NCBI GenBank assembly: GCA_003105035.1
Contig: PQAL01000003.1
Span: 124,001 to 188,000 of the forward strand
Length of the DNA: 64,000 nt
Direction of reading: 5' to 3'
From: Anaerolineales bacterium
GTDB lineage: Bacteria > Chloroflexota > Anaerolineae > Anaerolineales > UBA4823
The notes beneath the pieces are model-generated. The model saw nothing but the letters and a program-made list of their open reading frames with translations, did not search any database and was not told where the DNA came from. Each line of letters starts with the position of its first letter. Position 1 is the first letter of the stretch. Positions 1 to 64,000 of this stretch are shown here, piece after piece. Both the position numbers and the translations under genes were made by a program.

Positions 1-3000
1 AGCACAGGCTTCGCAGCGCCCACCCTTCACGTTGAAACTGAAACGTCCTGCCCCATAACCCAGGGCACGCGCGGCGGGCGTGGAGGCAAATACCCGGCGA
101 ATTTCATCCAGTGCACCCACATAGGTACCCGGGTTGGAGCGCGGCGTCCGCCCGATTGGCTCTTGAGTGACATTGATTACCTTGTCCACCAGCTCCAGCC
201 CGTCGATCGCATCATGCGCGCCTGGGACGGTGGGAGACGAATGCAGGGCACGCATGAGCGCGGGGTAGAGCGTCTGAGCAATCAGGCTGCTCTTGCCCGA
301 GCCGCTGACACCCGTCACGCAGGTCAGTGCGCCGAGTGGAAAGCTGACATCGATGCTCTTCAGGTTGTGAAGCCGGGCACCCCTCACCATCAGGTAACCT
401 GCATGGGTGCGCCGATGGCGTCCATTCGGTGCGGATACTTGCAGCTCACCCGAGAGGTAACGCCCCGTCAGGGAAGCGGGATCGGCGATAATATCCTCCA
501 GGCTACCTGCAGACACCACTTCTCCCCCCAGGATGCCTGGCCCGGGTCCAAGGTCGATGATCCAATCCGCGTTGTGCATGGTGGCGGCATCGTGCTCCAC
601 CACCAGCACGGTGTTGCCCAGGTCGCGCAGGTGGATGAGCGTATCCAGCAGGGCGCGATGATCGCGCGGGTGCAAGCCAATGGAAGGCTCATCCAGGATG
701 TAAAGCACGCCCACCAGGCCGCTCCCGATCTGGGCAGCCAGCCGGATGCGTTGTCCTTCCCCTCCAGATAACGTGGGTGCCGGTCTATCGAGGGTTAGAT
801 AGTGCAGGCCGACGTTACGAATGAATGCCAGGCGCTGGCGGATTTCTTCGATCAGCTCCGAGCCCACCTGCAACTGTTCCTCGCTCAATTGCCCTGGCAA
901 GCTGCAGATCCAATCATGGATGGCAGCAATGCTAAAAGAGGTTAATTCAGGCAGGCGTTTATCCGCCACGGTCACATAACGTGCTTCCGGGCACAGGCGC
1001 TCGCCGCCACACTTGGGGCAGGGTTGCTGACTCATGAAGCTGGCATACCAGCGCCGGGTGTATTCAGAGCGGGTCTGGCGGAAAAGGCGGTTGATATGGA
1101 AAATGATCCCCTTTACATCCCGCTCGCTTTCCCCATGCCAGTTGCCATAGTCATTCTCAACCTCGAATTTAAAGTGGATGCGCTTGCCCCCCGTACCATA
1201 CAAGATTGCCTGGCGGAATTCCTCGGGTTGCTGGTTCCAGGGTACCTCCAGGTCCACCTCATAATGGCGGGCAATGGAGGTCAGGTTGGATACTTGCCAG
1301 GCACCTTCGCCTTTTTTGCGCAGGTCGCGGTACCAGCGTGAGGCCCCATCCAACAGCGAACGCTCGGGGTGTTCAATGATCAACTCAGGGTCGACCTGCA
1401 GCTTCACCCCCAGGCCGTTGCATTCGTCGCACATCCCCAGGGGAGAATTGAAACTGAAGATCTGGGGCTGCAGCTCCGCAAAGCTGATCTCGCATACCGG
1501 GCAGGCATTTTTCTCGCTGAGCAGGATCTCCTGTCCATCGTCTAGGAGGATCAAAACCAGGCCTCCGCCTGCTTTGAGGCAGGTTTCCACCGAATCTACC
1601 AGGCGCAAGCGGAAATCCTCCACAGGTTCATCACGGGCAGGGATTTCCAACCGGTCCACCACCAGCTCAAGGTTATGCTTTTTGTTCTTATCTAAAAGGA
1701 TGGTATCAGTTTTAAGTACCTGGGCAATTTCATGCGCTTCACCATCGATGCGAACACGCCCATACCCCTGGCGCTGGGCCTCCCGTAGGGCTGCCTGGAA
1801 GGTACCCTTCCGGTTGCGGGCCATGGGTGCCAGCAGCTGGAAGCGCTTTCCCTGCGGCAATTTCGCCAGCTGGTCGGCGATTTGTTGGGCCGACTGCGGT
1901 TGGACAGCCCGGCCACATTGTGGGCAATGGGGGATACCCAGACGGGCGTACAGCACGCGCAGGTAATCCAGCACCTCGGTTACCGTGCCCACCGTGGAAC
2001 GTGGATTGCGGGTGAGGGCTTTTTGCTCAATGGCAATCGCCGGGCTGAGGCCCGTGATCTGGTCCACCTGGGGCTTTTCCATCTGCTCCATGAACTGCCG
2101 GGCATACGAAGATAGGCTCTCTACGTAGCGGCGTTGCCCTTCAGCGTAGATCGTATCAAATGCCAGGGAAGACTTACCGCTCCCACTGACGCCGGTGATC
2201 ACCACGAATTTATTGCGCGGGATGCGAACATCGATGTGTTTGAGGTTGTGCTGGCGGGCACCTCGCACGATGATATCCCCCATGCCAGGGGGAAAGCTAT
2301 CTTGCCTGTGGAGATCCAGGTGGGTGCCCAGCGGAGAATCGGAGGGGATTTCGTAAGGAAGTACTTCAACCTGAGGTTTCTGCTGAGAGGCGATTTCTGG
2401 TGAAACCATGGCAGCCAGGCGCTGGCTCTCAGATGGCTGGAGCTCAACCTTTCGGTTCGGTTGCAGCTCCTTAATGTATCCCAGGAGCTGCAGCTTAGAA
2501 AATATCTGCCGCGTCCGCGGTAAATCTTCAAACAGGGCCTGAATTTCGTCGAAATTGGCATCCACATTCCCAGTCAGGCTGGCAATCCGGTCGAGCAGGG
2601 CTTTATCATCCACCGTCAGTCTGGTTTCAGCTTTGAGACCCAGATCATCCCAGTAATCCCAGGGCGAGAGCTCGATTTTGTTCAGCGCCTGAAAATCATG
2701 TAGCAGGTTGCCCCGGATGCAGGGCATGCCTTTCCATTTCCCGCTGAAACGGAACAGGTCAGAGCGGGCCTTGCCCGCCCGGCAAAGCTGCCAGGCGGTG
2801 CTTGCCAGGTAGAAATCAGTATCACGTCGCAGGTTCAGGGTATCGACGGTGATGCCAATATTCTTTCGCTGGACATCATCAATTTGCGGGTCAGCCAGGA
2901 TCCATTGCTCCCCATCCCAATATTCGCTGATCCAATGGTCGCCTTTGTACAGCGTGCCTGGAGCCAGGTAGGGAGCAAAACCCACTCGCATGCGCGCCGG

Positions 3001-3354
3001 GATGTTCTTATGCCGCAACATGGAGACAAATAGCAGGGCAAAATCCCGGCAGACACCTACTTGCCGGTCGGCGGGCTGGCGGGCTACGGTTAGCGGAGCA
3101 GGGTCCAGCTCAGCCAGGCGTTTAAGGCGCTGTTCCACCGAGCGCAGGTGCTGTTCTGCCCGCTGCTCACTGCTGACTTCCACATGGTAAAAATCTGCCA
3201 CGAGCTTGTGGATCAGCACTCCCTGGATAATTCGTATCAACGCTGCTGGTTCATCCGGCAGGCTATCAAACATGGAACTATATGCACCCGGGCTGCTGAG
3301 CAGGCTTTGGGAGGCGTAATAAGACAGGTTTTCATGCAGGCGTACAGGGAACAT
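1..3354 (-). CDS. uvrA: Transglutaminase-like domain fused to excinuclease ABC subunit A (3' end outside window)
   Basis: One continuous reading frame runs from an ATG at 3354 to the left edge (1118 codons visible); I read most of the codons, including both junction regions, and found no stop. Residues about 60-160 resemble a transglutaminase core: Cys102 in VGVCRDFA, His140 in GDHWISEYW and Asp155 in LADPQ form the expected triad. A linker follows, then UvrA proper from about residue 358 ([18 protein letters not shown]), with Walker [10 protein letters not shown], zinc-finger CxxC pairs, the ABC signature LSGGEGQRI and the second Walker A. UvrA recognises DNA damage with UvrB in nucleotide excision repair. 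The last ~180 residues of UvrA lie outside. The start has no Shine-Dalgarno; TATAAT sits 7 nt upstream. The role of the fused domain is unknown to me. Confidence 0.93.
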
Positions 3355-3361
3355 ATGTTCT

Positions 3362-3367
3362 ATTATA
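3362..3367 (-). promoter_or_regulatory. -10 box 7 nt before the uvrA start (leaderless-type)
   Basis: TATAAT on the minus strand is followed by 7 nt and the ATG at 3354, so transcription would begin at or next to the start codon. No Shine-Dalgarno is present and no strong -35 is visible. Confidence 0.55.
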
Positions 3368-3390
3368 TCACGATCCTGTTCATTGAGTTA

Positions 3391-3819
3391 TTTCTACTGT
3401 GTTACTGACCCTACAATGAGCAGGATTAATCACGCTAACAGCCGTTGTAGAAGTCGGTGATTCCATGCTCGAAGCATTCCACAATTTCCCGTAAATCATC
3501 GTGAATGAAAAGCTATTTAAATGTTTTCTTGAGTAATTATAGAAACTGTCTTTGCAAGAGTTCGAAGGAACCGTACTCGAAGCAACCAGCAAATTTTATA
3601 AATCATCCTGAATAAATCGGCGATTGCTCTACTTTAATGAGCAACTATCAAACATCATAGCTTCACAGCTGAGGGTGAAAAGTTGATCTTGTTCGAGAAA
3701 AGCTAGAGCAGTTTGCTTTACCAGGCTGCTGAACAGGATACGATCCTTTTATTCACTCTGTGCCCGTTTCGCGATGACATCTATGGAAAGTAATTACGGA
3801 TCATGTATTGTCTTAAAAA
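3391..3819. other. Noncoding gap with a weak imperfect repeat
   Basis: About 430 bases between uvrA and pepF without a convincing gene. Two stretches around 3460-3510 and 3568-3615 are loosely alike: both carry CTCGAAGCA followed about 15 nt later by TAAATCATC. They could be relics of a diverged duplication. The short ORFs here have no recognisable content. Confidence 0.4.
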
Positions 3820-3853
3820 CACTCACCCACCGGAGTATTCTAGTGGGTGAGTG
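3813..3853 (-). terminator. Intrinsic terminator of pepF
   Basis: Perfect 11-bp inverted repeat CACTCACCCAC / GTGGGTGAGTG (3820-3830 and 3843-3853) with a 12-nt loop. On the minus strand the stem is followed by TTTTTAAG. It lies 13 nt beyond the pepF stop codon. Confidence 0.85.
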
Positions 3854-3866
3854 GAAAACTCAATGC

Positions 3867-5675
3867 TTAAGCCTGAAGTTTTTCCAATCGATCCACAAGG
3901 CCTGAGAGCACCTCGAAAGCTCTCTCCACCGGCTCAGGGGAGGTCAGGTCAACCCCAGCCATTTTCAACGAATCCAGCGGATACATCGAGCCGCCCAGCT
4001 TGAGGAACTCCAGGTATTTTTGGGCAGCTTCGGGCTTCCCCGCGAGGATGCCGTCCACCAGGGCATGGGCGCCGGAGATGCCCGTGGCGTATTGGTAGAC
4101 GTAGAAATTCATGTACATGTGGCCAAATTGCGCCCAGGTGATGCCGATGCGATCGCGGTCGAACTCCACTTCGTCACTATAGCCTTCCTTGAACAGGTCG
4201 GCGGTCAATCCGATGAGAATGTCAGCGCTGATCGGCAACCCCTTCTCGGCGCGGGTATGCAGCTCCAACTCAAAACGCGCCAATGTGGGCATGATGAAGA
4301 AATAACGGTGGTAGTTCGACATGGCCTCTTCGATCAGGCTCACCTGAAATTCTGGTGCGGTCTGGGTTTCGAACAGGTGGCGGCGCACCATGGCCTGATT
4401 AAAATTGGAGGCCACTTCCGCGACGAACAAGGCATAGCGGCTGTAGATGAACGGCTGATACAGCCGGCTGTAATTGGAATGCATGGAATGGCCCAGCTCA
4501 TGTGCCAGGGTGCTCAGGCTGAACACATCATCGGAGTAGCTCATCATGATGAACGGTCGTGTGCCCATTGAACCGCTCGAGAAAGCCCCCTCACGCTTGC
4601 CCTTGTTACGGGCGTAATCCACCCACCGCTTTTCTAAGACTCCGTAGCGCAGGATATCGACGTATTCCTTGCCGAGCGGTGCCATCCCTTCCACGATCCA
4701 ATCGACCGCCTGCTTGAAGGGTACTAAAGGTTTTTTCATGGTCAGGGGGGCTTTTATATCGTAAACATGGAATTTATCGTACCCCAACAGTTTTTTGCGC
4801 AATTGCCAGTAGCGGTGCCAGGTGGGCAAATTCTTCTTGAAGACCTCAATTAGATTATGGAACACCTCCACAGGGATGTTATTGGGTGCCAGGGAAGCTT
4901 CGAGTGAGTTGGCATAACCTCGCGCTCGAGCATTGAACACGTCCTGCTTGATAGTGGTTGTAAGCGTGGCTGCCATGGTGCTCTTCAGCTTGAGGTATCC
5001 ATCAGAATAGTTCTCCCAGGCTGTCCGGCGAATTTCCCGGTCGGGGTGGGTGACCAGGGCACCGATACTGGCTTGCCCCACTTCATGCAGGGTACCATCA
5101 GCTGCTTTGGCTGGCTCGAAAGTCAACTCGGCATTATTTAGGGCGTTATAGATCCCTGATGCAGAGAAAAATGGATCATTGACCATGGCCAGCACTTGCT
5201 CAACCTCACCCGAACGTACATGCTTCTGTCGTTTCTCTAGCCGATCCACGTAATGGGCTAAGAAAGCCAGGCGCACATCTTCTTTTATCCATTGCCGCAG
5301 CCTGGGAAAACCGATCTGCATCAGCTCGGGATCAAAGAAGGCTGTGGCTGCCCCAAATTTTGCCATCAAGCTGCGTGCCTGACCGTTGCGAGCAGCGGCT
5401 TCCTGGTCCAGACTATCTACGGCATAAGCATTATTGGCATACAGGCTTATTTTTCCCATCAATGTGGCAGCATCTTGAAAAGCCTGGACATATTGCAACA
5501 GGGTTAATGGGTTCTCTGCCAGGTGGCCATGATAGACGCTCAGGTCAGGCAGTCTACTGGCTAGCTGGGCACAGGCGTCCTCCCAATCCTTGGGGGTGGG
5601 GAAGACGGAAGCAAGATCCCAGGTCTGCTCAACTGGGACTTGACTGCGAAGGGGAAGTGAGGTGGTATCTGTCAT
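3867..5675 (-). CDS. pepF: Oligoendopeptidase F, M3B metallopeptidase
   Basis: A cytosolic zinc endopeptidase that cuts short peptides, 602 residues, the usual length for the family. The zinc motif HELGH is at residues 392-396 with the third ligand probably Glu420 (in FVAEVASN). The downstream 'YSDEVEFDRDRIGITWAQFGHMY' region (about 500-525) is typical of the M3B C-terminal half. The start is supported by AAGGAG 6-7 nt upstream of ATG. It is a single-gene unit: its own terminator follows and the gene on its 5' side is divergent. Upstream there is a TATAAT box and a GGGGGATACCCCC palindrome. Confidence 0.96.
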   Translation of the reverse strand: MTDTTSLPLRSQVPVEQTWDLASVFPTPKDWEDACAQLASRLPDLSVYHGHLAENPLTLLQYVQAFQDAATLMGKISLYANNAYAVDSLDQEAAARNGQARSLMAKFGAATAFFDPELMQIGFPRLRQWIKEDVRLAFLAHYVDRLEKRQKHVRSGEVEQVLAMVNDPFFSASGIYNALNNAELTFEPAKAADGTLHEVGQASIGALVTHPDREIRRTAWENYSDGYLKLKSTMAATLTTTIKQDVFNARARGYANSLEASLAPNNIPVEVFHNLIEVFKKNLPTWHRYWQLRKKLLGYDKFHVYDIKAPLTMKKPLVPFKQAVDWIVEGMAPLGKEYVDILRYGVLEKRWVDYARNKGKREGAFSSGSMGTRPFIMMSYSDDVFSLSTLAHELGHSMHSNYSRLYQPFIYSRYALFVAEVASNFNQAMVRRHLFETQTAPEFQVSLIEEAMSNYHRYFFIMPTLARFELELHTRAEKGLPISADILIGLTADLFKEGYSDEVEFDRDRIGITWAQFGHMYMNFYVYQYATGISGAHALVDGILAGKPEAAQKYLEFLKLGGSMYPLDSLKMAGVDLTSPEPVERAFEVLSGLVDRLEKLQA

Positions 5676-5733
5676 TTTTCACTCCTTGAAATAAACTGAA
5701 GCGGATGTGCCGGTGAAGATTGAATAATACCTT

Positions 5734-5758
5734 GGGGGTATCCCCCCAGTTAATTATA
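5734..5758 (-). promoter_or_regulatory. pepF promoter -10 and adjacent palindrome
   Basis: On the minus strand TATAAT (5753-5758) is followed about 6 nt later by a perfect 5-bp palindrome GGGGG-ATA-CCCCC (5734-5746), placed where transcription would start. The palindrome could be an operator; no convincing -35 is seen at normal spacing. Confidence 0.4.
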
Positions 5759-5857
5759 ACTCCGCTGGTCAAGAAAATCCCCGTTGTAGCTGTATTTGGT
5801 TCCCGGAACCATGCTGCTCATACCATCTTGCTAATGATAGAATCTAGCTGATAAGCA

Positions 5858-6856
5858 ATGCAAGCTCCAATCGATTGGCTGCTCCAGGGTGAATCCTGGG
5901 TGCAATATCGAACCAGGTTGGACCTGCTCGGGCAAGACGAAAATGACCCGCAGGTAGTGGAAGCACGCGGGTTGATGCTGGCAGACCTGCACGTAAAAGA
6001 CCTGATCGCCGAGCTATCAGGCTGGCCAGGCAAGGTCATCTCCAGCCACAAGAGCGCTGGGCAGCCCTTCCATAAGCTAACCTTCCTGGCAGACCTTGGT
6101 CTCAAAGCCTCTGACCCAGGCATGGATGTTATCGTTGAGCGCATCCTGCAACACCAATCCGTCGAAGGCCCTTTCCAATTGTCAGCCAACATCCCGGCCC
6201 ATTATGGCGGCTCCGGACAGGATACCTGGGCCTGGGCGTTGTGCGATGCCCCGCTGATTGTCTATGCTTTGGCGAAGTTCGGCTTACAGCACCAGCCTGG
6301 CGTAGAGAAAGCCATGTCTCACCTCTTAGGATTGGTGAGGGATAACGGCTGGCCATGCGCAGTGTCTAAGGAATTGGGAAATTTTCGCGGCCCAGGGCGT
6401 AAAGAAGATCCTTGCCCGTTTGCCACGCTGGCGATGTTAAAGACTTTGTCAGCTTTCAGCGAACAGCGTTACGTCCCCGAATGCCGGGCCGGCGCCGAAT
6501 CCCTGCTGAGCCTGTGGCATGACAGCCTCACCCGTCACCCTTATATCTTCTACATGGGAACCGACTTTCGCAAACTCAAGCTGCCGTTTGTTTGGTATGA
6601 CTTGCTGCATGTGCTGGAGGTGCTGTCTCACTTCACCTGGCTGAAGGTTGACCCACGCTACCAGGACATGCTCGCGATCCTGCTCAGCAAGGCGGACAGC
6701 CAGGGAGGCTTTACTTTAGAATCGATCTGGACCGCCTGGAAGGAATGGGAATTCGGCCAGAAAAAGCAGCCGTCACGTTGGCTGACCCTGGCTGCCTGGA
6801 GGATATTTAAACGGGCAGGGATGGCATCGGACAAACCGCTGACTTTTCTTTCTTGA
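5858..6856 (+). CDS. Toroid-fold (prenyltransferase/squalene-cyclase-like) hypothetical protein
   Basis: A soluble protein of 332 residues with no signal peptide or membrane segment. Repeated helical segments with aromatic-rich motifs (YGGSGQDTWAWALC about 110-125; NGWPCAVS about 165; SQGGFTLESIWTAWKEW about 285-300) resemble the alpha-alpha toroid of terpenoid cyclases and prenyltransferases. I see no cyclase DxDD motif, so a catalytic role is not claimed. No clear ribosome-binding site precedes the ATG. It is divergent from pepF. Function unknown; the gene itself is likely real from its length and uninterrupted reading frame. Confidence 0.75.
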   Translation: MQAPIDWLLQGESWVQYRTRLDLLGQDENDPQVVEARGLMLADLHVKDLIAELSGWPGKVISSHKSAGQPFHKLTFLADLGLKASDPGMDVIVERILQHQSVEGPFQLSANIPAHYGGSGQDTWAWALCDAPLIVYALAKFGLQHQPGVEKAMSHLLGLVRDNGWPCAVSKELGNFRGPGRKEDPCPFATLAMLKTLSAFSEQRYVPECRAGAESLLSLWHDSLTRHPYIFYMGTDFRKLKLPFVWYDLLHVLEVLSHFTWLKVDPRYQDMLAILLSKADSQGGFTLESIWTAWKEWEFGQKKQPSRWLTLAAWRIFKRAGMASDKPLTFLS

Positions 6857-6969
6857 AGCTCTGGACCAAACATCATGATCGCAGAGCAATTAGATTGTAT
6901 TTGTGGTAATATTATCAATGGGGATTTTCCTTTCTAGGGGACGAGGTAGACTTTTCGGAGGATAGACCT

Positions 6970-7371
6970 ATGCAAATCAATCTGACAAGCATCCTGGTTG
7001 ACGATCAGGAGAAAGCCTTGAAGTTTTATACCGATAAGCTGGGGTTCGAGAAGATGGCGGATATCGCGCTAGGGGAGTACCGCTGGCTAACGGTCACTTC
7101 ACCAGAAGGAACAGCCGGGGTTGAGCTGGTGCTTGAGCCGATGGGTATCCCGGCCGCGCGAGCGTACCAGAGCGCCTTGTTTACCGCCGGGATGCCACTC
7201 ACGGCTTTTCGCACGGATGATATAGAAAGTGAATATAGGCGCTTGAAAGAAAAAGGCGTTTTCTTTAGGGGTGAGCCTGTCGAGGCTGGTCCGATCAAAA
7301 CGGTGTTATTTGAAGATACCTGCGGTAACCTTATCAACCTGGTCCAGGCCTTGATGAAACCAAACCCGTGA
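6970..7371 (+). CDS. VOC-family (glyoxalase/bleomycin-resistance fold) protein
   Basis: 133 residues with the vicinal oxygen chelate pattern: an N-terminal half ending in a possible metal ligand (GVELVLEP, about 50-57) and a C-terminal half ending in VLFEDTCGNLINLVQ (about 112-126), where the Glu is a usual ligand. Enzymes of this fold act as glyoxalases, dioxygenases or antibiotic-binding proteins, so the substrate cannot be named. GGAGG lies 8 nt before the ATG. The gene stands alone, with gaps of over 100 nt on both sides. Confidence 0.88.
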   Translation: MQINLTSILVDDQEKALKFYTDKLGFEKMADIALGEYRWLTVTSPEGTAGVELVLEPMGIPAARAYQSALFTAGMPLTAFRTDDIESEYRRLKEKGVFFRGEPVEAGPIKTVLFEDTCGNLINLVQALMKPNP

Positions 7372-7548
7372 GCGGCTGTGGGGATGAAGGGCTGAAGGGG
7401 AAGAAGAATTGGAGAAAGCCTCAGCAATGCCAATTCTTTCCAATGGTACTATTGATGTTCGGATATAGAATATTTAAATAAATGCGGTAATCATCCGCTA
7501 ATGTACGAATTTAAGCACCATGATATACGAGCAGAAGGGAGACTACTC

Positions 7549-8664
7549 ATGAGTAAAGTCAGGCTATTGGTAGGGACACGCAAGGGGGCATTTGTTTTAA
7601 CCTCCGATGCCACCCGTGAAACCTGGGATATAAGCGGTCCACATTTCGCAGGCTGGGAGATATACCATCTCAAGGGGTCACTGCTCAATCCCGATCGAAT
7701 CTATGCTTCACAGTCCAACAGCTGGTTTGGTCAGGTGATCCAACGCTCGGATGACGGCGGCATCACCTGGCAAGCAGTCGGTAATAAGTTTATCTATGAA
7801 GGCGGTCCGGAGACGCATCAGTGGTACGATGGCTCTCAGCGCCCTTGGGCCTTCAAGCGTATCTGGAAGCTGGAGCCTTCACTGAGCGACCCTGAAGCAG
7901 TCTATGCTGGAGCGGAAGATGCAGCCCTGTTTTACTCCAAGGATGGTGGACAAAACTGGCAGGAGCTGCCTGCTTTACGCGATGTGAAGGGAAACTTATG
8001 GCAGCCTGGTGCAGGCGGTATGTGCCTGCATACCATCTTGCAAGACCAGGCAGACCCGAAGCGATTATTTACCGCTATCTCTGCAGCTGGTGCCTTCCGC
8101 ACAGATGATGGTGGAGAAACCTGGCGAGCGATCACGCATGGCTTGATATCGCCCTTCGAGCTTCCTGATCCTGACGCAGAAGTTGGGCACTGCGTGCACT
8201 GCATCGCCCTGCACCCCACCCATCCAGGCCAGCTGTACATGCAGAAGCATTGGGATGTCATGCGTTCCGACGATGCCGGTGAGCTGTGGTACGAGGTCAG
8301 TGGTAACCTGCCGACGGATTTCGGTTTCACCATCGCGGTGCACTGCCATGAGCCCAACACCATTTATGTAGTCCCCATCAAAAGCGATTCGGAACACTAC
8401 CCCCTGGATGGCAAACTGCGCGTATACCGCAGCCGGACAGGCGGTAACGAATGGGAAGCTCTAACGAAAGGCTTACCGCAGAGCAATTGCTACGTCAACG
8501 TGTTACGCAGCGCCATGTCGCTGGATGCGCTGGATCCGTGCGGGATCTATTTCGGTACGACCGGCGGGCAGGTCTATTACTCCATCGATTCGGGCGATAA
8601 CTGGTCCACTATCGTCAGAGATTTCCCGCCCGTTCTATCGGTTGAAGCAATGGCGCTACCATGA
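7549..8664 (+). CDS. BNR/sialidase-like beta-propeller protein
   Basis: 371 residues if started at the ATG at 7549, which has AAGGGAG 7-8 nt upstream; an in-frame ATG at 7501 lacks a ribosome-binding site. Several Ser/Asp-box repeats are visible: [36 protein letters not shown] and SIDSGDNWS, about 50-100 residues apart, the spacing of propeller blades. It resembles the family annotated as exo-sialidase-like or YCF48-like repeat proteins; no signal peptide is present, so it is predicted cytosolic and glycosidase activity is doubtful. Its stop overlaps the next start (ATGA), implying translational coupling with the MoaD/ThiS-like protein. Confidence 0.87.
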
Positions 8665-8957
8665 TCAGAGTTCAGCTGCCTGCGCAACTATGCACCCTGG
8701 CAAATGTAGGGCACCAGGTGGAGCTGGAAGTGGCTGGTCCTGCCACTGTTTCCACAGTACTTGACGCCCTTGAAGCCAGCTACCCGATGCTGCGCGGGAC
8801 GATTCGAGACCAGGTTACTGCCGAGAGGCGCCCGTTTGTTCGCTTTTTTGTGAGTGGTGAAGATATCTCGTTGGAGTCACCCACCAATCCGCTACCTGAA
8901 GAAATTACCTCAGGGGAGGAAGTTTTCAAGGTGATCGGGGCTATGGCAGGCGGGTGA
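8661..8957 (+). CDS. MoaD/ThiS-family small sulfur-carrier-like protein
   Basis: 98 residues with a ubiquitin-like pattern and a C-terminal Gly-Gly (AMAGG), the site where MoaD/ThiS proteins are adenylated and thiocarboxylated. The start overlaps the stop of the propeller gene by 4 nt. Lacking other molybdopterin or thiamin genes next to it, its target is not evident; coupling suggests it works with the propeller protein. The [11 protein letters not shown] stretch (about 55-65) matches the central part of the MoaD fold. Confidence 0.88.
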
Positions 8958-9004
8958 ACCAGACAAATATCAACAAATTATTCCTTACATCTAAGGACTT
9001 TGTA

Positions 9005-9172
9005 AAGCGATTTGCCCCAATGCATCTCCAAACTGCTTGATCTCCTCCACAGTGTTGTAATGCACCGGCCCGACTTGTACCATCCCACCTCAATCCTCCA
9101 GCCCAGGCGCTCGGTAACGGCCAGGGCATAGTAATTTCAATCCCATACGAAGATATTAGCCTAATCCAGCTT
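9005..9172 (-). pseudogene. Remnant of the C-terminus of a class V aminotransferase
   Basis: The minus strand matches the last ~55 codons of the intact aminotransferase at 18184-19443 and the fragment at 14255, including the segments for WDGNYYAL, VGPVHYNT and EEI. Relative to those copies it has lost a base in the run at about 9110 (frameshift) and gained an in-frame TGA near 9091. There is no start and no further homology upstream, so it is a dead 3' fragment. Confidence 0.8.
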
Positions 9173-9358
9173 TGTTGATTACCTTGCATGGAGTGAAGGA
9201 CCACCCGGCGGCGAGGTGTATTTTTGGTAGGTGAGGGGCAGGTGAGGGGCAGGTGGACACACGCCCGTTTAATCGCCGGATTTCCTTCACCAGTAAACCG
9301 ACCTTTCGGAATTGTGTTTAGCAGAATTACTAAAAATCAGCTCCTGACGATACAACGA
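9173..9358. repeat. Short gap with an 11-bp tandem repeat
   Basis: Between the aminotransferase remnant and the regulator's stop codon. It holds about 2.5 copies of AGGTGAGGGGC at 9229-9255. No gene or hairpin terminator is evident. Confidence 0.5.
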
Positions 9359-12300
9359 TTATTTCAGCTCTGAGAGCAAAGAACTGGCATGCTCAAGGTC
9401 GTAGGTGTCGAAGCCTTCAGTGAACCAGCTGTGGATTTCCGAAATCATGGGTAGTGCATCACTCCCCTTCCCTTGCATCTGCCATAGGCATGCCAGGCTG
9501 GTTGTTGAACGGAGTTCCCAGGACTTGGCATTCTGATCCCGTGCAACCTTGATCGCTTCGCTGAAGCATGCCTCAGCCTGGGCTTCCTTCCCTTGTGCAA
9601 TGAAAAGCTCCCCTTTAAGCCGCTTGAGCTCGGCCTCATAATACCGCTCGCCAGTCTCTTCCACTAATGCCAGCCCCTGATCAAAGGCTTCCAATGCTGC
9701 ATCTAAATTTCTATCCAGGTAATAGCTGCGAGCCAGTAAGGCTTGATAATGCGGAAGAAAGCTACGCGCATTCATTTCTTTATGTTTGACTATCCCTGAC
9801 AATATTTGAGCTATACCTTCTTCAATATGACCTGTTTCCGCTTGAGCCCAACCCATGACAACCAGGTTGTACGCTTGAAAGAAAGTAAAACTATACTTAT
9901 TCACGAATTCCAACGCATTAGCGGTTCCTTTGTAAGCCAAAGTGATATCGTTGCGCAACTGATGGATCATGGAATCGGCCAGGGTGAAGGCATACCCCAA
10001 ACTAAAAGTATGATCGACGGACTGAGCCAAGGCAAGCGCTTGTTGCCTACGCTGCATGGCTTGATCCGGATAGCCCAGCATCCACAGACTCAGCATTGCC
10101 CAACAGAGGCCAGCAACTCCTAGGTCCTGTCCCATAATAAAAGCAGAAGTGCGGTGTTGAGCAGGATCATATAAGGCAATAGCTTTTTCAAAGAGGCTCA
10201 AAGCTTTTCTAAATTCTCCCTGGTGAAACTTTACGACACCCTGGGCATGAACCCCGATAGCTTCCATGATTACATCTTGATTTTGCTGAGCTATATGAGT
10301 TAGTCGCGTGGCAAATTCCAAAGCTACTTGATGGTCACCGTGTGTCGTGTTAACCAGGAAAAGACGCAAAAGCGTTCCCATGAGCTCACGTGCACCACCC
10401 GTATTTCGGACGAGCACGCTGGCTCGCTTTACCACTTTATCAAGCTCAGGAGATATATAGCCTTTAATGGCTAGCAACGGTATGGTTAAGGCAACCAGGA
10501 TTTTTAGCTCTAGTTGGTTGTTCTCAGGCGAATCAGGTTGTGTGGCCAGAAGTTGTAAAGCTTGATAATAGTGGAACATACCTTCTTCATTCGCAGACAG
10601 GCGTACCGCTCTCTCCCCAGACTGGTAGTGGTATCTGGCAGCTTTGATCGCCATCCCGGCTTCCTGGAAATGTCTGGCAAGCTGAGGTGCAAACACCATG
10701 ATCTGATCTGGAAGGTTTTGATACAATCCCTCGATAACGGTGCCGACTGCTTCGTGCAAGTGTTCCCTTTCAATTTTATCCAAGCTGGAATAAAGATATT
10801 TTTGGAACAGGATATGGCGAAAATGATAGTACGAAAGTCGCTGACCATCTAAATGTTTTGTGCCTTGGGCTTGAATTAGACGATGCTTGCGGTCTAACTC
10901 ACCGCTAAGCAAATCGACCATTTCAGCATCAGATATCTTTTTCACTCTTCCCACAACTTCTGCGGCGAACACATCACCTTCGATGCTGGCTAACCGCAGA
11001 ATACTATGTTCTAGACCTGATAATCGATTGATGCGTTCAGCAATCGCAGCTTCAAGGCGAGCGGGTAATTCTTCCCAATTTAGAGCCGAACCTTCGATCC
11101 AGCGGTCTTGCGAATCCTTTACTAAATCCCCACGCTCTTGCATGCCACGCAACAGCTCAAGTGTAAATAATGGGTGACCTTTGGTTAACTTGAATAACGT
11201 CTTTCGAAAATTGCCTCCCAGTTGGTTTGGTTCGCTTTCAATTAAATCCTCAACAAATGAGTATCCCTCTGCTTGCTCAATGTCGATATTGATCACTCCG
11301 TGATCTCGCTGGAATTCGTGGATAACTGTCAGAAGGGGGTGCGGTTGTGAATTTCTACCGAGTAATACTTCTTCCGTACGGTATGCACCGATGAGCAATA
11401 TGGAGGTATCCTGTAAATGCTTTCCAAGATGCAAGAGTAGATTAATGGATCCTTGATCAGTCCATTGCAAATCGTCCACCAAAATTAGCAAAGGTCTGTG
11501 AACTGCTAATTCTCTTATTATTCGAGTAAATTGCTCAAGCAAGGCATATTGTGTAAGAGCATGCCCTCCCTGCGTTGATGACTTCTGCGCCACAAACTCA
11601 GTGATGTCTCGGATCCAATCAATTTGCGCGGGCAGGCAAGCTTTAACTCTTTGAACCAGGGCATCACCTGGGAGGAGCATTTTGATTAGGTCGCGCCCAT
11701 GCTCCAATAATACCGGCACAACCAGGGACATATTATTCCATAAACGGATAGTGTATTCATTTGGCATCGTTCTAGCTATCCCGCTCGATTCGACATCCCC
11801 TGTTAACAACCCAAGAATTTCTCGGAAGGGCAGGTATGGGTCACCAATTCCTGTATGAGCATTGCAGCTACCACGTACAACGATTAAATCATCGTACATT
11901 TCAAACGCGCGATAGGCAAATTCATTGATCAGGGCGGTTTTACCACTGCCGGCTTCACCTGATACGAATATCACCTGACCCGATCCATCGATGGATCGGC
12001 GTAAGGAATTAGCTAATTGGGATAATTCGCTTTGCCTGGCGAAGAATGGTTGTCGCTCAAGCCTGACCATCGGCCCTACTGGCATAAATGAGCCAGGTGG
12101 TGAAAAAAGCGGCGTCGCTTGTAAATGAGTTGCTGTATTTACTGTTATCTCACCCTGTTGAATTTGTTCGTACAGGGCCTTTGTTTTTTCATCCGGCTCA
12201 ATCCCTAGTTCTTTTCCTAATATTCGACGACATGTTTCGTATTGAATTAACGCCTTGGCACGCTGTCCACTGATTGCCAGTAACTTCATCAGTTGACGGT

Positions 12301-12931
12301 GTGCAGACTCCTGCCACGGATCTAGCTCCACCTGGTGCCAAGCGAAATATAGTGCTTGTTCATAATGGCATGCTTGAAGGTGGTACTCCGTCAGTTGGTG
12401 AAGCGCCTCGATTACGAGTCGATGGAAGCGCTCTCGGTTGAGTAAGATCCACTCATCGAATGCAGGACTGCCATGCAAGGAGAAGCCTTCTAAAAATTCT
12501 CCCCGAAACGAATCTACTGCTTGCTCCAAGATTGACACGTCGGGCATTATCCGGTTGCCAGATTTAAACTGATGGGCAACCTCTTCGAATATAGCAACAT
12601 CGATCCATAGATCATTGGTTGGATTGATCTGGATCGTTTGTGGAGTGGCGGCAAGGATATCACCTGAAGAATTCGGCTCGCATGAGCTGGTTTGCGCACT
12701 CAGGATGCGACGGAGATTGGTTAATGCATAACGTAAATTGGCACGCGCGGATTTTTCGGGTATTTCTGGCCACAATAACCCCGCCAGCTTTTCTCGGCGA
12801 TGAGGCTTTATCTCTTCGGTACACAAGTAAGCTAGTAAGGCGCGCGCCTTATCCGAGCGAAAACCTTCAATAGGTACGCCATTGAGATAAACCTGGAAGG
12901 GCCCGAATAGTCGAACAGTAATCGCAACCAA
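9359..12931 (-). CDS. BTAD/SARP-type transcriptional regulator with AAA ATPase and TPR domains
   Basis: 1190 residues in one frame. Residues 1-95 form an OmpR-like winged helix (VRLFGPFQVYLNGVPI), about 100-255 the bacterial transcriptional activator domain, and about 300-560 a STAND/AAA-type ATPase with Walker A GEAGSGKT (Lys331) and Walker B LILVDDLQWTD (about 485). From about 720 onward helical TPR-like repeats (QEALEAFDQGLALVEETGE, ~1100) fill the rest. Proteins of this build (AfsR/SARP-like) activate neighbouring genes in response to an unknown ligand. It is divergent from a small gene at 13123, with an 11-bp-pitch direct repeat between them. No ribosome-binding site is clear; upstream is AT-rich. 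Confidence 0.93.
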   Translation of the reverse strand: MVAITVRLFGPFQVYLNGVPIEGFRSDKARALLAYLCTEEIKPHRREKLAGLLWPEIPEKSARANLRYALTNLRRILSAQTSSCEPNSSGDILAATPQTIQINPTNDLWIDVAIFEEVAHQFKSGNRIMPDVSILEQAVDSFRGEFLEGFSLHGSPAFDEWILLNRERFHRLVIEALHQLTEYHLQACHYEQALYFAWHQVELDPWQESAHRQLMKLLAISGQRAKALIQYETCRRILGKELGIEPDEKTKALYEQIQQGEITVNTATHLQATPLFSPPGSFMPVGPMVRLERQPFFARQSELSQLANSLRRSIDGSGQVIFVSGEAGSGKTALINEFAYRAFEMYDDLIVVRGSCNAHTGIGDPYLPFREILGLLTGDVESSGIARTMPNEYTIRLWNNMSLVVPVLLEHGRDLIKMLLPGDALVQRVKACLPAQIDWIRDITEFVAQKSSTQGGHALTQYALLEQFTRIIRELAVHRPLLILVDDLQWTDQGSINLLLHLGKHLQDTSILLIGAYRTEEVLLGRNSQPHPLLTVIHEFQRDHGVINIDIEQAEGYSFVEDLIESEPNQLGGNFRKTLFKLTKGHPLFTLELLRGMQERGDLVKDSQDRWIEGSALNWEELPARLEAAIAERINRLSGLEHSILRLASIEGDVFAAEVVGRVKKISDAEMVDLLSGELDRKHRLIQAQGTKHLDGQRLSYYHFRHILFQKYLYSSLDKIEREHLHEAVGTVIEGLYQNLPDQIMVFAPQLARHFQEAGMAIKAARYHYQSGERAVRLSANEEGMFHYYQALQLLATQPDSPENNQLELKILVALTIPLLAIKGYISPELDKVVKRASVLVRNTGGARELMGTLLRLFLVNTTHGDHQVALEFATRLTHIAQQNQDVIMEAIGVHAQGVVKFHQGEFRKALSLFEKAIALYDPAQHRTSAFIMGQDLGVAGLCWAMLSLWMLGYPDQAMQRRQQALALAQSVDHTFSLGYAFTLADSMIHQLRNDITLAYKGTANALEFVNKYSFTFFQAYNLVVMGWAQAETGHIEEGIAQILSGIVKHKEMNARSFLPHYQALLARSYYLDRNLDAALEAFDQGLALVEETGERYYEAELKRLKGELFIAQGKEAQAEACFSEAIKVARDQNAKSWELRSTTSLACLWQMQGKGSDALPMISEIHSWFTEGFDTYDLEHASSLLSELK

Positions 12932-13056
12932 ATATCACCCCCGAAGAATTTCCTGATCCGTGGTCTCGCGGTGTATTCATTATAGCAGAAAGGAAGCAGA
13001 GGTATTTTTTATCGAAAGAATAACGCAGGATTCTCCGATTGATTTGGGATTTGTCC

Positions 13057-13096
13057 ACGTTTTAACAACGTTTTGACTGCGTGCATTTGTTATTGT
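13057..13096 (+). promoter_or_regulatory. Possible SARP box: heptamer direct repeats at 11-bp pitch, with -10
   Basis: ACGTTTT occurs at 13057-13063 and again at 13068-13074, an 11-bp pitch; a weaker third copy GCGTGCA begins at 13079. A -10-like TATTGT lies at 13091-13096, about 27 nt before the GTG of the 13123 gene. SARP/AfsR-type activators are known to bind heptamer direct repeats with 11-bp pitch just upstream of the -10. That the neighbouring BTAD protein binds here is an inference. Confidence 0.4.
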
Positions 13097-13122
13097 GAAT
13101 GTACAGGGAGCTTTGAGCAGGC

Positions 13123-13389
13123 GTGAAACAGCAAAAAACCGGGACTGTTATGCCGGAAGAGTATTTATCATATGTACTCCGCCTATGGTGTGAGGGCAAA
13201 CCTGGAAGCAGATGGCTGAGCTCGCTTCAGAATCCGATTACCGGGGAGCGAATTGGATTCGCAGATATGGATGAATTGTTCGAATTCCTGCGCAAGAAGA
13301 CCAGACAAGGAGATACATTCCAACGGGACAACGACACTGAGGAGGTGAAAGATCAAAAATTAAACGATTACCCTACCATCTGTGACTAG
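13123..13389 (+). CDS. Small hypothetical protein next to BTAD regulator
   Basis: 88 codons from a GTG; an ATG at 13150 (MPEEYLSYVLRLW) is an alternative start. The core 'YLSYVLRLWCEG...WLSSLQNPITGERIGFADMDELFEFL' pattern looks like small proteins I have seen beside regulators in Chloroflexota, where a strand-rich segment is followed by a helix; no function is known to me. It is charged at the C-terminus and has no membrane segment. It lies divergent from the large regulator and may be its target. Confidence 0.65.
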   Translation: MKQQKTGTVMPEEYLSYVLRLWCEGKPGSRWLSSLQNPITGERIGFADMDELFEFLRKKTRQGDTFQRDNDTEEVKDQKLNDYPTICD

Positions 13390-13469
13390 TTGAGTGCTCA
13401 GTATATAAAAAAATAATTCCATTCGTCTAAACAACAAACATTTTCGATTACTCAAAAGGAAAATATAAA

Positions 13470-13937
13470 ATGAATACCAGAAGAATAATCATCAACTTTA
13501 CAGTAATCGCCATCCTGCTCACATTGTCGATACCGACTACAGCGCGTGCCGATAACAACCGGATTTACTTCACAGGAATTGAGACTGGCTGCGAGGATTG
13601 GGTGGTAGAGCGGGAGTGGATGGCTGGTCGAACTTACCACCTTAGGATAGACAATCAAATATGTCATGAAGTAGCTGATCTTCCACAATTTACTGGTATT
13701 CTGTATCCGTACGATGGCGTGATAAATTTAGGTGGAATGTTTCTTACGATAAATGGCAAGTTCCGTATGGAAACCGAGGAGGGTGGAGTTTGGGTAGGTA
13801 ATTTCGAATTATCGGCAAATTCCAATACTATTTCTGGTGTAGGTCATGGGGAAGGAATCTATGCAGGTCAGCAGATGCGTGTATTTACGAATAATGAAAC
13901 CGGTGAGTTCTGGGGATACATTATCACTGGTGGATGA
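13470..13937 (+). CDS. Secreted hypothetical protein
   Basis: 155 residues with a clear signal peptide: basic start MNTRR, hydrophobic IIINFTVIAILLTLS, and a probable cleavage site after TARA (about residue 27). The mature part is strand-rich with two cysteines (in TGCEDW and NQICHE) that could form a disulfide. AAGGA precedes the ATG by about 9-10 nt. I do not recognise the family; it may be co-regulated with the 13123 gene, 80 nt upstream. Confidence 0.75.
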   Translation: MNTRRIIINFTVIAILLTLSIPTTARADNNRIYFTGIETGCEDWVVEREWMAGRTYHLRIDNQICHEVADLPQFTGILYPYDGVINLGGMFLTINGKFRMETEEGGVWVGNFELSANSNTISGVGHGEGIYAGQQMRVFTNNETGEFWGYIITGG

Positions 13938-14254
13938 GTTGAGCAGTCTTAATTGACTCGCGATTCGATCTATGGTTGACCCATAGATCGAACTTGTTCA
14001 TTGAAGTGGCTCAGACTTTCCTGGAAATAGCATGTGGTTTCACTCGATTGTCTTTCAAATGCCTCCAACGTATCTCATTCTTGTTTATATAATATAACCC
14101 CTGAGATATGACTTGCTAAACTACGGTTCTGTTCATCAACGACAAAGTGGCTGACTGAGTTATATTGTCAAGTCAGCCCCTTGGTCTTTACAAGCTTCAA
14201 GAAAAACAAAATTCATCCTAACGGAATTGTTCCGTCTGACAAACAAATCCTATA
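13938..14254. other. Noncoding gap after the secreted protein
   Basis: Holds the hairpin at 13964-13992 and otherwise AT-rich sequence. No gene or further strong structure seen. Confidence 0.5.
13964..13992 (+). terminator. Hairpin downstream of the secreted-protein gene
   Basis: Perfect 12-bp stem TTCGATCTATGG / CCATAGATCGAA with a 5-nt loop, 27 nt after the stop. Only a poor T-tract follows (CTTGTTC), so it may be a weak terminator or an RNA-protecting stem. Confidence 0.5.
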
Positions 14255-14886
14255 TTACGCCTCCCCTACCGCAATTCTCCCTAACGCCTTTCCAAACCTT
14301 TTGATCTCTTCTACAGTGTTGTAATGCACCGGCCCAACCCGTATCATCCCGCCTGAATCCTCCAGCCCCAGGCGCTCGGTAACCCCCAGGGCATAGTAAT
14401 TTCCATCCCATACGAAGATGTTTACCTCATCCAGCTCCTCAGCGACCTGGCGGGGAGATTTCCCTTTCAGGGTGAAGGCGCAGGTAGGCACGCGTTCCTC
14501 CAAACGTCTGGTGTCTGTGATCCCGTAGATTTTCACACCAGGCGTCTCCGCCAGGATATCCAGGAGAGCCCGGCTGAGCTCATACTCATAACTGCGGATG
14601 GCAGTCATGCCCAGCTTGAAATTCAGTCTACGCCCGCTGTACTCATCCGCATAACGTTCAGCATGCTCGACGCCGTATGTCTCGCCCACCCATTCGATAT
14701 ACTCCAGTGCACCCAGCACCCCACACATGCCCTCGAAGTTACCGGTGCCCGTCTCGAACTTTCCAGGAGGCTCCTGGGGAGCCGGGCGGACCCTGTAAGC
14801 TGTGAGCCTATCCAGCAGGTCATAACGCCCGTACAACACCCCCATGTGCGGCCCGAAGAATTTGTTTTGCGAGACGCAATGAGCAA
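14255..14886 (-). pseudogene. C-terminal half of a broken class V aminotransferase
   Basis: The frame reads KFFGPHMGVLYG..., the segment around the PLP-lysine, to the end of the protein, about residues 218-418 of the intact paralogue at 18184-19443, which it matches closely throughout. Homology ends near 14886 and an in-frame stop occurs at 14903. An ATG at 14845 could give a 196-residue product but it would lack the N-terminal half and, starting there, the PLP-lysine itself. The matching N-terminal piece lies head to head on the other strand at 15021. Confidence 0.85.
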
Positions 14887-14957
14887 AACGGAAAACTGGC
14901 TTTTACGGCCAGGTTGTTGATCGAATGATTGTCTGAATAACGATCTGTGGGTAACCG

Positions 14958-14983
14958 GCAGGTATAATTTGAGCTATACCTGC
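14958..14983 (+). promoter_or_regulatory. Inverted repeat over a TATAAT box
   Basis: GCAGGTATA (14958-14966) and TATACCTGC (14975-14983) form a perfect 9-bp dyad with an 8-nt spacer. A TATAAT at 14963-14968 overlaps the left arm. It looks like the promoter/operator that once served the N-terminal aminotransferase fragment starting at 15021. Confidence 0.45.
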
Positions 14984-15020
14984 TCGCCATGGATATTTAC
15001 ACTGAATTCAAGGAGTTACC

Positions 15021-15180
15021 ATGCCCCTCGATCTTCCCACGATCCGCTCCAAGTTTCCCGCCATGAAGCGCCCGGCGATCTTCTTCGACAACCCCGGCGG
15101 CACACAGGTCGCTCAACCTGTCCTTGACCGGATGAATATTTATCTAGTAGAGCACAATGCCAGCCATGGCCACGTCATAA
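15021..15180 (+). pseudogene. N-terminal fragment of a broken class V aminotransferase
   Basis: Starts MPLDLPTIRSKFPAM, with CAAGGAG just upstream, and aligns with residues 1 to about 52 of the intact paralogue (DNPGGTQVAQPVLDRM against DNPAGTQVARTVLDRM). Homology stops after HNASHG. The frame continues only into non-homologous sequence. With the 14255 fragment on the opposite strand, this indicates an inversion plus loss of the middle of the gene. Confidence 0.85.
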
Positions 15181-15224
15181 GCCTCACCCAGCTGGTAGCT
15201 CATCGCTCCTCCAGTATAGATCCA

Positions 15225-17696
15225 TTATGGCACTCCGTACATGGATACCAGCGGTAGATACACCCGCTTCCCGGGAAGAGTCGTCAGCCGAAACACCCCG
15301 GAGCCCAGCAGTTGGGTGTTGACGCTCGCCTGTGTTCCTCCTTGGTTCAGCACACCCGGTTCGCTCACTGCGCCAGCGGAAATGCCCGCATAGACGAACA
15401 CACGCTCGCTGTCGGTGGCGGTCACCAGGGCTCGGATGGTTCCCTGCGACATCCTGGCAGCCACTTCCCAGGTTTGTCCGTTGTCGCGGCTGCGCCACAA
15501 GCCGCTATCAAGACCACCGGCATACAATGTGGGTGGGTCGGTTAACGCATAAGCCAGCCCCCAAAACGGACGCGGGGGCTGGTTTGTCAGATATTCCCAG
15601 GAGGAACCCCCGTCCAATGAACGATAAAGGCCTTGTGTTGGCTCGTACTCAAAGAAAGACGAACCATGCGCAAAAACGATATTGGGTTGGGTTGGATGCA
15701 CTGTCAGCGCAGTAATCATTCCAGGACCAGGCCAGGAGGTCAAAGCCAGCCAAGTTATGCCGCCATCAATGCTTTTATAAACACCTGAACTATTGCTACC
15801 CAGGTAGATGATGCCAGGGTTGACCGGATCAAAGGCGATGACGGAACTTCCCCCGGGAGAACTAAAGCTGCTATATGCCCAATGCTCGCCGTGGTCGTTG
15901 CTATGGAACATAACCCGGAGCGGCTCATCCCCTATTCCCGGTTGGTAGATCGTCATATCCATGAGAATATGGCCTGCTACCAGTGGATCCGGTGTGAACC
16001 AGAGATTACCTCCGAGAACCCAACCGGTATAGGTTGTGGGCAGCGTGAAGGTGATCACCCGGTAGGATAGACCCCCATCTTCGCTAAGCCCAATACAGGG
16101 CATATTCTGACACTCTGTAGAAAAAACTTCTAGGCTGTTGAAGTATATGCGCTCAGGTACAAAGGGATCCACAGCCACATTGGCCTCCCAGCCCGGATAG
16201 GGTATCTCCAGAGCCTGCCAGGATTGGCCGCCATTGTTGCTTTTCAGCACCGGGCCTATATTGGTGTTGGCATACAGCTCCTGGGGATCGAACGGTGAGA
16301 CCGCCAGGGAGGTCGGTAACACCCCCGCCAGATTCTGGTTAGCATCGCTCCAAGTATTGCCCGCGTCCAAGCTCTTATAGATCCCATATCCGGTGGCGGA
16401 GTAAATCGTTGCAGGGTTCTGCGGGTCTATGGCAAAACCGTTCGTGCAGCCACACATACATGCATGCGGCGGTAGAGGAAGCCCAACCGGCTGCCAGGTA
16501 TCCCCATTGTTAGAACTGACATATCCGTCCCCTACCGCAGCATACAGCGTGCCGGATATGGTGGGATGGAAGGTCACAGAAACAACACTTTCCCAAGAAC
16601 CCACCGGTGTCCAGGATGTCAGACCCGGGTCCAGGCTTTTAAAGAGGCTGGGATACGGTTGACAACCTCCCGAAGCAGCCCACACTTCGTGGGACCCGTA
16701 GGGATTGACATAGAATCCACCATAAAAAATCGAGGGCAGGGCTGCAGCAAATGACCAGGTGTCACCGCCGTTTGTGCTGGTGTAAACGGTACCGGAATAC
16801 GTCCCCAGGTACATGATCTCGGGGTTATCAGGGTGAAAGGCAAGTGCTATCACATTCGTATTAGTCATGCCAGTGGTCATTGTGATCCAAGTGCTGCCCC
16901 AATCGGTGGATTTGTAGAGGCCACCCCAGGGTTGAAAATCTACTTGACAACTCACCGACTTGTAAACCGTACCAGGTTGTGTGGGATGGGCGAACAGCCG
17001 CGATAGTTCATTGCATGGGCTTGCGTGAGAGAGGCTCTGCCAGGTCAGGCCACCATCGTCACTGCGGTAATTGGGAGCACCAAAACTCACATACATGGTT
17101 TGCGGATCCCCGGCATTAAAAGTGGGTCGCTCTGGAAAAGCACCGAGTATGGCCGGGTGCCATGTATCGGTTGCATCGTGGCTGGCAAACAGCCCGCTCC
17201 ATCCAACCGAAGAATACACCTGGGTCGGTGTCACCGGGTTCAGGACCACATGCGAGACAATCCCCCCATACGGTCCACCGCTGGTCCACACACCGATGCC
17301 ATCAGTGACGGTGAAGGCATTCGGCAGACTGCCCGTACCCCCATCGGGGTTCACCACCGTCAGGGTGTAAACCCCCTCAACCAATCCCCATGGGATGGTC
17401 GCATGCAAGGTGGTGCTGTTCACCCAGGTCACGTCCGTTAAGGAATTACTGCCGAGGAAAGCAAGCGTGCCGGACACCCCTTCAGTGAAGCCTGTCCCTG
17501 TAATGACAATCGGCGTGTCCAGGTCGTTGGGAGCAGTGGCAGGGGCAATGTCCATCACTACCGGATCATCCAGTGTCCCAGCCTTAGCATTCTTAGTAAG
17601 ACGGCGACTCGTCTCATCCAGGATGCTGAACAAGAGTAGAATTGCGGTTGCGGAGGTAAAGACAATCACCAATAAGGATAATTGTTTCCTTGCCAT
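15225..17696 (-). CDS. Surface-anchored BNR-repeat protein with IPT/TIG domain
   Basis: 823 residues. An N-terminal hydrophobic segment (LSLLVIVFTSATAILLLFSI, about 6-25) is a signal peptide or anchor. Residues about 45-130 form an IPT/TIG immunoglobulin-like domain (IAPATAPNDLDTPIVITGTGF). The rest carries many Asp-box repeats (SDDGGLTWQ, STNGGDTWS, SNNGDTWQ, SIDGGITWL, SRDNGQTWE), suggesting one or two propellers. It ends RVYLPLVSMYGVP, a tail I associate with exported Chloroflexota proteins. GGGGAGG precedes the ATG. Likely extracellular; ligand or substrate unknown. Confidence 0.88.
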   Translation of the reverse strand: MARKQLSLLVIVFTSATAILLLFSILDETSRRLTKNAKAGTLDDPVVMDIAPATAPNDLDTPIVITGTGFTEGVSGTLAFLGSNSLTDVTWVNSTTLHATIPWGLVEGVYTLTVVNPDGGTGSLPNAFTVTDGIGVWTSGGPYGGIVSHVVLNPVTPTQVYSSVGWSGLFASHDATDTWHPAILGAFPERPTFNAGDPQTMYVSFGAPNYRSDDGGLTWQSLSHASPCNELSRLFAHPTQPGTVYKSVSCQVDFQPWGGLYKSTDWGSTWITMTTGMTNTNVIALAFHPDNPEIMYLGTYSGTVYTSTNGGDTWSFAAALPSIFYGGFYVNPYGSHEVWAASGGCQPYPSLFKSLDPGLTSWTPVGSWESVVSVTFHPTISGTLYAAVGDGYVSSNNGDTWQPVGLPLPPHACMCGCTNGFAIDPQNPATIYSATGYGIYKSLDAGNTWSDANQNLAGVLPTSLAVSPFDPQELYANTNIGPVLKSNNGGQSWQALEIPYPGWEANVAVDPFVPERIYFNSLEVFSTECQNMPCIGLSEDGGLSYRVITFTLPTTYTGWVLGGNLWFTPDPLVAGHILMDMTIYQPGIGDEPLRVMFHSNDHGEHWAYSSFSSPGGSSVIAFDPVNPGIIYLGSNSSGVYKSIDGGITWLALTSWPGPGMITALTVHPTQPNIVFAHGSSFFEYEPTQGLYRSLDGGSSWEYLTNQPPRPFWGLAYALTDPPTLYAGGLDSGLWRSRDNGQTWEVAARMSQGTIRALVTATDSERVFVYAGISAGAVSEPGVLNQGGTQASVNTQLLGSGVFRLTTLPGKRVYLPLVSMYGVP

Positions 17697-17926
17697 GGCG
17701 ACCTCCCCATATTCGTATGGTTATCTTCGCTTCGCGTTGCCGGGTGCTCTGCTGTCAGGTGGGCTGACGAAGTGGTTCGCTGCGAATTTATGGCTCAGCA
17801 GCATGTGAAACTGCAGTCTAATCTTCAATAATTTTGGGTTTAGGCTGCATCTGGTTAAAATAAAATGAGTATTTGATGGAGTATAACATAATCTGAGATA
17901 AGGCATGCTGCCCACGCAGGGGGGCT

Positions 17927-18175
17927 TTGTGGTTTTTGCTGGTGTCTGACAACTCGAGGCTGGGGTTTATCCATTGCATCCTCAGCGAAGCTGCAAATCG
18001 TATTCCTGAAGATGTTCGAACTCAATACCCAGATTTACCTTGGCTTCAGATGATAGCGGTACGCAACCACTTGATCCATGGGTATGATAGCGTGAATTTT
18101 GATATCCTGTGGGCGATTGTTCACGACGATTTGCGCGCTTTGATAATCCGATTACAAGAGATTCTGGGTGCATAA
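17927..18175 (+). pseudogene. Truncated HepT-like (DUF86) toxin remnant
   Basis: The C-terminal half of a HepT-type HEPN RNase is readable: SEAANRIPEDVRTQYPDLPW then the HEPN motif RNHLIHGY (Rx4-6H). Homology begins at about 17955 and the N-terminal half plus the MntA nucleotidyltransferase partner are absent. The in-frame ATG at 17927 precedes non-homologous residues. HepT is the toxin of a toxin-antitoxin pair; this copy is probably dead. Confidence 0.75.
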
Positions 18176-18183
18176 AGGCACTA

Positions 18184-19443
18184 TTAACCCGCCGTAATCC
18201 TCCCCAACACCTCCCCAAACCTCCTGATCTCTTCCAGCGTATTGTAATGCACCGGACCTACCCGCACCATGCCGCCACTGTCCTCCAACCCCAGCCTCTT
18301 GGTGACCTCCAGGGCATAGTAATTCCCGTCCCATACGTAAATATTGGCTTCATCCAGCTGCTCGGCCACCTGGCGTGGAGATTTACCTTGTAACGTGAAC
18401 GCACAGGTGGGCACACGCTCCTCAAGGCGTTTAGTGTCCTTGATGCCATAGACGGTCACGCCGGGCGTCTCCGCTAAGATATCCAGGAGGGCGCGACTTA
18501 ATTCGAACTCGTAGGCGCGGATGGCGCTCATCCCCAGCTTGAAGCTCAAACGGCGACCGTTATACCCTACCGCATAACGCTCGGCGTGCTCCTCCCCGTA
18601 GGTCTCGCCCACCCACTGGAGGTATTCCAGCGCACCGAGCACCCCGCACATCCCCTCGAAGTTGCCCGTGCCGGTCTCGAACTTGCCGGGGGGGTCTGAG
18701 GGGGCAGGCCGCACCTTGTAGGCGGTCAAGCGGTCGAGCAGGTCGTACTTCCCATACAGCACCCCCATGTGCGGGCCGAAGAATTTATATGACGAGCATA
18801 CCAGGAAATCACTATCCAGGCGCTGCACATCGATCGGACCGTGTGGGGCGTACTGCACTGCGTCGATATAGACCAGCGCACCAGCCTCGTGGGCCATACG
18901 CGTGATTTGATCCACCGGGTTGACCGTCCCCAGTGCGTTGGAGGCATACCCGACCGCCACCAGGCGCGGCTTTTTCTCAATGGCTGCCTGCATTGCTTCC
19001 ATATCCAATGTGCCATCTTCGGCATGAAAATCCACCCTGATCACCTCACAACCCCGGTCTTCAGCCGCCATCACCCACGGGGTGACGTTAGCGTCGTGAT
19101 CCAGCCAGGTAACCACGATCCGGTCACCGGGGTTGAATGTGCGTACCAGCGAGCGGCTTATATTGAAGGTTAAACTGGTCATATTCGGGCCAAAGACGAT
19201 TTCATGGGGGTCGGAGGCATTCAAGAAGTCCGCAGCAGCCTGGCGCGTTTCTTCCACCAAGGCATCAGATTCGCGGCTGGTGGTGAATGCTCCTTCGTGG
19301 TTGGCGTTATGCTTCACCAGGTAATCCTGCATGCGGTCAAGCACGGTGCGCGCCACTTGAGTGCCAGCCGGGTTATCCAGGTAGATGCAATCACGGCTGA
19401 GGGCAGGGAATTGTGAGCGAATTGCGGTCAGATCGAGCGGCAT
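18184..19443 (-). CDS. Class V aminotransferase, cysteine-desulfurase-like
   Basis: 419 residues, full length, PLP-dependent. Residues 1-35 match the start typical of the VC1184-type cysteine-desulfurase-like subfamily; the PLP lysine is Lys220 in SSYKFFGPHMG; DHDANVTPW (about 121-129) and VDAVQYAPHG (about 200) are cofactor-site segments. The substrate is not established; desulfurase action on cysteine is possible by homology but no partner Suf/Isc gene lies nearby. AGGAG is 8 nt before the ATG. Relatives are present as broken pieces at 9005, 14255 and 15021. Confidence 0.92.
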   Translation of the reverse strand: MPLDLTAIRSQFPALSRDCIYLDNPAGTQVARTVLDRMQDYLVKHNANHEGAFTTSRESDALVEETRQAAADFLNASDPHEIVFGPNMTSLTFNISRSLVRTFNPGDRIVVTWLDHDANVTPWVMAAEDRGCEVIRVDFHAEDGTLDMEAMQAAIEKKPRLVAVGYASNALGTVNPVDQITRMAHEAGALVYIDAVQYAPHGPIDVQRLDSDFLVCSSYKFFGPHMGVLYGKYDLLDRLTAYKVRPAPSDPPGKFETGTGNFEGMCGVLGALEYLQWVGETYGEEHAERYAVGYNGRRLSFKLGMSAIRAYEFELSRALLDILAETPGVTVYGIKDTKRLEERVPTCAFTLQGKSPRQVAEQLDEANIYVWDGNYYALEVTKRLGLEDSGGMVRVGPVHYNTLEEIRRFGEVLGRITAG

Positions 19444-19558
19444 GAGGGGGTCTCCTGTTAGGATGTTTTTTGTTGAGCAATTATAACGTCAAGGTAATTT
19501 TGGCAGGTAATCGTGATGAAATTCGCGGCTTCTATCTGCTTTATTACAGCCGCGTTGT

Positions 19559-20158
19559 TTAGGCAAGCTTTCTGGCGATCGTCTCGGCTGACTTTAAATC
19601 ATCATGGGTGTTGATGTTAATAAATGCCAGCTGGTCCGAATCATAAGGACGCATCTCTTCTGCAGACAGGTAATGAATATTCACTTTCTCAAACCAGGCA
19701 TCCGCCCGCCGTTTTCCATCTGCGATGGCAAGGCGCACGTATGGCAGGCAAGCCTCGGCCCGGTATATCGCGTGGAAAGGCTCTGTGCCATCAATGGTGC
19801 GCGGGATACAAACATCCGCCTCCGTCTCACGCAAGGTCATCAGCTCGTATAGGAAGAGCTCTGGGCTGGCAAAGGGCATATCACACGCCACCACTGCCAC
19901 GTATGGGTGGCTGGCAGCGTTCAGGGCAGTATACAAGCCACCCAAGGCGCCCAACCCAGGGAGGATATCTGGAACGGGAGTGATACCAAGGAAGCGGTAA
20001 TTCTCAGGCTGGTTAGTGGTGATGATCACCTCATCGGCGATGCGGGCTAACCGGCTGAGCACGCGCATAATCAGAGGCTTACCCATGAAAGGCAGCAGAG
20101 CCTTGTCGCTGCCCATACGCTTTGATTCACCACCGGCCTGGATCGCCAGGGTCAGCAT
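19559..20158 (-). CDS. mobA: Molybdenum cofactor guanylyltransferase
   Basis: MobA attaches GMP to molybdopterin to make the bis-MGD cofactor. About 199 residues. The nucleotide-binding start LAIQAGGESKRMGSDKALLP and CDMPFASPE (about 90-98) are both clear; the first glycine motif reads QAGGESKRMG where LAGGxSxRMG is usual. I prefer the ATG at 20158 over 20164 because GAGG lies 7 nt before it. It is divergent from the radical SAM gene. No other cofactor genes are in the window except a MoaD-like protein at 8661. Confidence 0.9.
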   Translation of the reverse strand: MLTLAIQAGGESKRMGSDKALLPFMGKPLIMRVLSRLARIADEVIITTNQPENYRFLGITPVPDILPGLGALGGLYTALNAASHPYVAVVACDMPFASPELFLYELMTLRETEADVCIPRTIDGTEPFHAIYRAEACLPYVRLAIADGKRRADAWFEKVNIHYLSAEEMRPYDSDQLAFININTHDDLKSAETIARKLA

Positions 20159-20253
20159 TGCCATGCCTCGAACGGTTGGGGATTTAGTAGCCTTGAAATC
20201 ATTCGACCTTCAAACATGATTATAATGGGATAATCGCTAAGGAGAAGGAGCTT

Positions 20254-21369
20254 ATGAAGACCGTAGCGGAAATCCTTGATGAAATGACCATCGAAAAGAT
20301 GGACCTGGCCGAAGCTTTGCCAGATGATAGCGTGCGGTGTTTGGCGTGTGCCCACCGCTGCCTTATCCGCAAAGGGCGACGAGGCATCTGCCAGGTGCGT
20401 TTCAACCGGAACGGCAAACTGCAGGTACCATGGGGATATGTGGCAGGCTTGCAAGCCGACCCCATTGAAAAGAAACCTTTCTACCATGTGCTTCCTGGCA
20501 GTGATGCCCTGACCTTCGGCATGCTCGGCTGTGACTTTCACTGCGCCAACTGCCAGAATTGGGTGAGCTCGCAGATGCTGCGCGACCCGGCTGCCGACGA
20601 GTCGGTCCATTACCTGCGGCGTATCAGTCCTGAGCAGGTGGTGCTGGCAGCCAAAAGAGCAGGAGCCAGGGTGATCGCCTCATCCTACAATGAGCCGCTA
20701 ATTACCTCCGAATGGGCCGTTGCTATATTTAAGCTGGCAATAGCGGAGGGCATCCAGTGTGTCTATGTGTCGAATGGCAATGCCACGCCTGAGGTGCTGG
20801 ACTACTTGCGCCATTATTTAAGTGGCTACAAGATCGACTTGAAAACCATGCGGGATAAACAGTACCGCCAGCTGGGAGGGGTGCTAAGAAATGTACTGGA
20901 TACCATACGCAAAGCCCACGAGCTTGGGTTGTGGGTGGAAGTAGTGACCCTGGTTATCCCTGGTTTCAACGACAGCACTGAGGAGCTGCTGGAAGCTGGC
21001 AGATTCATCACCTCAGTTTCCGCCGATATACCGTGGCATGTGACTGCCTTCCACCCCGATTATAAATTGACCGCATCCCCGCCTACCTCGGTTAAGACCC
21101 TGCAACGCGCCGCAGAGATCGGCCAGGAGGCGGGCCTCAAGTTTGTGTATGCCGGGAACCTGACGGGAAGTCTGCGGGAGTATGAAAACACCTACTGCAC
21201 AAGGTGCCAGACCCTGCTGATCGAACGGACCGGATACGTCATCCACCAATACAAGGTTAGCGAGACTGGTACCTGCCCGAAATGTGGCGCTCAGATCCCC
21301 GGGATATGGACCGACAAGCCTGCATCGGTCAGGCTGGGTGGCTGGGGTATGCCCAGGATCTTTAGCTAG
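20254..21369 (+). CDS. AmmeMemoRadiSam-type radical SAM enzyme
   Basis: 371 residues. The radical SAM cluster motif is Cys93-x3-Cys97-x2-Cys100 in GCDFHCANC, within a PflA-like barrel; SYNEPLI (about 148), VSNGNATPEV (about 170) and KIDLKTM (about 193) fit the glycyl-radical-activase-like family. Extra cysteines near the N-terminus (CLACAHRC, 29-36) and C-terminus (CTRC, CPKC) look like metal sites and are typical of the AmmeMemoRadiSam group. The reaction is not known to me. AAGGAG precedes the ATG. The AMMECR1 and Memo partners are not in the window. Confidence 0.9.
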   Translation: MKTVAEILDEMTIEKMDLAEALPDDSVRCLACAHRCLIRKGRRGICQVRFNRNGKLQVPWGYVAGLQADPIEKKPFYHVLPGSDALTFGMLGCDFHCANCQNWVSSQMLRDPAADESVHYLRRISPEQVVLAAKRAGARVIASSYNEPLITSEWAVAIFKLAIAEGIQCVYVSNGNATPEVLDYLRHYLSGYKIDLKTMRDKQYRQLGGVLRNVLDTIRKAHELGLWVEVVTLVIPGFNDSTEELLEAGRFITSVSADIPWHVTAFHPDYKLTASPPTSVKTLQRAAEIGQEAGLKFVYAGNLTGSLREYENTYCTRCQTLLIERTGYVIHQYKVSETGTCPKCGAQIPGIWTDKPASVRLGGWGMPRIFS

Positions 21370-21398
21370 CCTATCGATTAGAAATTTGGGGTATTAAA

Positions 21399-22424
21399 TC
21401 ACTGCTTGCGCAGCGTGAGGCGCATCACCCGCCGGTCAATAGCACCGAAACGGTATTTATATTGCTCGTCCCCGCGCATGAAGTCAAAATACTGGCGCTT
21501 GTTGGTGTTCGCCCACTCCAGCAGGTAGCCCAACAGCACCCACCCGGGAGATAGCTCGCTGAAACGAAAATCCAACCCCGAGTTGTACACCCAGATATGG
21601 TTCATGTAATCGAAATTCAGGTACCCGGCAGCCTTCTCACCGTTCACTTCGATGAAGGCCAGCTGCAACCATCCAGCTTTGGCTGCTGCCTGCACAATGG
21701 CATGTATTTGCTGGCGCATGGCAGGTGTCAGGAATTTGGCTTTATCGGGGTCGTTGGTCATTAACTGCAAAAATTCGTCCGTCTCCTGGTCCAGGTTCGC
21801 GCCATCCTGGCTGATATACCAATGTACCGGCAGGTAGTATTCCTCAGAGCGGCGGATTTTCCGGCGGATTTCATGGCGCTGTTTTTTATCAACACCGCAG
21901 ATATATTTCTCCCAATCGCCGGGGAGCAGGATGTAAGGGCAGTGTTGCAGGGGTTCTTCGGAATAACTCCAACCCAGTTTTTCAGCTGCCACTTTGAGCG
22001 CAGGGACGGTCGGGCTGCTTTCCAGCAGGTTGTACAAATCCAGGTGGTGGCTGGCTGGGGTTTGGTCTTGCTCCAGATACGCCAGGAGTGCTTCGCTGAA
22101 TGCTGATAAGTCTTCTAGGCGGGCAATCACGTCCAAATAGTCGGATATTTCGATGCTGCCGATCAACAGCGAGGCAGGCTCGTTATCCCGGTTATTGGTC
22201 ATAAATAATGGCGCAACACCGATCAGCTTACCCTGCTCATCCCGCGCAATGACTACTGCCAGGTCTCCCTGCGACCACTCGCCCCCACCCAATCCCTGCC
22301 ACCAGGCCGTGATATATTCATGACGTAGAAACGGCACATGACTTGCACTTATGGCTAACAGCTCATTCCATTCCTTTTCGAGGCTGATTAACTCGGGCAG
22401 GGAACGTATGGTTTCAAGTTGCAT
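21399..22424 (-). CDS. GNAT-fold acetyltransferase (BioF2/CelD-like)
   Basis: 341 residues, cytosolic. Two tandem GNAT-like halves are suggested: the N-terminal one (WNELLAISASHVPFLRHEY, about 18-36) and the C-terminal acetyltransferase-6 type domain with KKQRHEIRRKIRRSEE (about 182-197) and FIEVNGEKAAGYLNFDY (about 255-271). Proteins of this type transfer acyl or aminoacyl groups in exopolysaccharide or peptidoglycan-related pathways; the substrate is unknown. AGGAG lies 6 nt before the ATG. It converges with the radical SAM gene. Confidence 0.82.
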   Translation of the reverse strand: MQLETIRSLPELISLEKEWNELLAISASHVPFLRHEYITAWWQGLGGGEWSQGDLAVVIARDEQGKLIGVAPLFMTNNRDNEPASLLIGSIEISDYLDVIARLEDLSAFSEALLAYLEQDQTPASHHLDLYNLLESSPTVPALKVAAEKLGWSYSEEPLQHCPYILLPGDWEKYICGVDKKQRHEIRRKIRRSEEYYLPVHWYISQDGANLDQETDEFLQLMTNDPDKAKFLTPAMRQQIHAIVQAAAKAGWLQLAFIEVNGEKAAGYLNFDYMNHIWVYNSGLDFRFSELSPGWVLLGYLLEWANTNKRQYFDFMRGDEQYKYRFGAIDRRVMRLTLRKQ

Positions 22425-22464
22425 GATTTCTCCTGAGGGTATAATCCAGGATAGATTTTACCAG

Positions 22465-22470
22465 TATAAT
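22465..22470 (+). promoter_or_regulatory. -10 box 8 nt before the 22479 start (leaderless-type)
   Basis: TATAAT, 8 nt, then ATG; no Shine-Dalgarno. A second TATAAT lies 25 nt further upstream at 22440-22445. Confidence 0.5.
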
Positions 22471-22478
22471 CATCCGGT

Positions 22479-24929
22479 ATGAATTCTTCCCTTGACCTAA
22501 ATTTATTGCTGGTTGCCCGGCAAGGTGCCTTGGAGCCTTCGGAGCTCCCTGATCTATACGCTGTCTCGCCTCCCCGCCGAACAGCCCGTGAGCGCGAATC
22601 CGACAGCCTGATCATCTACTTCAGCATGACAGGCAATTTTCCGCTCGCACCAGGGGCCCAAACCCAGCTACTGGAACAGCTTTCGCAAAAATTCTATAAA
22701 ACCACTGGAAGCCTGACTGCAGCCTTACGCTCTCTGGCTGAAACAATCAACCTACAGCTCCTTGATCGCAATTTACGCAGCACCAGCTCTGGTAAGCAGG
22801 GGATTGGCCAGCTGCTTCTGGCAGCTTTACGGTCCGATACTTTATATATTGCCCAAAGCGGTGCAGTCCAGGCATACCTGGTCACAGCTACACGCACGCA
22901 GCCCCTGTATGATCTGGAGACAACTGGTCGGGGCTTAGGGCTTAGCCGTTCCACCCCGATCAGGTTCTTGCAGCTCAAGCTGTCGGTGGAGGATTACCTG
23001 GTCCTGGCGACAGTACCTGCGCCTGCGTGGTCTGAAGCATCCTTAAGCCATCCCGCCACGGGCGGGATCGAGGCGCTGAGGCACCAGCTCACGGCTAACA
23101 TGAGCCCCGAGTTTAATTCGCTCATCATTCAAGCCAAACTCGGCAGTGGTAAGATGCTGATGCTTCGCCATAAGTCTGTTAGCGAGACCCTTCCTGAACA
23201 AAAAACCCCGGTTGTGAGCTCGCCGACCCCGCCTCCGGTCGAGTTATCCGAGCTTCCCACTGTAGCTACTGATGTGCAGCAACCCACTGGAGCAGCCCTG
23301 CCACCGGTCAGTGTGCCAGTAATCCCATTACCTGAAGTGCCCCCAGAAGCTGAGCCCGACTTGCCGGTGCCTGCAGACCAACCCATCGCCGTTCCCCTCG
23401 TCGCCGCCGGAGTTTCTTTATCGAGTGGCGAAAGGAGAGAATCCGTTTCACCCACCCCTCAAATACCATCTCCGCCATCGACAGCCGAAGTGAAGATCAG
23501 CCAAGCAGAAGCGCCTGTAACAGGGTCAGATCAGCCGGCAAGCACAGTAGCTACACCAGGGCCTGCCTCCGGGGAACAGAAAAATAAAGCGCCTTCGCCC
23601 CGTCCATGGACCGGACCACTGATCAAACTTCGCCTTGCGCTGTCTTCCTTTACAGCAGCCTTTTTGCATCTCTTTGGTAAGGCATTCTCAGCGATTGGTA
23701 TTGCGCTAATGCGGTTGTTGAAGAACCTATTGCCCGACGCTGATGTGTTGCGCCTGCCACAGTCCACGATGATTTTCCTTGCCATCGCCATTCCACTCAT
23801 CCTGGCAGTAGTTGGTGGCATGGTTTTCCTGCAACGCGGCCAGGCCAAGCAGCACGAAATATACTACCAACAGGCAGTGGAGAAGGCTGCGTATGCTGCC
23901 ACGCTCACCAATCCACTCGAGCAGCGCCTGGCACTGCAAACAGCCCTGGGTGAGCTGGACACCGCCGAAGAATATGCGGTTACCAGCCAATCGCAGGCGT
24001 TGCGCGCAGAAGTGACCAGCAGCCTGGACGCACTGGACGCGGTGAAACGCCTCGACTATCAGCCCGCCATCATCAATGGGTTGGAAAGCGGTGTCAGTGT
24101 CATCCGCATTATTGCTACGGCTGCAGATCTATATCTCCTCAATGGCACCGATGGCAGCGTTTTGCATGCCGTGCTCACCACCCGGGGCTATGAAATGGAC
24201 CCCACCTTCCAATGCGGCCCAACCAGTGGGCCAATTACCGTCGGCCCCCTGGTGGATATTTCAGAGTTGCCTCCTGGCGGGTATGAAAATGCCAGCCTCC
24301 TGGGAATGGATGCAAACGGAAATCTACTCTATTGTGTGGTCGGCTCACAGCCCTACAGTGCCAGCCTGGCGCCACCCAATACCGGCCTGGGTCAACCTAT
24401 CGGCATGAGCCTGGATCGCAATGACTTATACGTGCTTGATCCGACGGTCAATGCCGTGTGGATTTACCGAAATCTGGAAGTCAGCCAGCCACCGCGTCTG
24501 TTCTTCGGTGATACCGTCCCTCCGATGGAGGACGTCATTGACCTGGAAGTATATAACGATGATTTATACATGCTACACGCGGATGGTCACACCACCAAAT
24601 GCACTTACAGCGCGATGGCTGAGTCACCCACACGCTGTGAAGATCCATATTCCTATTCTGATAATCGCCCTGGACGGGTGCATGGCCCAGTTGTTGAGGA
24701 TACGCACTTTTCCCAGATTGACTACATATCCTTCCCTGAACGGTCAATCTTTTATCTCGACCCGGGGCACCAGGCGATTTACTATTTTAGCGTGTTGCTC
24801 ACCATGCAGCACCAGTACCAGCCCAAAACGAGCCTGGCGGAAGGTGATGCAACAGCTTTTTCCATCGGCGCTAACCGGATCGCCTTTATGGCTATCGCCA
24901 ACAACGTCTATTATGCGGCTATTCCGTGA
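22479..24929 (+). CDS. PP2C-like domain / Pro-rich linker / membrane-anchored propeller-like protein
   Basis: 816 residues. The N-terminal ~220 residues recall a degenerate PPM/PP2C phosphatase fold (LLAALRSDTLYIAQSGAVQA about 108-127; DYLVLATV about 170) but without the metal-binding aspartates I would expect. Residues about 240-380 are Pro/Thr/Ala-rich. One transmembrane helix follows (MIFLAIAIPLILAVVGGMVF, about 430-450). The C-terminal ~330 residues are strand-rich with propeller-like units. Likely an inside-to-outside envelope protein; function unknown. It precedes the 24975 glycosyltransferase-like gene by 45 nt. Confidence 0.75.
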   Translation: MNSSLDLNLLLVARQGALEPSELPDLYAVSPPRRTARERESDSLIIYFSMTGNFPLAPGAQTQLLEQLSQKFYKTTGSLTAALRSLAETINLQLLDRNLRSTSSGKQGIGQLLLAALRSDTLYIAQSGAVQAYLVTATRTQPLYDLETTGRGLGLSRSTPIRFLQLKLSVEDYLVLATVPAPAWSEASLSHPATGGIEALRHQLTANMSPEFNSLIIQAKLGSGKMLMLRHKSVSETLPEQKTPVVSSPTPPPVELSELPTVATDVQQPTGAALPPVSVPVIPLPEVPPEAEPDLPVPADQPIAVPLVAAGVSLSSGERRESVSPTPQIPSPPSTAEVKISQAEAPVTGSDQPASTVATPGPASGEQKNKAPSPRPWTGPLIKLRLALSSFTAAFLHLFGKAFSAIGIALMRLLKNLLPDADVLRLPQSTMIFLAIAIPLILAVVGGMVFLQRGQAKQHEIYYQQAVEKAAYAATLTNPLEQRLALQTALGELDTAEEYAVTSQSQALRAEVTSSLDALDAVKRLDYQPAIINGLESGVSVIRIIATAADLYLLNGTDGSVLHAVLTTRGYEMDPTFQCGPTSGPITVGPLVDISELPPGGYENASLLGMDANGNLLYCVVGSQPYSASLAPPNTGLGQPIGMSLDRNDLYVLDPTVNAVWIYRNLEVSQPPRLFFGDTVPPMEDVIDLEVYNDDLYMLHADGHTTKCTYSAMAESPTRCEDPYSYSDNRPGRVHGPVVEDTHFSQIDYISFPERSIFYLDPGHQAIYYFSVLLTMQHQYQPKTSLAEGDATAFSIGANRIAFMAIANNVYYAAIP

Positions 24930-24960
24930 GACCCGCTTTCCAGATGATAAACTCCGGAAG

Positions 24961-24966
24961 TACAAT
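24961..24966 (+). promoter_or_regulatory. -10 box 8 nt before the 24975 TTG start
   Basis: TACAAT, 8 nt, then TTG. A TTTCCA lies 18 nt upstream as a possible -35. No Shine-Dalgarno. Confidence 0.4.
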
Positions 24967-24974
24967 TAAGCACT

Positions 24975-26564
24975 TTGACCAGCAGCACTCCAACTATTCG
25001 AAAACAGCTTCATAAGCATGCTGCTGACCTGATCGCGCTGGCCCTGGTCTTGGCGGGAATTTTCGCGTCCGCATGGGTCACCCAGCACATTTACGAGGCT
25101 GTTCCCCACATCGAAGACGAAATCGCATATGTCTGGCAGTCCAAGGCGCTGTTGAATGGTCACCTGACTGTTCCATCTCCACCCGACTCAAAAAGCTTTT
25201 TGATCCCCTTTATTGTTGATTATCATGGCGAGCGTTTTGGTAAATACCCACCCGGCTGGCCGGCGGTTCTGGCGGTCGCCATTGGGATAGGCGCACGCGC
25301 CTGGATCAACCCCCTGTTAGCCGGGCTAGGCGTGTGGCTGACTTACCGGCTCGGTAAACGCATCTTTTCGGATTTCGTGGGACTGCTCGCGGCGGGGCTA
25401 ACTGTCACTTCACCCTTCTTCCTGATGAACTCGGGCACGCTCCTCTCTCATCCATTAGGATTGGTCTTGAGCGCTGCTTTCACCCTGGGTTGGCTGGGTT
25501 CCTTCTGGGATGACAAAGCCACAAAAGAAACGCTTTCTTCCTCGCATGCCAAAAAACAGTGGGCTTATGCGGCACTGTCGGTTTTATCCCTGGGAGGCTT
25601 AATGCTGACCCGCCCAATGACCGCCCTGGCAATAGCCATTCTGTTTGGAATTCATGGGGTTTATTTACTGTTCCGGGGCGACGCCCGAACCCGCCTGCGC
25701 CTGTTGATTTTTGGATTGGTTGCCATGCTGTTTATCGGCGGCTACCTACTCTGGCAGTACTCGCTGACTGGCAACGCTCTGCTCAACCCCTATACCCTGT
25801 GGTGGCCCTACGACCGGGTGGGATTCGGGCCGGGTCATGGGCGAGGTGCTGCCGGCCACACACTAAACATGATCAGGATAAACACCCGTAGCAGCCTGTC
25901 TGCGGGCCGCAACGATCTATTCGGTTGGGCTGGTTACTCGTGGATCTTTCTACCGTTCGGTATCTGGGCATCCCGGCGTAATCCAAAGGGATTGCTGATC
26001 GGCAGTGTCGCGCTGAGCCTGATCTTGGTCTACATGACCTACTGGATCGGTGCCAGCCTCTTCGGTCCACGGTACTACTACGAAGGTCTATACAGCGCTA
26101 CGTTGCTTAGCGCAGCCGGTATCGCATGGCTGGCCGGCTGGCCTTACAGCCCTAAAACTGCTTATCTACGCTACCAGGGATGGCGCAAACTACGCCCGCT
26201 GCTGGTCACCCTGCTGGTCGGAGTGTTGGTGGTAATTAATCTGGTGGCGTATCTGCCGGCTCGCCTGAGTGCGATGGTTGATTTATACGACATCAGCCAT
26301 TCGGATCAGGCACTATTCCAGGCATCCTCTGCCCAGGTCCTCACCCCTGCCCTGATCATCGTTCACACCAACTCCTGGACGGAATATGGAGCGTTACTGG
26401 ACCTTGAGAACCCGGAATTAACCTCTCGGTTCATCTTCGCCTGGAGTGTATCGCCCTCCACCGACGCTGCGTTAGTCCGCGATTTTCCCGACCGTGCCGT
26501 GTATCATTACTACCCGGGGCGGTCTACGCAGCTTTACCAAGAACCGCTACCAAAACAAAATTAA
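24975..26564 (+). CDS. GT-C-fold membrane glycosyltransferase-like protein
   Basis: About 529 residues starting at a TTG; no ATG in frame occurs until well inside the first membrane segments. There are roughly ten hydrophobic helices. An acidic pair (IEDEIAY, Asp48/Glu49) sits after the first helix in the external loop, as in ArnT/PMT-type transferases that use polyprenyl-phosphate sugars; 'RFGKYPPGWP' (about 88-97) is also typical. The sugar and acceptor are unknown. It ends 1 nt before the convergent 26566 gene. Confidence 0.8.
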   Translation: MTSSTPTIRKQLHKHAADLIALALVLAGIFASAWVTQHIYEAVPHIEDEIAYVWQSKALLNGHLTVPSPPDSKSFLIPFIVDYHGERFGKYPPGWPAVLAVAIGIGARAWINPLLAGLGVWLTYRLGKRIFSDFVGLLAAGLTVTSPFFLMNSGTLLSHPLGLVLSAAFTLGWLGSFWDDKATKETLSSSHAKKQWAYAALSVLSLGGLMLTRPMTALAIAILFGIHGVYLLFRGDARTRLRLLIFGLVAMLFIGGYLLWQYSLTGNALLNPYTLWWPYDRVGFGPGHGRGAAGHTLNMIRINTRSSLSAGRNDLFGWAGYSWIFLPFGIWASRRNPKGLLIGSVALSLILVYMTYWIGASLFGPRYYYEGLYSATLLSAAGIAWLAGWPYSPKTAYLRYQGWRKLRPLLVTLLVGVLVVINLVAYLPARLSAMVDLYDISHSDQALFQASSAQVLTPALIIVHTNSWTEYGALLDLENPELTSRFIFAWSVSPSTDAALVRDFPDRAVYHYYPGRSTQLYQEPLPKQN

Positions 26565-26565
26565 A

Positions 26566-27831
26566 TCAGGGAGTTGGAGTTACCTCTGGGGTCACTTCTG
26601 GGGGTGTTCCGGTAGGTGTGGGTGTCTCGGTTTCAGGAATGACGGGAGCAGGAGGATTTTGCTGTTGATAGCATTGATCTGCTACATACACCGCAGTGGG
26701 CTCAACCTGTGGGCTGGCCAGAAGTGACATATAGGTATCGTACTGCGCCTGCGCATCACACCACTGCCCATTTAAAGCAAACCAATCACCATATCCCAAC
26801 AAGGCATCCATATAGCGGCTGGAGGCAGTCCAGCCTGAGGCATCCATCAGGTTAGGGGCGGCATTCGCCAGCTGCGAAAAATAATACACGGCCTGGGCCC
26901 AATCTACGTCCCAGAAGCTGGCCCCACGGATATATAAATCCGCCCAATCACGCCAGTTACGCGCTTCAGCGTCCAATGGGCCAAAACGCTCAGCTAGGGT
27001 GAGGTCGTAATTACCACCTTCCAGGTCATGCATCTGGGAAATTTTATCAATCCCGCGGTTGCGCAGGGCCACAAAGAGCATGCCATCCACTTTCACCGCC
27101 AAATAATCCGGGTAGTTCTTGCGGAGCAGCAGGAGTGTGTCAATCGCGCCGGTCCAATCCCGACCAAGCAGCTGGCTCTGTGCCTGCGCGAGCAGGTCAT
27201 CCCGGCCGCGATAATCGGGCGTTGGCGTCCCGGTTGGCATGGCTGCGAAAGTCGGCGTGGCAGTGATGCGTTGCTGGGTCAGCACATAGGCAAGCTGGTT
27301 GGAGGCATCTGGATAATTGGGATCGATCTCAATGATGAATTCAAGCCGCTGGCGCGCCCGGTCAAAATTACCCTGAGCGATATCCTGCTGCGCCAGGATG
27401 TACTGGTTGGCAGCCTCACCCGCCACCAGGGTAGACTGGTAACGCTCACGTTCGCTCACTGCTGAGTTATAACCTGCAAATGCACTGCCCCCGGCGATCA
27501 AAGCCAGTAACAGCACTGCCACGAATGCCCATAAGATCCATAAGCGCCTGCCCTTGGGTGAACCAGCTGGTGCCTCCGGGATCTCCGGTGGCAGGTTTAT
27601 CCCCTCATCGCTGAGCGTGGACGGTTGGGTCATATCCATGGATGGCTCGACCACAGCCGGTTGCGTTTCGCCCGGCTCCGGCACTGCAGCCATGGGTTGG
27701 GTCGCATCAGGTTCTAGCCCCTGGTTGGTGGGGAGGTCTGCCTGTGAGGGCAGCTCGTTATTTTCAGGTCTCGTGCTCGAGTCAATCATTGCCGAAGTCG
27801 GACTAGTTTTATCTGAATTTGAAGATTCCAT
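26566..27831 (-). CDS. Single-pass TPR-containing envelope protein
   Basis: 421 residues. A Pro/Gln/Thr-rich cytosolic N-terminus (about 1-95) is followed by one membrane helix (LWILWAFVAVLLLALIAGGS, about 97-116), then a helical TPR-like part (QDIAQGNFDRARQRLEFIIE about 153-172; QLLGRDWTGAIDTLLLLRKN) and a Thr-Pro-rich tail (TPTGTPPEVTPEV). Probably a membrane scaffold; no catalytic motif seen. Start has TATAAT 7 nt upstream and no Shine-Dalgarno. Similar build to the two TPR proteins at 52870 and 54125. Confidence 0.75.
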   Translation of the reverse strand: MESSNSDKTSPTSAMIDSSTRPENNELPSQADLPTNQGLEPDATQPMAAVPEPGETQPAVVEPSMDMTQPSTLSDEGINLPPEIPEAPAGSPKGRRLWILWAFVAVLLLALIAGGSAFAGYNSAVSERERYQSTLVAGEAANQYILAQQDIAQGNFDRARQRLEFIIEIDPNYPDASNQLAYVLTQQRITATPTFAAMPTGTPTPDYRGRDDLLAQAQSQLLGRDWTGAIDTLLLLRKNYPDYLAVKVDGMLFVALRNRGIDKISQMHDLEGGNYDLTLAERFGPLDAEARNWRDWADLYIRGASFWDVDWAQAVYYFSQLANAAPNLMDASGWTASSRYMDALLGYGDWFALNGQWCDAQAQYDTYMSLLASPQVEPTAVYVADQCYQQQNPPAPVIPETETPTPTGTPPEVTPEVTPTP

Positions 27832-27838
27832 TCCGCCA

Positions 27839-27844
27839 ATTATA
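27839..27844 (-). promoter_or_regulatory. -10 box 7 nt before the 27831 start (leaderless-type)
   Basis: TATAAT on the minus strand, 7 nt (TGGCGGA), then ATG. Confidence 0.5.
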
Positions 27845-27902
27845 CCTCAGTGGATATGACGTGCTCCGCAGGCAGCAAGTTCCATAAATGCGATAATTTC
27901 GC

Positions 27903-28577
27903 TTAGCTTTCCTTCGGCCTACCCAACAGGTCAGCTAATTTGCTCACCTGGGAGGCATGCACCAGGGCGATGATCTCATCCACCGGGGCGAGCTCTGTGT
28001 TACCATTTGGCACAATCAGCTGTCCTTTACGGATGACCGCGGCAAAGACACATTGGGGCGGAAGATCGATATCCCTGAGCGTCTTGCCAACCACGACTGC
28101 CCGAGGGTCCACCTTTTCTTCCACGATTGAAAATTCGCCCTTGCGCAATTTCATTAAGGTCATCATGTCACCAATGGACATCTCTTCTGCAATCAGCTTA
28201 GCCAGGATGTCTGACTGGCATAAAGCCACATCCACACCCATCTCGGGAGTGAACAGCCAGACGTTCTTGGGGTTATTTACCCGGGCAATGATGCGCGGCA
28301 CCCCAAACTCAAAGCGCCCCAGCGTGGTGATTACCAGGTTGTCTTCATCTTCACCGGTTACCGCAGCCAGCACCTGGGCTTGCTCTATTCCTGCACTTTC
28401 CAATACCTTCGGCGAGCTACCATCGCCAGCGATTACCACCTCTTTGGGTAGCTCTTCCCGCAACCTCTCCAGCACAGCCGGACGATCTTCGATCAGAATA
28501 ATCTTATGACCTCCGCTGATCAATTGCGCAGCGAGCTGTGAGCCCGTTTTTCCACCACCAACAATGATAACAAACAT
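27903..28577 (-). CDS. trkA: TrkA-family K+ transport regulatory protein (second copy)
   Basis: 224 residues: an N-terminal Rossmann RCK domain with VIIVGGGKTGSQLA (3-16) and the acidic LIEDRP end of strand 2, which binds NAD(H) or nucleotides, then a TrkA-C domain (about 140-220). Such proteins gate K+ channels or transporters. It starts 1 nt after the upstream trkA stop, with AAGGAGG before the ATG. It is the last gene of the cation operon that begins with the P-type ATPase. Confidence 0.92.
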   Translation of the reverse strand: MFVIIVGGGKTGSQLAAQLISGGHKIILIEDRPAVLERLREELPKEVVIAGDGSSPKVLESAGIEQAQVLAAVTGEDEDNLVITTLGRFEFGVPRIIARVNNPKNVWLFTPEMGVDVALCQSDILAKLIAEEMSIGDMMTLMKLRKGEFSIVEEKVDPRAVVVGKTLRDIDLPPQCVFAAVIRKGQLIVPNGNTELAPVDEIIALVHASQVSKLADLLGRPKES

Positions 28578-28578
28578 C

Positions 28579-29238
28579 CTACCCTCCTTCTTCCAACCCT
28601 AATAACGTCTTCAATCGCTCCAATGATGAAGCTGCGACCGCTGCATGAACCAGATCGCCTTCCTTGAACTGGCTTCCAAGGGTGGGGATAAACGCCGCTC
28701 CCTGGCGAGTAATGGCGATGATACCGATCTCGCTCGACACAGTCAGGTCTCGCACTATCCGGCCTGCCAGCTGTGGTGGTAGCTCGATACTGACCAGGCT
28801 CACTTCTCCACTTCCAAAACTGAATTGCGGGTCGAGCTCAGCGGAGGTGAGCAGCTCACGCAGGCGTTCGGCACCCCAGGTGGTGGAAGAGATGGTCAGC
28901 ATGCCCAGGCGGCGATAGATTTCAGCCCGTTGAGGGTCAAATAAGCGCGCCACAACCCTTGGCACGTGAAAAATATTATGGGCGATGCGGGCGGCTACGA
29001 TATTGGCATTATCGGAAGAGCTGGCAGCCGCAAATGCATCCGCCTGTTCGATACCCGCCCTGACCAAAACATCCCGGTCAAATCCCACACCAACCACTTT
29101 TTGCCCCTTGAAACCCGGCCCCAAGCGCTCCAACGCACTGGCCTCATAATCAATCACCGCCACCTGGTGTCCCTCATCCACGAGCAGGCGGGCCAGTTGT
29201 TCGCCCACCCGACCGCACCCCATCACAATAATCTTCAT
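28579..29238 (-). CDS. trkA: TrkA-family K+ transport regulatory protein (first copy)
   Basis: 219 residues. Rossmann motif VMGCGRVGEQLA (5-16) with acidic VIDYEA, then a TrkA-C domain. Its ATG overlaps the stop of the P-type ATPase (4 nt), with AGGAGG upstream, so the two are translationally coupled. No TrkH/KtrB pore subunit is in the window; by position the pair could regulate the ATPase or the APC/KUP-type permeases upstream. Confidence 0.92.
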   Translation of the reverse strand: MKIIVMGCGRVGEQLARLLVDEGHQVAVIDYEASALERLGPGFKGQKVVGVGFDRDVLVRAGIEQADAFAAASSSDNANIVAARIAHNIFHVPRVVARLFDPQRAEIYRRLGMLTISSTTWGAERLRELLTSAELDPQFSFGSGEVSLVSIELPPQLAGRIVRDLTVSSEIGIIAITRQGAAFIPTLGSQFKEGDLVHAAVAASSLERLKTLLGLEEGG

Positions 29239-32078
29239 ATTTCCTCCTTGCTGATATTCGTGTTGATCACCTGATGAACAAAACGTTCACGGAAACGGAA
29301 CAGCATCTTCAATATCCAATCCATACCATAGATAACAACTGGGAAAATGACCAGTCCAATCCAAATAATTGGCGGAATGGGCACATTCCCAAACAGCTCT
29401 GCCAGTGGTTTAAAATAGATCAAGCCAATGAGAATCACCAGATCAATCGCTATGCCACGCAGCAAGGTTGGGTTGCTCAGCCAGCCCAGGTAGCGCCCGC
29501 GATTACGCTCAGTCCGGCAGGCAAATGCGTTGCCAACCTGGGCCATGACCACCCCAGCATAAAACACCGTCATCGCCAGGCTGTTCTGGGATTCGTGCGG
29601 AATATGCGAGAAGACCTGGTCGTGCAAAGGTTGCAGATATGCGATATCCAGCCCGTTATTGATAAAGAAAAAGGCAGCAAAACACAGCAAGGCTTCGAGT
29701 AACCCCAACCACAGGAATGCCCGCCGGAGCAATCTACCGTCTACCAGAGGTTGGGTCTTCGGCCTCGGAGGGCGCTGCATGACATCCGGCTCGGGGTTCT
29801 CGCTTCCCAAGGCCAGAGCCGGGAACAGGTCAGTTCCCAGGTCAATCGCCAGGATCTGCCTGACACCCAGAGCAAGGGGCATCACTGCCGGTGACAGCAG
29901 GGCCGTCAGGATGAACGGCAGGATCTCGGGCACATTGCTGGAGAAGATATAGGTGGTAAATTTCCGCAGGTTGTCGTATACCGTCCGGCCCTCTTCAATC
30001 GCCTGGGCAATAGTTGAGAAGTTGTCATTGGTAAGGATGATATCGGCAGCTTCCTTGGCAACATCCGTACCGACCAACCCCATAGCCACCCCCACATCTG
30101 CCTTACGTAGGGCAGGGGCATCATTGACTCCATCGCCGGTCACTGCCACCACATTACCGCGTGATTGGAAAGCGGCCACCAAGCGGAGCTTGTGCTCAGG
30201 TGCCATACGCGCAAAAATCACTTCCTTGTCCAGCATTCCCTGGATCTCGAAATCGTTGAGCTGCTCAAATTCTGCCCCGGTGAGGATCAATGGGTTGGAT
30301 GTCGTGAGCATGCCAATACGCCGAGCCAGCGACTCGGCTGTCAGCCCATAATCCCCCGTGATCATTACCATGCGCACGCCTGCCTTACGGCAAGTGTTCA
30401 CCGCTTCAGTGACTTCCGGCCGCGGTGGGTCCATCATCGCCATCAAGCCCAGGAAGACCAGGTTCGTCTCAACCCTATCAAGTGAATAACTCCCTACGCG
30501 AGGCGGCAGTTCCTGGTAAGCCAGGGCTAATACCCGCAGGGCATTACGTGCATAATCATCATTTGCCGATAGGATATGGTTACGCCAGGTATTATCGAGG
30601 GGAATAACCTCGCCATGCATCCGAATATATGTACATAGCTGCAGCACTTCCCGTGGAGCACCTTTAATGAACGCTACTTGCTGTCGGGCAGCGATTTCTG
30701 TAAACGCCTCGTCTGGCCGGCTCACCTGGTGAATGGTGCTCATCCGCTTACGCCGGGCATCGAATGGGATCTCATGAATGCGTGGCAGGGTTTTGCTCAC
30801 CGTTTCCTGCTCCAGGCCAGCTTTCATGGCTACCACACGCATAGCCGCCTCAGTCTGGTCACCCAACACGGTCCATTGCGGATGGTCGGGGGCTGGAGGG
30901 TTCAAACGCGAGTTGTTGCACATCAGGGCTGCGATGAGCAATGCCTGCAGGTCCTTCTCGGTTGCCGGGCTGCCCGGATTAGGGATAAACTCTCCCTTTG
31001 GCTCATATCCGGTCCCGGTTACAACGAGTGGTTTCCCACTCACCCACATCTGCCTGACGGTCATCTGATTTTGGGTCAGGGTGCCACTCTTATCGGTGCA
31101 GATGACAGATACATGCTCCAGGGTTTCCAAGATGGACAGTTTCTTCACCAGCACACCCTTCTGAGCCAGCCGCTGCACGGCGGCAGCCAGTGAAAGGGTG
31201 ACCGTGGCAGGTAGACCTTCTGGGATAGCAGCTACAATGATGCCGAGAGCCAGAATAAATGCCTCATTCATGCCTAGTTTGACATCGATTGTGCCCACTG
31301 CAAAAACGATCACGCCCAGGCTTAAAGCAATTATAGAAATAATTCGCGTCAGGCGCGACATCTCCTGTTGCAGACGGCTGGGTTCTTCACGAACAGCCTG
31401 AGTGAGACGCACGATGCGGCCGAACTGGGTCAGCATGCCGGTGGCATACACCACCGCCCGGCCTGTCCCTGAAACCACCGATGTGCCTGCGAAGATCAGG
31501 TTTGGTCGTTCCACCTCGCTGATGCCCTCACGCAGGGAGGCGTCCGCAGTTTTTCGTGCCGGCACCGCCTCGCCGGTGAGCACCGCATTATTGGCGCGCA
31601 GACCATATTCTTCCACCACCCTGGCATCCGCCGGGATATTATCGCCCTCTGCCAGGACTAATAAATCACCTGCCACCAGCTCACTGGCAGGCACTTTCAC
31701 CTCAACCGCATCGCGTACCACTCTGGCAAAACTGGGCAACAGGTGTTGCAGCGCGGCCGTAGCCTGTTCAGCGCGGTACTCTCTCCAGAACGAGAAGCCG
31801 GCATTCACCAATACCACGATCCAGATGATCACCCCCAGGGTGGGTTCACCCAGCCATAAGGCGATCCCGCCAGCCAGCCATAATAGCAGTGCCATAGGAT
31901 GGGTAATGAATCCCAATATTTTTCTTCCAATAGGCTGGCGGGGCATCTCCGAAATCTGGTTGCTGCCGTAGAGCGAGCGGCGCTCCTCCACTTCGTGGGT
32001 GGTCAAACCATCGGGGCAGGTTTCCAAAGAAGCATAGACTTCGGAAACAGGGAGCGTATAGATGGGGTCGGAAACCAT
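29235..32078 (-). CDS. P-type cation ATPase, P2 class, Na,K-ATPase-like
   Basis: 947 residues. Order: N-terminal cation-ATPase domain, TM1-2, actuator domain with TGEAVPA (about 168), TM4 PEGLPATVT, phosphorylation motif DKSGTLTQN with Asp329 (Ser where Thr is usual), nucleotide-binding domain with KGAPREV, TGDGVNDAPAL hinge, TM5-10. TM5-6 read NVPEILPF and ILAIDLGTD (Asp746, Asp750), closer to the Na,K-ATPase pattern than to the SERCA pattern NLVTD. It therefore may move K+ and/or Na+; this is inference. Start has no Shine-Dalgarno; a 14-bp hairpin ends 3 nt before the ATG. Leads an operon with two trkA genes. Confidence 0.9.
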   Translation of the reverse strand: MVSDPIYTLPVSEVYASLETCPDGLTTHEVEERRSLYGSNQISEMPRQPIGRKILGFITHPMALLLWLAGGIALWLGEPTLGVIIWIVVLVNAGFSFWREYRAEQATAALQHLLPSFARVVRDAVEVKVPASELVAGDLLVLAEGDNIPADARVVEEYGLRANNAVLTGEAVPARKTADASLREGISEVERPNLIFAGTSVVSGTGRAVVYATGMLTQFGRIVRLTQAVREEPSRLQQEMSRLTRIISIIALSLGVIVFAVGTIDVKLGMNEAFILALGIIVAAIPEGLPATVTLSLAAAVQRLAQKGVLVKKLSILETLEHVSVICTDKSGTLTQNQMTVRQMWVSGKPLVVTGTGYEPKGEFIPNPGSPATEKDLQALLIAALMCNNSRLNPPAPDHPQWTVLGDQTEAAMRVVAMKAGLEQETVSKTLPRIHEIPFDARRKRMSTIHQVSRPDEAFTEIAARQQVAFIKGAPREVLQLCTYIRMHGEVIPLDNTWRNHILSANDDYARNALRVLALAYQELPPRVGSYSLDRVETNLVFLGLMAMMDPPRPEVTEAVNTCRKAGVRMVMITGDYGLTAESLARRIGMLTTSNPLILTGAEFEQLNDFEIQGMLDKEVIFARMAPEHKLRLVAAFQSRGNVVAVTGDGVNDAPALRKADVGVAMGLVGTDVAKEAADIILTNDNFSTIAQAIEEGRTVYDNLRKFTTYIFSSNVPEILPFILTALLSPAVMPLALGVRQILAIDLGTDLFPALALGSENPEPDVMQRPPRPKTQPLVDGRLLRRAFLWLGLLEALLCFAAFFFINNGLDIAYLQPLHDQVFSHIPHESQNSLAMTVFYAGVVMAQVGNAFACRTERNRGRYLGWLSNPTLLRGIAIDLVILIGLIYFKPLAELFGNVPIPPIIWIGLVIFPVVIYGMDWILKMLFRFRERFVHQVINTNISKEEI

Positions 32079-32081
32079 AAG

Positions 32082-32116
32082 ACAATCGCTATGCGCTGTA
32101 AACGCATAGCGATTGT
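32082..32116 (-). promoter_or_regulatory. Perfect 14-bp dyad abutting the P-type ATPase start codon
   Basis: ACAATCGCTATGCG and CGCATAGCGATTGT pair perfectly with a 7-nt loop, ending 3 nt before the ATG at 32078. On the minus strand a TACAAT box overlaps the outer 5' arm (32112-32117). There is no U-tract after the stem, so it is a poor terminator for the permease upstream; an operator or an RNA structure controlling translation is more likely. Confidence 0.6.
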
Positions 32117-32157
32117 ATCATAACGACTGAATTGCTAAATTATCTCGAGATCGAACG

Positions 32158-33984
32158 TCAGGGAAGATGGCCTTCGGGGGCTGGGGCAGTTTCCTTAGGT
32201 TTCCCACCCAGGTGAGGCGCAGGGGTCGGTTGCAGATATTTTACCAACAAGGAAGGCGAATCCGGATCGTCTGAATGAACCGCATGATCGTAATCACCCG
32301 CCGGGATAGGCTGTTCGTACCGCAACGGCCGGCGCACACCGAGAAGCTCAAAGAATCGTGAGATTAGCACCAGCACAGAATAGCGGTATTCCTGCATCTT
32401 CAAGGACTGCCATTCAACGATAGAGCCCATCGAACCTTGCACACGCGCCTTTTCCCTTACAATACGATGGATCTGCCTTGGGTCACGCTGTCCAATAGGA
32501 GAAATCAACAAGGTGTTCGCTGCTACAACCAGAACGCTGAATGAGATCAGCACCACCCATCCGCCTTCAGTCCACTTTCCAATGATTTGCCCAACAAATA
32601 CGATGGCAGCTAACACGGCCGCGAATCCTGCTGCCCGGCTGCCCCATAGGCGTGCTCTACCCGTATGTGTGGCAAGGATATGCTTTCGAATAGCCAGCCC
32701 CATCACCATAATTGGCATAAACACGCCTACGCCATAGTATGGCACCGCCAGGGTGGTCTTCCCGCGCACCAAGAACTGGATAATCACCGCGACGATGAAG
32801 CCGGCAGTCACAGAACGTGTGAACGTGCCCTGCGAATTACGGTAGACAACCACCTCGGGGATTTCTCCGATAGCAACATCTCGCCAGGCGGTTGCCTGCA
32901 AATCCTGGAAGGCGGTCATCGAGGCTGCAGCCAGGAGTGCTACTGCCAGGATTTGATATGCCCAAAACAAGATCTGCCCACCAGGGAGCTGGTTGAAACC
33001 GATAAATGCCAGGTTGCCAACCAGGGTGCGCCCCAAAGTTCCATCAAAGACATTGAAACGGATCGCAAACGATGCCAGCATCAGGGTGGTTATGCCACCA
33101 TAAAACAAGAAAGAAGTCTGGACGAATCTTCCAATGCCCGATTTACCGCTGTAAAACTCCCATAATTTCTTGAGACGCGGTAATCGTCTCTTCCCCCAGC
33201 GAACAATACCAGCATCTTCATTCTTCACGAACTGGATGCCATTAGACATGGCTTCCAGGCCGCTGAGAGCTACCAGTCCTTTCATGGAAGCGGTCAGCAT
33301 ATGATAGGCGGCTTGTCCCAGCGTGGCTGGCCTAATCGCTTCAGTGGTTACCACCGCCGCGACACCCCGGAAATTGGCAGCGACAAGGCCTCCAAATAGT
33401 GTGATGGTTAACAGGATAAATATACTTAACATGATAAATACAACCCGGGCTGATTCACCCCTCCCACGGATCGTCAGCCACCAAGTTACTGCTGCCAGGG
33501 CTGCCCCGATGGCAAAGTGCCATACCCAATGGATATCATATTTTCCAAGGATGGAAAGTAGCTGGTCGACACCCGACAGGGATGACACAACAATGGTAAA
33601 TATATAGTCCTGGATCAATACAACTGCTACGATCAGGCTTAGTGCAGGAGTCAAATAACGCATGGAAGCAGTATAAGACCCACCTCCTTCATTGAAGGTG
33701 CCCAGCGAATACATGTAGAGAGCCCCAAAAACCGCGTTTGCGAGGGCAATGACCGCCACAGCTATATACCCATAGCGTTGCAGACCATATGGATGAAGGG
33801 CACTCATCATCTCACCGGTGGCGTAGAAGAAAGAGGTGAAATAATCCACCCCGAAAAGCGCCACTGCCGCTAATAAGCCAATTTGCCCCGCGCCATGAAC
33901 GTGGGTATCCTCAGCCCGTTCTCGTGGCGAGAGCTTCCATGAAAAGTAGACAATAACCAATAGAAGACCAATAGAAATCAACAT
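32158..33984 (-). CDS. APC-superfamily (KUP/KimA-like) permease, copy 1
   Basis: 608 residues with about 12 membrane helices over residues 1-480 and a cytosolic C-terminal tail rich in charge and Pro. The segments VDYFTSFFYATGEM, TFNEGGGSYTASMRY and IQDYIFTIVVSSLSGVDQL resemble the first helices of APC transporters such as KimA, a K+ importer. The ion or solute carried is not proved. It shares high similarity with the permease at 35279. It follows the unknown-protein gene at 33995 by 10 nt and is probably co-translated with it. Confidence 0.85.
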   Translation of the reverse strand: MLISIGLLLVIVYFSWKLSPRERAEDTHVHGAGQIGLLAAVALFGVDYFTSFFYATGEMMSALHPYGLQRYGYIAVAVIALANAVFGALYMYSLGTFNEGGGSYTASMRYLTPALSLIVAVVLIQDYIFTIVVSSLSGVDQLLSILGKYDIHWVWHFAIGAALAAVTWWLTIRGRGESARVVFIMLSIFILLTITLFGGLVAANFRGVAAVVTTEAIRPATLGQAAYHMLTASMKGLVALSGLEAMSNGIQFVKNEDAGIVRWGKRRLPRLKKLWEFYSGKSGIGRFVQTSFLFYGGITTLMLASFAIRFNVFDGTLGRTLVGNLAFIGFNQLPGGQILFWAYQILAVALLAAASMTAFQDLQATAWRDVAIGEIPEVVVYRNSQGTFTRSVTAGFIVAVIIQFLVRGKTTLAVPYYGVGVFMPIMVMGLAIRKHILATHTGRARLWGSRAAGFAAVLAAIVFVGQIIGKWTEGGWVVLISFSVLVVAANTLLISPIGQRDPRQIHRIVREKARVQGSMGSIVEWQSLKMQEYRYSVLVLISRFFELLGVRRPLRYEQPIPAGDYDHAVHSDDPDSPSLLVKYLQPTPAPHLGGKPKETAPAPEGHLP

Positions 33985-33994
33985 GTATTTTTAC

Positions 33995-35116
33995 CTATCT
34001 GAGAAAAGCTAGCTCAAGGGAATGTAATTCTGTTAAGAGATGTCTACGGGTAGTAATGCTCAAACAATCATCCTGAGCCACCTTGATTTGTTGCTCACGT
34101 GCAGCTAAAACCGCAAAGGCAGGAATAAACATAATCCAGCCAGAAGGGATAACTGTGAATTCATAATTATCAATAGAATTTTTCTTGTCATTGAAATATG
34201 GTAACCTGAGACTTAACCCCCGATCCAATCTATGGTCTGCTGCCCTTCTTTGGATATTCTTGATGATCTCATGAGTTTGGTAAGCAGCCAGTGCGCGCCC
34301 CTGGTTTACCATCTGCCCAAGGATTCCGTAATGTTTTTGCTGCCAGGCTTCATCAGCAATCATAAATGGAGCAATTTGGACCGCCTGTTCCAGGAGAAGC
34401 AGATATTTTTGTAACGAAGCAATATAGGCCTGTGCCTCTTGGATGCTGTTCAACAATAGCTTGCCCTGTTCGTCAAAGGCCACCCATTTTGGCAGGAAGA
34501 AACGATTCGCTGCTTCCACATAGGGTGCAGCAATTCTGTCTACTACTACAGCAGCCAAGGTTTCATGAGTAAGTACAGATCTCTGAGCAGTACTTTTCCG
34601 CTGAGCGTCCTCATGAACTGGTTGATTGGGAATGTCGTCTCCTTCTAAGATGGCATACGTCACCGATTTTCCGGCCGGAAGCAAGCGGTAGATGATATGA
34701 TAAGCAATCGCATAGCGTAACAGCCCTGCCGCGATGGATATTGCCACATCCGTTGAATGCTCAAGCGCAGAAAGTCTTTGAACAATTGCATTGCATAGAT
34801 CGAATTGCAACCAAGGGGCATGCAGTCCGCCTACACTTTGCTCTCGGTGGTCAGCAGGTATCCTCTCAACACGATCCATCGTCTCCATGGTAGGACTGAA
34901 ATACACCTGGTCTGGAAGGGCAAAACGAACGCGGTAGTTTCCTTGCGTGATGGCCTCAGCCACGGATATAGCCTGCAAAAGTAAATACTGCTGCTGCAGC
35001 ACCGGTTGGATTTGGAATAATTGCTGATAGGCCTCATATTCCAGACGTAACCGGCTGGTCGAGCTTTCTGATAGCCCCGATGCAGATAATTCTAATAACA
35101 GGGACTGCTCTATCAT
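33995..35116 (-). CDS. Unknown cytosolic protein paired with permease, copy 1
   Basis: 373 residues from the ATG at 35116, chosen because GAAGGAG lies 7-8 nt upstream; a longer start at 35143 lacks one. No signal peptide or membrane helix. It is clearly paralogous to the 37151 protein: matching blocks are LLRYAIAYHIIYRLLPAGKS (about 124-143), YGILGQMVNQGRALAAYQTH (about 270), DRGLSLRLPYFND (about 303) and a C-terminal EF(T/E)VIPxGxIMF. I do not recognise the family. Its constant place directly before a permease suggests a partner or regulator of transport. Confidence 0.75.
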   Translation of the reverse strand: MIEQSLLLELSASGLSESSTSRLRLEYEAYQQLFQIQPVLQQQYLLLQAISVAEAITQGNYRVRFALPDQVYFSPTMETMDRVERIPADHREQSVGGLHAPWLQFDLCNAIVQRLSALEHSTDVAISIAAGLLRYAIAYHIIYRLLPAGKSVTYAILEGDDIPNQPVHEDAQRKSTAQRSVLTHETLAAVVVDRIAAPYVEAANRFFLPKWVAFDEQGKLLLNSIQEAQAYIASLQKYLLLLEQAVQIAPFMIADEAWQQKHYGILGQMVNQGRALAAYQTHEIIKNIQRRAADHRLDRGLSLRLPYFNDKKNSIDNYEFTVIPSGWIMFIPAFAVLAAREQQIKVAQDDCLSITTRRHLLTELHSLELAFLR

Positions 35117-35224
35117 AAATTTCTCCTTCCGTAGGAAAACCAAGCATACGATTCCGACATTATTATTGTAGTGAACTGAAATAAAATGGGGACAAAATTA
35201 TTGAGCAAAGGTGTTAAAAAATAA

Positions 35225-35256
35225 TTAAGACCTTCTCCGACACGAGAAGGTCTTAA
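35225..35256 (-). terminator. Intrinsic terminator after permease copy 2
   Basis: Perfect 13-bp inverted repeat TTAAGACCTTCTC / GAGAAGGTCTTAA with a 6-nt loop, 23 nt past the permease stop. On the minus strand it is followed by TTATTTTTTAAC. It separates the second unknown/permease pair from the first. Confidence 0.88.
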
Positions 35257-35278
35257 ATATGTTTAGAGGAAGTGATTT

Positions 35279-37108
35279 CTAAAGCTTAGGGATATCTTCG
35301 TCCCCAGGAGCTGTGTCTTTGGGCTTTCCACCCAGGCGAGGCTCTTCCCTTTTATCATCCAGGTATTGTTCTAAGAGGGAAGGGATGTCTTCCTCTTCCG
35401 ATTGGATGGCTTCTTCATACTCTCCTGCAGGCACAGGCGGCTCAAACCGGGCTGGCCGGCGCACACCAAACAACTCGGCAAAGCGTGCAATGCCAATCAG
35501 CAACTGGTAACGGTATTCCTGTGTGCGTAATGATTGCCATTCGACAATATTGCCCATAGGCCCTTGGACCCGAGATTTGTCACGAATGATGCGATGGATC
35601 TGGCGCGGATCACGATACCCGGCAGGTGACAACAAGATGGCGTGTGCAATCAAGATTAAAACGCTGAGTGAAATTAGTACTACCCAGCCGCCTTCAGCCC
35701 ATTTACCGACAATCTGACCCACAAATATCAATGCTGCTAACACAGCAGCAAGAGTTGCCCCCAGGCTCCCCCAAAAGCGCGCCTTTCCAATTGCGGTTTT
35801 CAGGATATGCTGGCGGATTGCCAGCCCCATCGCCATGATTGGCAAGAATACGCCCACACCATAATACGGCACAGCCAAACTGACATTGCCGCGCACCAAT
35901 AATTGGATCAAAATTGCCGCCAGGGCAGCCGCCGTCACCGGGCGTGTAAAGGTTCCTTTTGGATTTCGGTATACGACCACTTCAGGAATCTCTCCAATAG
36001 CTACATTCCGCCAGGCCATGGCTTGCAGGTCCTGGTAGGCTGTCATCGAAGCTGAAGCCAACAATACAACCGCCAGGATTTGGTAAGCCCAGAATAATAT
36101 TGTTCCTCCAGGAATCTGTCCAAAACCGATAAAGGAAAGGTTCCCAACAAGACTTCGTCCATTGATACCATCAAAGACATTGAAGCGTATCGAGAAATAG
36201 GTCAACAGCAAGGTCGTCAGACCACCATAGAACAAAAATGAGGTTTGAACAAACCTGCCAATACCCGATTTTCCGCCGTAGAAATTCCAAAGCTTGTTGA
36301 GGCGGGGCAGGCGCTTTTTGCCCCACTTTACCAGGCGCACATCGTCATTGATAACAAATTGAATGCCATTTGACATGGCTTCCAAACCGCTTAATGCCAC
36401 CAGGCCTTTCATGGAGGCGGTTAACAGGTGGTAAAAAGCCTGGCTGAGCGTCACCGTTTGGGTGGGTTCAACGGTTTTCGCCGCCTCCGTTAGAGGATTT
36501 GCAATGATCAAGCCAACTGTCATTGCGATGGTCAGCAGGACAAAAATCCCTAACATGGTGAACACCACCTGGGCAGACTCACCCCTGCCGCGGATGGTCA
36601 GCCACCAAGTGACACCTGCCAGGCTGGCACCGATGAGGAAGTGCCAGAACCAGGGGATGCCCGTGGCATTTCTCAATGAAAGCAGCTGGTCAACCCCCGA
36701 CAGGGTAGACACGACGATGGTAAAGATATAATCCTGGATTAATACTACTGCCACAATCAGGCTCAATGAAGGCCCCAAATACCGCATGGCTGCAGTAAAA
36801 GATCCCCCCCCTTCGTTGAAAACCCCCAACGAATACATGTACAGCACTCCAAACACAAAGTTCGCCAGGGCAATCACTGCCACGGAGATATAGGCATATT
36901 TTTGCAAGCCGTATGGGTGTAAGGCGGTCATCATTTCCCCTGTGGCATAAAAGAACGAGGTGAAATAATCCACGCCAAACAACGCAACCGCAGCGAGCAA
37001 ACCAACCTGCCCGGCGCCATGGACATGTGCATCTTCTTCTTTCTCCCGCGGTGCAAGCCGGTAGGAGAGAAAGATGATTACTGCAAGGAGGATGATAGAA
37101 AAAAACAT
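35279..37108 (-). CDS. APC-superfamily (KUP/KimA-like) permease, copy 2
   Basis: 609 residues, paralogous along its whole length to the 32158 permease, including VDYFTSFFYATGEM, FNEGGGSFTAAMRY and the tail GGKPKDTAPGDED. About 12 membrane helices. It lies 42 nt after its partner gene 37151. A TATAAT box 6 nt before its ATG suggests an internal, leaderless promoter in addition to read-through. Transport substrate unproven; K+ is suggested by the KdpDE-like genes upstream and TrkA genes downstream. Confidence 0.85.
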   Translation of the reverse strand: MFFSIILLAVIIFLSYRLAPREKEEDAHVHGAGQVGLLAAVALFGVDYFTSFFYATGEMMTALHPYGLQKYAYISVAVIALANFVFGVLYMYSLGVFNEGGGSFTAAMRYLGPSLSLIVAVVLIQDYIFTIVVSTLSGVDQLLSLRNATGIPWFWHFLIGASLAGVTWWLTIRGRGESAQVVFTMLGIFVLLTIAMTVGLIIANPLTEAAKTVEPTQTVTLSQAFYHLLTASMKGLVALSGLEAMSNGIQFVINDDVRLVKWGKKRLPRLNKLWNFYGGKSGIGRFVQTSFLFYGGLTTLLLTYFSIRFNVFDGINGRSLVGNLSFIGFGQIPGGTILFWAYQILAVVLLASASMTAYQDLQAMAWRNVAIGEIPEVVVYRNPKGTFTRPVTAAALAAILIQLLVRGNVSLAVPYYGVGVFLPIMAMGLAIRQHILKTAIGKARFWGSLGATLAAVLAALIFVGQIVGKWAEGGWVVLISLSVLILIAHAILLSPAGYRDPRQIHRIIRDKSRVQGPMGNIVEWQSLRTQEYRYQLLIGIARFAELFGVRRPARFEPPVPAGEYEEAIQSEEEDIPSLLEQYLDDKREEPRLGGKPKDTAPGDEDIPKL

Positions 37109-37114
37109 GGTCGG

Positions 37115-37120
37115 ATTATA
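37115..37120 (-). promoter_or_regulatory. -10 box 6 nt before permease copy 2 start
   Basis: TATAAT on the minus strand, then CCGACC and ATG. No Shine-Dalgarno. Confidence 0.5.
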
Positions 37121-37150
37121 AATACACCAATCTGGTCATCAGGGATGGAA

Positions 37151-38281
37151 TTACTTTGTAAATGCCTTTTCGAGGATATTTAGCAGTTGCAGCAAGTGAT
37201 GCCGTGTTGATTGGCTCAGTCTTGTGTCCTGCGCAATCTTGGCTTCCTGTTCGCGAGCTGCCCGCACTACAAAGGCGGGTACGAACATGATCCTGCCGGC
37301 TGGGATGACTTCGAAGTTATAACTTTCCATCGTCAAGGTCTGGTCGTTGAAGTAAGGCAGGCTAAGGCTTAATCCACGATTCAGGTCATGCGCCGTGGCA
37401 CGTTTCTGTATCGTCTGGATGATCTCCTCCACATCATAGCGTGCCAATGCGCGGCCCTGGTTCACCAGCTGACCAAGGATGCCATAGCGCTTGCGTTGAT
37501 ACTCTTCATCCGCAACCATGTATGGGGTCAGCCCTACCGCGGCATGTAACACCAATAAGTATCGTTGCATGGAGGCGATGTCCGCTTCAGCCTCGCTCAC
37601 GCTACCCACCAGCAAATGACCTTCGTCATCAAAAGCCACCCACTGTGGCAGGTAAAAGCGCCGGGCTGCCTCCACATATGGGACTAATAACTCTCCCCGC
37701 CCTGCTTCAAGACGATTTTCTTCTGCTGCAATCGCATCTGTGGAAGCGGTAATGGCCGATTCAGGCTCTAATTTCCTCTTCTCCGGAATATTGGGGATTT
37801 CTTCTCCTTCCCCAGCGGTGTAATGCACCGACCGGCCGGCTGGCAGCATGTTGTGAACCATGTGCCCAGCGATGGCATGGCGGAGAAGCCCTGCGCTCAC
37901 CGAAACAGAGCGGGTGGAAGATTGTTCCAATTCACTCAGTCTCAGCCGTAGGGCTGTGCGCAGATCGGTGCGCATCAGCCGGTCCATCAACCCCCCAGTC
38001 ATTTGCTCGCGCGACTCATTGGGTACTACAGCAGGTTTTGCCTCGGCATCTTTCTGAAGCACCACCCGGTCTGGAAGGGTAAAACGCACTTGAGGCAAGC
38101 CTTGGATGATGGCTTCAGCTACAGACGAGGCTTGCGTTTCCAGAAAACGCTGTACCAGGGGTGGTTGTGCCTGGAATAGCTCCTGGTAACCCAAATACTC
38201 TTGCTTTAACTGGCTGACGGCGTCGTTTTCTAAACCAGGGTATCGATTTTCTGATTTCGTGGATTGAGCCTGTTTTGCCAT
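37151..38281 (-). CDS. Unknown cytosolic protein paired with permease, copy 2
   Basis: 376 residues from the ATG at 38281 (GGGAG 6-7 nt upstream), preferred over 38293. Paralogue of the 33995 protein, with the same blocks: LLRHAIAGHMVHNMLPAGRS, YGILGQLVNQGRALARYDVE, NRGLSLSLPYFND, NFEVIPAGRIMFVPAFVVRA. Helix-rich, charged, no membrane segment. It starts 35 nt after the KdpE-like gene, so it is likely in the same transcript as the sensor kinase pair. Function unknown. Confidence 0.78.
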   Translation of the reverse strand: MAKQAQSTKSENRYPGLENDAVSQLKQEYLGYQELFQAQPPLVQRFLETQASSVAEAIIQGLPQVRFTLPDRVVLQKDAEAKPAVVPNESREQMTGGLMDRLMRTDLRTALRLRLSELEQSSTRSVSVSAGLLRHAIAGHMVHNMLPAGRSVHYTAGEGEEIPNIPEKRKLEPESAITASTDAIAAEENRLEAGRGELLVPYVEAARRFYLPQWVAFDDEGHLLVGSVSEAEADIASMQRYLLVLHAAVGLTPYMVADEEYQRKRYGILGQLVNQGRALARYDVEEIIQTIQKRATAHDLNRGLSLSLPYFNDQTLTMESYNFEVIPAGRIMFVPAFVVRAAREQEAKIAQDTRLSQSTRHHLLQLLNILEKAFTK

Positions 38282-38316
38282 GACTTCTCCCAAATTACCA
38301 ATTTTCTCCTCTTATC

Positions 38317-39027
38317 TTATCTCAAATCTTGCTCATCCGCAATGAAACGATAGCCGATTCCTGGTTCATTGCGAATAACTTGGGGATGATCTGGATCGAT
38401 CTCCAATTTCTTGCGCAGCTGGCGGATATATACCCGCAGGTATTCCACGCGGTCAGATTCTGCCGGGTCCCACACATGTGATAGGATGGATTGGTTGGTC
38501 AACACCCGCCCGGCGTTGGCTGCCAGGTATGCCAGCAGCTTGAATTCCGTGGCTGTTAATTTAATTTCTTCACCATCCCGCTGAACTGTGTGCATCGCCA
38601 GGTCGATCACCACCGGGCTGGCATGGATAATCTGGTTATTCTGCGGGCCGAGTGTCTGTGCGGAGTGGCGGAGAGCCACGCGGATGCGCGCCAGCAACTC
38701 TTCGATACCAAATGGTTTTGTCAGGTAGTCATCCGCTCCTTTGTCGAGGGCAATAACTTTATCTCTCTCGCTTTCCCGCACCGATAGAATGATGATCGGT
38801 ACCCGGGTCCATTCGCGCAGGCGGGCACACACCTCAACCCCATCCATATCTGGCAGGCTGAGGTCGAGTATGACCAGGTCTGGTGGTTGCGCGGCTGCCA
38901 TAGCCAGCCCCTCCTCGCCCCGGCTGGCCACGCTCACTTTGAATTGTTTGGCAGTCAGGATGGTGCGTAACGCCCGCAAAATCTGCGCTTCATCATCGAT
39001 CACAAGAATATGCGGTTGGGTGGTCAT
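38317..39027 (-). CDS. kdpE: KdpE-like response regulator
   Basis: 236 residues: receiver domain with acidic pocket Asp11/Asp12, phosphoacceptor Asp55 (VILDLSLPDMDG) and Lys104-region TKPF, then an OmpR-type winged helix (TATEFKLLAYLAANAGRVLT about 153-172; RQLRKKLEIDP). KdpE proteins activate K+-uptake genes under K+ limitation. Its start overlaps the kinase stop (ATGA). No kdpFABC is visible; likely targets are the permease and ATPase genes just downstream. Confidence 0.92.
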   Translation of the reverse strand: MTTQPHILVIDDEAQILRALRTILTAKQFKVSVASRGEEGLAMAAAQPPDLVILDLSLPDMDGVEVCARLREWTRVPIIILSVRESERDKVIALDKGADDYLTKPFGIEELLARIRVALRHSAQTLGPQNNQIIHASPVVIDLAMHTVQRDGEEIKLTATEFKLLAYLAANAGRVLTNQSILSHVWDPAESDRVEYLRVYIRQLRKKLEIDPDHPQVIRNEPGIGYRFIADEQDLR

Positions 39028-40520
39028 TCGTCAATCAGCTCCGGTTTAATATCATGAGAGAACCCTTCCCATGTCAGTGGTAAGGTGAAGTTGAAAGCAA
39101 AACCCAGCTCAATGTTTTCTGCCCAGATATGCCCCCCATGCGCTTCTACGATCCCTTTGCAGATGCTCAATCCCAAACCAGCTCCGGTTACCTTGTCCGC
39201 TGCAGTCACCCGATGGAATTTATCAAAAATGCGTTCGAGATCATCCTGCGGCACCTGTGGACCCTGGTTACTTACCCTCACTTGGAGCATATCTCGTCTC
39301 GTCTGAAATGCGTGGAGGCGTATGGTGGTGCCTTCAGGTGAATACTTTACCGAGTTGCTTATCAAGTTGATGAAGACTTGTTCGATCTGAAAATAATCTA
39401 CAGGCAACAACGGCAAATCTGATGAGACATCAATTTCTACGTGATGCTTCTCGATCTTGGTTTTCATCCGGTCGAGGGCACTCGATAAGATCTCAGCCAG
39501 TGAATTCCAGCTGCGCTCCGGCTTCATGGCCCCGGCCTCAATACGCGACATATTGAGCAGGTTTCCTACCAGCTGGTTGAGATGGTCGGTTTCCTCTTCG
39601 ACTGCTGCCAACAGATCCTTGCGCCCTTCGCTGTCCCATTCCACAGTTTCGCTACGCAGGCTGGTGACTGCCGCTTTAATCGTCGCCAATGGAGTGCGAA
39701 GTTCGTGTGAGACAGACGACAGAAGAGATGATTTAAACCGGTCACTCTCTTCCAGCAACCGCGCCCGTGAGGCTGCCTGCGAGAGGCGCACCCGTTCCAG
39801 AGCCAGCACTCCCTGGCTGGCGAAGGTGTTCAACAGGCGCTCTTCTGATGTCCCTAATTTGGAATCTTCCCTCCAAACTTTTATCTCTCCCATAAACCCC
39901 CGCATAGACTGCAAGGGAATGATCATCATGGGAGCATGCTCTGCTTCCGGATTTATTTGAGAGCGGTCCTCCAGCCTAACATGCCGGGCGGGAACTTCGT
40001 TGGATGCCTCAATAACGATATCCACCCGCTGGGCATGTAAGGTGATCAAGGTTTGTTCAGCCAGGGCAGAGATGATTTCTTGTTCGTCCTGCAAACCCGC
40101 TAAAAGCATAATGAGCTCATACAGGTGAATGGCTTCATGTTCTCGAGCAGTCGCTTCAGCCAGGCTTTTACTGACCCTGCCAACCAGCTGGCCGATGGTG
40201 ATGGACACGCCTAAGAAGACGATCAGCACCAGCAAGTCTTGCGTCCGGTGCACCACTAATGTGTAGTAAGGCGGCACAAAGAAATAATTTAATGCTAAAA
40301 AAGAGGTTACGGCAGCCAGGGCCCCTGGCCACAATCCCCATAGCAGCGAACAGATAACTACCGGGAGCAGGTATAGCAGCGAAAGGACGGTATGGTCCTG
40401 CCCACTTTCGCTCCGAAGAGGGATGAAGATGACGGTAAAAACCGCAGTCATAAGGATGGAGAGCAGATACTCTAGTCCTGGGGGTTTATTTATTTTGGTA
40501 AAGGGGAACATGCGCATCAT
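39024..40520 (-). CDS. KdpD-like sensor histidine kinase lacking the N-terminal KdpD/Usp domains
   Basis: 498 residues if started at the ATG at 40520, which has TATAAT 7 nt upstream; the frame extends to 40559. It begins directly with the DUF4118-type four-helix membrane domain (about 10-110), then a GAF-like domain (about 135-255), HisKA with His272 in SVSHELRTPL, and an HATPase domain (NSVKYSPEGT, GAGLGLSICKGIVEAHGG). Full KdpD has a ~400-residue cytosolic K+/Usp region before the helices; it is missing here, so input sensing must differ. Operon with kdpE. Confidence 0.92.
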   Translation of the reverse strand: MMRMFPFTKINKPPGLEYLLSILMTAVFTVIFIPLRSESGQDHTVLSLLYLLPVVICSLLWGLWPGALAAVTSFLALNYFFVPPYYTLVVHRTQDLLVLIVFLGVSITIGQLVGRVSKSLAEATAREHEAIHLYELIMLLAGLQDEQEIISALAEQTLITLHAQRVDIVIEASNEVPARHVRLEDRSQINPEAEHAPMMIIPLQSMRGFMGEIKVWREDSKLGTSEERLLNTFASQGVLALERVRLSQAASRARLLEESDRFKSSLLSSVSHELRTPLATIKAAVTSLRSETVEWDSEGRKDLLAAVEEETDHLNQLVGNLLNMSRIEAGAMKPERSWNSLAEILSSALDRMKTKIEKHHVEIDVSSDLPLLPVDYFQIEQVFINLISNSVKYSPEGTTIRLHAFQTRRDMLQVRVSNQGPQVPQDDLERIFDKFHRVTAADKVTGAGLGLSICKGIVEAHGGHIWAENIELGFAFNFTLPLTWEGFSHDIKPELIDE

Positions 40521-40527
40521 CCGGATA

Positions 40528-40533
40528 ATTATA
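40528..40533 (-). promoter_or_regulatory. -10 box 7 nt before the kinase start (leaderless-type)
   Basis: TATAAT on the minus strand, then TATCCGG and ATG at 40520. This supports 40520 rather than 40559 as the start. Confidence 0.5.
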
Positions 40534-40637
40534 ACTTCACGGGCATAAACCTGTTCCATTATTGCCTGGCATTGTACTGCCTCTCAGGTTTAAACCGTGA
40601 ATCTGTAAATTTGTAAACGGATTGATACGGATAAGGG

Positions 40638-40643
40638 TATAAT
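40638..40643 (+). promoter_or_regulatory. -10 box 7 nt before the thioesterase start (leaderless-type)
   Basis: TATAAT, TTCAACG, ATG at 40651. No Shine-Dalgarno. Confidence 0.5.
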
Positions 40644-40650
40644 TTCAACG

Positions 40651-41076
40651 ATGCCTGACTTTCATTTCTACCACCTTATTGAAGTACGCTATGGAGACTT
40701 GGACCCACAGGGGCATGTCAACAACGCGAAATTTCTAACCTATATGGAGCAAGCCCGCGTTTTTTATCTCAAGCATTTAAAACTTTGGGAGGGGGGTTCA
40801 TTTTTAAATATTGGCATCATCCTGGCGGATGTTCAGATCACATTTCGCAAGGCGATCGAGTTTGGTGATCAGGTTCGGGTGGGCGTATGCATCGCGCGCA
40901 TTGGCACCAAGAGCATGACCTCGGAGTACCGTATCGAGGATGCCCGTGATTCGAGTGAATATGCCAGTGGCTCGAGCGTCTTGGTGGCGTATGACTATCC
41001 CAACAAACGCTCCGTGGTAATACCAGAAGATTGGCGTAAGTCTATCCAGCATTTTGAAGGCATGCTTGAGAAGTAA
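40651..41076 (+). CDS. Acyl-CoA thioesterase, 4HBT/YbgC type (hot-dog fold)
   Basis: 141 residues. The 4HBT catalytic segment VRYGDLDPQGHVNNAKFLTY (12-31) carries the Asp and the His/Asn pattern of the family; TFRKAIEFGDQVRV (about 65-78) is the next conserved strand. Such enzymes hydrolyse acyl-CoA thioesters in the cytosol; chain length cannot be read. Divergent from the sensor kinase. Confidence 0.9.
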   Translation: MPDFHFYHLIEVRYGDLDPQGHVNNAKFLTYMEQARVFYLKHLKLWEGGSFLNIGIILADVQITFRKAIEFGDQVRVGVCIARIGTKSMTSEYRIEDARDSSEYASGSSVLVAYDYPNKRSVVIPEDWRKSIQHFEGMLEK

Positions 41077-41167
41077 CTGGTGGTTATCATCCTGAAATCC
41101 AATTGAATAAGTAAAGGGGTGAACCAGATTATCAAACACGACAATAGTTGAGCCACGGAGCTTACGC

Positions 41168-42214
41168 ATGTCTCTTCCCCAGATCGATACTGAATTTTTA
41201 TTAAATTTCCTCTCTGGAATATTACGCACCCCAAGCCCGACCGGCTTGGCAGATCCTGCAGTTGCTTATACAGAACAAGCATTCAAATCTTTTCCTGATC
41301 TGGCTCTCACACGCAACCGTAAAGGAGCCCTGATTGTCACCTGGAAGGCTACCAAGAACGAAAGCCCCCGTACCCTCACCGCACATGTGGACACCCTGGG
41401 TGCCATGGTAAAGCAGATCAAGCCTAATGGCCGCTTGATGCTGACCAAGATTGGTAGCTTTGCCTGGAATACCATCGAAGGAGAGGGCTGCACAGTCTTT
41501 TGCAACCAGGGTGAGCCTGTGCGTGGATCCATCTTATTCGAACTAGCCTCAGGGCATGTACACGGGAGCAAGGTCAACGAGAGCAAGCGAGATGATGAAA
41601 ACATGGAAGTGCGCCTTGATGCCCGGACAAATAATAAGGACGAGACAGGTGCATTGGGAATTCGGGTGGGAGATTTTATCGCTTTCGATCCGCGCGTTGA
41701 AATCACCAATGGATTTGTTCGCTCACGCCACCTGGATGATAAAGCCAGTGTAGCCTGTCTTATCACCGCGGTTAAGGCACTTCATGATGCAGGCTTGAAA
41801 CCAGCACAAACCACCTATTTTCATTTCAGTAATTACGAGGAAGTCGGTCACGGTGCAGCTGTGGGGATACCTGCCGATACAGTCGAGCTTTTGAGTGTTG
41901 ACATGGCTGCTGTCGGCGAAGGTCAGACATCAGATGAGTTCCACGCAACTTTATGCGTTAAGGATTCGGGGGGGCCATACCATCACGGTTTTAACCAAAA
42001 ACTTCGCAATATGGCAGAAGCGCATGGTATCCCTTATAAGGTGGACATCTACCCATACTATGGATCCGATGGGGAAGCATTCTGGCGCGCAGGGGGTGAT
42101 GTAGCAGTCGCTCTGATTGGCCCTGGGGTAGATGCATCCCATAATTACGAACGCACCCACCTGGATGCACTGGTAGCCACCACCCAATGGGTGATGGCAT
42201 ATATACTTTCCTGA
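41168..42214 (+). CDS. M42-family metallo-aminopeptidase
   Basis: 348 residues, cytosolic. Metal and catalytic segments of the M42/M20 fold are in order: TAHVDTLGAM (about 71-80), SRHLDDKASVAC (about 190-201), YEEVGHGAA (about 223-231), VDMAAVGEG (about 243-251) and the C-terminal SHNYERTH (about 325-332). M42 enzymes form dodecameric shells that trim peptides. GGAG lies about 8 nt before the ATG. Confidence 0.92.
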   Translation: MSLPQIDTEFLLNFLSGILRTPSPTGLADPAVAYTEQAFKSFPDLALTRNRKGALIVTWKATKNESPRTLTAHVDTLGAMVKQIKPNGRLMLTKIGSFAWNTIEGEGCTVFCNQGEPVRGSILFELASGHVHGSKVNESKRDDENMEVRLDARTNNKDETGALGIRVGDFIAFDPRVEITNGFVRSRHLDDKASVACLITAVKALHDAGLKPAQTTYFHFSNYEEVGHGAAVGIPADTVELLSVDMAAVGEGQTSDEFHATLCVKDSGGPYHHGFNQKLRNMAEAHGIPYKVDIYPYYGSDGEAFWRAGGDVAVALIGPGVDASHNYERTHLDALVATTQWVMAYILS

Positions 42215-42333
42215 GAGGATGTAGTTCTCTGGTGGAGGCTGTTTTTCGAAAGGGTTTGATCATATCTTTTGATCAAGCTTATAGTCATAACCAAGCGATC
42301 CATGCGTAATCAAAATTCTCAAAGAAGGCCCAT

Positions 42334-43350
42334 ATGCCAGCTTCTTCCTATCCATTTTTAATCGATGCCACCCTCCCACCCGTTGCGCTTTCTGCAGTGC
42401 CGGCCATTGCCCAAGCGGCCGAAGCGATGGGCTTTAATGCCCTGTGGTCTACCGAAACGATGCACGACCCCTTCCTTCCCGGAGCCCTGATCGCTGAACA
42501 CACCCAGAAGATCCACTTCGGGACGGCAGTCGCCATTGCCTTTGCCCGCAGCCCGGCTAATCTGGCTTATACCGCCTGGGACCTGGCCCAAGCTTCGGGA
42601 GGCCGCTTTATCCTGGGGTTGGGTACGCAGGTCAAGGCACATATCGAACGGCGCTTCGGCATGCCCTGGCCTGCTTCGGTAATTGGTCACTTGCGCGAGC
42701 AGATCGAGGCAGTGCGTGCATTTTGGTCCACCTGGCAAACCAACCAGCCACTGAATTACCGCAGTGAACAATACCGGCTCAACCTGATGTCGCCCTTTTT
42801 CAACCCGGGGCCGATCAAGCACCCTGATATCCCCATCTACATCGCCGGTGTCAATACCGGGTTAGCCAGGCTGGCTGGTGAAGTGGCCCAGGGATTCCAT
42901 GCTCATCCATTTCACACCACCCGTTACCTGCGCGAGGTAATCCTGCCTGCGGTGGAGCAAGGGATCGCCAGGGCTGGTCGGCAAAAATCGGAGGTGTGTG
43001 TCTCCACCTCTGCATTCGTGGTGACATCACCGGAAGAACAGGCTTTTGTGCGCGCCCAGATCGCCTTTTATGCCTCCACTCCTTCCTATCGGCCCGTGAT
43101 GGCCCTACACGGCTGGGACGACATAGCTCACCAGCTCTCGGCGCTGGCTGCCAGGGGCCAGTGGGTGGATATGGCGGACTTGATCAGCGATGATATCCTG
43201 GATGCGTGTGCGGTAATTGCCCCAGCTGCCGATCTCCCCGCTGCCCTGGCTGAACGGTACAGCGGGCTGGTGGGTCAGCTTGGTATCTATATTCCCTTTA
43301 AGCCCGGCGAGCGTGATGCTTTTTGGAAACACTTGCTACAAGGCGGATAA
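42334..43350 (+). CDS. LLM-class (luciferase-like) F420/flavin-dependent oxidoreductase
   Basis: 338 residues with the bacterial luciferase-like barrel: AEAMGFNALWSTETMHDPFL (about 28-47), ALIAEHTQKIHFGTAV, GGRFILGLGTQVKAHIERRF (about 89-108) and IYIAGVNTGLARLAGEVAQG (about 169-188). The pattern favours the F420-dependent group (TIGR03617-like), but cofactor choice is inference. GAAGG lies 6 nt before the ATG. Followed 10 nt later by pcm. Confidence 0.87.
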   Translation: MPASSYPFLIDATLPPVALSAVPAIAQAAEAMGFNALWSTETMHDPFLPGALIAEHTQKIHFGTAVAIAFARSPANLAYTAWDLAQASGGRFILGLGTQVKAHIERRFGMPWPASVIGHLREQIEAVRAFWSTWQTNQPLNYRSEQYRLNLMSPFFNPGPIKHPDIPIYIAGVNTGLARLAGEVAQGFHAHPFHTTRYLREVILPAVEQGIARAGRQKSEVCVSTSAFVVTSPEEQAFVRAQIAFYASTPSYRPVMALHGWDDIAHQLSALAARGQWVDMADLISDDILDACAVIAPAADLPAALAERYSGLVGQLGIYIPFKPGERDAFWKHLLQGG

Positions 43351-43360
43351 TCCTTAATGA

Positions 43361-44035
43361 ATGATGGAAGACGAAGCCGATTTTACAAAACTGCGTAATC
43401 GCATGGTTACCGAGCAAATCGTCTCGCGTGGCATCCACGATGAGCGTTTGTTGGATGCCCTTCGTCAGCTGCCTCGCCATTGGTTCGTTCCGGAAGAGTA
43501 TGCCCACATCGCCTACACCGACGGCCCACTGCCGATCGGTCGTGGCCAAACCATCTCACAACCCTATATTGTTGCCTTGATGACCGAGTTACTCGGATTA
43601 CAAGGCGATGAAAACGTCCTCGAAGTGGGGACAGGCTCAGGATACCAGTCAGCATTGTTGGCCTTGCTGGCGCGCCAGGTTCACACCATTGAGCGTCATG
43701 CTTCCCTGGCGGAGAATGCCATCAATGTGATGGAAAAGCTGCATATTACCAATGTGATCATTCATATTGGTGATGGCAGCCTCGGTCTCCCAGATTATGC
43801 TCCATACCAGGCCATCATGGTCACCGCTGCAGCCCCGCGTGTACCCCAGCCGTTGTTCGATCAGCTGGACGAAAGCGGCTGTCTGGTTATCCCTGAAGGC
43901 GGGCCTGGTGGGCAGATGCTCGACTGCTGGCACAAGGAGCAAGGAGATTTGATCCAGGAGCATATCGCTCCAGTAGCTTTTGTGCCTCTACGCGGAAAGC
44001 ATGGCTGGAAGGAAAATAATTGGGGAATTTTTTAA
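43361..44035 (+). CDS. pcm: Protein-L-isoaspartate O-methyltransferase
   Basis: 224 residues, full length. Pcm methylates isoaspartyl residues with SAM to start repair of aged proteins. The SAM-binding motif is VLEVGTGSGYQSALLALL (about 87-104); the substrate segment GRGQTISQPYIVALM (about 60-74) and the C-terminal GGQMLDCWHKEQGD are typical. Two ATG codons are adjacent (43361, 43364). It is 10 nt after the LLM gene and likely co-transcribed. Confidence 0.94.
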   Translation: MMEDEADFTKLRNRMVTEQIVSRGIHDERLLDALRQLPRHWFVPEEYAHIAYTDGPLPIGRGQTISQPYIVALMTELLGLQGDENVLEVGTGSGYQSALLALLARQVHTIERHASLAENAINVMEKLHITNVIIHIGDGSLGLPDYAPYQAIMVTAAAPRVPQPLFDQLDESGCLVIPEGGPGGQMLDCWHKEQGDLIQEHIAPVAFVPLRGKHGWKENNWGIF

Positions 44036-44055
44036 GCCAATGTGGGTCTGGCTAC

Positions 44056-44736
44056 CTAATCGAGGTCCGGCAAGAATCCGTCCACTGCAGGGTGTGATTC
44101 TCCATAGAGCGCAAAGCTGAGGCGGTGAACAGGGCATGCCCCCAGGCGCTTCAAGGCGGCACGATGTTCAGCTGTTCCATATCCCTTGTGGGAGGCAAAA
44201 CCATATTCGGGGTAGGAAATGTCAAGCTCTCTGAGGAGGGCATCTCGGGTTGTCTTTGCCAGGACGGATGCCGAGGCGATGCTCAAGGACCGGCAATCTC
44301 CCTTGATTAAGGCGGTCTGCGGAATGGAAATATCGGGAAGGAATAAATAGTCCAATAGCAGGTGCAGCGGGGTTGTACTCAAGGCCGCCAATGCGCGGCA
44401 AGCTGCCAGCCGGGTGGCAGGTAAAATTCCTAGCTGGTCGATCTCCTCGTTGGTCGCGGTACCCACCCCCCAGGCAAGGGCGTGCTGGATGATCTTGGCC
44501 CTGGCCACTTCTCTTTGGGCGGCGGTCATCTGTTTTGAATCACGCACCCCGCTCAATTGCCGGGTCACTGTCTCATCCTGTGGCAGGATCACCGCTGCCG
44601 CAGCCACCGGGCCGGCCAGCGCTCCCCGCCCGGCTTCATCGATGCCAGCCACCCAGGTGAGGCCTGCCTGCCATAACGCCAACTCAAAGGATAGATCGGG
44701 CTCGGCTGGGAGCAGAGAAGGATCAAATGCTGGCAT
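44056..44736 (-). CDS. rnhB: Ribonuclease HII
   Basis: 226 residues from the ATG at 44736 (MPAFDPSLLPAEPD); the frame is open to 44766 but a TACAAT box 7 nt upstream supports 44736. RNase HII removes ribonucleotides from DNA. Catalytic motif GIDEAGRGALAGPV (about 31-44) holds the DEAGRG signature; later acids lie in LLLDYLF and IKGDCRSLSIASASVLAKTT. Its 5' end overlaps the end of the glycosyltransferase gene by 14 nt. Confidence 0.95.
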   Translation of the reverse strand: MPAFDPSLLPAEPDLSFELALWQAGLTWVAGIDEAGRGALAGPVAAAAVILPQDETVTRQLSGVRDSKQMTAAQREVARAKIIQHALAWGVGTATNEEIDQLGILPATRLAACRALAALSTTPLHLLLDYLFLPDISIPQTALIKGDCRSLSIASASVLAKTTRDALLRELDISYPEYGFASHKGYGTAEHRAALKRLGACPVHRLSFALYGESHPAVDGFLPDLD

Positions 44737-45472
44737 GAGTACGATTGTAAACGCCGCGCAGGGCATTCAGGCGGATGGTGAGCAGGTCGAGGCCCATCTT
44801 GAACGAATCGCGCGCCACACTGATCTTGCTGTGCGGATTGTAATACCAGGGAATAGGCACCTCGACTACTTGGTATCCGATAAGCCTGGCGATGAACAGG
44901 ATCTCCACATCAAACGACCATCCATCTAAGGTTTGGCGCCTGAAGACATCTTCTACTACCGAAGCCTTAAAACACTTGAAGCCACATTGGGTATCTTGCA
45001 GCCCTGGAAGAGCCACGGTGCGGATCAAGCCATTATAAATTCGCCCCACAAAGTGCCGGTAATATGGTTCGTTATACCTGATCGCCCCTGGTGCTTCGCG
45101 GGAAGCAATAGCGATGTCATATCCATCCAGGTGAGGCGGGAGGAAACGGTTAATTTCACTTACCGGCATGGAAAGGTCGACATCACACATGAACCGGTAT
45201 TCACCGTGCGCATCCAGCATGCCTTGCCTTACCGCAATCCCCTTCCCACTCTGGTTATTTTGAAGGACTCTCAATTGTGAATTGGCTATGGCAAACTCTG
45301 AAGCGATTTGGAAAGTTTTATCGGAACTGCCATTCTCAACCACCAACACTTCAGTGCGGTATGGCTGTGCGGTGATAAACTCAAATACCTGCCGCAAGGT
45401 ATCAGGCAGGCGTGCTTCTTCATTATGAGCCGGGATAATTAATGACAAAAAAGGTGCTTCCAGATGACCCAA
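44723..45472 (-). CDS. Family 2 glycosyltransferase (polyprenyl-phosphate glucosyltransferase-like)
   Basis: 249 residues, apparently from a TTG at 45472. GT-A fold with LSLIIPAHNEEARLPDTL (about 9-26), the nucleotide-sugar DVDLS motif (about 96-100) and QCGFKCFKASV (about 160-170), resembling dolichyl-phosphate beta-glucosyltransferases. It would load a sugar on a lipid carrier, possibly for GT-C enzymes such as the 24975 protein. Begins 3 nt after the stop of the NERD gene, so it is in the same operon. Confidence 0.87.
   Translation of the reverse strand: MGHLEAPFLSLIIPAHNEEARLPDTLRQVFEFITAQPYRTEVLVVENGSSDKTFQIASEFAIANSQLRVLQNNQSGKGIAVRQGMLDAHGEYRFMCDVDLSMPVSEINRFLPPHLDGYDIAIASREAPGAIRYNEPYYRHFVGRIYNGLIRTVALPGLQDTQCGFKCFKASVVEDVFRRQTLDGWSFDVEILFIARLIGYQVVEVPIPWYYNPHSKISVARDSFKMGLDLLTIRLNALRGVYNRTHASI
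44744..44749 (-). promoter_or_regulatory. -10 box 7 nt before the rnhB start (leaderless-type)
   Basis: TACAAT, CGTACTC, ATG on the minus strand, inside the 3' end of the glycosyltransferase gene. Confidence 0.45.
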
Positions 45473-45475
45473 CCT

Positions 45476-46306
45476 TTAAAAAATATTCAATGCATACAGG
45501 ATTGCACCTAATAATACCACGATGGTTAATCCCAGGAGGACTGCCAGGATGGTCCATTGCGCCTTAGTGAACTTGAGCTTCTTCTCCACCGGGGGCAGCG
45601 GTAATTCTGCCGGCAAGGGGAGGTCGGGTAAAGTCAGCGGAGCCTTCTCCTCCTCAACGAATAGATCCTTGCCAAAAAAGTCCTCTCCCTCACCCAGGGG
45701 GATAGCTTTTTCAGGATCCGCCAGGAGCTCCAATGCATCCGTTAGATAATTAATTTCGGTTGGATTAAGGACTTCCTGGCTGTTGAACATGCTGTCAATC
45801 AGACTGTCAACGCCATCCATCAACACCATCCGTATGCCAGGGTTGCTGGTTTCAATATGCACACCCGGGTTGGCAAAAATTAATATTGGTGTGATTGCCG
45901 GGTGGGATTTTCCTAGCTTTTCCAGGATTTCACCCAGCTTCTGGGCATACTCCCTGCTTTGCTTGATCAAATTAGGGCGTCCAGGCCCAAATCGATGGGT
46001 TGTCTTATTTAATTCCCACCACGACTCATCCTTTGCCCTGAAAAAACCCTGCACAGGACTGATATTCAAGACAAACATACCTGCGGGACCAACCAGGATG
46101 GTCGGAAATCTCACACCCCTGGCTTCCAGCTCCAGATGGTGAAGCATGATGAAGCGATTATCCAACCCCCGCATGAAGCGGGCCACCACCGCAGCTTCAG
46201 CCTGTTCGTCAATTTTTCCGCTCTGGAAAAACCCTTTAATTTGACCAACCAGCTTTCCGGTGAAGTCTTTATCGGATGGTTTTTGGGTAGGCTCGATCAG
46301 TTTCAT
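45476..46306 (-). CDS. NERD-domain protein with C-terminal membrane anchor
   Basis: 276 residues. Residues about 30-150 follow the NERD (nuclease-related) pattern: AEAAVVARFM, FIMLHHLELEA, FPTILVGPAGMFVLNI and LIKQSREYAQKLGEIL. Acidic and Pro-rich linker, then a single C-terminal helix (AQWTILAVLLGLTIVVLLGA, about 248-267), so it is tail-anchored with the domain in the cytosol. Role unknown. Overlaps the preceding gene by 4 nt (ATGA). Confidence 0.75.
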   Translation of the reverse strand: MKLIEPTQKPSDKDFTGKLVGQIKGFFQSGKIDEQAEAAVVARFMRGLDNRFIMLHHLELEARGVRFPTILVGPAGMFVLNISPVQGFFRAKDESWWELNKTTHRFGPGRPNLIKQSREYAQKLGEILEKLGKSHPAITPILIFANPGVHIETSNPGIRMVLMDGVDSLIDSMFNSQEVLNPTEINYLTDALELLADPEKAIPLGEGEDFFGKDLFVEEEKAPLTLPDLPLPAELPLPPVEKKLKFTKAQWTILAVLLGLTIVVLLGAILYALNIF

Positions 46307-47112
46307 GGATGCACTCCGTCATATACATTGCCCTTGGTGGATACAGACATGAGGTGCAAGCTGGATGCCAGGTAGTCAGCCATCAGCTGCAGGTTATCCA
46401 TCAAAACACCTTGGTGATAGGCTTCCAGTTGTTCGAGGGCAATATGTGAGAATATCTCCTCCTGCATCCTTTCTTTTGATCCCAAAAGCGCGTAATACGC
46501 AGGCGGAGAGATACCCTGGCGGGATGATAAAACTTCCACCGATTGGATAGCAGCTCCTTCACACAGCTGCGTGCAGACAAAATCCCGCCATTCTTTCAAG
46601 TGTTGATCCTGGATGAATGGCAGCCAGTGGTCGGGGCTCACCCTGGCTAATCCTGTATCCAGGCCGGAAGGTAATCCGGGTTGGATTTGTAGATCCAGGT
46701 AGGCGCGTAGAACGTTATGATAATATAGCCGCTCAGAAAAGGAGCCCCAGGAGCATCGCGGACCGAAGATGGGGAGGAATATATCCTTTACCCAAATCCA
46801 ATCTGCCTGCAAGTGACATAAATAACCTGCCAGGAAGGCTGCATGCGCTTGACTGAGCTGATCACCCTCAGCTATTTGTGGATATTCCTCCAGCATGGAG
46901 TTCCAGGCTGGTTGGTCACCCACCTGAATTGGGAGGCTGAAGAAATGCGTGGCTTCTCGGGCCTGCCCTGAAACCACCTGCACATCCGGAGCAATGCAAC
47001 CGAGCATGAATTCGTGCCGCGAGGAGAGAAGAAATTCCCTGGTGTCGTCAGGCAGACCTGGATGGTTGATCAGGTCTTCTGCCAGTCTCAAATGATAAAA
47101 GGGGGTCGGCAT
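46303..47112 (-). CDS. Zn-dependent phospholipase C-like protein
   Basis: 269 residues. The start MPTPFYHLRLAEDL, then GCIAPDVQ (about 40), REATHFF (about 52-58) and AHAAFLAGYLCHLQADWIW (about 89-107) follow the zinc-dependent phospholipase C / S1-P1 nuclease-like helical fold with His/Asp metal ligands. No signal peptide. Substrate unknown. TATAAT lies 6 nt before the ATG. First gene of the unit 46303-NERD-GT2-rnhB. Confidence 0.75.
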   Translation of the reverse strand: MPTPFYHLRLAEDLINHPGLPDDTREFLLSSRHEFMLGCIAPDVQVVSGQAREATHFFSLPIQVGDQPAWNSMLEEYPQIAEGDQLSQAHAAFLAGYLCHLQADWIWVKDIFLPIFGPRCSWGSFSERLYYHNVLRAYLDLQIQPGLPSGLDTGLARVSPDHWLPFIQDQHLKEWRDFVCTQLCEGAAIQSVEVLSSRQGISPPAYYALLGSKERMQEEIFSHIALEQLEAYHQGVLMDNLQLMADYLASSLHLMSVSTKGNVYDGVHP

Positions 47113-47118
47113 TCAAAA

Positions 47119-47124
47119 ATTATA
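47119..47124 (-). promoter_or_regulatory. -10 box 6 nt before the 47112 start (leaderless-type)
   Basis: TATAAT, TTTTGA, ATG on the minus strand; no Shine-Dalgarno. Confidence 0.5.
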
Positions 47125-47154
47125 CCAGCCTGTTTTGCTATACTTCGTGAGGAA

Positions 47155-47180
47155 CAAAAAAGCGGCTTTCCCAGCCGCTT
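47155..47180 (-). terminator. Intrinsic terminator after the 47212 gene
   Basis: 8-bp stem AAGCGGCT / AGCCGCTT with a 5-nt loop, followed on the minus strand by a run of T. Closes the tRNA-Pro/ORF transcript. Confidence 0.85.
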
Positions 47181-47211
47181 ATCACGTCAAGGTAGAACCT
47201 ACCGTTGCAGG

Positions 47212-47523
47212 TTATAGGACCGGTACACCTGTGAGAGTATCTGTGCTAGCTGAGGTGGTGCCCACAGCAATCACCGCATCGCCGTTTTTCTGAAGAAGTT
47301 CTACCGGTTGACCGGTGGTGAACTTGCCACCGTAATTGAGTATTCGCTGGCCAACCACGAAGCGCTTGCCAGCCTTTAGCTTTTCAATGAAATCTGCACG
47401 ATTGAGCAAAACACGGTCGGTAAATGCGGAATACCGGCGCTCGTACACCCGCACCCAATCCAACTGCCCGTCTGGTGTGTAATGGGCAGCTTCCAGTACA
47501 CCGTCATACTTTTGTTTTGCCAT
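47212..47523 (-). CDS. Small conserved-looking protein directly behind tRNA-Pro
   Basis: 103 residues, basic, no membrane segment: a strand-rich protein (YDGVLEAAHYTPDGQLDWVR, then RRYSAFTDRVLLNRADFIEK). I do not recognise a family. The ATG is only 3 nt after the tRNA-Pro discriminator base, without a Shine-Dalgarno, so tRNA 3' processing would yield an almost leaderless mRNA. It must be transcribed from the tRNA promoter and has its own terminator. Confidence 0.75.
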   Translation of the reverse strand: MAKQKYDGVLEAAHYTPDGQLDWVRVYERRYSAFTDRVLLNRADFIEKLKAGKRFVVGQRILNYGGKFTTGQPVELLQKNGDAVIAVGTTSASTDTLTGVPVL

Positions 47524-47526
47524 AAG

Positions 47527-47600
47527 TCGGGGCGGGCGGACTCGAACCGCCGACCCCCGCGTCCCAAACGCGGTGCGCTACCGAACTGCGCTACACCCCG
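47527..47600 (-). tRNA. tRNA-Pro (anticodon TGG)
   Basis: 74 nt with a complete cloverleaf. Acceptor CGGGGTG pairs with CGCCCCG; anticodon stem CCGCG/CGCGG with loop TTTGGGA (TGG at the centre); T-arm contains GGTTCGAGTCC. Discriminator A; CCA is not encoded. A strong promoter lies immediately upstream. Confidence 0.96.
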
Positions 47601-47609
47601 GCGCGGGTG

Positions 47610-47638
47610 AGTATACTGTATACCGGTATGAAGGTCAA
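47610..47638 (-). promoter_or_regulatory. Promoter of tRNA-Pro and the following gene
   Basis: TTGACC (47633-47638), 17 nt, TATACT (47610-47615). The start site would be about 3 nt before the tRNA. The -35 overlaps the rnhA stop codon. Confidence 0.8.
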
Positions 47639-48075
47639 GTGGATTTGCGCATGGCTTTACGTGCCAGGCTGTCCACCCGCTGGTTGAGCTGGTTACCTGC
47701 ATGCCCCCGCACCCAGTGCCAGGTTATCTCATGCTTGCTCATGATCGCTTCTAGCGCCTGCCACAGGTCGATATTTGCCAGCTGCCCGCTTTTCCGCTTC
47801 CAACCCCGCCTGCGCCAATCCGGCAACCACTCCGTGATGCCCCTACGTAGATACTCCGAATCAGTATAAAGAGTCACTTGGCAGGGCTCCTGGAGGGCCT
47901 GCAAGGCACTTACTGCCGCGGTCAGCTCCATGCGGTTGTTGGTGGTGTGCTTCTCTGAGCCACACAGCTCTCTTTCATACTTCCCAAATTGGAGCAGGGC
48001 CGCCCAACCCCCATGGCCTGGGTTTGGCTCACAGGCACCATCAGTGTAAATCGTCACCCTTGGCATGTCGCCCAT
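47635..48075 (-). CDS. rnhA: Ribonuclease HI
   Basis: About 146 residues from the ATG at 48075, which overlaps the upstream stop (TGATG) and has AGGTG about 5 nt before it; MPRV at 48066 is an alternative. Catalytic residues: Asp in YTDGACEPNPG, Glu in NRMELTAA, Asp in YTDSEYL and the late Asp in QRVDSLA. RNase HI cuts RNA in RNA-DNA hybrids. Coupled to the solute-binding protein gene, an odd partner. Confidence 0.94.
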   Translation of the reverse strand: MGDMPRVTIYTDGACEPNPGHGGWAALLQFGKYERELCGSEKHTTNNRMELTAAVSALQALQEPCQVTLYTDSEYLRRGITEWLPDWRRRGWKRKSGQLANIDLWQALEAIMSKHEITWHWVRGHAGNQLNQRVDSLARKAMRKST

Positions 48076-49643
48076 CAATGCACCTGGCTTTCGATTTCTG
48101 CAGCAAGATTATTCAGCTTCTCCAGTAAGGCAGGGATTTGATCTGCGGTGAAATTCGGGTCGACCAGCTCAGCCATGGCATCACTCAATGACCAGCGCAC
48201 CATATTCCATGAAGCAGCAGATGGCTCGCTGTAGGCATAGGGTAGTAAACGCAGTGCTTGTGCCCATGGTGAATCACTTTGCTGAGTTTCGATTAAGTAA
48301 CTCGCTGCGCTTTGGCGGGTTGGAAGTGTCTGGATGGCCTCCAGCCATTCAATTTGATTGTGTGGGTAAACCAGCCACTTAATCACCAGCCAGGCTGCCA
48401 GTTGTTGGGCAGGAGTAGACCTGGTAATGATGAGCGACGGCCCATATGTGTCCACCACTGGCTGCTCGGACGATGGGAAGGGGATAACCAGCCATTCATC
48501 CGAGTTGCCAGCTTCTCTAAAAGCTTCCTGTTGGGCTGGTATATCGAGCAGGCTTCCGGTAACGAATAATGCTTTGCGCTCGGCAAAGCTGCTTTGGGCG
48601 TCTGACCCGGGATCAAACCAGGCGCACCCGCTTTCCACCATGTCCTTGATGTACTCAAAAGCCTGTTGGGTCTCGGGGGTGTTAAATGAGTAACCAGATC
48701 TGGTCGGAGTGGTGATGTTCCCACCATTAGCGACTATCCAGCCGGCAGCTACGCCGGGTTGGGTCGTGACCAACCATCCACCCTGGCTCGAGTCAGCTTT
48801 TCCTCCCTGCGCAGCTGATGTGGGCATGGCTGCACAGGCCTGCTGTTTAAATTCTGCCGGTGTGCTCGGAGGCTTTGAAAAGCCCAGCTCGTTTGCCCAA
48901 CTCTGGTTGTAGTACATCAAATAACCAGAACGGTAAAATGGGATTCCCAAACGCAGGGTACGGTTGCTGATTGGATCTGTCACAAGATCTTCAACCCAGA
49001 AGGCCGGGTAAAAATCAGCCTGTTCGGCGCTGGTAAAGCCCCACACAGGGTCATCAACATAGGGTGTCAGGTCAGCCACTACCCCGCTTGCGTCCCAATG
49101 CTGCGCCTGGTAACCATAATTAATCAAGATATCCGGTAAAGTCCCCGAGATTACTGCAGTTTCTATTGCTTCATCCATCCTGCCAAAGCCCTCGTAGCCG
49201 ATGACATTAACCGTAGTCCCCCATTTATTCGTCCGGCTATAATCATCCAGGATGGATTGTAATTGGCTCGCCAGGGTACCGCTCCATGGATGCCACAAGC
49301 TCACCTGAACGCCGCGTAAGTCCGCCGATGTCACCCCGAGTGATGAAGGTGTCACTTCATTGGGAGTAGGTGGCACTTCCGGTATCTCGGTGGGTTTGCC
49401 CAGGCTATTGGGTGGACTGTAATTTTCAGTTGGAGCGATCGTGCTCTGCGGTGTAGGGGGTTGGAGATCTGCAATCACCGGTGTATGCTCACCACCCAGG
49501 CCAATTGCCAGCAGAGCTAATATCAATGCCAAACCTAGAGTTATGCCGTAAATTAAGGTAAGATAGCGCTTCAGGGGCTGATTGAGGCCGTAAAAGGGTT
49601 GCACTCGTCTCTCCAGTCTCGTCATTATATCAAAAAGAATCAT
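48075..49643 (-). CDS. Membrane-anchored extracellular solute-binding protein
   Basis: About 522 residues; start at 49643 or at the ATG at 49625 (MTRLERRVQPFYG). One N-terminal helix (LTLIYGITLGLALILALLAI, about 28-47) with no lipobox cysteine, a Pro/Thr-rich spacer, then a family 1 type binding domain (VSLWHPWSGTLASQLQSILD, about 112-131; GIPFYRSGYLMYYNQSWANE). Such proteins deliver sugars to ABC importers, but no permease or ATPase gene is adjacent. It is divergent from the 49665 gene with only about 21 nt between starts. Confidence 0.85.
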   Translation of the reverse strand: MILFDIMTRLERRVQPFYGLNQPLKRYLTLIYGITLGLALILALLAIGLGGEHTPVIADLQPPTPQSTIAPTENYSPPNSLGKPTEIPEVPPTPNEVTPSSLGVTSADLRGVQVSLWHPWSGTLASQLQSILDDYSRTNKWGTTVNVIGYEGFGRMDEAIETAVISGTLPDILINYGYQAQHWDASGVVADLTPYVDDPVWGFTSAEQADFYPAFWVEDLVTDPISNRTLRLGIPFYRSGYLMYYNQSWANELGFSKPPSTPAEFKQQACAAMPTSAAQGGKADSSQGGWLVTTQPGVAAGWIVANGGNITTPTRSGYSFNTPETQQAFEYIKDMVESGCAWFDPGSDAQSSFAERKALFVTGSLLDIPAQQEAFREAGNSDEWLVIPFPSSEQPVVDTYGPSLIITRSTPAQQLAAWLVIKWLVYPHNQIEWLEAIQTLPTRQSAASYLIETQQSDSPWAQALRLLPYAYSEPSAASWNMVRWSLSDAMAELVDPNFTADQIPALLEKLNNLAAEIESQVH

Positions 49644-49664
49644 GAGCTTCTTGGCGTAAACCTG

Positions 49665-50948
49665 ATGAGCGACATTACCTCAAAAATCCTTCCCCTTATT
49701 CACGAAACCCGCCTACCGGGTGTGGACCTCGATTCTGACTTCATCCACCCAGATTACCTGGGCGGCTCGATTTTGAATCTTCCAGCCAGTATCTGCCAGT
49801 TACTTGGGGCTGAGCCACTGGCTGGCGCTGGGCTTTATCCTGATAGGCTGAGCCAACCCTCCGGAAGTCTGCGACGGGTCATCCTGGTGCTGGTGGATGC
49901 CTTATCATTATTCCGCTTGCAGCGTTGGATGTCGGATGGCACAGCCCCAGTGTGGTCGCGCCTGGCCCAGCAGGGCAAGCTCTCGGCCCTCACCTCCATC
50001 GTCCCATCCACCACATCTGCGGCGTTGACCTCCTTATGGACCGCACGAAGCCCGGCCGAACATGGGATTGTTGGGTACGAGCTCTGGCTGAAGGAGTATG
50101 GGATAGTCAGCAACATGATCCAGCACTCACCGATGAGCTTTGGGAATGAATCCGGAAGCCTTTACCGGGCTGGCATGGTACCCGGGTTGTTCTTGAATCT
50201 CCCCACCCTTGGCAGCCATCTGGCCAGGTATGGCATTCACAGCTATGCCCTCCAGCACCGCAGCATCATCCATTCGGGGCTTTCGCAGATGTACTTCAAG
50301 GATGTCAGCCTGCATGGCTTTATTACCCCTGCCGAGTTGTGGGTTAACCTGCGCCATTTGGTAGAGTCGAACTCCAGGTTGCGCCAGTATTTTTGGGTTT
50401 ACACGGGCCAGATAGACCATTTCTCTCACCTTTATCATCCGGATGACGAGCGAACCGAGGCTGAGTTTAGTGATTTCAGCTGGTCGTTTGAGCGGCAATT
50501 CCTGGACCAGCTTTCACCGTCCTCAAGGAGGGGTACGCTCCTGCTTTTGACCGCCGATCACGGTATGCTGCCCACACAAAAGACTTCTCGCTATGACTTG
50601 CGCAATCACCCCGAGCTCACTCGCCTGTTACACATTATGCCTACCGGCGAAAACAGGCTGATGTACCTGTTCATCCGCCCCGGCCAGATTGAGCATGTTC
50701 GTGAGTATATTGAACACACCTGGCCTGGTGAATTTACCTTTCTGGATACAGCACAAGCCATCAGGAATGGCCTGTTTGGACCTGGCACACCCCACCCGCG
50801 TTTGGCTGATCGCCTGGGTGATCTGATTGTCATTGCACGCAAGGATGCCTACCTGTGGTGGGCGGATAAAGAGAACCCGCTCATCGGGCGCCATGGTGGC
50901 TTGTCTGAGGATGAGATGGTGGTACCAATTTTATCTGTCGAGTTATGA
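49665..50948 (+). CDS. Type I phosphodiesterase/nucleotide pyrophosphatase family protein
   Basis: About 427 residues from the ATG at 49665; the frame is open from a TTG at 49599, and neither start has a clear ribosome-binding site. Alkaline-phosphatase superfamily: VILVLVDALS (metal Asp), the nucleophile region VPSTTSAALTSLWT, SPAEHGIVGY, QIDHFSHLYHPDD and TADHGMLPT are all present in order. It would hydrolyse phosphodiester or phosphomonoester bonds; substrate unknown. No signal peptide. Confidence 0.87.
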   Translation: MSDITSKILPLIHETRLPGVDLDSDFIHPDYLGGSILNLPASICQLLGAEPLAGAGLYPDRLSQPSGSLRRVILVLVDALSLFRLQRWMSDGTAPVWSRLAQQGKLSALTSIVPSTTSAALTSLWTARSPAEHGIVGYELWLKEYGIVSNMIQHSPMSFGNESGSLYRAGMVPGLFLNLPTLGSHLARYGIHSYALQHRSIIHSGLSQMYFKDVSLHGFITPAELWVNLRHLVESNSRLRQYFWVYTGQIDHFSHLYHPDDERTEAEFSDFSWSFERQFLDQLSPSSRRGTLLLLTADHGMLPTQKTSRYDLRNHPELTRLLHIMPTGENRLMYLFIRPGQIEHVREYIEHTWPGEFTFLDTAQAIRNGLFGPGTPHPRLADRLGDLIVIARKDAYLWWADKENPLIGRHGGLSEDEMVVPILSVEL

Positions 50949-51022
50949 AGTGCACGCCGTAAAATCCTGGATACCCTTTGTAAACTTTTACCTAATCACT
51001 TGCCTTTCCCACTGAACACAGC

Positions 51023-51028
51023 TAAAAT
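51023..51028 (+). promoter_or_regulatory. -10-like box 9 nt before the 51038 start
   Basis: TAAAAT, 9 nt, ATG; no Shine-Dalgarno. Weaker than the other cases in spacing. Confidence 0.35.
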
Positions 51029-51037
51029 ACCCCGGCT

Positions 51038-51814
51038 ATGACTCCCACACTCGATGGACTGATCGACATTGCACGCCAGGCAGGCGAGATCCTGCGCCAA
51101 AGCTTCGGCAAAAACCTGGATGTTGAATACAAGAGCCTGATCGACCTGGTCAGTGAAGCAGACCGCCAATCAGAGCGGCTGCTACTCAATTACATCCGTC
51201 AGCATTTCCCTGGTGATTCCATCCAGGCAGAGGAGAGTGGTGGGCTGCCCGGCTCATCTGAACGGGTTTGGTACATTGACCCTTTGGATGGTACGGTCAA
51301 CTATTTGCATGGAATACCTATTTATTCAGTTTCGATCGCATATGCTGAAGGTGGAGTTTTACGACAGGGGGTGGTGTATGACCCTGTGCATGATGAATGC
51401 TTCAGCGCCGAGCACGGTAAAGGCGCCTTTTTAAACGGTCACCTAATCCACCCGGCCTCTGCCACCGACCTGGATCATGCCCTGTTGGTTACCGGTTTCT
51501 CGTACGACATACGCGATATCCCGGATAATAACCTGGATAATTTTGCCTACTTCGCTTTGCATTCCCAGGGAGTCAGGCGCCTCGGATCAGCCGCACTGGA
51601 TTTGTGTTATGTGGCTTGCGGTCGTCTGGATGGATTTTGGGAACTGATTCTACAGCCGTGGGACCTGGCTGCCGGTGCACTGATTGCCATTGAAGCTGGT
51701 GCTAAGGTCAGCAATATCGATGGTGGTCCTGACTTCATCTCTCCGCCTCCGTCTGTGATCGCCGCCAATCATCAGCTGCACCCCCTCATACTGGCAGGCG
51801 TACATCAAAAATAG
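51038..51814 (+). CDS. Inositol monophosphatase family protein
   Basis: 258 residues. Metal-binding motifs: EES (about 67-69), WYIDPLDGTVNYLHG (about 81-95) and the C-terminal QPWDLAAGALIAIEAGA (about 207-223). Family members act on inositol phosphate, PAP or fructose-1,6-bisphosphate, all with Mg2+; the exact substrate cannot be told. Converges with surE, 3 nt apart. Confidence 0.9.
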   Translation: MTPTLDGLIDIARQAGEILRQSFGKNLDVEYKSLIDLVSEADRQSERLLLNYIRQHFPGDSIQAEESGGLPGSSERVWYIDPLDGTVNYLHGIPIYSVSIAYAEGGVLRQGVVYDPVHDECFSAEHGKGAFLNGHLIHPASATDLDHALLVTGFSYDIRDIPDNNLDNFAYFALHSQGVRRLGSAALDLCYVACGRLDGFWELILQPWDLAAGALIAIEAGAKVSNIDGGPDFISPPPSVIAANHQLHPLILAGVHQK

Positions 51815-51817
51815 AGC

Positions 51818-52627
51818 TCACCCGGCTCGCAAGAACTGCTCGAAGTCCTTCAGACCAACCCGTGAAGTCAGATCCAGGCTGAGCGGTGTTACCGAGACCA
51901 TTCTTTTTACCCGCAGAGAGTACACATCCGTATCCAGGCCGCTTTCGCTGAGCTCATCGATGCGGGTATAACCCACTGTCTCCGGCTTATCCCATGATTC
52001 ACGCTTGGGTGTAATGGGGACAAAGTAAGCCTGACGAGACAACCTGGTAACTTCCCAGGCAGTCTGCGGTGTGGCATCGCAGGGCACATCCACCTTGATC
52101 AGGTCCACATCCAAGGGCATGTGCTTCTCCAGCAACATACGCCCGAATAGCTGGGTAAAGTAAGCGGCTGTCGAAAAGTCGACTGCGGTTGAATAGGAAA
52201 GGTGATGTTCCTGCTCGGTCTCTAACGAAACAGCCATCGCTGGAATTCCGTTTCCTGCCCCTTCCATGGCTGCCCCCACCGTCCCCGAGACGGTCACCCC
52301 CTGCCCAAGATTCTCCCCATAATTAATCCCCGAAACCACCAGGTCGGGGCGCTCTGGCAGGATTTCGCAGATGGCATGCAGGATTGCCTGGGCTGGTGTA
52401 CCACCTACGCTGTACACCGTCCATAGCTTGCCATTCACCTGCATCTGTTGCGGGGTGATGATCCCGTCGGAGGTGGACGGCAGGCTGCGCCCAGCGCCTG
52501 AGAACTGGTCACGCGGTGCCACCACGTGTACATAGCCCAGCTCTGAAAGTGCTCCAGCGGCTGCCCACAGCCCTGGGGATTTAATGCCATCGTCATTGGT
52601 CAGCAAGATTTGGATTGGTCTTTCCAT
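51818..52627 (-). CDS. surE: 5'-nucleotidase SurE
   Basis: 269 residues from the ATG at 52627 (MERPIQILLTNDDG), preferred over the longer frame, whose first 49 codons lie over the tRNA-Arg gene. GGTGG lies about 6 nt upstream. Acid-phosphatase motifs LTNDDGIKSPGLWA, APRDQFSGAGRSLP and VSGINYGENLG are all present. SurE dephosphorylates nucleoside monophosphates in the cytosol in stationary phase. Confidence 0.95.
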   Translation of the reverse strand: MERPIQILLTNDDGIKSPGLWAAAGALSELGYVHVVAPRDQFSGAGRSLPSTSDGIITPQQMQVNGKLWTVYSVGGTPAQAILHAICEILPERPDLVVSGINYGENLGQGVTVSGTVGAAMEGAGNGIPAMAVSLETEQEHHLSYSTAVDFSTAAYFTQLFGRMLLEKHMPLDVDLIKVDVPCDATPQTAWEVTRLSRQAYFVPITPKRESWDKPETVGYTRIDELSESGLDTDVYSLRVKRMVSVTPLSLDLTSRVGLKDFEQFLRAG

Positions 52628-52645
52628 GATAGCCACCGTAGTGAT

Positions 52646-52672
52646 AAAACAAAAGAGCGGTTTACCCGCTCT
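52646..52672 (-). terminator. Intrinsic terminator of tRNA-Arg
   Basis: 7-bp stem AGAGCGG / CCGCTCT with a 5-nt loop, then TTTTGTTTT on the minus strand. Confidence 0.85.
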
Positions 52673-52676
52673 CAGG

Positions 52677-52750
52677 CGTCCCTGGGGCGATTCGAACGCC
52701 CGACCCTTTGCTCCGCAAGCAAATGCTCTGATCCGCTGAGCTACAGGGAC
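52677..52750 (-). tRNA. tRNA-Arg (anticodon GCG)
   Basis: 74 nt. Acceptor GTCCCTG pairs with CAGGGAC; anticodon stem TTTGC/GCAAA around TTGCGGA, anticodon GCG; T-arm contains GCGTTCGAATCGC. Discriminator G; no encoded CCA. Reads CGC (and CGU only if wobble allows). Confidence 0.95.
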
Positions 52751-52764
52751 GTTTTGCGCAGATG

Positions 52765-52793
52765 ATTTTACCACAAGGCTTTGGAATCTTGAA
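52765..52793 (-). promoter_or_regulatory. Promoter of tRNA-Arg
   Basis: TTCAAG (52788-52793), 17 nt, TAAAAT (52765-52770), start site about 8 nt before the tRNA. Confidence 0.6.
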
Positions 52794-52857
52794 GGATGGC
52801 TTACTAGAGAACATTAATCTAACTTTTACTTCTCTTGATTCTCATTCCATGACATGG

Positions 52858-52863
52858 TAATAT
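52858..52863 (+). promoter_or_regulatory. -10 box 6 nt before the 52870 start (leaderless-type)
   Basis: TAATAT, GACTGC, ATG. A second in-frame ATG lies at 52897 without a good ribosome-binding site. Confidence 0.4.
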
Positions 52864-52869
52864 GACTGC

Positions 52870-54123
52870 ATGTACCTGCGCGGCGGGAAATTGAACATGA
52901 AGAAGCGCACGCGGCGCCCTTCCAACCCACTGCTGATCGCCTTCCTCGTGATAGCCATCGGTGGGCTGATCTATTTTAACCAGATCGTGGTACCCGAAAT
53001 GCCCACACTTTTCATGGCTTCGCCGACGCCCACCCGTAGCATGGAGGCGGTGCTCAATGAGGCCCAGGCGTACTTCGCCGAAGGCAAGCTTTCACAGGCG
53101 ATTGATGCGTACAAGCAGGCTGTCCTGGCAGACCCACGCAACCCATCCACATTCATCGAATTGGCCCGCACACAGATTTTCGCTGGGCAATATAATGAGG
53201 CCGTCACCAATGCCGAAAACGCCTTGCTGCTTAACCCAAATAATTCCATGGCGTATGCAGTTAAGGCTTCCGCCCTGGATTTGCTGGGGATGTATGATGA
53301 TGCCGAGCTGGCGGTGAACAAGGCTATCGAGCTGGATCCCAACAACGCCGCGGCCTATGCCTATTACACGGAGATCCTGCTCGACCAGGGCAACTACGAA
53401 GACATCCAAACGGCCATCGACATGTCAAAGAAAGCCGAGTCGCTCGACCCAAATGCCCTCGAAACCCTGCGGTCGCGCGGTTATGTGCTCTTCAATACCG
53501 GCAACTATCCTGAAGCCATTGCGGCATACCAGGCTGCCATCGCCATCAACGATAAACTCTGGGATCTGCATTACTCACTTGGGGCGGTTTATAAGCTACA
53601 AGGCGAATATGACAAGGCAATCCAGGAGATGCTCACCGGGGTAGCACTCAACCCGACCAACCCGGATATCATGACCGAGATCTCGCGTACCTATGCCACT
53701 GAAGGCCAGTATGGCAAAGCCATCCAATTCGCTGAACAAGCGCTCAGCCTGGACCCTTCTAGCGCCCGCTTGCATGGAAACCTGGGTGTTCTGCTTTACA
53801 AGAATAAAGAATACAGCAAAGCGGCAGCCGCGCTTACCTTGGCGGTGCGGGGTGGTACGACAGACGATGGAACGGTGGTTGAAGGCTTGCCCCTGGCGCC
53901 CGGGCGAGTCGCCGATGACTATTACTCGGTCTATGCCCTTTCACTCACCCAGCTAGACCGCTGCGCTGATGCGGTGCCTATCATGCAATTGATCCTCACC
54001 AACATCGCCGAAGACCAGATCGCCTACTACAATGCCACCCAGGGCATGGATTACTGCAAGGTGGCGGCTGGCACCCCTGCAGCGGAAACCACCCCGACCA
54101 CCACCGAGACGCCTACCCCCTGA
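52870..54123 (+). CDS. Membrane-anchored TPR protein (first of pair)
   Basis: 417 residues. Basic N-terminus KKRTRRPSN, one helix (PLLIAFLVIAIGGLIYFNQI, about 18-37), a short SPTPTRS spacer, then about eight tetratricopeptide repeats, e.g. AYFAEGKLSQAIDAYKQAVL (about 69-88), YDDAELAVNKAIELDPNNAA and YDKAIQEMLTGVALNPTNPD. The tail is Thr-Pro-rich. TPRs predicted outside the cytosol serve as protein-binding scaffolds; partners unknown. The next gene begins 1 nt after its stop. Confidence 0.85.
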   Translation: MYLRGGKLNMKKRTRRPSNPLLIAFLVIAIGGLIYFNQIVVPEMPTLFMASPTPTRSMEAVLNEAQAYFAEGKLSQAIDAYKQAVLADPRNPSTFIELARTQIFAGQYNEAVTNAENALLLNPNNSMAYAVKASALDLLGMYDDAELAVNKAIELDPNNAAAYAYYTEILLDQGNYEDIQTAIDMSKKAESLDPNALETLRSRGYVLFNTGNYPEAIAAYQAAIAINDKLWDLHYSLGAVYKLQGEYDKAIQEMLTGVALNPTNPDIMTEISRTYATEGQYGKAIQFAEQALSLDPSSARLHGNLGVLLYKNKEYSKAAAALTLAVRGGTTDDGTVVEGLPLAPGRVADDYYSVYALSLTQLDRCADAVPIMQLILTNIAEDQIAYYNATQGMDYCKVAAGTPAAETTPTTTETPTP

Positions 54124-54124
54124 C

Positions 54125-55543
54125 ATGAGCCAGATCCAAGACGGTAAAACGTTCAACCTGCATCCGGCCAGGAGTAAATCAAATCCCTACCGGGTCGTGC
54201 TGCTTGTATTTATCATCCTGGGCGGCCTGTGGCTGCTGCTGAGTGTGAGGCGCGGGCAGGTCGAATCGCCTTTCAACCCGACTCCCACGCCCACCCGCTC
54301 GCCCCAATCGTACATCATGGCTGCTGAAGCATATTTCGCGTCCGGCAAGCTGGATGACCCAGCTTCCGACCAGGATGCTATTGGTGCATACCAGCAGGCC
54401 CTGATTGTCGACCCGACCAACGCCCAGGTATGGGCGGAGCTCGCCCGCATCCAGGCCTATTCTTCCAGCACGCTCAGCACCGACCAGGAACGCTTGAACC
54501 GTTTGCAGGAAGCCCTTGCCTCTGCCGAACAGGCTGTCAAGCTTGCCCCGGATGACAGCACCGTGAGCGCCATCGATGCTTTCGTGCTGGACTGGAATGC
54601 CTCCAGCAACCTGATTAGCTCCGAAGAACGCGAGGCCTACCTGGCTCAGGCCGAGACGGCCGCTAATCGGGCCTATTTGCTCGATCCACAAAATGCCCTG
54701 GCGTTGGCTTTTTATGCCGAAGTGCTGCTGGATCAGCAGAAGTGGGACCAGGCTCGCCAGTATGCCACGCAGGCAGTCGAGCTGGCACCAGACTCGATGG
54801 ATGCCCACCGGGTGCTGGCTACAGTGCTTGAATCGTGGGGCTATTATCGTGACGCCATCGATGAATACATACAGGCCTCGCAAATCACCCCAAACCTGAC
54901 CTTCCTCTACCTGCGTGTCGGGCTGGGGTATCGTCAGCTGCAGGTATTCAATACCGCACTCGAGTACTTCGAGAAAGCCGCCACCATTAACCAGCAGCTG
55001 GGCATCCAAGATCCTTATCCGTACATCGCCATCGCCAAGACCTACGCCCAGCAGGGCGAGTTCTTCATCGCCTCCCGAAACGCGGAGAAAGCCCTGTCCT
55101 TCGACCCTGCCAATGCCGACACCTACGGCCAGTTGGGTATGATCTACGTGCAAGCGCGTAACTATGAGACTGCCTTGCCAACCCTGCGTTGTGCCGTGGA
55201 CGGCTGTACAGCTGAGGAAAACGAAACTGCCAAGCTTTTTGTAGAGAACGGCATCCTGAACGAAAGCACCGCAGTCGAGCCCCTGCCGCTCACCAACCTG
55301 AACGTGGCTTACTATTACGTACGCTACGGCAGTGTGCTCGCTTACCTCAGCTCGCCTGAAAACGATTATTGCTCACACTCATACGAGCTGATGACCCAGT
55401 TACGCTTGACCTACCCGGATGACCCCGTCCTGATGCAGAACGTGGCTGATAACGAGGCCACCTGCCAGTCACTGATGGAAACTCCATCCACTACGGCAAC
55501 ACCCATCCAGATCCCAGGGGCAACTTCCACGGTTATGCCCTGA
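54125..55543 (+). CDS. Membrane-anchored TPR protein (second of pair)
   Basis: 472 residues from the ATG at 54125 (MSQIQDGKTFNLHPARSK), 1 nt after the preceding stop, so coupled; the open frame starting at 54032 lies over the previous gene. One helix (YRVVLLVFIILGGLWLLLSV, about 20-39), spacer TPTPTRSPQ, then TPR repeats (AYFASGKLDDPASDQDAIGA, WDQARQYATQAVELAPDSMD). Paralogous in layout to the first gene, suggesting a duplicated pair acting together. Confidence 0.85.
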   Translation: MSQIQDGKTFNLHPARSKSNPYRVVLLVFIILGGLWLLLSVRRGQVESPFNPTPTPTRSPQSYIMAAEAYFASGKLDDPASDQDAIGAYQQALIVDPTNAQVWAELARIQAYSSSTLSTDQERLNRLQEALASAEQAVKLAPDDSTVSAIDAFVLDWNASSNLISSEEREAYLAQAETAANRAYLLDPQNALALAFYAEVLLDQQKWDQARQYATQAVELAPDSMDAHRVLATVLESWGYYRDAIDEYIQASQITPNLTFLYLRVGLGYRQLQVFNTALEYFEKAATINQQLGIQDPYPYIAIAKTYAQQGEFFIASRNAEKALSFDPANADTYGQLGMIYVQARNYETALPTLRCAVDGCTAEENETAKLFVENGILNESTAVEPLPLTNLNVAYYYVRYGSVLAYLSSPENDYCSHSYELMTQLRLTYPDDPVLMQNVADNEATCQSLMETPSTTATPIQIPGATSTVMP

Positions 55544-55722
55544 GCTGCGGGTTGAATCAGGCAAGGTTTTCTTTTGGCCAAACTTGAGCGGGGTTAATTA
55601 TGGAAATTTTTAGTCTCAGTCAGAAGCCGTTTATCGTCGCTGGAGAGCCAATATTCATTACATCGAAAAGAAAGCTTACAGCGGTTCAATATCAGAATTT
55701 TGTTAGAATCGCCAAACATCCC

Positions 55723-55751
55723 TTGACTTCCCGCTAAAATGCAGGTATCAT
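55723..55751 (+). promoter_or_regulatory. groESL promoter
   Basis: TTGACT (55723-55728), 17 nt, TATCAT (55746-55751). The start site falls just before the CIRCE element. Confidence 0.8.
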
Positions 55752-55761
55752 TCACGACGGT

Positions 55762-55788
55762 TTAGCACTCATTCAAAGAGAGTGCTAA
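55762..55788 (+). promoter_or_regulatory. CIRCE operator (HrcA-binding)
   Basis: A perfect TTAGCACTC-N9-GAGTGCTAA, extended by flanking bases to a 13-bp dyad. HrcA is known to bind CIRCE and repress groESL until heat shock. hrcA is not in the window. Confidence 0.97.
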
Positions 55789-55837
55789 ACCGCGACTTGT
55801 TAACCATTCCAAATCACATTCTTTACAGGAGGTGGCT

Positions 55838-56137
55838 ATGTCCATCAATTTCAAACCGTTAGGCAGCCGTGTGGTGGTTGAACCGATCGAGCAAGATGAG
55901 ATCACGCCCAGCGGCATCGTTCTCCCCGAAACAGCAAAAGAAAAACCCCAAAAAGGGACCGTTTTGGCTGTCGGCCCTGGTGACCGCGATGAAGAAGGTA
56001 AACGCATCGCCATGGACGTCAAGAAAGGTGATGTAGTCCTGTTCGCCAAGTATTCCGGCACCGAGATCAAGGTGGATGGCAAGAAACTGCTCATCCTGCG
56101 CGAAAGCGACCTGCTAGCAATTGTTGAAGACAAATAA
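55838..56137 (+). CDS. groES: Co-chaperonin GroES
   Basis: 99 residues: [18 protein letters not shown], the mobile-loop region [18 protein letters not shown] (about 18-35), and [16 protein letters not shown] at the end. It caps GroEL in the folding cycle. The ATG at 55838 has AGGAGGTGG upstream. Under CIRCE/HrcA control and 29 nt before groEL. Confidence 0.98.
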
Positions 56138-56166
56138 TTACAGGCATATTGAAGGAGTATTGAACT

Positions 56167-57807
56167 ATGGCAGCAAAACAACTACAATTTTCTGAAGAAG
56201 CCCGTCGCAAGCTGAGCAAGGGCATGGATGTCCTGGCAACCGCCGTCACCACCACCCTGGGCCCTAAAGGCCGCAACGTGGCCCTGGACCGCAAATTCGG
56301 TTCCCCCACCATCACCCATGACGGCGTGACCGTCGCCAAGGAAATCGAGCTGGAAGACCCCTTTGAGAACATGGGCGCCCAGCTGCTCAAAGAAGCCGCC
56401 ACCAAGACCAACGATATCGCCGGTGATGGCACCACCACCTCCACCGTACTGGCCCACGCCATCGTTACCGAGGGCATGAAGAACCTGGCTGCTGGCTTCA
56501 ACCCCATGCTGCTCAAGCACGGTATCGAAGCCGCCACCAAGGCCGTTGTGAAGCAGATTGGCGAGGATGCCATCGAAGTCACCACCAAGGCCGAGATCGG
56601 CAACGTCGCCTCCATTTCTGCCCAGGACCGTGTTATTGGTGAGCTGATCGCCGATGTGATGGACAAGGTTGGAAAAGACGGCGTCATCACCGTGGAAGAG
56701 TCCAAGGGTCTGGAATTCGAGACCGAGTACGTCGAAGGTATGCAGTTCGACCGTGGCTATATCTCTCCTTATTTCATCACCGATCCCGAGCACATGGAAG
56801 CCTCCATTGACGATGCTTACATCCTGATCTACGACAAGAAGATCTCTGCTGCGGCTGATATTGTCCCACTGCTTGAGAAGCTGGTCCAGATTGGTAAGCG
56901 CGACCTGGTCATCATCGCCGAGGACGTGGACGGCGAAGCCCTGGCTACCCTGGTCCTCAACAAGATCCGCGGCATGCTCAACGCTGTGGCCGTCAAAGCC
57001 CCTGGCTTCGGCGATCGCCGCAAAGCTATGCTGCAGGACATTGCCGTGCTGACCAATGGTCAGGTTATCTCCGAAGAGACCGGCCGCAAGCTGGACGGCA
57101 CCACCATCGCCGACCTCGGCCGTGCCGAGAAGGTCGTCATTACCAAGGATGACACCACCGTTGTAGGTGGCAAAGGCGACGCAGCCATGATCAAGGGCCG
57201 CATTGACCAAATTCGGGTTGAGATCGATAAGTCCACCAGCGATTATGACAAAGAAAAACTACAGGAACGCCTGGCCAAGTTGTCGGGTGGTGTAGCGATT
57301 ATCCGCGTCGGCGCTGCCACCGAGACCGAGCTGAAAGAAAAGAAACATCGCGTCGAAGATGCCCTGTCAGCCACCCGCGCGGCGGTTGAAGACGGTATCG
57401 TCCCAGGCGGTGGTGTAGCCCTGATCAATGCCATGAAGGCTATCGAACACCTGAAGATGGATAACGATGATGCCCAGATTGGTGTCAACATCGTCCGCAA
57501 GGCGCTGGAGATCCCGCTGCGCAAGATCGCTGAGAACGCCGGCAAAGACGGTTCTGTCATTCTTGAAACCGTCCGCCGCACGCAGAAGGAAAAGAAGAAC
57601 AAAAACGTGGGCTATAACGTAATCAGCGAAGAGTACGTGGATATGATTAAAGATGGTGTGATCGATCCCGCCAAGGTAACCCGCGGCGCCCTCGAGAACG
57701 CAGCCTCCATCGCCGCCATGATCCTGACCACCGAAGCCCTGATCACCGACGTGCCTGAGAAGGAAAAACCCGCCCCCATGCCCCCCGGCGGCGGAATGGA
57801 TTACTAA
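56167..57807 (+). CDS. groEL: Chaperonin GroEL
   Basis: 546 residues, full length. ATP-binding [14 protein letters not shown] (about 86-99), substrate-contact [15 protein letters not shown] (about 277-291), and [12 protein letters not shown] (about 412) are typical. The tail [10 protein letters not shown] is a shortened version of the usual GGM repeat. AAGGAG lies 9 nt before the ATG. GroEL folds proteins in its ring with GroES. Confidence 0.99.
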
Positions 57808-57871
57808 AATAAAGTTGGTTGCGGTTGAGGAATGTGTCTTTTCATCCTCAACCCAACTAGGTAGGATCTTC

Positions 57872-57900
57872 AAGACGCCCCACCCCGGGGCGTCTTTATT
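57872..57900 (+). terminator. groESL terminator
   Basis: 10-bp stem AAGACGCCCC / GGGGCGTCTT with a 5-nt loop, followed by TATTTATT. Confidence 0.9.
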
Positions 57901-57902
57901 TA

Positions 57903-59081
57903 TTAAACCAGGCCGCTTTCCTTGTGCTTGGCAACAATGGTCTCGGCAAGTTTCTCCAGGGCTTCGAAATCACCTGGCCTGGGATAACCCTTACACATCA
58001 CCGGACTCAGCAGCTCCACTTTCAGATTGGGGATTTGGCCGGCGATTTGCTCGACGACTTTGCTGTTCCAGCCATACGAGCCGATGACGGAGGCGTATTT
58101 TAGCTTGGGTCGCAGCGTGTTGGCCAGGTAAGCGGCGTAGAACACGAGTGGGTGCGGGCCAGCTTGGACGGTGGGCGTGCCGATCACCAGCGTGGCAGCA
58201 TCCACCAGGGCGGAGGCTAGTTTGCCAATGTCGGTGACCGTCAGATCGAACTGCTGTACCCCCACGCCACGCTCTACCAGGGCAGCCATTAATACCTCCA
58301 CCATCTTGCGCGTGCTGCCGTGCATGGAGATATAAGGGATCACCACCCGATTCCTGGGCTCCGCAGCAGCCCATTCGCGGTAAGCCTCCAGGATAAAGGA
58401 TGGCTCATCATGCAGCGGGCCGTGGCTGGGAGCAATGATGCGTAGCTCATGCTTCTGCACCTTGTCGAGGTTCTTTTGCACCATGTTGCGGAAGGGCATC
58501 ATGATCTCGGCAAAATAGCGCCGGGCAGCTTCATACACGGTTGCCTTGTCGGTGGCAAACAGGTCGGAGGTGGCCAGGTGCGAACCGAAGAAATCACAGC
58601 TGAACAGGATGCGGTCTTCTTGTAGGTAAGTCGACATTGTATCGGGCCAATGCACCCAGGGGGCGTGGATGAACTGCAGGGACTTATCCCCCAGGGAAAG
58701 GATTTGGCCATCATCTACAACGTCGATGCGCTCTGCGGGAACGCCCAGCAGGTCGATGAGCATCTCCTTGCCTTTGGGGCTGGCTAATACCTGAGCGGAA
58801 GGATATTTCTCAAGCACCAAGGGGATTGTGCCAGCGTGATCCTGCTCAGCGTGGTGCATTACGAGGTAATCCAGCTGCGGGACCTCTGCCAGGTTAGCGA
58901 AAAGCACCTCTGCCATGCTGGGATCCACCGTATCGAGCAGGGCAGTCTTTTGGCTGCCCCGCACCAGGTAGGCGTTGTAGCTGGTGCCATCGGGCATGGG
59001 GATGAGCGAGTCAAACAAACGTCGATCCCAATCGACAGCTCCGATCCAATAAACCTGGTCAACAATCTTACGCGCTTTCAT
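57903..59081 (-). CDS. Flavodiiron protein (A-type flavoprotein)
   Basis: 392 residues from the ATG at 59081 (GGAGGAG 6 nt upstream). The metallo-beta-lactamase half has the diiron ligands His77-x-Glu79-x-Asp81-His82 and HAPWVHWPDT; the flavodoxin half begins near SMHGSTRKMVEVL (about 250) for FMN. Such enzymes reduce O2 to water or NO to N2O in anaerobes. No rubredoxin is fused or adjacent, so the electron donor is unknown. Confidence 0.95.
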   Translation of the reverse strand: MKARKIVDQVYWIGAVDWDRRLFDSLIPMPDGTSYNAYLVRGSQKTALLDTVDPSMAEVLFANLAEVPQLDYLVMHHAEQDHAGTIPLVLEKYPSAQVLASPKGKEMLIDLLGVPAERIDVVDDGQILSLGDKSLQFIHAPWVHWPDTMSTYLQEDRILFSCDFFGSHLATSDLFATDKATVYEAARRYFAEIMMPFRNMVQKNLDKVQKHELRIIAPSHGPLHDEPSFILEAYREWAAAEPRNRVVIPYISMHGSTRKMVEVLMAALVERGVGVQQFDLTVTDIGKLASALVDAATLVIGTPTVQAGPHPLVFYAAYLANTLRPKLKYASVIGSYGWNSKVVEQIAGQIPNLKVELLSPVMCKGYPRPGDFEALEKLAETIVAKHKESGLV

Positions 59082-59115
59082 GGGATTCTCCTCCGACAAG
59101 TTGATTAATGAATGA

Positions 59116-59970
59116 TTACGGGTACATCTCTGCCAGGAATTGTTTCAGGGCTGCCAGGTAGCCCTCAAAGCGGGTGCGGCGGATATCGTGGCTGGCACCG
59201 GCCAGGTGGACCACTCTTATCAGTGGATTCAGCCGTGTCGCTTGCTCGGCGGTTTCCCGCGAGACGATGGACATGCTCTCCCGGTCGCCGATGAATAGCA
59301 GGGTTGGGACGGTGATCTTTTTAATGACCTCTAAGGGTTCGGCGAACCCGATCCCCATCTTTTCCATGGAATTTAAGAAGTCAAGGCTCACCCGGCGTTT
59401 TGAAGCGGTCCATGGCTTGATTTCATCATCGGGGTATGTAGGTGAAGCCTTACGCGCCAAACGCTCGCCCAAGAAGGGGGGCATCAGCTTGAAAAGGCGC
59501 ATATACCTGGCCATCATCTTGCCAATATCAGCACCCCGAATGGTCTGCTCTCCCTTCTCATTATTGAGGGTAAACTTTTCGCCCGGCAGGATGATGGGCG
59601 GGTCTTCAAGGAAGATGCCGCGCGCCACGCCTGGGTAGGCTGCAGCCAGGCCCATGGAGCTGTCGGCACCCAACGAGTGGCCGCCAACCACCGGGTGATC
59701 GAGCTTGAGGGCTTCAATCAGGGCATATAAGTCTTCCACCCGGCTGGCTGTAGAATAATCTTGCTTCCCCGAGCCTGATTTACCATGGCCGCGGGCATCG
59801 GGCATGATCAGTTCGTAATCGGCCTCAAGCAGCTTCGCCACGTGGGTGAAACACAATCCATCGTCACCAGCACCATGGTTGATGACCACCGGAGGTTTTC
59901 CACCCCCGGTGCGGTAGTAGTGTAGCTTGAGAGGACCGGCATGGATGGTGCCGTCAATCCAGGGTGGCAT
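59116..59970 (-). CDS. Alpha/beta hydrolase
   Basis: 284 residues. Oxyanion region VVINHGAGDD (about 28-37), nucleophile elbow GGHSLGAD (Ser about 98), acid in the DRESMS stretch (about 230) and His in GASHDIRR (about 259). Substrate unknown (esterase, lipase or epoxide hydrolase type). AAGGAG lies 6 nt before the ATG. The upstream region is duplicated at 61190-61460. Confidence 0.88.
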   Translation of the reverse strand: MPPWIDGTIHAGPLKLHYYRTGGGKPPVVINHGAGDDGLCFTHVAKLLEADYELIMPDARGHGKSGSGKQDYSTASRVEDLYALIEALKLDHPVVGGHSLGADSSMGLAAAYPGVARGIFLEDPPIILPGEKFTLNNEKGEQTIRGADIGKMMARYMRLFKLMPPFLGERLARKASPTYPDDEIKPWTASKRRVSLDFLNSMEKMGIGFAEPLEVIKKITVPTLLFIGDRESMSIVSRETAEQATRLNPLIRVVHLAGASHDIRRTRFEGYLAALKQFLAEMYP

Positions 59971-60124
59971 CGGGTGCTCCTTGAGATAGGGATGAGGATA
60001 ATTTTACACCCCAAGGAGACGGTCAAAGAAGGATGAACTACCTATCTCTCCCAGTAGAAACTAATGGGTGAGCTCGTGAAAATATAAAGGATGCCCCAAT
60101 GCAGTGTAGCGATTGTTAAATTGT

Positions 60125-60245
60125 AATCCGATTTACCCCAGCCTTTGCATGGGTCGCCTGAGGTATTGAATCTCACCGCGCCCCAGCCAGCATACTTACA
60201 GGTGAGTTTTGCGATAATGCGAAATCCATACGATGTCTTGCGGCT
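60125..60245 (-). pseudogene. Decayed 3' fragment of a 61367-type gene
   Basis: On the minus strand KYAGWGAVRFNTSGDPCKGW matches KYAGWGIVTFDGWGDPGKAW at the end of the intact gene, with about 15 further residues upstream alike (SYGFRIIAK against GFQMIYEPR). There is no start. The DNA similarity continues through the following intergenic spacer. Confidence 0.75.
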
Positions 60246-60249
60246 GGGG

Positions 60250-61170
60250 TCAGCCTGGGTTGAGTTGAGATCTGACCAGCTCGATGTGCGCCACAAGGAA
60301 CGCTGCGATGCTATCCAGTGATTGGATTGCCTGGGGTAGATCGAGGAAAAGCTGCCAGACATGCCACATGCGTGGGTAGATTTCCAGCTGTACCTGAACG
60401 CCAGCATTTTTTGCGAGGCTCGCCATGCGAACCGTATCCTCGCGCAAGATTTCATCTTCACCAGCGTGGAACATCATCGCTGGCAGCTTTTGCCAATCGC
60501 CATATACGGGTGAAATCAATGGATCGTGTGGATCGTTTTGCCCCACATATGCTCGATTGTAGAATTTCACTGCTTTATGAGGCAGCATTGGGTCTTTGAA
60601 TCCATCCGGTGGAATATCTTTATTGGTAAGGTCACCCACCGGTGAGAGGCATGCCGCCGCGGCAGGTAATGGATCAGCGCTGTTGCGCAGGCTCATCACC
60701 GTCGTGATTGTCAAATTACCTCCCGCTGAATCTCCCGCGACTGCAATACACTCGGGCTGGATACCCTGATTCAAAAGCCAGCGATACGCGCTAACGCAGT
60801 CGTCCAGGGCTGCCGGGAATGGATGGTCGGGGGCCAGCCGATAATCGACCATCAACGCGCGTGCGCCCATCTTACGCGCCAGGTATGCCACCATACGAAG
60901 ATGCTGAGGCGTCAGACCATAGACAAAACCGCCCCCGTGCAGGTAGAGCAGCACCCGGTCTTTCGAGTGGCTTTCAGGGATGAGCCATTCACATGGGACC
61001 CCATCAGCAAGTGTACTTTCACGCCGCACATTCGCATCCAACTGTACATTTGCCATGGACCTTTTGAGCGCCCACTGAGCCAGCTGGATTGGTACATAGG
61101 ATTGAAGAAAGCGAATGAGCGGAAAACCCGCCCGGATTTTACGCTCATTGGGAGAAGTTATTATTGGCAT
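60250..61170 (-). CDS. HSL-family alpha/beta hydrolase (carboxylesterase)
   Basis: 306 residues. The HSL signature LYLHGGGFVYG (about 75-85), nucleophile GDSAGGN (Ser about 147), and an acid/His pair in AGEDEIL and RMWHVWQ (about 276) complete the triad. Hormone-sensitive-lipase type enzymes split short acyl esters. No strong ribosome-binding site. The two hydrolases here are different subfamilies, not recent copies. Confidence 0.91.
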   Translation of the reverse strand: MPIITSPNERKIRAGFPLIRFLQSYVPIQLAQWALKRSMANVQLDANVRRESTLADGVPCEWLIPESHSKDRVLLYLHGGGFVYGLTPQHLRMVAYLARKMGARALMVDYRLAPDHPFPAALDDCVSAYRWLLNQGIQPECIAVAGDSAGGNLTITTVMSLRNSADPLPAAAACLSPVGDLTNKDIPPDGFKDPMLPHKAVKFYNRAYVGQNDPHDPLISPVYGDWQKLPAMMFHAGEDEILREDTVRMASLAKNAGVQVQLEIYPRMWHVWQLFLDLPQAIQSLDSIAAFLVAHIELVRSQLNPG

Positions 61171-61366
61171 TTCTTTTCATTGCGCCTCACGATGTTGTCG
61201 ACGCCAAAATGAGGTGTTCCTTGAGATTGGGAAGTGTATCATTTTACCCTGCAAACGGGCAGGCAAAGGAGGATGGCTCACCTATCGTTCTCAAAGAAAC
61301 GAACGGATGAAGTCGGTAGAGCATTAAGCAAGCCCCAAAGGGCGTAGCGACTGGTAAATTGAAACC

Positions 61367-61801
61367 CTATGTACCCCAGGCTTTGCCGGGATCGCCCCAG
61401 CCGTCAAATGTTACTATCCCCCAACCGGCATATTTCCCCCTGGGCTCGTATATCATTTGGAATCCACGCACTGCCGGCGGAGTGCAGCGAATCCAGGCAG
61501 TGCCATCCCAGTAGCCGAGGCAGAGGGACTTACCCCGGGCTTCAGCTGCAGCCAGGTCAGCAGGGGTGAAACGCACCTTCACCTCGATCGGTGGAGTGAA
61601 CCGGTTAACCTTTGTTGCAGGGCTGGCGATTTTAACAACATTCAAATCAATAACCGGGCGAAATGGCTCAAACCCATCTGGAACCACTGGCTTGCCATCA
61701 AGAGTAAACGACGGAATGCGCTGTACCTCAAGGGTCGTGTCGATATCAGGGTGCTTCACCACTACACCTTCCGTGCGGAAGTATTTACGTCCTAAAGCCA
61801 T
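61367..61801 (-). CDS. Unknown 144-residue protein in operon with AAA/TPR regulator
   Basis: 144 residues, strand-rich and Pro-rich, without signal peptide or membrane helix. Blocks: FTPPIEVKVRFTPADLAAAE (about 88-107), LGYWDGTAWIRC and KYAGWGIVTFDGWGDPGKAW at the end, reminiscent of a beta-sandwich module. GAGGAGG lies 6 nt before the ATG. It starts 17 nt after the stop of the regulator. I do not recognise it. A decayed partial copy lies at 60125. Confidence 0.72.
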   Translation of the reverse strand: MALGRKYFRTEGVVVKHPDIDTTLEVQRIPSFTLDGKPVVPDGFEPFRPVIDLNVVKIASPATKVNRFTPPIEVKVRFTPADLAAAEARGKSLCLGYWDGTAWIRCTPPAVRGFQMIYEPRGKYAGWGIVTFDGWGDPGKAWGT

Positions 61802-61818
61802 ACTGTCCTCCTCTTCTA

Positions 61819-64000
61819 TTATTCTTGTGTTGCATTCATATAATCCAACCAGCGCATCCGGATGCGCTGGTGCTCAGGCACACGCTCCATGAATGACTTA
61901 CGCCACTCCGGCAGGCTGATCTTACCAGCCCGCACGAGCAGCTCTCCATAACCTGCCCCAACTGCACGACGAGCTTGTGCGGTTTCTCCCAGGGCAGTGA
62001 AGACATCGGCACAGGTCTCATAAGCCAGCACAGGAAACTCCATGCCTGCACCTGAGTACTGTTTCAGGTAGTCTTGCAGCGGAAAAACATGCTCAACAGC
62101 TGATCGGCGATCGCTTACCGCCAAAAGGCAACGCGCCACTCCTGCTTCGGCGTCGAACATATTACCCATCGTGCCAATGCCTTTTAATACTTCAGCCGCC
62201 TGGTTATAGAGGGCCAAAGCTTGATCGACCTGCCCGCCCAGCTCACTGGCCATCGCCATATAAGTATGCCCTGTGCCATAATCCAGGATGTCATTCATGC
62301 TGTGTAAATCTGGCAGGCACTCTTCTAATTCCGTCACGGCTGAAACTGGGTTGCCATTGCGCAGGTAAGCCAGGCCAAGGTTGAGCCGACTGTAAGCAAA
62401 AAAACTGCGGATGCCATTATCCCATGCAATCCTGGTGCAGCGCTGGAGCACTGGGATAGCCTCCGCAGGCATGCCCAGCAAGATATAGACATAACCCAGG
62501 TTTGATAGCCCAATCACCTGCCCTTCAATATTGCCTATCTGTTGATTAATCTCCAGCTGATGTTCCAGCATCCTGGCAGAGCGAGCCATGTCACCTGTTT
62601 CGGTGTAGTATAAGGAGACATTCGTAAGGGTACGGGCCAGCACCTCCAGGTCGCCCAAGGATTCCGCACAGTGCAGGGCAGCCTGGGAAGTCTGGGCGGC
62701 AGCTTCAAGGTCGCCCAGGTGCACCGCACAAAACACCTTCAGACCCAGGATCAAAGCCTCGTAGCGGAGATCATGGATACGCCTGGAAGCCTCAAGCCCT
62801 AAATTGTAAACCTCCCACTCCTGGCGGTACTGCCCCTTCACCCCTAAATAGTAGCCCTGGCGGTAGTACGCTTCAGCGAGCAGTTCCTCATTTCCAATTA
62901 TCCTGGCCAGCATAACCAGGGCAGTGTCATCAGCAAGGCGCCCTTCGGTATCACCAAGGATGCCAAGGACGTCGTCCCGGCCAAGGAGCGCTTGCCAGTG
63001 CCGGTCGAGCTCAACGGTGGGTGTGGTGGCGTCTACATTTGCAGGGAGCAAGCCCAGGGCACGGTCAAAGAACAGGCGCGCCTGGGTAGGGGCACCCTGT
63101 TTGCGGGCAGTCTTCCCCGATTGGATGTACCAGTCAGCCGCCAGCTCACGCCTTCCAGCCGCCTCGTAGTGCCCGGCAATGATGGGGGCAAACTCACCTG
63201 AGCGCTGGCTGGTTAATGTGGAAACAATTATCCAGCCTGCCACCTGGTCGTGATACGCTTGCCGATCTCGCTTAACTAAGGTTTGGTAGGCAGCATCACG
63301 CAGCAGGGCATGGTGAAAGCGATATTCATCCGTCCCTGCAAAGGTGGAAGTCTCCTGAGGAATAATAAACCCCCGCCTGGATAAATCTTCCAAGTCTGCC
63401 TCAATAATTGGCTTTTTGCCGTGGACAGCCTGCAGGGCAGCGCGCCAGAATACCCGTCCAATCACAGCGGCTTGCTGGACGAGCACTCGCTGGACTAAGC
63501 TTAAGTTATCCAGGCGCGCTTCCAGCAAGGCAGCCAATGTGTTGGGTAGCTCCAGCCTGCCCAACTTCTCGGCATCCAACTTCCAACGAGTTTCTCCTGG
63601 GCCACATTGGATAACCCCGGCATCCACCAGGGATTGAATATATTCTTCCAGGTAGAAGGGATTTCCGTCGGCGCAGTCCAGGATGCGATCGCGCAGGTCA
63701 ACGGGCAGTTCTTCAACATTACGCAGGATCTCGTCCATTAATGCCAGGCTATTTTCCCGAGAAAGCGGGGCAAGCTCGAGGGTATGCTTGTGGGGTGAAT
63801 AAGCTGTTATTGATTCCAGCGGTGTAACCGCAGGCTGATCCGTACCCCAATCAGGGAACCGCTCAGCAAGTGCTGGTCGAGCCAGGCAGATAATGAGCAG
63901 GGGAATCCCAGGGCATTCTTTCATCAGATGGGAGATGAAACTCACCGAAGGTGCATCGGCCCAGTGCAGGTCATCCAACATGATGACGGTTGGTGATAGG
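61819..64000 (-). CDS. AAA ATPase/TPR regulator, N-terminal part outside window
   Basis: Reading frame open from the right edge to 61819 (about 727 residues). It enters at the Walker B segment PTVIMLDDLHWAD, so the Walker A and N-terminal domain lie beyond the edge. A winged-helix-like linker and then many TPR-like repeats follow (AVTELEECLPDLHSMND; QALALYNQAAEVLKGIGTMG). The build matches STAND-type regulators that often carry an adenylate cyclase or DNA-binding domain N-terminally; which is present here cannot be seen. Confidence 0.88.
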   Translation of the reverse strand, partial: LSPTVIMLDDLHWADAPSVSFISHLMKECPGIPLLIICLARPALAERFPDWGTDQPAVTPLESITAYSPHKHTLELAPLSRENSLALMDEILRNVEELPVDLRDRILDCADGNPFYLEEYIQSLVDAGVIQCGPGETRWKLDAEKLGRLELPNTLAALLEARLDNLSLVQRVLVQQAAVIGRVFWRAALQAVHGKKPIIEADLEDLSRRGFIIPQETSTFAGTDEYRFHHALLRDAAYQTLVKRDRQAYHDQVAGWIIVSTLTSQRSGEFAPIIAGHYEAAGRRELAADWYIQSGKTARKQGAPTQARLFFDRALGLLPANVDATTPTVELDRHWQALLGRDDVLGILGDTEGRLADDTALVMLARIIGNEELLAEAYYRQGYYLGVKGQYRQEWEVYNLGLEASRRIHDLRYEALILGLKVFCAVHLGDLEAAAQTSQAALHCAESLGDLEVLARTLTNVSLYYTETGDMARSARMLEHQLEINQQIGNIEGQVIGLSNLGYVYILLGMPAEAIPVLQRCTRIAWDNGIRSFFAYSRLNLGLAYLRNGNPVSAVTELEECLPDLHSMNDILDYGTGHTYMAMASELGGQVDQALALYNQAAEVLKGIGTMGNMFDAEAGVARCLLAVSDRRSAVEHVFPLQDYLKQYSGAGMEFPVLAYETCADVFTALGETAQARRAVGAGYGELLVRAGKISLPEWRKSFMERVPEHQRIRMRWLDYMNATQE

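Follow-up and report, generated by a model that had tools for sequence, protein, structure and literature searches.

The locus considered here raises the question of what is done by a soluble protein of about 375 residues, belonging to no known family, that is encoded twice in close succession and each time ahead of a permease of about 609 residues. It lies within a 64,000 nucleotide stretch of an Anaerolineales genome (the window), in a single minus-strand cluster comprising, in order, a KdpD-like kinase, a KdpE-like regulator, UnkX-A, permease-A, a terminator, UnkX-B, permease-B, a Na,K-ATPase-like P-type ATPase and two TrkA proteins. UnkX is used as a label for the soluble protein, and a module consists of UnkX and its permease. 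The initial annotation described the modules as a tandem duplication of the pair and proposed that UnkX is a regulatory or energising subunit of the permease.

The region is a potassium-homeostasis cassette. The histidine kinase (39024..40559, minus strand, as for all features given below) has a DUF4118-HisKA-HATPase architecture (Pfam DUF4118 4e-27, HisKA and HATPase_c) and lacks the N-terminal KdpD domain PF02702, while its top NCBIfam model is KdpD (E 1.5e-77; 261 of 1123 bits, under the cut-off). The OmpR-type response regulator (38317..39027; Response_reg and Trans_reg_C) has KdpE as its top NCBIfam model (4.4e-72; 242 of 325 bits, also under the cut-off). Considering these equivalog scores and the missing PF02702, the two-component system is classified from its sequence as KdpDE-like, not as KdpDE. 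At the other end of the cluster, the type II P-type ATPase (29235..32078; Pfam E1-E2_ATPase and further domains) carries both Na,K-ATPase-type (IIC) M5/M6 cation-site motifs, SNxPExxPF and IDLGTD, and its M5-M6 fragment aligns best with the Na,K-ATPase alpha subunit. Its NCBIfam scores are under every subtype cut-off, and the IIC likeness concerns the motifs of this fragment, not ion specificity. It is followed by a TrkA/CeoB-like protein (28579..29238) and a second TrkA-like protein (27903..28577), each with TrkA_N and TrkA_C domains. No kdpABC genes stand beside the cluster and no TrkH is found within the window; kdpA and one TrkH are encoded elsewhere in the genome, which also encodes a DAC-domain c-di-AMP synthase and a full-length canonical KimA homologue (L039, E 1e-141). 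An Rfam scan of the window at gathering score yielded two tRNAs only, with no c-di-AMP or other riboswitch. The assignment to potassium is favoured by the KdpDE-like genes, the TrkA pair and the Na,K-type ATPase, together with the occurrence of UnkX-permease pairs inside Kdp-type operons of other genomes (L095, L100, L114, L115, L118), and the two-component system probably controls the cassette.

The permease is most readily interpreted as a divergent K+/H+ symporter of the KimA/KUP type. A PDB search returned KimA (6s3k) as the sole relevant match of permease-A (35279..37108), with an E-value of 8.7e-16 for the single sequence and 2.2e-19 for a profile, and no other transporter was matched. 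The equivalents of the KimA residues D36, Y43, D117, Y118, T121, S125, E233, T317 and Y377 do not vary among the 99 permeases compared, with Ser or Thr at the T230 position; the roles of these residues have been described for KimA (PMC6994465), where D36, Y43, T121, T230 and Y377 belong to the K+ site and the gate, and E233 to proton coupling. The proton-coupling E233 corresponds to E243 in permease-A and is a Glu in 99/99 sequences. Arg337, which contacts c-di-AMP in KimA and is not essential for inhibition (PMC10284832), is likewise a Glu in all 99, domain-bearing permeases included.

In KimA/KUP symporters, c-di-AMP throttles K+ uptake by way of a domain that is part of the transporter polypeptide. 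In the window permeases the C-terminal PPAT-like c-di-AMP-binding cytosolic domain of KimA is absent, and only a short tail follows the transmembrane domain. Among full-score permeases, only those of L037, L038 and L168-L171 showed a KimA-type cytosolic domain; they measure 748-775 aa and have a tail matching KimA 472-604 (L037, E 4e-16). The domain-less permeases have a common C-terminal peptide, AGDY..ALH.DHP.APS.L..YL, which is missing from the six domain-bearing ones.

UnkX itself has so far been seen only in Chloroflexota. UnkX-A (37151..38293; 376-380 aa) has a TTG start with an ATG at 38281, and UnkX-B (33995..35143) a TTG start with an ATG at about 35116. Profile searches with the two window copies matched no known family in Pfam or NCBIfam, no sequence match was found in the PDB, and 85 family members gave only scattered sub-threshold matches against the same databases. 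The protein shows no clear transmembrane pattern, with no hydrophobic segment over the threshold in UnkX-A and two marginal ones in UnkX-B. An AlphaFold2 model of UnkX-A is confident and globular (pLDDT 88.5, pTM 0.84); fold searches of the PDB with this model gave no convincing match (Foldseek E 0.31 at best; the top VIA hit had a Z of 5.1 across 112 residues at 6.2 A), a result which does not amount to proof of a new fold. Both halves of the model read helix-helix-strand-strand-helix-helix, and an internal duplication was rejected as lacking profile support (hhalign probability 0.1%). A small protein between the regulator and UnkX was also considered as a universal-stress-type domain, an assignment dropped for want of a Pfam match.

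The presence of two modules has been borne out, with all four ORFs on the minus strand and each member paralogous to its counterpart. UnkX-A and UnkX-B share 50% identity over 377 aa (E 1e-125), and permease-A and permease-B (32158..33984) share 72% over 605 aa, alignments far beyond chance; apart from the two modules, the genome contains no further UnkX gene and no further close permease gene. The separate starts described in the initial annotation correspond to distinct start codons. Its attribution of a terminator to the second copy holds by window coordinate, but in transcription order the intrinsic terminator at 35256-35225 (13-bp stem, 6-nt loop and U-run, with TTATTTTTTA after the stem; dG -21.3, z -6.2) closes the module transcribed first, behind permease-A. 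Downstream of permease-B, and just ahead of the ATPase start codon, comes a 16-bp hairpin without a good U-run (32116-32082; dG -28.8, z -3.4).

Duplication of the pair as one unit was not upheld. Permease-A belongs to an 'A-type' clade and permease-B falls outside it, and a tree joining them as sisters is rejected (lnL 86 lower, p-AU 0.00017). For UnkX-A and UnkX-B, sisterhood is neither rejected nor demonstrated (p-AU 0.845), UnkX-B being the faster-evolving paralogue (end branch 1.22 versus 0.31). That the whole pair was duplicated recently, and stayed together because each permease copy needs UnkX as an energising or regulatory subunit, is thus highly improbable: the modules do adjoin and the UnkX copies could be sisters, but apart from the rejected permease sisterhood, related arrays (L050, L052, L055, L058) end with the A-type permease, which in the window comes first. 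Recombination replacing one permease afterwards would rescue this explanation. Given the rejection of permease sisterhood, 'tandem duplication' describes the arrangement and not a demonstrated event.

Comparison across genomes, which drew on a genome scan with a nine-sequence profile, supports the proposed functional partnership in the form of a recurrent pair. Of the 80 loci in which the gene after UnkX can be read, 72 have a permease directly downstream of it, at a median gap of 24 nt; UnkX occurs in 65 of 400 genomes of the order, all 65 being among the 72 genomes with the permease. Modules arrayed in twos or threes also turn up repeatedly. A family widespread without permease neighbours was therefore not what was found. 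This order and spacing, kept tight across dozens of lineages, argue against a rival in which UnkX is just another member of the K+ regulon, a housekeeping protein or cytosolic enzyme that is not physically connected with any transporter. Genes of one regulon do not have to encode interacting products, but short forms keeping only the C-terminal domain still directly precede the permease (L055, L065), which speaks against a two-lobed enzyme, and this explanation is regarded as quite improbable. The pairing is not invariable: in L066, L073, L091 and L107 UnkX immediately precedes the P-type ATPase and no permease adjoins it. Together with the UnkX tree, which follows the ATPase and TrkA and not the permease, these loci speak against an exclusive permease subunit.

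In these trees the permease is the odd one out. Simple co-evolution with UnkX is weak (r 0.27 overall, and 0.42 and 0.18 when the permease types are taken separately), a first estimate from FastTree distances having given r 0.008, as against 0.76 between UnkX and the ATPase and 0.70-0.71 between UnkX and the TrkA proteins. In a 20-locus subset with kinase and regulator, the ATPase value reaches 0.86; the values for TrkA extend up to 0.83. UnkX might consequently work mainly with the P-type ATPase and the TrkA pair, in pump regulation or assembly, its position before the permease reflecting operon order as permeases come and go. The loci where UnkX adjoins the ATPase alone, and the order permease-UnkX-ATPase in L062 and L067, would also fit. 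However, UnkX-permease pairs occur with no ATPase in range, both in the Kdp operons and elsewhere (L093, L095, L100, L110, L114, L115, L118, L160, L034, L172), and in arrays UnkX multiplies alongside permeases, not ATPases, so that this role is considered unlikely. Much the same standing is given to a shared regulator or sensor of the K+ cassette, such as a ligand-binding adaptor, which would contact several transporters or the two-component system and be a dedicated subunit of none. At least one K+-cassette gene is present in 79/79 loci, the partner varies between permease, ATPase and Kdp operon, and L160 repeats a regulator-UnkX-permease unit; the tight UnkX-permease spacing and order, and the link between UnkX and the missing cis domain, favour the permease instead.

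The reading tentatively preferred here, though held with less than even confidence, is that UnkX acts in trans to regulate the K+-uptake cassette, with the permease as its main target. The C-terminal domain by which KimA is inhibited in cis would either have been lost from these permeases or never have been present in them, and UnkX, soluble and cytosolic, would most likely provide the control in trans. Its binding site would lie on the cytosolic side of the permease, perhaps at the conserved C-terminal peptide standing in for the domain, and it would gate transport in response to a cytosolic signal. Since UnkX stands alone before the ATPase in some loci and tracks the ATPase and TrkA trees, it may act on the pump as well. 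The exchange of cis for trans regulation is suggested by the restriction of the tail peptide to domain-less permeases and by the absence of UnkX from 6/6 domain-bearing ones, with 0/85 permeases preceded by UnkX reaching their length (Fisher 3e-5), a contrast that may represent only one or two evolutionary events and in which UnkX gain is inseparable from ATPase gain, as domain-bearing loci mostly lack the ATPase too. The soluble, globular character of UnkX and the DAC-domain synthase in the genome are also consistent with a regulator. Against regulation of the permease stand the poor tree agreement, the four loci without an adjacent permease and about ten internal domain-less permeases with no UnkX directly upstream. 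As to the two alternatives in the initial annotation, the regulatory one fits better; an energising subunit is disfavoured, as the permease keeps the proton-coupling Glu and the searches revealed no ATPase or other known domain in UnkX. A bolder proposal, considered unlikely, is that UnkX is an undescribed transport regulator, perhaps with a new fold, which replaces the built-in c-di-AMP domain as a separate subunit and also serves the Na,K-type ATPase, one soluble protein thereby gating two unrelated K+ importers. A lineage that lacks this domain and has an unannotated, separate protein linked to its transporter would illustrate how regulation can move from cis to trans, and would provide a first function for an orphan family of this distribution.

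Among known systems, KimA (YdaO) of Bacillus subtilis, a KUP-family transporter (PDB 6s3k, 8b70, 8b71), shares with the window permeases the LeuT/APC-type architecture and the conserved K+-coordinating, gating and proton-coupling residues. The window permeases differ in their weak overall similarity, the change of Arg337 to Glu, a short conserved tail in place of the cytosolic domain (KimA 462-606), an extra N-terminal hydrophobic segment and the partner UnkX; a search of the open-access literature returned no paper that connects KimA to Chloroflexota. The six domain-bearing loci, from other genomes of the order, have the same permease family and mostly a kinase-regulator pair and a TrkA pair, but carry the KimA domain in cis, with neither UnkX nor an adjacent type II P-type ATPase. 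The KdpFABC-KdpDE system resembles the cassette in its two-component system and can host UnkX-permease pairs within its operons, whereas the window kinase lacks PF02702 and has no kdpABC beside it. As in the Trk/CeoBC system of Mycobacterium tuberculosis (PMC6375644, PMC13163235), two single-unit TrkA proteins are encoded side by side; in the window, which contains no TrkH, this pair instead follows the genes for a KimA-like permease and a P-type ATPase.

The initial annotation's two UnkX/permease modules are both present in the window, where the soluble UnkX proteins (about 375 residues) are 50% identical and the permeases 72%. All genes of the cluster lie on the minus strand and comprise, in transcription order, a histidine kinase (40559-39024), a response regulator (39027-38317), UnkX-A (38293-37151) and permease-A (37108-35279), followed by an intrinsic terminator (35256-35225), UnkX-B (35143-33995), permease-B (33984-32158), a P-type ATPase (32078-29235) with the Na,K-like motifs SNVPEILPF and IDLGTD, and two TrkA proteins (29238-28579 and 28577-27903). 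A 16-bp hairpin without a good U-run (32082-32116, minus strand), a few bases 5' of the ATPase start codon, could regulate ATPase translation or serve as a weak terminator. A genome-wide search showed UnkX-A and UnkX-B to be the sole UnkX genes of the host. The next permease match, distant and on another contig, is a full-length canonical homologue of KimA, the Bacillus subtilis K+/H+ symporter of the KUP family (E 1e-141; L039:9048-10892), adjoined by neither UnkX nor K+ genes. Elsewhere in the window, a 196-aa ORF (14255-14845, minus strand) closely resembles the C-terminal half of a nearby 419-aa aminotransferase-like protein (18184-19443, minus strand) and looks like a truncated duplicate of it.

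The permease is not recognized by Pfam or NCBIfam profiles, and in the PDB only KimA gave a relevant match (E 8.7e-16; 2.2e-19 with a profile). In KimA, D36, Y43, D117, Y118, T121, S125 and Y377 bind or gate K+, while E233 couples protons (PMC6994465). Equivalents of these residues and of T317 are present and invariant in 99 related permeases, with Ser or Thr at the T230 position. Because these K+/H+ residues are conserved, the permeases are classed as putative KimA-type symporters, which would import K+ together with H+. The KimA cytosolic domain (residues 462-606), a c-di-AMP receptor (PMC10284832), is absent from the window permeases, and Arg337, a c-di-AMP contact in KimA, is Glu in 99/99 related permeases. 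Both window permeases carry an extra hydrophobic segment (residues 1-20) ahead of the first KimA-like helix.

UnkX has no relative in Pfam, NCBIfam or the PDB. An AlphaFold2 model (85 relatives) is confidently globular alpha/beta (pLDDT 88.5, pTM 0.84) and has no convincing structural counterpart in the PDB, a missing match that does not prove a new fold. No clear transmembrane pattern was found, with no segment over threshold in UnkX-A and two marginal ones in UnkX-B. The genome scan confirmed 112 relatives, almost all from metagenome-assembled genomes, with several loci reaching contig edges; the named hosts of the 79 scan loci are all Chloroflexota. Short forms (134-158 aa) retaining only the C-terminal ~100 residues precede permeases in loci L055 and L065, and this domain may therefore be the UnkX core.

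The pairing, originally read as a sign of functional partnership, recurs in other genomes: across the 79 loci, UnkX lies directly 5' of a permease in 72 of 80 readable cases (median gap 24 nt), the others being followed by a P-type ATPase (7/80) or another UnkX (1/80). Among 400 Anaerolineales genomes the permease occurs in 72 and UnkX in 65, all 65 of which have the permease, and a phylum-wide sample of 400 yielded UnkX in 7 and permease in 9, genome counts that do not equal independent events. In the chief rival reading, UnkX would work for the ATPase and TrkA instead. UnkX stands directly ahead of an ATPase with no adjoining permease at L066, L073, L091 and L107 (the L073 host has a permease elsewhere in the same assembly, L093), and pairwise distances over 44 loci correlate at r 0.76 between UnkX and ATPase and 0.70-0.71 with TrkA, against 0.27 with the permease (0.42 and 0.18 inside the permease types). 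UnkX-permease pairs also occur within Kdp-type operons that have no P-type ATPase (L095, L100, L110, L114, L115, L118), and UnkX may serve both sides. Permease distances correlate weakly with all cassette members (0.27-0.36); the permease appears to have been swapped between cassettes, with UnkX inherited alongside the remaining genes. At about 25 loci (e.g. L037:10676-11410, L052:5218-5928, L062:5465-6100), though not in the window, a second unannotated small protein (~210-245 aa) separates the response regulator from UnkX or the permease; it has C-terminal hydrophobic segments in most members and no Pfam match. In L030 and L032, a 1108-aa HAMP-GAF-PAS histidine kinase directly 5' of UnkX replaces the KdpD/KdpE-like pair of kinase and response regulator.

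Trees, from which contigs occurring in both collections were removed where recognised, place permease-A inside a well-supported clade (A-type) and permease-B outside it. Forcing the two as sisters costs 86 log units (p-AU 0.00017), whereas UnkX-A and UnkX-B may be sisters (p-AU 0.845), UnkX-B being a long branch. A simple duplication of the UnkX-permease unit, as had been proposed, thus does not account for the array. Comparable arrays, with two or three modules each, are present elsewhere (L050, L055, L052, L058, L160), and in these genomes the A-type permease is mostly last rather than first as in the window. In L160 (G706:C63) the repeated unit is response regulator-UnkX-permease, regulator included.

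Six permeases of 748-775 aa bear a C-terminal domain, found in 6/6 by a profile derived from L037 and L038; the L037 domain matches KimA 472-604 (E 4e-16). These six, which may represent one or two evolutionary events, have UnkX in 0/6 cases, and such lengths occur in 0/85 permeases with UnkX directly upstream (Fisher 3e-5, ignoring relatedness). In the remaining permeases the domain is replaced by a conserved tail, typically PAGDYDHALHVDHPEAPSLLEQYL...GGxPKxT, which is absent from the six and could be a docking site. The final GGxPKxT is missing from 3/3 permeases with short UnkX versus 16/74 with long UnkX, in a small, non-independent sample. Since the host genome encodes a DAC-domain c-di-AMP synthase, c-di-AMP is a plausible candidate ligand. 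Under the proposed mechanism, the KdpDE-like pair would set the response of the cassette to K+ limitation, the Na,K-like ATPase and TrkA pair would be additional transport or regulatory components, and UnkX would regulate the permease in trans, doing what KimA does in cis.
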